A stretch of 9,848 bases of DNA, from NCBI GenBank assembly GCA_025934635.1, contig JAICWX010000320.1, positions 1 through 9,848 on the forward strand, read 5' to 3'. This document shows positions 1 to 9,848 of the stretch, in pieces. A program made the translations under genes and the position numbers. Positions within the stretch are counted from its first letter, which is position 1. The number at the start of each line of letters is the position of its first letter. The stretch is from Streptosporangiaceae bacterium (GTDB taxonomy: Bacteria > Actinomycetota > Actinomycetes > Streptosporangiales > Streptosporangiaceae). The notes below the pieces were generated by a model. That model made no database searches. It was not told where the DNA came from and was given only the letters and a program-made list of their open reading frames with translations.

Positions 1-402
1 GTGCACCACGCCCGCGGCGTGGATCGCGGCCAGCGCCTCGGCGATCCCATGGGCAAGACGGCGCAGCCCGGAGCCGGACAGCGGGCCGCGGCCGCGCACC
101 ATCTCGTCCAGCGTGGGCCCGGACACGAACCGGGTGACGATGTAGGGATACTCGCCGGTGACGTCGGCGTCGAGGACCTCGGCGACGTACGGGCTGCGGA
201 CCCGGCGCATGGTCTCCACCTCGCGGGCCAGCCGCCGGCGCGCGTTGGGGCCCTCGGCCCCGGCCGGGTGCAGCACCTTGACCGCCACCGGGCGGCCGTC
301 CTGATCATGGGCGAGGTGAACTACCCCCATGCCGCCTTCCCCGAGGCGGTCCTGAAGGCGATACGGGCCGAGAGTCCTCGGCAGGTGTCCCGTCGCAGGC
401 AT
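1..402 (-). CDS. Hanks-type serine/threonine protein kinase, N-terminal part (cut by window edge)
   Basis: The minus strand reads an open frame of 134 residues from ATG at 402-400 to the left edge. It has the N-lobe of an actinobacterial PknB-like kinase: an LGPYRL lead-in, the glycine loop GEGGMG at residues 21-26, the VAVK motif with the ATP-binding lysine at K42, a helix-C glutamate probably at E61 (REVETM), the hinge region YIVTRFVSG around 87-95, and helix E ending in IHAAGVVH. The last residue, H134, should be the first of the catalytic HRD triad, so the catalytic loop, activation segment and any sensor or transmembrane part lie outside the window. A GGAAG ribosome site sits about 6 nt before the ATG and supports this start. 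The gene diverges from the small conserved gene at 511. The substrate cannot be inferred. The family assignment is secure. Confidence 0.95.
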   Translation of the reverse strand, partial: MPATGHLPRTLGPYRLQDRLGEGGMGVVHLAHDQDGRPVAVKVLHPAGAEGPNARRRLAREVETMRRVRSPYVAEVLDADVTGEYPYIVTRFVSGPTLDEMVRGRGPLSGSGLRRLAHGIAEALAAIHAAGVVH

Positions 403-510
403 CGCGACTTCCAGAGTACGAAACAGTTGGCGTGTTGTGGAGCGAACGACATGTTGCCTATCTGTAACGGTGCTGGATGCACTTAGAATCTGGTCTTGTG
501 GGACTGACCG
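403..510. promoter_or_regulatory. Divergent intergenic region, kinase / 146-aa gene
   Basis: The 108-bp spacer separates two divergent starts and must hold both promoters. On the plus strand, TAGAAT at 484-489 matches the sigma-70 -10 consensus at five of six positions. It lies 21 bp before the ATG at 511, so the leader would be short. No convincing -35 hexamer sits at 16-18 bp from it (TCTGTA at 461-466 is the best-spaced candidate and is poor). No clear minus-strand promoter was found. The -10 call is tentative. Confidence 0.4.
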
Positions 511-951
511 ATGACTGAGCCGGACGACGCGCTGTCGAACGAGGCACTGTCGAACGAAGCACTGTCGCTTGACCTGGTGACCGCCGCGCTGCGCGCCGAC
601 AGCACGGACGTGGCCATCTACGCGCGCGTGCTGGCCCAGTCCCTGGGCGAGGCGCTGCCCGCCGACTGCGTCTCGGTGGAGCGGGAACGTTCGATGTCCG
701 ACCGGATGCGCGGGCGCCCCGGCGAGATCACCAAGGTCGCGGCCCAGCTGGGCGAGCTGCAGATGACGCTGGACGTGCGCAGCGGCCGGGCGGTGGCCGA
801 GGTCTGCCGCGCGGTGCGCGGCGTGGTGCTGTCCCGGCAGTCCGTCCCGATCGGCGAGTGGGCCGCCACCCTGGCCGGCGCGCTGGTCAGCTACGCCGAG
901 CAGAATGCCCAGGCGGCGCAGGCGCTGCGCAAGCTGGTGGCGGGGAGTTAG
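511..951 (+). CDS. Conserved actinobacterial hypothetical protein, 146 aa
   Basis: A complete 146-residue soluble protein with no signal peptide, membrane segment or catalytic motif that I can identify. Residues about 22-50 are predicted helical. Residues 51-110 alternate polar and apolar positions in a way that suggests beta strands, with a basic patch (VERERSMSDRMRGRPGEI, 56-73) and a strand-rich part ending VRGVVLSRQ. Residues 115-143 form a probable amphipathic helix ending AQALRKLV. The layout (short helix, sheet, C-terminal helix) resembles small conserved actinobacterial proteins of unknown function; I do not recognise a named family. The first 20 residues contain an ALSNE repeat from a tandem DNA duplication. 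The start at 511 has only a weak GTGGGA ribosome site. It diverges from the kinase gene and converges with the M56 peptidase gene, so it is probably monocistronic. Confidence 0.8.
   Translation: MTEPDDALSNEALSNEALSLDLVTAALRADSTDVAIYARVLAQSLGEALPADCVSVERERSMSDRMRGRPGEITKVAAQLGELQMTLDVRSGRAVAEVCRAVRGVVLSRQSVPIGEWAATLAGALVSYAEQNAQAAQALRKLVAGS
532..561 (+). repeat. 15-bp in-frame tandem duplication in the 146-aa gene
   Basis: Two 15-bp units, CTGTCGAACGAGGCA (532-546) and CTGTCGAACGAAGCA (547-561), differ at one base and are followed by a third partial unit CTGTCG. They encode LSNEA twice at residues 8-17, then LS. The length is a multiple of three, so the frame is kept. Confidence 0.9.
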
Positions 952-990
952 GGACGCGCCGTCCCCGTTCGGTCGCCTGGTTTTGTTTTT
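951..990 (+). terminator. Possible terminator between convergent genes
   Basis: GGGACG (951-956) and CGTCCC (960-965) can pair as a 6-bp GC-rich stem with a 3-nt loop, starting at the last base of the upstream stop codon. A T-rich run TTTTGTTTTT (981-990) follows 15 nt later and overlaps the stop codon of the converging M56 gene. The stem is short and the distance to the T tract is long for a classical rho-independent site, so this is tentative. Confidence 0.35.
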
Positions 991-1957
991 AGCGGGCAGC
1001 CTGGGCGAACTCGATCAGTTCGTGCAGGTCCCGGGTCGCCTCGGCGGCCGAGGCCCCGGCCAGCAGGACGAGGAGCGCCGCCACGGCCAGCAGCGTGAGC
1101 CGCCGCCGCGGCGGCGGGGCCAGGAGCGCGGCGACCCGCCGCGGTACCGGGCCGGCCCAGGCCAGCGACACCGCCCGGGGGCGGGCGCCGGTGATCGCGA
1201 GCGACGCCGCGCGCAGGCGGCGGGGACGGGCGGGGGCGAGCAGCGCGACCCGGCCGATGGTGGCGGCGACCAGGCGGCGGTCGCCGGTGACGGTCGCGGC
1301 GCGCTCGTCGGCCCACCGCTCGACGGTGTAATCCACCGCGCGGGCCACCGGCAGCAGCAGCGGGTTGGCCGCGGCGGCCAGGTGCGCCACCGTGGTGAAC
1401 AGGTGGTGCCGGGCGGCCAGGTGCGCCCGCTCGTGGGCGAACAGCGCGGCCTGGCCGGGGGCATCGAGCGCGGCCAGCAGGCGGCCGGACACCACGATCC
1501 GGCCGGGTGAGCCGGGCAGCGCGTACGCCTCGATGGCCTGCCCGGGCACGATGACGACGGCCTCGGCGGCCTGCCCGGGCCCGGCGCCCGGGGCCATCAG
1601 GGCGGCCCGCCGGTAGGACTCGGCCAGGCCGCGGGCGCGGGCGCGGATCACCACCGCGACCGCCACCGCGGCCGCGGTCAGCAGCAGGGCCGCGGCCAGC
1701 CCGGCCAGCACCGGGACCGGGTCGCCCCGGCGGAGCGCCGGCTGGGAGTACCCGCCCACCGAAGCCAGGGCGGGGATCCGGGCCAGGGCCGACGCGGCCA
1801 GCAGGGCCAGCGCGGCCGTGCTGAAGGCGGCCAGCGCGACCGTGGTCACGGTCAGCAGCCAGGTGGCCAGGCGCGGCTCCAGCCGGGCCGCCAGCGGCCG
1901 GGCCGCCACCGCGGCCAGCACGGGCACCAGCAAGGGCAGATAGACGAGCGCGTCCAT
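989..1957 (-). CDS. M56 (BlaR1/MecR1-like) membrane zinc metallopeptidase
   Basis: A 322-aa integral membrane protease partner of the BlaI-like repressor encoded just upstream. The zinc motif HExxH is present as HERAH at 175-179 in the FAHERAHLAARHH context typical of peptidase family M56, and the likely third ligand is E213 in ERWADERAA. Hydrophobic segments lie around 4-20, 33-58 and 82-106, with another around 286-304; the catalytic part lies between the last two, as expected for a cytosolic protease site. BlaR1 and MecR1 of staphylococci carry a C-terminal penicillin-binding sensor domain of roughly 250 residues. Here only about 18 residues follow the last membrane segment, so the signal must be sensed another way. 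The ATG lies 3 nt after the repressor stop, with GAGGAG as ribosome site inside the repressor's end: a tightly coupled operon. Stop is TAA at 991-989. Confidence 0.93.
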   Translation of the reverse strand: MDALVYLPLLVPVLAAVAARPLAARLEPRLATWLLTVTTVALAAFSTAALALLAASALARIPALASVGGYSQPALRRGDPVPVLAGLAAALLLTAAAVAVAVVIRARARGLAESYRRAALMAPGAGPGQAAEAVVIVPGQAIEAYALPGSPGRIVVSGRLLAALDAPGQAALFAHERAHLAARHHLFTTVAHLAAAANPLLLPVARAVDYTVERWADERAATVTGDRRLVAATIGRVALLAPARPRRLRAASLAITGARPRAVSLAWAGPVPRRVAALLAPPPRRRLTLLAVAALLVLLAGASAAEATRDLHELIEFAQAAR

Positions 1958-1960
1958 CTG

Positions 1961-2407
1961 CTACTCCTCGGTCTCGCCGAGCAACTCGCGCAGCAGCCGG
2001 GTATCACGGCCGGACAGCCCGGACACGAACTGGCTCAGCACCGCGCCGTGATCCGAGCCGGCCTGCAGGGCCTGGCTCATCTGGCTGGCCGCCCGGCTGG
2101 CGTCATCGACCGGCCGGTAGACGAAGGCACGGCCGGCCCGCTCGCGCTCGAGCAGGCCCTTGGCGTGCAGCCGGGACACGATCGTCACGACCGTGCTGTA
2201 GGACAGGTCCTCGGCCAGCCGCTCACGGACCTGCCCGGGGCTCAGCGGGGCGGCCGCGGCCCGGAGCACGTCCAGGATTTCGGCTTCGAGAGCGCCGTGC
2301 GGGCGGCGCGGCGCGGCCGGGTCGGCGTTCGCGTCCGTGCTCGGGTCTGCGCCTGGACCTGCGTTCGACTCTGCGATCAGGTGCGGGGCGAGGCCGTCGT
2401 CGCCCAT
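1961..2407 (-). CDS. BlaI/MecI/CopY-family transcriptional repressor
   Basis: A 148-aa DNA-binding protein. The first 36 residues are an unusual Asp/Ala/Pro-rich, probably disordered extension. The winged helix spans about 38-99: GALEAEILDVLRAA, then the recognition region LSYSTVVTIVSRLHAKGLLERERAGRAFVYRP, a clear BlaI/MecI signature. The C-terminal helices (about 103-143) would dimerise. In staphylococcal MecI and BlaI the cognate protease cuts at an Asn-Phe bond in this part; the aligned stretch AVLSQFVSGLS keeps the phenylalanine (Q126-F127), so F127 marks a candidate cut site, by inference only. The start is well supported by GGGAGG 10 nt upstream. The gene leads the operon with the M56 peptidase and diverges from uppP. 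Two operator-like sites lie just upstream, so autoregulation is likely. Confidence 0.95.
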   Translation of the reverse strand: MGDDGLAPHLIAESNAGPGADPSTDANADPAAPRRPHGALEAEILDVLRAAAAPLSPGQVRERLAEDLSYSTVVTIVSRLHAKGLLERERAGRAFVYRPVDDASRAASQMSQALQAGSDHGAVLSQFVSGLSGRDTRLLRELLGETEE

Positions 2408-2433
2408 TTCTGATTTTCCTCCCGTCGACGTTG

Positions 2434-2454
2434 CATCTACAAGTCTCGTAAATG
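2434..2454. promoter_or_regulatory. Degenerate second operator (site 1), same 8-5-8 geometry
   Basis: CATCTACA (2434-2441), spacer AGTCT, CGTAAATG (2447-2454). Six of eight arm positions pair, including the TACA core on the left and GTA on the right. Its centre (2444) is exactly 20 bp from the centre of the perfect site (2464), about two helical turns, so two dimers could bind on the same DNA face. The outer base 2454 is shared with site 2. Confidence 0.55.
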
Positions 2455-2474
2455 TTCTACAGTGTTTGTAGAAC
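2454..2474. promoter_or_regulatory. Perfect 8-5-8 inverted repeat, probable BlaI-type operator (site 2)
   Basis: GTTCTACA (2454-2461), spacer GTGTT, TGTAGAAC (2467-2474): the arms are exact reverse complements. Each arm carries the TACA/TGTA core known from BlaI/MecI operators. It lies 46 bp before the repressor start and 66 bp before the uppP ATG, so one bound dimer could affect both directions. Binding by the adjacent repressor is inferred from position and motif. Confidence 0.8.
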
Positions 2475-2540
2475 CTTTTCGGACTTCATTATGACACTAC
2501 GGCACTGCTGGCCTGCAACTATCCCGTGAAGGACACTGAC

Positions 2541-3566
2541 ATGACGCATCTGACCTACCTGGAGGCCGCCGTCGTCGGGCTTGTCCAGGGCGTATCCGAG
2601 CTGTTCCCCGTATCCAGCCTGGGGCACGCCGTGCTGATCCCCGCGCTGATCGGCGGCCAGTGGGGCGCCGATCTCGACGTAGCCGCACCGGAGTCGCCGT
2701 ACCTGGCGTTCATCGTGGGACTGCACGTGGCCACCGCGATCGCGCTGCTGGTCTACTTCTGGCGAGACTGGGTGCGGGTTGCCGGCGGCTTCATCAGCTC
2801 GGTGCGCGACCGCCGGGTGGAGACGGCCGACCAGCGGCTGGCCTGGATGATCATCCTGGCCACCATCCCGGTGGGGGTGGTGGGACTGGTAGCAGAACAC
2901 CCGTTCCGGGTGATCTTCGGCAAGCCGGTGGCGGCGGGCGCGTTCCTGGCCGTCAACGGGGTGATCCTGATCGCCGGGGAGAAGTTCCGGCGGCGGGCCT
3001 CGCTGGACGCCGACGCGCGGGTGGCGGCGGGGCGGCGGGCGGAACCGGTGGCGGTGGGCGGGGGTCCGGTTTCGGCGTCTCCTTCGGCGGCTCCTACGTT
3101 CCCGGCGGCTCCTACGTTCCCGGCGGCTCCGGCGCCGGCCGCGGTGGCGCCGTCGGCGGCGGTCATGGCCGACCGGCGGCTGTCGGCCATGGGGTACGGG
3201 CGGGCGGTCGTCATCGGCTCGGCCCAGATCCTGGCGCTGCTGGCCGGGATCAGCCGGGACGGGGTCACGATGGTGGCCGGGATGCGCCGCGGCCTGTCCC
3301 GCGAGGACGCCGCGCGGTTCGCCTTCCTGCTCTCCACGCCGGTGATCCTGGCCGCCGGGGTGCTGAAGATCCCCGACCTGTTCGGGCCGCTGGGCGCCGG
3401 CATCCGCGGCCAGATCCTGCTCGGCAGCGTGCTGTCCGGCCTGGGCGCGTACGCGGCGATCCGGTTCCTGGTCCGGTACCTGCGGACGCGGAGCCTGATC
3501 CCGTTCGGGCTGTACTGCCTGGCGGCGGGGGTGGCCAGCGTGGTCTACCTCGGAGTGGTCAAGTAG
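2541..3566 (+). CDS. uppP: Undecaprenyl-diphosphate phosphatase (UppP/BacA family), divergent type
   Basis: A 341-aa polytopic membrane enzyme that removes a phosphate from undecaprenyl diphosphate outside the membrane to regenerate the lipid carrier for peptidoglycan and other envelope polymers; overproduction of this family gives bacitracin resistance. The N-terminal signature QGVSELFPVSSLGH (16-29) matches the family (Q/E)xxxE motif, with Q16, E20 and H29 at the positions of E. coli E17, E21 and H30. The second signature reads AGISRDGVTM (235-244) instead of the usual PGxSRSGxT; R239 is kept. A loop of about 60 residues (149-209), rich in Ala, Pro and Ser, is inserted between the halves and holds a tandem repeat. 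An in-frame GTG lies at 2526, but AAGGA at 2529-2533 sits 7 nt before ATG 2541, which sets the start. The stop abuts the dedA start. BlaI-type operators lie upstream. Confidence 0.92.
   Translation: MTHLTYLEAAVVGLVQGVSELFPVSSLGHAVLIPALIGGQWGADLDVAAPESPYLAFIVGLHVATAIALLVYFWRDWVRVAGGFISSVRDRRVETADQRLAWMIILATIPVGVVGLVAEHPFRVIFGKPVAAGAFLAVNGVILIAGEKFRRRASLDADARVAAGRRAEPVAVGGGPVSASPSAAPTFPAAPTFPAAPAPAAVAPSAAVMADRRLSAMGYGRAVVIGSAQILALLAGISRDGVTMVAGMRRGLSREDAARFAFLLSTPVILAAGVLKIPDLFGPLGAGIRGQILLGSVLSGLGAYAAIRFLVRYLRTRSLIPFGLYCLAAGVASVVYLGVVK
3085..3130 (+). repeat. 18-bp tandem repeat in the uppP loop, about 2.6 copies
   Basis: The unit CGGCGGCTCCTACGTTCC occurs exactly at 3085-3102 and 3103-3120 and is followed by its first ten bases at 3121-3130. 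In frame it encodes AAPTFP twice and then AAP, within the low-complexity loop between the two halves of UppP. Perfect identity points to a recent duplication. Confidence 0.95.
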
Positions 3567-4283
3567 ATGCAGCATCTCATCGCGACCTACGGGTACCTCG
3601 CCGTGTTCGTGCTCATGCTGGCGGAATCGGCGTGCATCCCGGTTCCGTCCGAGCTGATCATGACGTTCGGCGGGGCGCTGGCGGCCGGGGCGGTTCCCGG
3701 CACCAGCCTCAACCTGGCCGGCGTCATCCTCGCGGGGACCGCGGGGAACGTGGCCGGCAGCTACGTCGCCTGGGCGGTGGGTCGTTACCTGGGGCTGCCC
3801 GCGCTGGAGCGGCTGGCGCGGGGGCGGCTGGCGCGGCGGCTGCTGGTGCGCGAGCACGACCTGGACCGTGCCATCGCCTGGTTCGACCGGCACGGCGGCA
3901 AGGCGGTGCTGATCGGGCGGGTGCTGCCGGTGATCAGGACGTTCATCTCGCTGCCGGCCGGGATCGCGGGGATGGCGCCGGTGCGGTTCGGGATCTACAC
4001 CACCATCGGCTGCATTCCCTGGACGGCGGCGCTGGCCGCGGCGGGGTTCGCGGTCGGCTCGCACTGGGAGTCTGTCGTCGCGGCGTTCCACGGGCCGACG
4101 TACATCATTGCCGGGGTGTTGCTGCTGGTGATCGTGGTGGGCGTGTGGCGGTACGTGCGGCGGCGGCCGGCGGCGGCGGAACCGGCTGGGGTGGGAGAGC
4201 CGTCGGAGCCGAGGAATTCAAGGGATTCCGGGGATTCTGGGGAGCAGTCCCGTCCCGGAGCCCGCCGTCACTTACGGTGGTAG
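3567..4283 (+). CDS. DedA-family (VTT domain) membrane protein, candidate undecaprenyl-phosphate translocase
   Basis: A 238-aa protein with the DedA core at residues about 1-195. The first re-entrant segment carries E20 and IPVPSE29 (ESACIPVPSE). The second carries GRVLPVIRTFISLPAG (117-132), with R118 and R124 spaced like the two essential arginines of E. coli DedA proteins, followed by the AG of the re-entrant turn. Membrane segments continue around 143-165 and 178-195. A polar tail of about 40 residues, rich in Ser, Asp, Gly and Arg, follows. DedA members such as UptA have been shown to move undecaprenyl phosphate to the inner leaflet; others act in ion or lipid homeostasis, so the exact substrate here is inferred from the neighbour. 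The ATG directly follows the uppP stop with no intervening base, which implies translational coupling. Confidence 0.92.
   Translation: MQHLIATYGYLAVFVLMLAESACIPVPSELIMTFGGALAAGAVPGTSLNLAGVILAGTAGNVAGSYVAWAVGRYLGLPALERLARGRLARRLLVREHDLDRAIAWFDRHGGKAVLIGRVLPVIRTFISLPAGIAGMAPVRFGIYTTIGCIPWTAALAAAGFAVGSHWESVVAAFHGPTYIIAGVLLLVIVVGVWRYVRRRPAAAEPAGVGEPSEPRNSRDSGDSGEQSRPGARRHLRW
4222..4239 (+). repeat. 9-bp tandem duplication in the dedA tail
   Basis: GGGATTCCG (4222-4230) is followed by GGGATTCTG (4231-4239), eight of nine bases identical. In frame the region encodes RDSGDSGE in the disordered C-terminal tail of the DedA protein. Confidence 0.7.
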
Positions 4284-4483
4284 GCATTTCGAACGATTTT
4301 TCCATGATCACGAAAGGTTTTAATCAAGAAACGTAGTGAAGTCTTCATGATCATGAACGCTCGCTGTGGATGCGTGAGCGATGAGCGAGTGTGGTTACCA
4401 GCGCTGGCTGATTTCATGATCACGGGTAGTTGGGGGCCGCCGGTGAGGCCTCGCTGGGTCAACGGCCGGGGAAGATGGCGGGG
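4284..4483. other. 200-bp spacer between convergent dedA and enoyl-CoA hydratase genes
   Basis: No gene is supported here. The left two-thirds are clearly richer in AT than the flanking genes. It holds three CATGATCA-type motifs (annotated separately) and a 10-bp perfect palindrome CCAGCGCTGG at 4398-4407. CTCGCT (4361-4366) can pair with AGCGAG (4384-4389). No hairpin followed by a T tract was found for either converging gene, so the terminators are not resolved. Confidence 0.6.
4299..4424. repeat. Three dispersed CATGATCA-centred motifs
   Basis: CATGATCACG at 4303-4312, TTCATGATCATGAA at 4344-4357 (a perfect 14-bp palindrome) and TTTCATGATCACG at 4412-4424. All share TGATCA; its centres are 43 and 69 bp apart. 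Bases preceding the core are pyrimidine-rich in all three (TTTTTC, GTCTT, ATTT), and copies one and two are followed by purine-rich sequence. Three copies of an 8-bp core in 126 bp of high-GC DNA is far more than chance. Function is unknown. Confidence 0.75.
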
Positions 4484-5260
4484 TCAGCGGCCGGTGAAGG
4501 TGGCTTTGCCGGGGCCGTTTTCCAGGAAGCTGCGCATGCCGGCGCGCTGGTCCTCGGTGCCGAACAACGCCGCGAACTGCACCCGTTCCAGCTCAAGCCC
4601 GGTGGCCAGGTCGACGCCGAGGCCGGCGTCGATGGCCTGCTTGGCCGCGCGCAGCGCGAGCGCGGGGCCGGCGGCGTAGCGCTTGACCATGTCCACGGCC
4701 GCCTGGTACACGGAATCATCCGGGACGACCTGGTCGACCAGGCCGAGCCCGAGCGCCTCGGCCGCGCCGACCATGCGGCCGCTGAAGACGAGGTCCTTGG
4801 CCTTGGCCGGGCCGATCAGGCGGGGCAGCCGCTGGGTACCGCCCGCGCCCGGGATGATGCCGAGCAGGATCTCGGGCTGGCCGAGCCGGGCCCGCTCCCC
4901 CGCGATGCGGAAGTCGGCCGCCAGCGCGACCTCCATGCCGCCGCCGAGCGCGTAGCCGGTGATCGCGGCGACCACCGGCTTGCCCAGGGCGGCCAGCAGG
5001 TTGACGGCGGCCTGGAGCCGGGCGCCGCGGGCGGCCATCTCGGCGTAGCCGGCCTCGGCCATCACCTTGATGTCGGCGCCGCCGGCGAAGACCTTCTCGC
5101 CGCCGTAGATGATCACGGCGCGGACCTCGTCCGCGGCCGCGGCCCGGGCAGCGTCGGCCAGCTCCTCCGTGACCTGGTCGTTCAGCGCGTTGACGGGCGG
5201 CCGGTTCAGCCGGATGGTGCCGATCCCGTCCGCGACTTCCAGGTTGACGAACTCACCCAT
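4484..5260 (-). CDS. Enoyl-CoA hydratase/isomerase (crotonase) family protein
   Basis: A 258-aa single-domain crotonase. The oxyanion-hole segments are AGGADIK (59-65) and GYALGGGMEVALAADFRIA (102-120). Both glutamates used by classical enoyl-CoA hydratases are present, E110 in GGGMEVAL and E130 in GQPEILLGIIPGAGGTQRLPRL, so syn-hydration of trans-2-enoyl-CoA in fatty-acid oxidation is chemically possible; the physiological substrate is not readable from sequence. Length is normal. An in-frame GTG at 5281 has no ribosome site, whereas AAGG (5273-5270) lies 9 nt before ATG 5260, so the shorter start is preferred. The gene follows glgP in the same direction with a 50-bp gap that contains a strong hairpin, so co-transcription is uncertain and I see no metabolic reason for it to belong to the alpha-glucan genes. 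Confidence 0.95.
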   Translation of the reverse strand: MGEFVNLEVADGIGTIRLNRPPVNALNDQVTEELADAARAAAADEVRAVIIYGGEKVFAGGADIKVMAEAGYAEMAARGARLQAAVNLLAALGKPVVAAITGYALGGGMEVALAADFRIAGERARLGQPEILLGIIPGAGGTQRLPRLIGPAKAKDLVFSGRMVGAAEALGLGLVDQVVPDDSVYQAAVDMVKRYAAGPALALRAAKQAIDAGLGVDLATGLELERVQFAALFGTEDQRAGMRSFLENGPGKATFTGR

Positions 5261-5275
5261 GAGACGGGACCTTAC

Positions 5276-5302
5276 TGCCACGGGGGGATGTCCCCCGTGG
5301 CA
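5276..5302 (-). terminator. Strong hairpin between glgP and the enoyl-CoA hydratase gene
   Basis: TGCCACGGGGG (5276-5286) and CCCCCGTGGCA (5292-5302) are perfect reverse complements, an 11-bp GC-rich stem with a 5-nt loop. It starts 8 nt after the glgP stop and ends 2 nt before the AAGG of the downstream gene. There is no U tract on either strand, so it would be a terminator of the U-less type proposed for actinobacteria, or an mRNA-processing or translation-control element for the next gene. Confidence 0.7.
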
Positions 5303-5310
5303 CCCCCCGA

Positions 5311-7941
5311 TTAGCGCAGGTCACCGTTCGTCATGCCGGCCGGGGCCTGCGGGTAGGTGACCAGGCCGAGCTCGGCGCGGCTGTCGAGCAGCGGATGGTT
5401 CGGCAGGACCCGCACGGTGTAGCCGAACGGCCCGGGCTGATCCAGCGGCACTTCACCGGAGTAGCGGACCACCCCCGCTACCGCGCCGTTAGCAGCCGGG
5501 CCGGTGGCCACCGGGCCGGTGGCCGGCTCGGCGGGCTCGGCGGTCAGCGTCGCGTAGTCGGGCGCCACGAGCTCGTCGGCGTCGTCGGGACGGCCGTAGA
5601 CCACCTCGACCGTCACGTCGTCCGGAGTGAGCTCGCCCAGCGATACCGAGACCCGCACGGTCAGCTCGGTGCCGAGGGCCTGCCCGGCGGCCAGCGACTC
5701 CACGTGCTCGACCCGCAGCTCGGGCCAGGCCGCCACCACGCGCTGCTTCCAGGTGGCCAGCTCGCGGGCCGGGCCCGGGCCCTGCTCGCCGGCCAGGCTG
5801 CGGGAAGACGCGGCGGCCGGCACGTACAGCGCCGTGACGTACTCCCGGACCATCCGCTCGGCCTGGACCTTCGGCCCCAGCGAGCGGAAGGTGTGCCGGA
5901 CCCGCTCGAGCCAGCCCGGCGAGATGCCGTCGCCGTCCCGCTCGTAGAACAGCGGCGCCACCGACTTGCCGATCAGCTCGTACAGCGCGGTGGCCTCGAG
6001 CGCGTCGCGGCGGGTGGTGTCGGCCACGCCGTCGGCGGACGGGATCTCCCAGCCGTTCCCGCCGTCGTACCACTCGTCCCACCAGCCGTCCCGCACCGAC
6101 AGGTTGAGCGCGCCGTTCAGCGCGGCCTTCATGCCCGAGGTCCCGCATGCCTCCAGCGGGCGCAGCGGGTTGTTCAGCCACACGTCGCAGCCCTGGACCA
6201 GGTACTCGGCCATGGCCATGTCGTAGTCGGGCAGGAACACGATCCGGCGGTGCACGTCCGGCGAGTCGGTGTACTGGACCATCTGCTGGATCAGGCCCTT
6301 GCCGCCCTCGTCGGCCGGGTGCGCCTTGCCCGCGACCACGATCTGGATCGGCTGGTCCGGGTCGTTCAGCAGGCCGGACAGGGTGGCCGGGTCGTTCAGC
6401 ATCAGCGTCAGCCGCTTGTAGGACGGCACCCGCCGGGCGAACCCGATCGTCAGCACGTGGCCGTCGAGCACGTCGTCGATCCAGGTCAGCTCGGCCTCGG
6501 ACGCCCCCCGCTGACGCCAGGAGGCGCGCAGCCGCCGCCGGGTCTCGGTGACCAGCCGGGCGCGCAGCGCGTGCCGGGCCTCCCACAGCTCGCCGCCCGG
6601 GGCGGCCGCGGCCCGCTCCCAGTCCCAGCCGGCCGTCTCCCCCGGCGAGGCGCCGGTCAGCGACAGGATCTCCGGGGCCACCCAGGTGGGGGTGTGCACG
6701 CCGTTGGTGACCGAGCCGATGGGCACCTCGCGGGTGTCGAAGCCGGGCCACAGGCCGGCGAACATCTCCCGGCTGACCTGGCCGTGCAGCAGCGAGACGC
6801 CGTTGACGCGCTGCGCCAGGCGCATGCCCATCACGGCCATGTTGAAGACCTCGGGGTCCCCGCCCGGGTAGGTCTCCGCGCCGAGCGCGAGCACCCGGTC
6901 GATGGGCAGCAGCGGGTCGGCGGCGAAGTGCTCGCGGATCAGGCTGCGCTCGAACCGGTCGATGCCCGCCGGGACCGGGGTGTGGGTGGTGAAGACGGTG
7001 CCGGCCCGGGTCAGCTCGAGCGCCTCGGAGAAGCTGAGCCCCTGCTCGGCGTACTCGCGGATGCGCTCCAGGCCGAGGAACCCGGCGTGGCCCTCGTTGG
7101 TGTGGAACACCTCGGGCGAGGGGTGACCGGTGAGCGTACAGAACGCCCGCACCGCCCGGGTGCCGCCGATGCCGAGCAGCAGCTCCTGGCGGAGCCGGTG
7201 GTCGCTGCCGCCGCCGTACAGCCGGTCGGTGACCTCGTGCAGGTCGGCCTCGTTGGCCTCCACGTAGGAGTCGAGCAGCAGCAGCGGGACCCGGCCGACC
7301 TGGGCGACCCAGATCTGCGCGGCCAGCTGCCGGCCCTCGGTCAGGTTCACGGTCACGTGCACCGGTGACCCGGATTCGTCGTGCAGCAGCTCGAGCGGCA
7401 GGCCGTTCGGGTCGTCGGACGGGTAGCGCTCGGCCTGCCACCCGTCGGCGGACAGCGACTGGGTGAAGTACCCGTGCCGGTACAGCAGGCCGACCCCGAT
7501 CAGCGGCACGCCCAGGTCGCTGGCGGACTTCAGGTGATCGCCGGCCAGGATGCCCAGGCCGCCGGAGTACTGCGGCAGCGCGGCGGTGATGCCGTACTCG
7601 GGCGAGAAGTACGCGATCGCGGCGGGCCCGGTGCCGGGCTCGCCCTCGGCCGCGTACCAGCGCGGCTGCGACATGTACTCCTGCAGGTCCCGCTCGGCCT
7701 CGGCCAGCCGGCCGAGGAACTCCCCGTCGGCCGCGAGCGCGGCGATCCGGGCCGACGGCAGCGCGCTGAGCATCGCGACCGGGTCACAGCCGGACGCCTT
7801 CCAGGCGGCGGGGTCGATCGACGCGAACAGGTCGGCGGTCGGGCGGTGCCAGGACCAGCGGAGGTTCAGCATCAGGCCGTGCAGCGCGGCCAGCGGCTCG
7901 GGCAGGGTTACGCGGACGGTGAACCGGCGAATCGCTTTCAC
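5311..7941 (-). CDS. glgP: Alpha-glucan (glycogen) phosphorylase, DUF3417/GT35 type
   Basis: An 876-aa PLP enzyme that phosphorolyses terminal alpha-1,4 links of glycogen-like glucan to glucose 1-phosphate. The N-terminal DUF3417 domain (about 12-115) carries NLRWSWHRPTADLF. The phosphorylase core (about 115-710) has YSGGLGILAGDHLKSASDLG (125-144), HTNEGHAGF (280-288), FTTHTPVPAGIDRF (317-330), VTNGVH (411-416) and SYKR (507-510). The cofactor lysine is K605 in EACGTSGMKAALNG. A C-terminal beta-rich part (about 735-860) contains a Thr/Gly/Pro/Ala-rich linker with a tandem repeat. Length fits the actinobacterial DUF3417-containing type. The start is GTG at 7941-7939, with AAGG 7 nt upstream. 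It diverges from glgE, as Rv1328 and Rv1327c do in Mycobacterium tuberculosis. Stop is TAA. Confidence 0.96.
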   Translation of the reverse strand: MKAIRRFTVRVTLPEPLAALHGLMLNLRWSWHRPTADLFASIDPAAWKASGCDPVAMLSALPSARIAALAADGEFLGRLAEAERDLQEYMSQPRWYAAEGEPGTGPAAIAYFSPEYGITAALPQYSGGLGILAGDHLKSASDLGVPLIGVGLLYRHGYFTQSLSADGWQAERYPSDDPNGLPLELLHDESGSPVHVTVNLTEGRQLAAQIWVAQVGRVPLLLLDSYVEANEADLHEVTDRLYGGGSDHRLRQELLLGIGGTRAVRAFCTLTGHPSPEVFHTNEGHAGFLGLERIREYAEQGLSFSEALELTRAGTVFTTHTPVPAGIDRFERSLIREHFAADPLLPIDRVLALGAETYPGGDPEVFNMAVMGMRLAQRVNGVSLLHGQVSREMFAGLWPGFDTREVPIGSVTNGVHTPTWVAPEILSLTGASPGETAGWDWERAAAAPGGELWEARHALRARLVTETRRRLRASWRQRGASEAELTWIDDVLDGHVLTIGFARRVPSYKRLTLMLNDPATLSGLLNDPDQPIQIVVAGKAHPADEGGKGLIQQMVQYTDSPDVHRRIVFLPDYDMAMAEYLVQGCDVWLNNPLRPLEACGTSGMKAALNGALNLSVRDGWWDEWYDGGNGWEIPSADGVADTTRRDALEATALYELIGKSVAPLFYERDGDGISPGWLERVRHTFRSLGPKVQAERMVREYVTALYVPAAASSRSLAGEQGPGPARELATWKQRVVAAWPELRVEHVESLAAGQALGTELTVRVSVSLGELTPDDVTVEVVYGRPDDADELVAPDYATLTAEPAEPATGPVATGPAANGAVAGVVRYSGEVPLDQPGPFGYTVRVLPNHPLLDSRAELGLVTYPQAPAGMTNGDLR
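5496..5525 (-). repeat. 15-bp tandem duplication in the glgP C-terminal linker
   Basis: CCGGGCCGGTGGCCA (5496-5510) and CCGGGCCGGTGGCCG (5511-5525) differ at one base. On the coding strand they encode the repeated ATGPV/ATGPA of a low-complexity linker in the C-terminal beta domain of GlgP. Confidence 0.85.
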
Positions 7942-8123
7942 GGGCAGACCTTAACGGGTCCGCGCCACCGCGACGAACCATTCGCCGGTCATGATGGCTC
8001 GATCCACCACGTAACACCGGAAATAAAAATCAAAATATACCGAACGAGGTGGCCTTTCACGGCTTAGCCAGGTTCGTCTACCCATGCGGGCGGCGCGAAA
8101 GAAATAGGGGTACCCACGCTGGC
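7942..8123. promoter_or_regulatory. Divergent control region, glgP / glgE
   Basis: A 182-bp spacer with a striking AT-rich core at 8020-8040 in otherwise GC-rich DNA. On the plus strand, GTAACA (8011-8016) and AATATA (8034-8039) with a 17-bp spacer form a weak candidate promoter for glgE; the same AT block can serve the minus strand (TATATT read on that strand). The octamer GGTTCGTC occurs once upstream of each gene in the same orientation relative to that gene: at 8071-8078, 45 bp before glgE, and as its complement at 7972-7979, 30 bp before glgP. GGGTACCC (8108-8115) is an 8-bp palindrome overlapping the possible glgE ribosome site. Confidence 0.5.

Positions 8124-9848
<1,725 letters not shown>

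Follow-up and report, generated by a model that had tools for sequence, protein, structure and literature searches.

Comparative analysis of a 9,848-nucleotide stretch of DNA from a soil bacterium of the Streptosporangiaceae (the window) and of related loci points to what is probably a switch of the BlaI/BlaR1 type with a regulon for recycling the undecaprenyl lipid carrier, in which BlaI would act on tandem operator dyads and be cleaved by a membrane protease devoid of a sensor domain. The recurrence of the gene arrangement and of the DNA sites in many relatives suggests a cell-wall supply switch without the usual penicillin sensor. Sequence comparison lends good support to the operator and the regulon, showing the genes, the tandem site, the conservation of that site and its repeated occurrence ahead of recycling genes. 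Carrier recycling forms a bottleneck common to wall synthesis and is the step on which bacitracin-type drugs act. If this reading is true, the best-known antibiotic-resistance switch would be a single branch within a broader class of envelope controllers, and the operator would offer a short DNA site for the direct prediction of regulons.

Gene content of the locus

The locus comprises two divergent gene pairs, with the genes for a membrane metalloprotease (989-1957) and a BlaI-family repressor (1961-2407) on the minus strand, followed on the plus strand by uppP (2541-3566) and dedA (3567-4283), which abut with zero nucleotides between them. The 133 bp spacer that separates the two pairs (2408-2540) has a GC content of 47%, as against 72% for the window. 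The ORF coordinates bear out the gene positions, the length of the spacer and the gapless uppP-dedA junction given in the first-pass annotation. A scan of 1900-4500 for promoters found no sigma-70-like site.

The product of uppP is an undecaprenyl-diphosphate phosphatase (PF02673, 218 bits) that exceeds the curated equivalog cut-off (NCBIfam NF001395, 458 bits versus 394). The dedA product contains a VTT domain (PF09335, 77 bits) and is possibly a C55-P translocase; against the curated NCBIfam models for UptA it scores 103 and 102 bits, below the respective cut-offs of 250 and 300, and an identity as UptA is thus not established. In the accessible portions of the literature, UptA-type transporters are reported to return C55-P (PMC11474028), as is another DedA protein (PMC12893004). 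As far as those portions describe the UppP-UptA recycling of Bacillus and Staphylococcus, the window resembles it in enzyme types and order of steps, but differs in having a DedA that scores below the UptA cut-offs.

The protease is 322 residues long and, like BlaR1 and MecR1, combines transmembrane segments with a zinc-metalloprotease fold bearing an HExxH motif; it also has a short conserved loop spanning roughly residues 60-86. Described earlier as an M56 protease, it is assigned by Pfam to M48 (PF01435, 42 bits), and the M56 model gave no match at E <= 0.001. The protein ends about 16 residues past its last membrane-like stretch, indicating that the C-terminal extracellular penicillin-binding sensor domain of BlaR1, which spans residues 332-585 in the partial text available to us (PMC9834060), is absent from its sequence. 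The first-pass annotation did not mention this absence. A classical beta-lactam-sensing BlaR1/BlaI system with carrier recycling as its output would be in keeping with the BlaI family of the repressor and the BlaR1-like membrane and protease parts, but is highly improbable given the early end of the protease and the lack of a beta-lactamase among the families found in the nine window ORFs scanned with Pfam.

The repressor possesses a Penicillinase_R domain (PF03965, 74 bits; cut-off 22.6), and profile searches with it reach MecI and the penicillinase repressors. Alignment to MecI locates a putative cleavage position at which the P1' phenylalanine is invariant in 43 of 43 BlaI proteins, while P1 is arginine in 41 and glutamine in two. 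The P1 residue of these window-type proteins thus differs from the asparagine of the S. aureus system, in which cleavage occurs at Asn101-Phe102 according to the accessible part of the same report (PMC9834060). The S. aureus BlaI-BlaR1 and MecI-MecR1 systems otherwise share with the window the repressor family, the transmembrane and zinc-protease fold of BlaR1, a divergent target with paired dyads and the phenylalanine at the putative cleavage position; they differ in that the window protease is without the sensor domain and that the predicted targets in the window system are carrier-recycling genes.

A putative tandem operator in the divergent spacer

The strong operator-like palindrome noted earlier in the spacer is real (TTCTACA-N5-TGTAGAA at 2455-2473), but on its own it departs only mildly from chance: 17 of 2000 shuffled spacers attain an arm of 8. 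What had been overlooked is a second, degenerate dyad at 2435-2453, with one mismatch to TCTAC-N7-GTAGA, which lies 20 bp upstream of the perfect TTCTAC-N7-GTAGAA dyad, measured center to center. In a related locus whose UppP is 73% identical (L001) both dyads are perfect. Judged by its conservation, the recurrent element is a pair of dyads rather than a single palindrome. The half-sites follow the spacing TACA-N5-TGTA in the window and in L001, and TCTAC-N5 to N7-GTAGA across the clade. The classical operator spacing TACANNTGTA, the form quoted for CopY, BlaI and MecI operators in the part of the source available (PMC7253601), is not found in the window, L001 or clade sites.

Of 43 loci, 28 carry the tandem form TCTAC-N5-7-GTAGA in the upstream region of blaI, compared with 2 of 1359 background segments. 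Its N6 version is present in 26 of 297 genomes, and all 26 belong to the 104 that carry the protease. One tabulation of the operator pattern search recovered 44 places as opposed to 4 for the reversed control; in the genomes G001 and G002 together the control pattern exceeded the operator pattern (15 places versus 8), so that in these two genomes only placement counts.

Conservation of the gene neighborhood

We collected related loci by protease match alone, irrespective of their neighbors. The search gave 42 matches of at least 184 bits, including the already known G001, G002 (the same as L053) and G251; the other 39 were taken together with one match of 146 bits (L127), other matches between 136 and 184 bits being left out. 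In the resulting set of 41 loci, 36 have a gene for UppP, a PAP2-type lipid phosphatase or DedA within 4.5 kb, whereas such genes accompany none of 20 distant and one of 20 intermediate control pairs (protease matches at 45-62 and 90-135 bits, respectively); as the loci are related by descent, P values are optimistic. A locus added later from G251 (L162) has the BlaI-protease pair facing DedA. Conservation beyond close relatives had been set beforehand as one test of the proposal, which these counts leave standing. A preceding survey anchored on UppP had found the four-gene block in only 1 of 47 loci and suggested a lack of conservation; that count, discounted for its narrow sample and many short contigs, was reversed by the protease-anchored survey. 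Neighbor counts for DedA and PAP2 based on blastp clusters were likewise dropped, since one cluster mixed both families, and separate profiles were built for each.

From a class-wide search we took the best match per genome from the 20 best genomes other than G001, G032 and G025. Six of these 20 pairs have a recycling gene, and 13 have none within about 6 kb, save one at 4.4 kb. Two of the loci (L288 and L290), at 41-46% protease identity, again have a BlaI-protease pair facing UppP-DedA, with the tandem operator of the near clade absent. In G002 the pair lies apart from uppP, and both this uppP and the dedA closest to that of the window lack the operator.

These last cases, along with the equal closeness of the dyads to blaI and uppP, would agree with an operator that serves solely for feedback on the blaI-protease pair, uppP-dedA being a neighbor by chance or history. 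We regard this as very improbable: the association holds in 36 of 41 loci with unrelated phosphatase families swapped, against 1 of 40 controls, and some detached copies of the dyads precede UppP, DedA or PAP2 genes away from the blaI locus. The placement of the operator before such dispersed genes in relatives argues for a carrier-recycling regulon instead of a chance pairing of two genes, and upholds the earlier proposal that the pair is tied to carrier recycling and not to a beta-lactamase. Among the detached copies, 3 of 5 tandems and 9 of 16 single dyads do not precede recycling genes.

Proposed mechanism and its trigger

In the mechanism that we infer for the carrier-recycling switch, BlaI dimers would occupy the two tandem dyads of the shared spacer and repress both blaI-protease, as feedback, and uppP-dedA. 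An envelope or lipid signal, for which envelope damage and carrier shortage were earlier put forward as candidates, would cause the sensorless BlaR1-like protease to cut BlaI beside the conserved Phe127, freeing uppP and dedA together; more C55-PP would then be dephosphorylated outside and more C55-P returned inside, what the PAP2 and DedA proteins act on being likewise predicted. More tentatively, and as a rather unlikely refinement, the protease itself might use its helices and the loop spanning roughly residues 60-86 to read the carrier state (C55-PP, C55-P or lipid II) within the membrane, forming a homeostatic loop that sets recycling capacity, with UppP and PAP2 as interchangeable outputs under one operator.

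A somewhat stronger possibility, though still short of an even chance, is a general envelope-stress switch that responds to many kinds of wall and membrane damage and does not sense the carrier, with UppP, DedA, PAP2, GT4 and teichoic-acid-type genes as lineage-specific outputs. GT4 genes adjoin blaI in several loci, L095 has an IspD-SDR fusion and a glycerophosphotransferase-like gene, and in some cases response regulator-kinase genes are found close to the locus or following the operator. In sister pairs, the same dyads precede genes that by eye resemble TerD, TerB and Spo0M. Against it, the near-clade neighbors are mostly UppP, PAP2 and DedA. The labels GT39-like, DMT-like and, for one protein, DedA-like come from our own profiles or reading by eye, Pfam having assigned these proteins to no family.

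Relationship to other BlaI systems

Neither BlaI-type control of UppP-UptA recycling nor a dedicated transcriptional switch for carrier recycling in actinobacteria was found in the literature searched, as far as its accessible portions extend. The closest solved relative of the window BlaI is PDB 2g9w (E = 6.8e-07), titled only 'conserved hypothetical protein', which we take to be Rv1846c, the BlaI of Mycobacterium tuberculosis. Unlike the window system, UppP, DedA and PAP2 are not among the targets of that repressor named in the available parts of two reports (PMC8265638, PMC12565901), which beyond the beta-lactamase include atpH, sigC, ftsQ and Rv1303.

Gene content of the locus and its shared spacer

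In the window three bases separate the BlaI gene (1961-2407, minus strand) from the gene behind it, which encodes a membrane metalloprotease of 322 residues (989-1957, minus strand), and this pair faces, across a divergent spacer of 133 bp, the genes for UppP, the phosphatase of undecaprenyl diphosphate (C55-PP; 2541-3566, plus strand), and an abutting DedA protein, a possible C55-P translocase (3567-4283, plus strand). The first-pass annotation had placed these four ORFs correctly, and the BlaI and UppP family assignments and the DedA/VTT domain are solid; its "M56" protease is indeed a metalloprotease, but the Pfam match is to M48 and the M56 model was not reported. The palindrome that it had claimed for the spacer is present as the dyad TTCTACAGTGTTTGTAGAA (2455-2473), a predicted operator, accompanied by a second, degenerate dyad (2435-2453) whose centre lies 20 bp from that of the first. 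As an arm of 8 was reached in the spacer by 17 of 2000 shuffles, the evidence for an operator is mainly comparative. In L001, a locus of the MAG RYN_230 whose UppP is 73% identical to that of the window, both dyads are perfect; their flanks are less alike between the two loci than the dyads themselves.

Several other features of the window were observed. A gene at 511-951 (plus strand), flanked by the protease gene and by a Ser/Thr kinase gene that the window edge truncates, encodes a 146-residue protein; the Pfam and NCBIfam scan returned no family for it, and relatives were found in two Pseudonocardia loci (L016, L017). Within UppP, the Ala/Pro-rich linker that joins the two halves contains a short direct repeat, TFPAAPTFPAAP (3089-3135), and in the gap after dedA (4300-4425) a CATGATCA-type palindrome can be seen by eye three times. 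Further along (5311-9848), the genes for a DUF3417-type alpha-glucan phosphorylase and a glgE-type maltosyltransferase face each other; a glucan pair of this sort is ordinary in actinobacteria.

Conservation of the gene-neighborhood

A survey anchored on UppP found the block in one of 47 loci (L001 only); the picture of conservation changed because the anchor was moved to the protease. The family-group set, as defined by the search tool, comprised 297 genomes, with eleven named MAGs (G001-G011) titled Streptosporangiaceae, Streptosporangiales, Nocardiopsaceae, or only Actinomycetes, Actinobacteria or Actinomycetota, and 104 of the 297 had a protease match at E <=1e-10. We collected 41 loci regardless of UppP, namely 40 of the best protease matches (contexts of up to 13 kb) and L053 from genome G002. 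From this anchor the neighbors prove to be conserved, as the proposed circuit would require: 36 of the 41 have a recycling gene (UppP, a PAP2-type lipid phosphatase or DedA) within 4.5 kb of blaI, the weakest being L122 and L123 (PAP2 at 55-57 bits), and in 29 it is divergent from blaI and within 3 kb. The divergent gene is a phosphatase in 28 loci and DedA in 18, with both in 17. In the remaining five loci either the contig runs out (L053, L110) or a GT4 glycosyltransferase gene stands instead (L112, L121, L127). Clustering the protease at 80% identity gave 26 groups; a recycling gene is present in 21 of them and the tandem operator in 14. As controls we searched 6 kb on each side of other BlaI-protease pairs from the same genome set: recycling genes were found beside none of 20 distant pairs (45-62 bits) and one of 20 intermediate pairs (90-135 bits; a 45-bit PAP2), and perfect dyads in none of the 40. 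The Fisher P-values, 8.5e-12 against the distant controls and 2.1e-16 against both sets, are optimistic on account of shared ancestry.

The genes facing BlaI, with representatives checked against Pfam, encode two UppP subtypes (that of the window and a canonical one of 278 residues), PAP2 phosphatases unrelated in family to UppP, and two DedA subtypes, often accompanied by a GT4 glycosyltransferase. Judged from sequence, this diversity would fit functional interchange in one job, with the PAP2 proteins presumably acting on C55-PP. In one locus (L095) the set also includes an IspD-SDR fusion and a protein that weakly resembles glycerophosphotransferases, a combination compatible with synthesis of a teichoic-acid-type polymer.

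Conservation and placement of the operator

Allowing one mismatch in TCTAC-N5-7-GTAGA, at least one site was recovered in 38 of 43 spacers (the 41 loci, the window and L001) and a tandem pair in 28. Other segments of the same loci had a site in 24 of 1359 cases and a tandem pair in two, one beside another blaI (L118) and one after the protease gene (L053); shuffled spacers gave 13 and 0 of 2150, respectively. In all 28 pairs 3 bp separate the two dyads, and the half-sites within a dyad are 5, 6 or 7 bp apart depending on lineage, placing the dyad centres 18 to 20 bp apart. At this threshold no site was recovered before blaI in five loci (L118, L124-L127); four of them (L118, L124, L125 and L126), and likewise L106, L111 and L115, carry dyads in front of PAP2 or DedA genes at another point of the locus.

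Genome-wide, with as many as two mismatches allowed, the N6 tandem was found in 26 of the 297 genomes, all of them among the 104 that bear the protease (P 1.4e-13), and its reversed control in two. Its 29 places comprise 24 at BlaI or protease genes and five detached ones: before DedA (G173:C147), before UppP with a 68-bit BlaI fragment on its far side (G303:C92), before a GT39-like gene facing a response regulator (G188:C174), and, by eye, before a DMT-like gene (G252:C13) and an ABC-type gene (G173:C260), the last probably by chance. For the perfect single dyad TTCTAC-N6-GTAGAA, 38 near-clade genomes gave 44 places, versus 4 for the reversed pattern. Sixteen further detached single dyads comprise seven before UppP, DedA or PAP2, one beside the GT39/regulator site and eight in other or unknown settings; four of these eight fall inside predicted coding sequence, and one of the eight (G120:C26) precedes genes for an MGDG-synthase-type glycosyltransferase and a polysaccharide deacetylase. 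In G001 and G002, the genomes closest to the window, a loose pattern has eight places and its reverse 15, so that there only placement, not number, is evidence: three are at blaI-protease(-uppP), two lie before DedA genes (one gene with an internal stop), two before a response regulator-kinase operon and one is unassigned. At odds with a simple circuit, in G002 the BlaI-protease pair does not adjoin uppP, the operator is absent at its uppP (L002) and at the dedA closest to that of the window, and tandem dyads come after the protease gene, close to where the contig ends.

G309 (L158, 4452-6887) has BlaI and UppP genes arranged face to face with a tandem operator (two mismatches) between them; no protease gene was seen next to BlaI. 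An OmpR-type regulator-kinase pair in G002 (L054, 1536-3784) lies behind its own tandem operator, and a homologous pair in L001 (8273-10383) is just downstream of uppP-dedA; such a pair may add another layer to the same response.

A candidate switch and its variation across the class

By comparison of these loci, BlaI would bind the tandem dyads and repress both sides; family knowledge and a conserved Phe suggest that the triggered protease would cut BlaI, and gene order that UppP and DedA would then increase together. Targets other than a beta-lactamase are already known for M. tuberculosis BlaI (PMC12565901, PMC8265638). Among the matches listed in a search of mainly open-access literature, no paper dealt with BlaI control of UppP, DedA or PAP2.

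A class-wide search of 296 genomes gave a match at 1e-25 in 49, from which 20 contexts were taken at 41-48% protease identity. UppP, PAP2 or DedA occurs within the fetched 6 kb in six, five being adjacent and divergent; two (L288, L290) repeat the layout of the window, BlaI-protease facing UppP then DedA, and in these the window-type operator is absent. Of the 20 loci, 10 have perfect dyads. In seven loci (L271, L274, L275, L276, L280, L285, L286) perfect TCTAC-N6-GTAGA dyads lie near genes that by eye are TerD-, TerB- or Spo0M-like, possibly a second regulon under switches of this family; the regulon therefore appears to differ by lineage.
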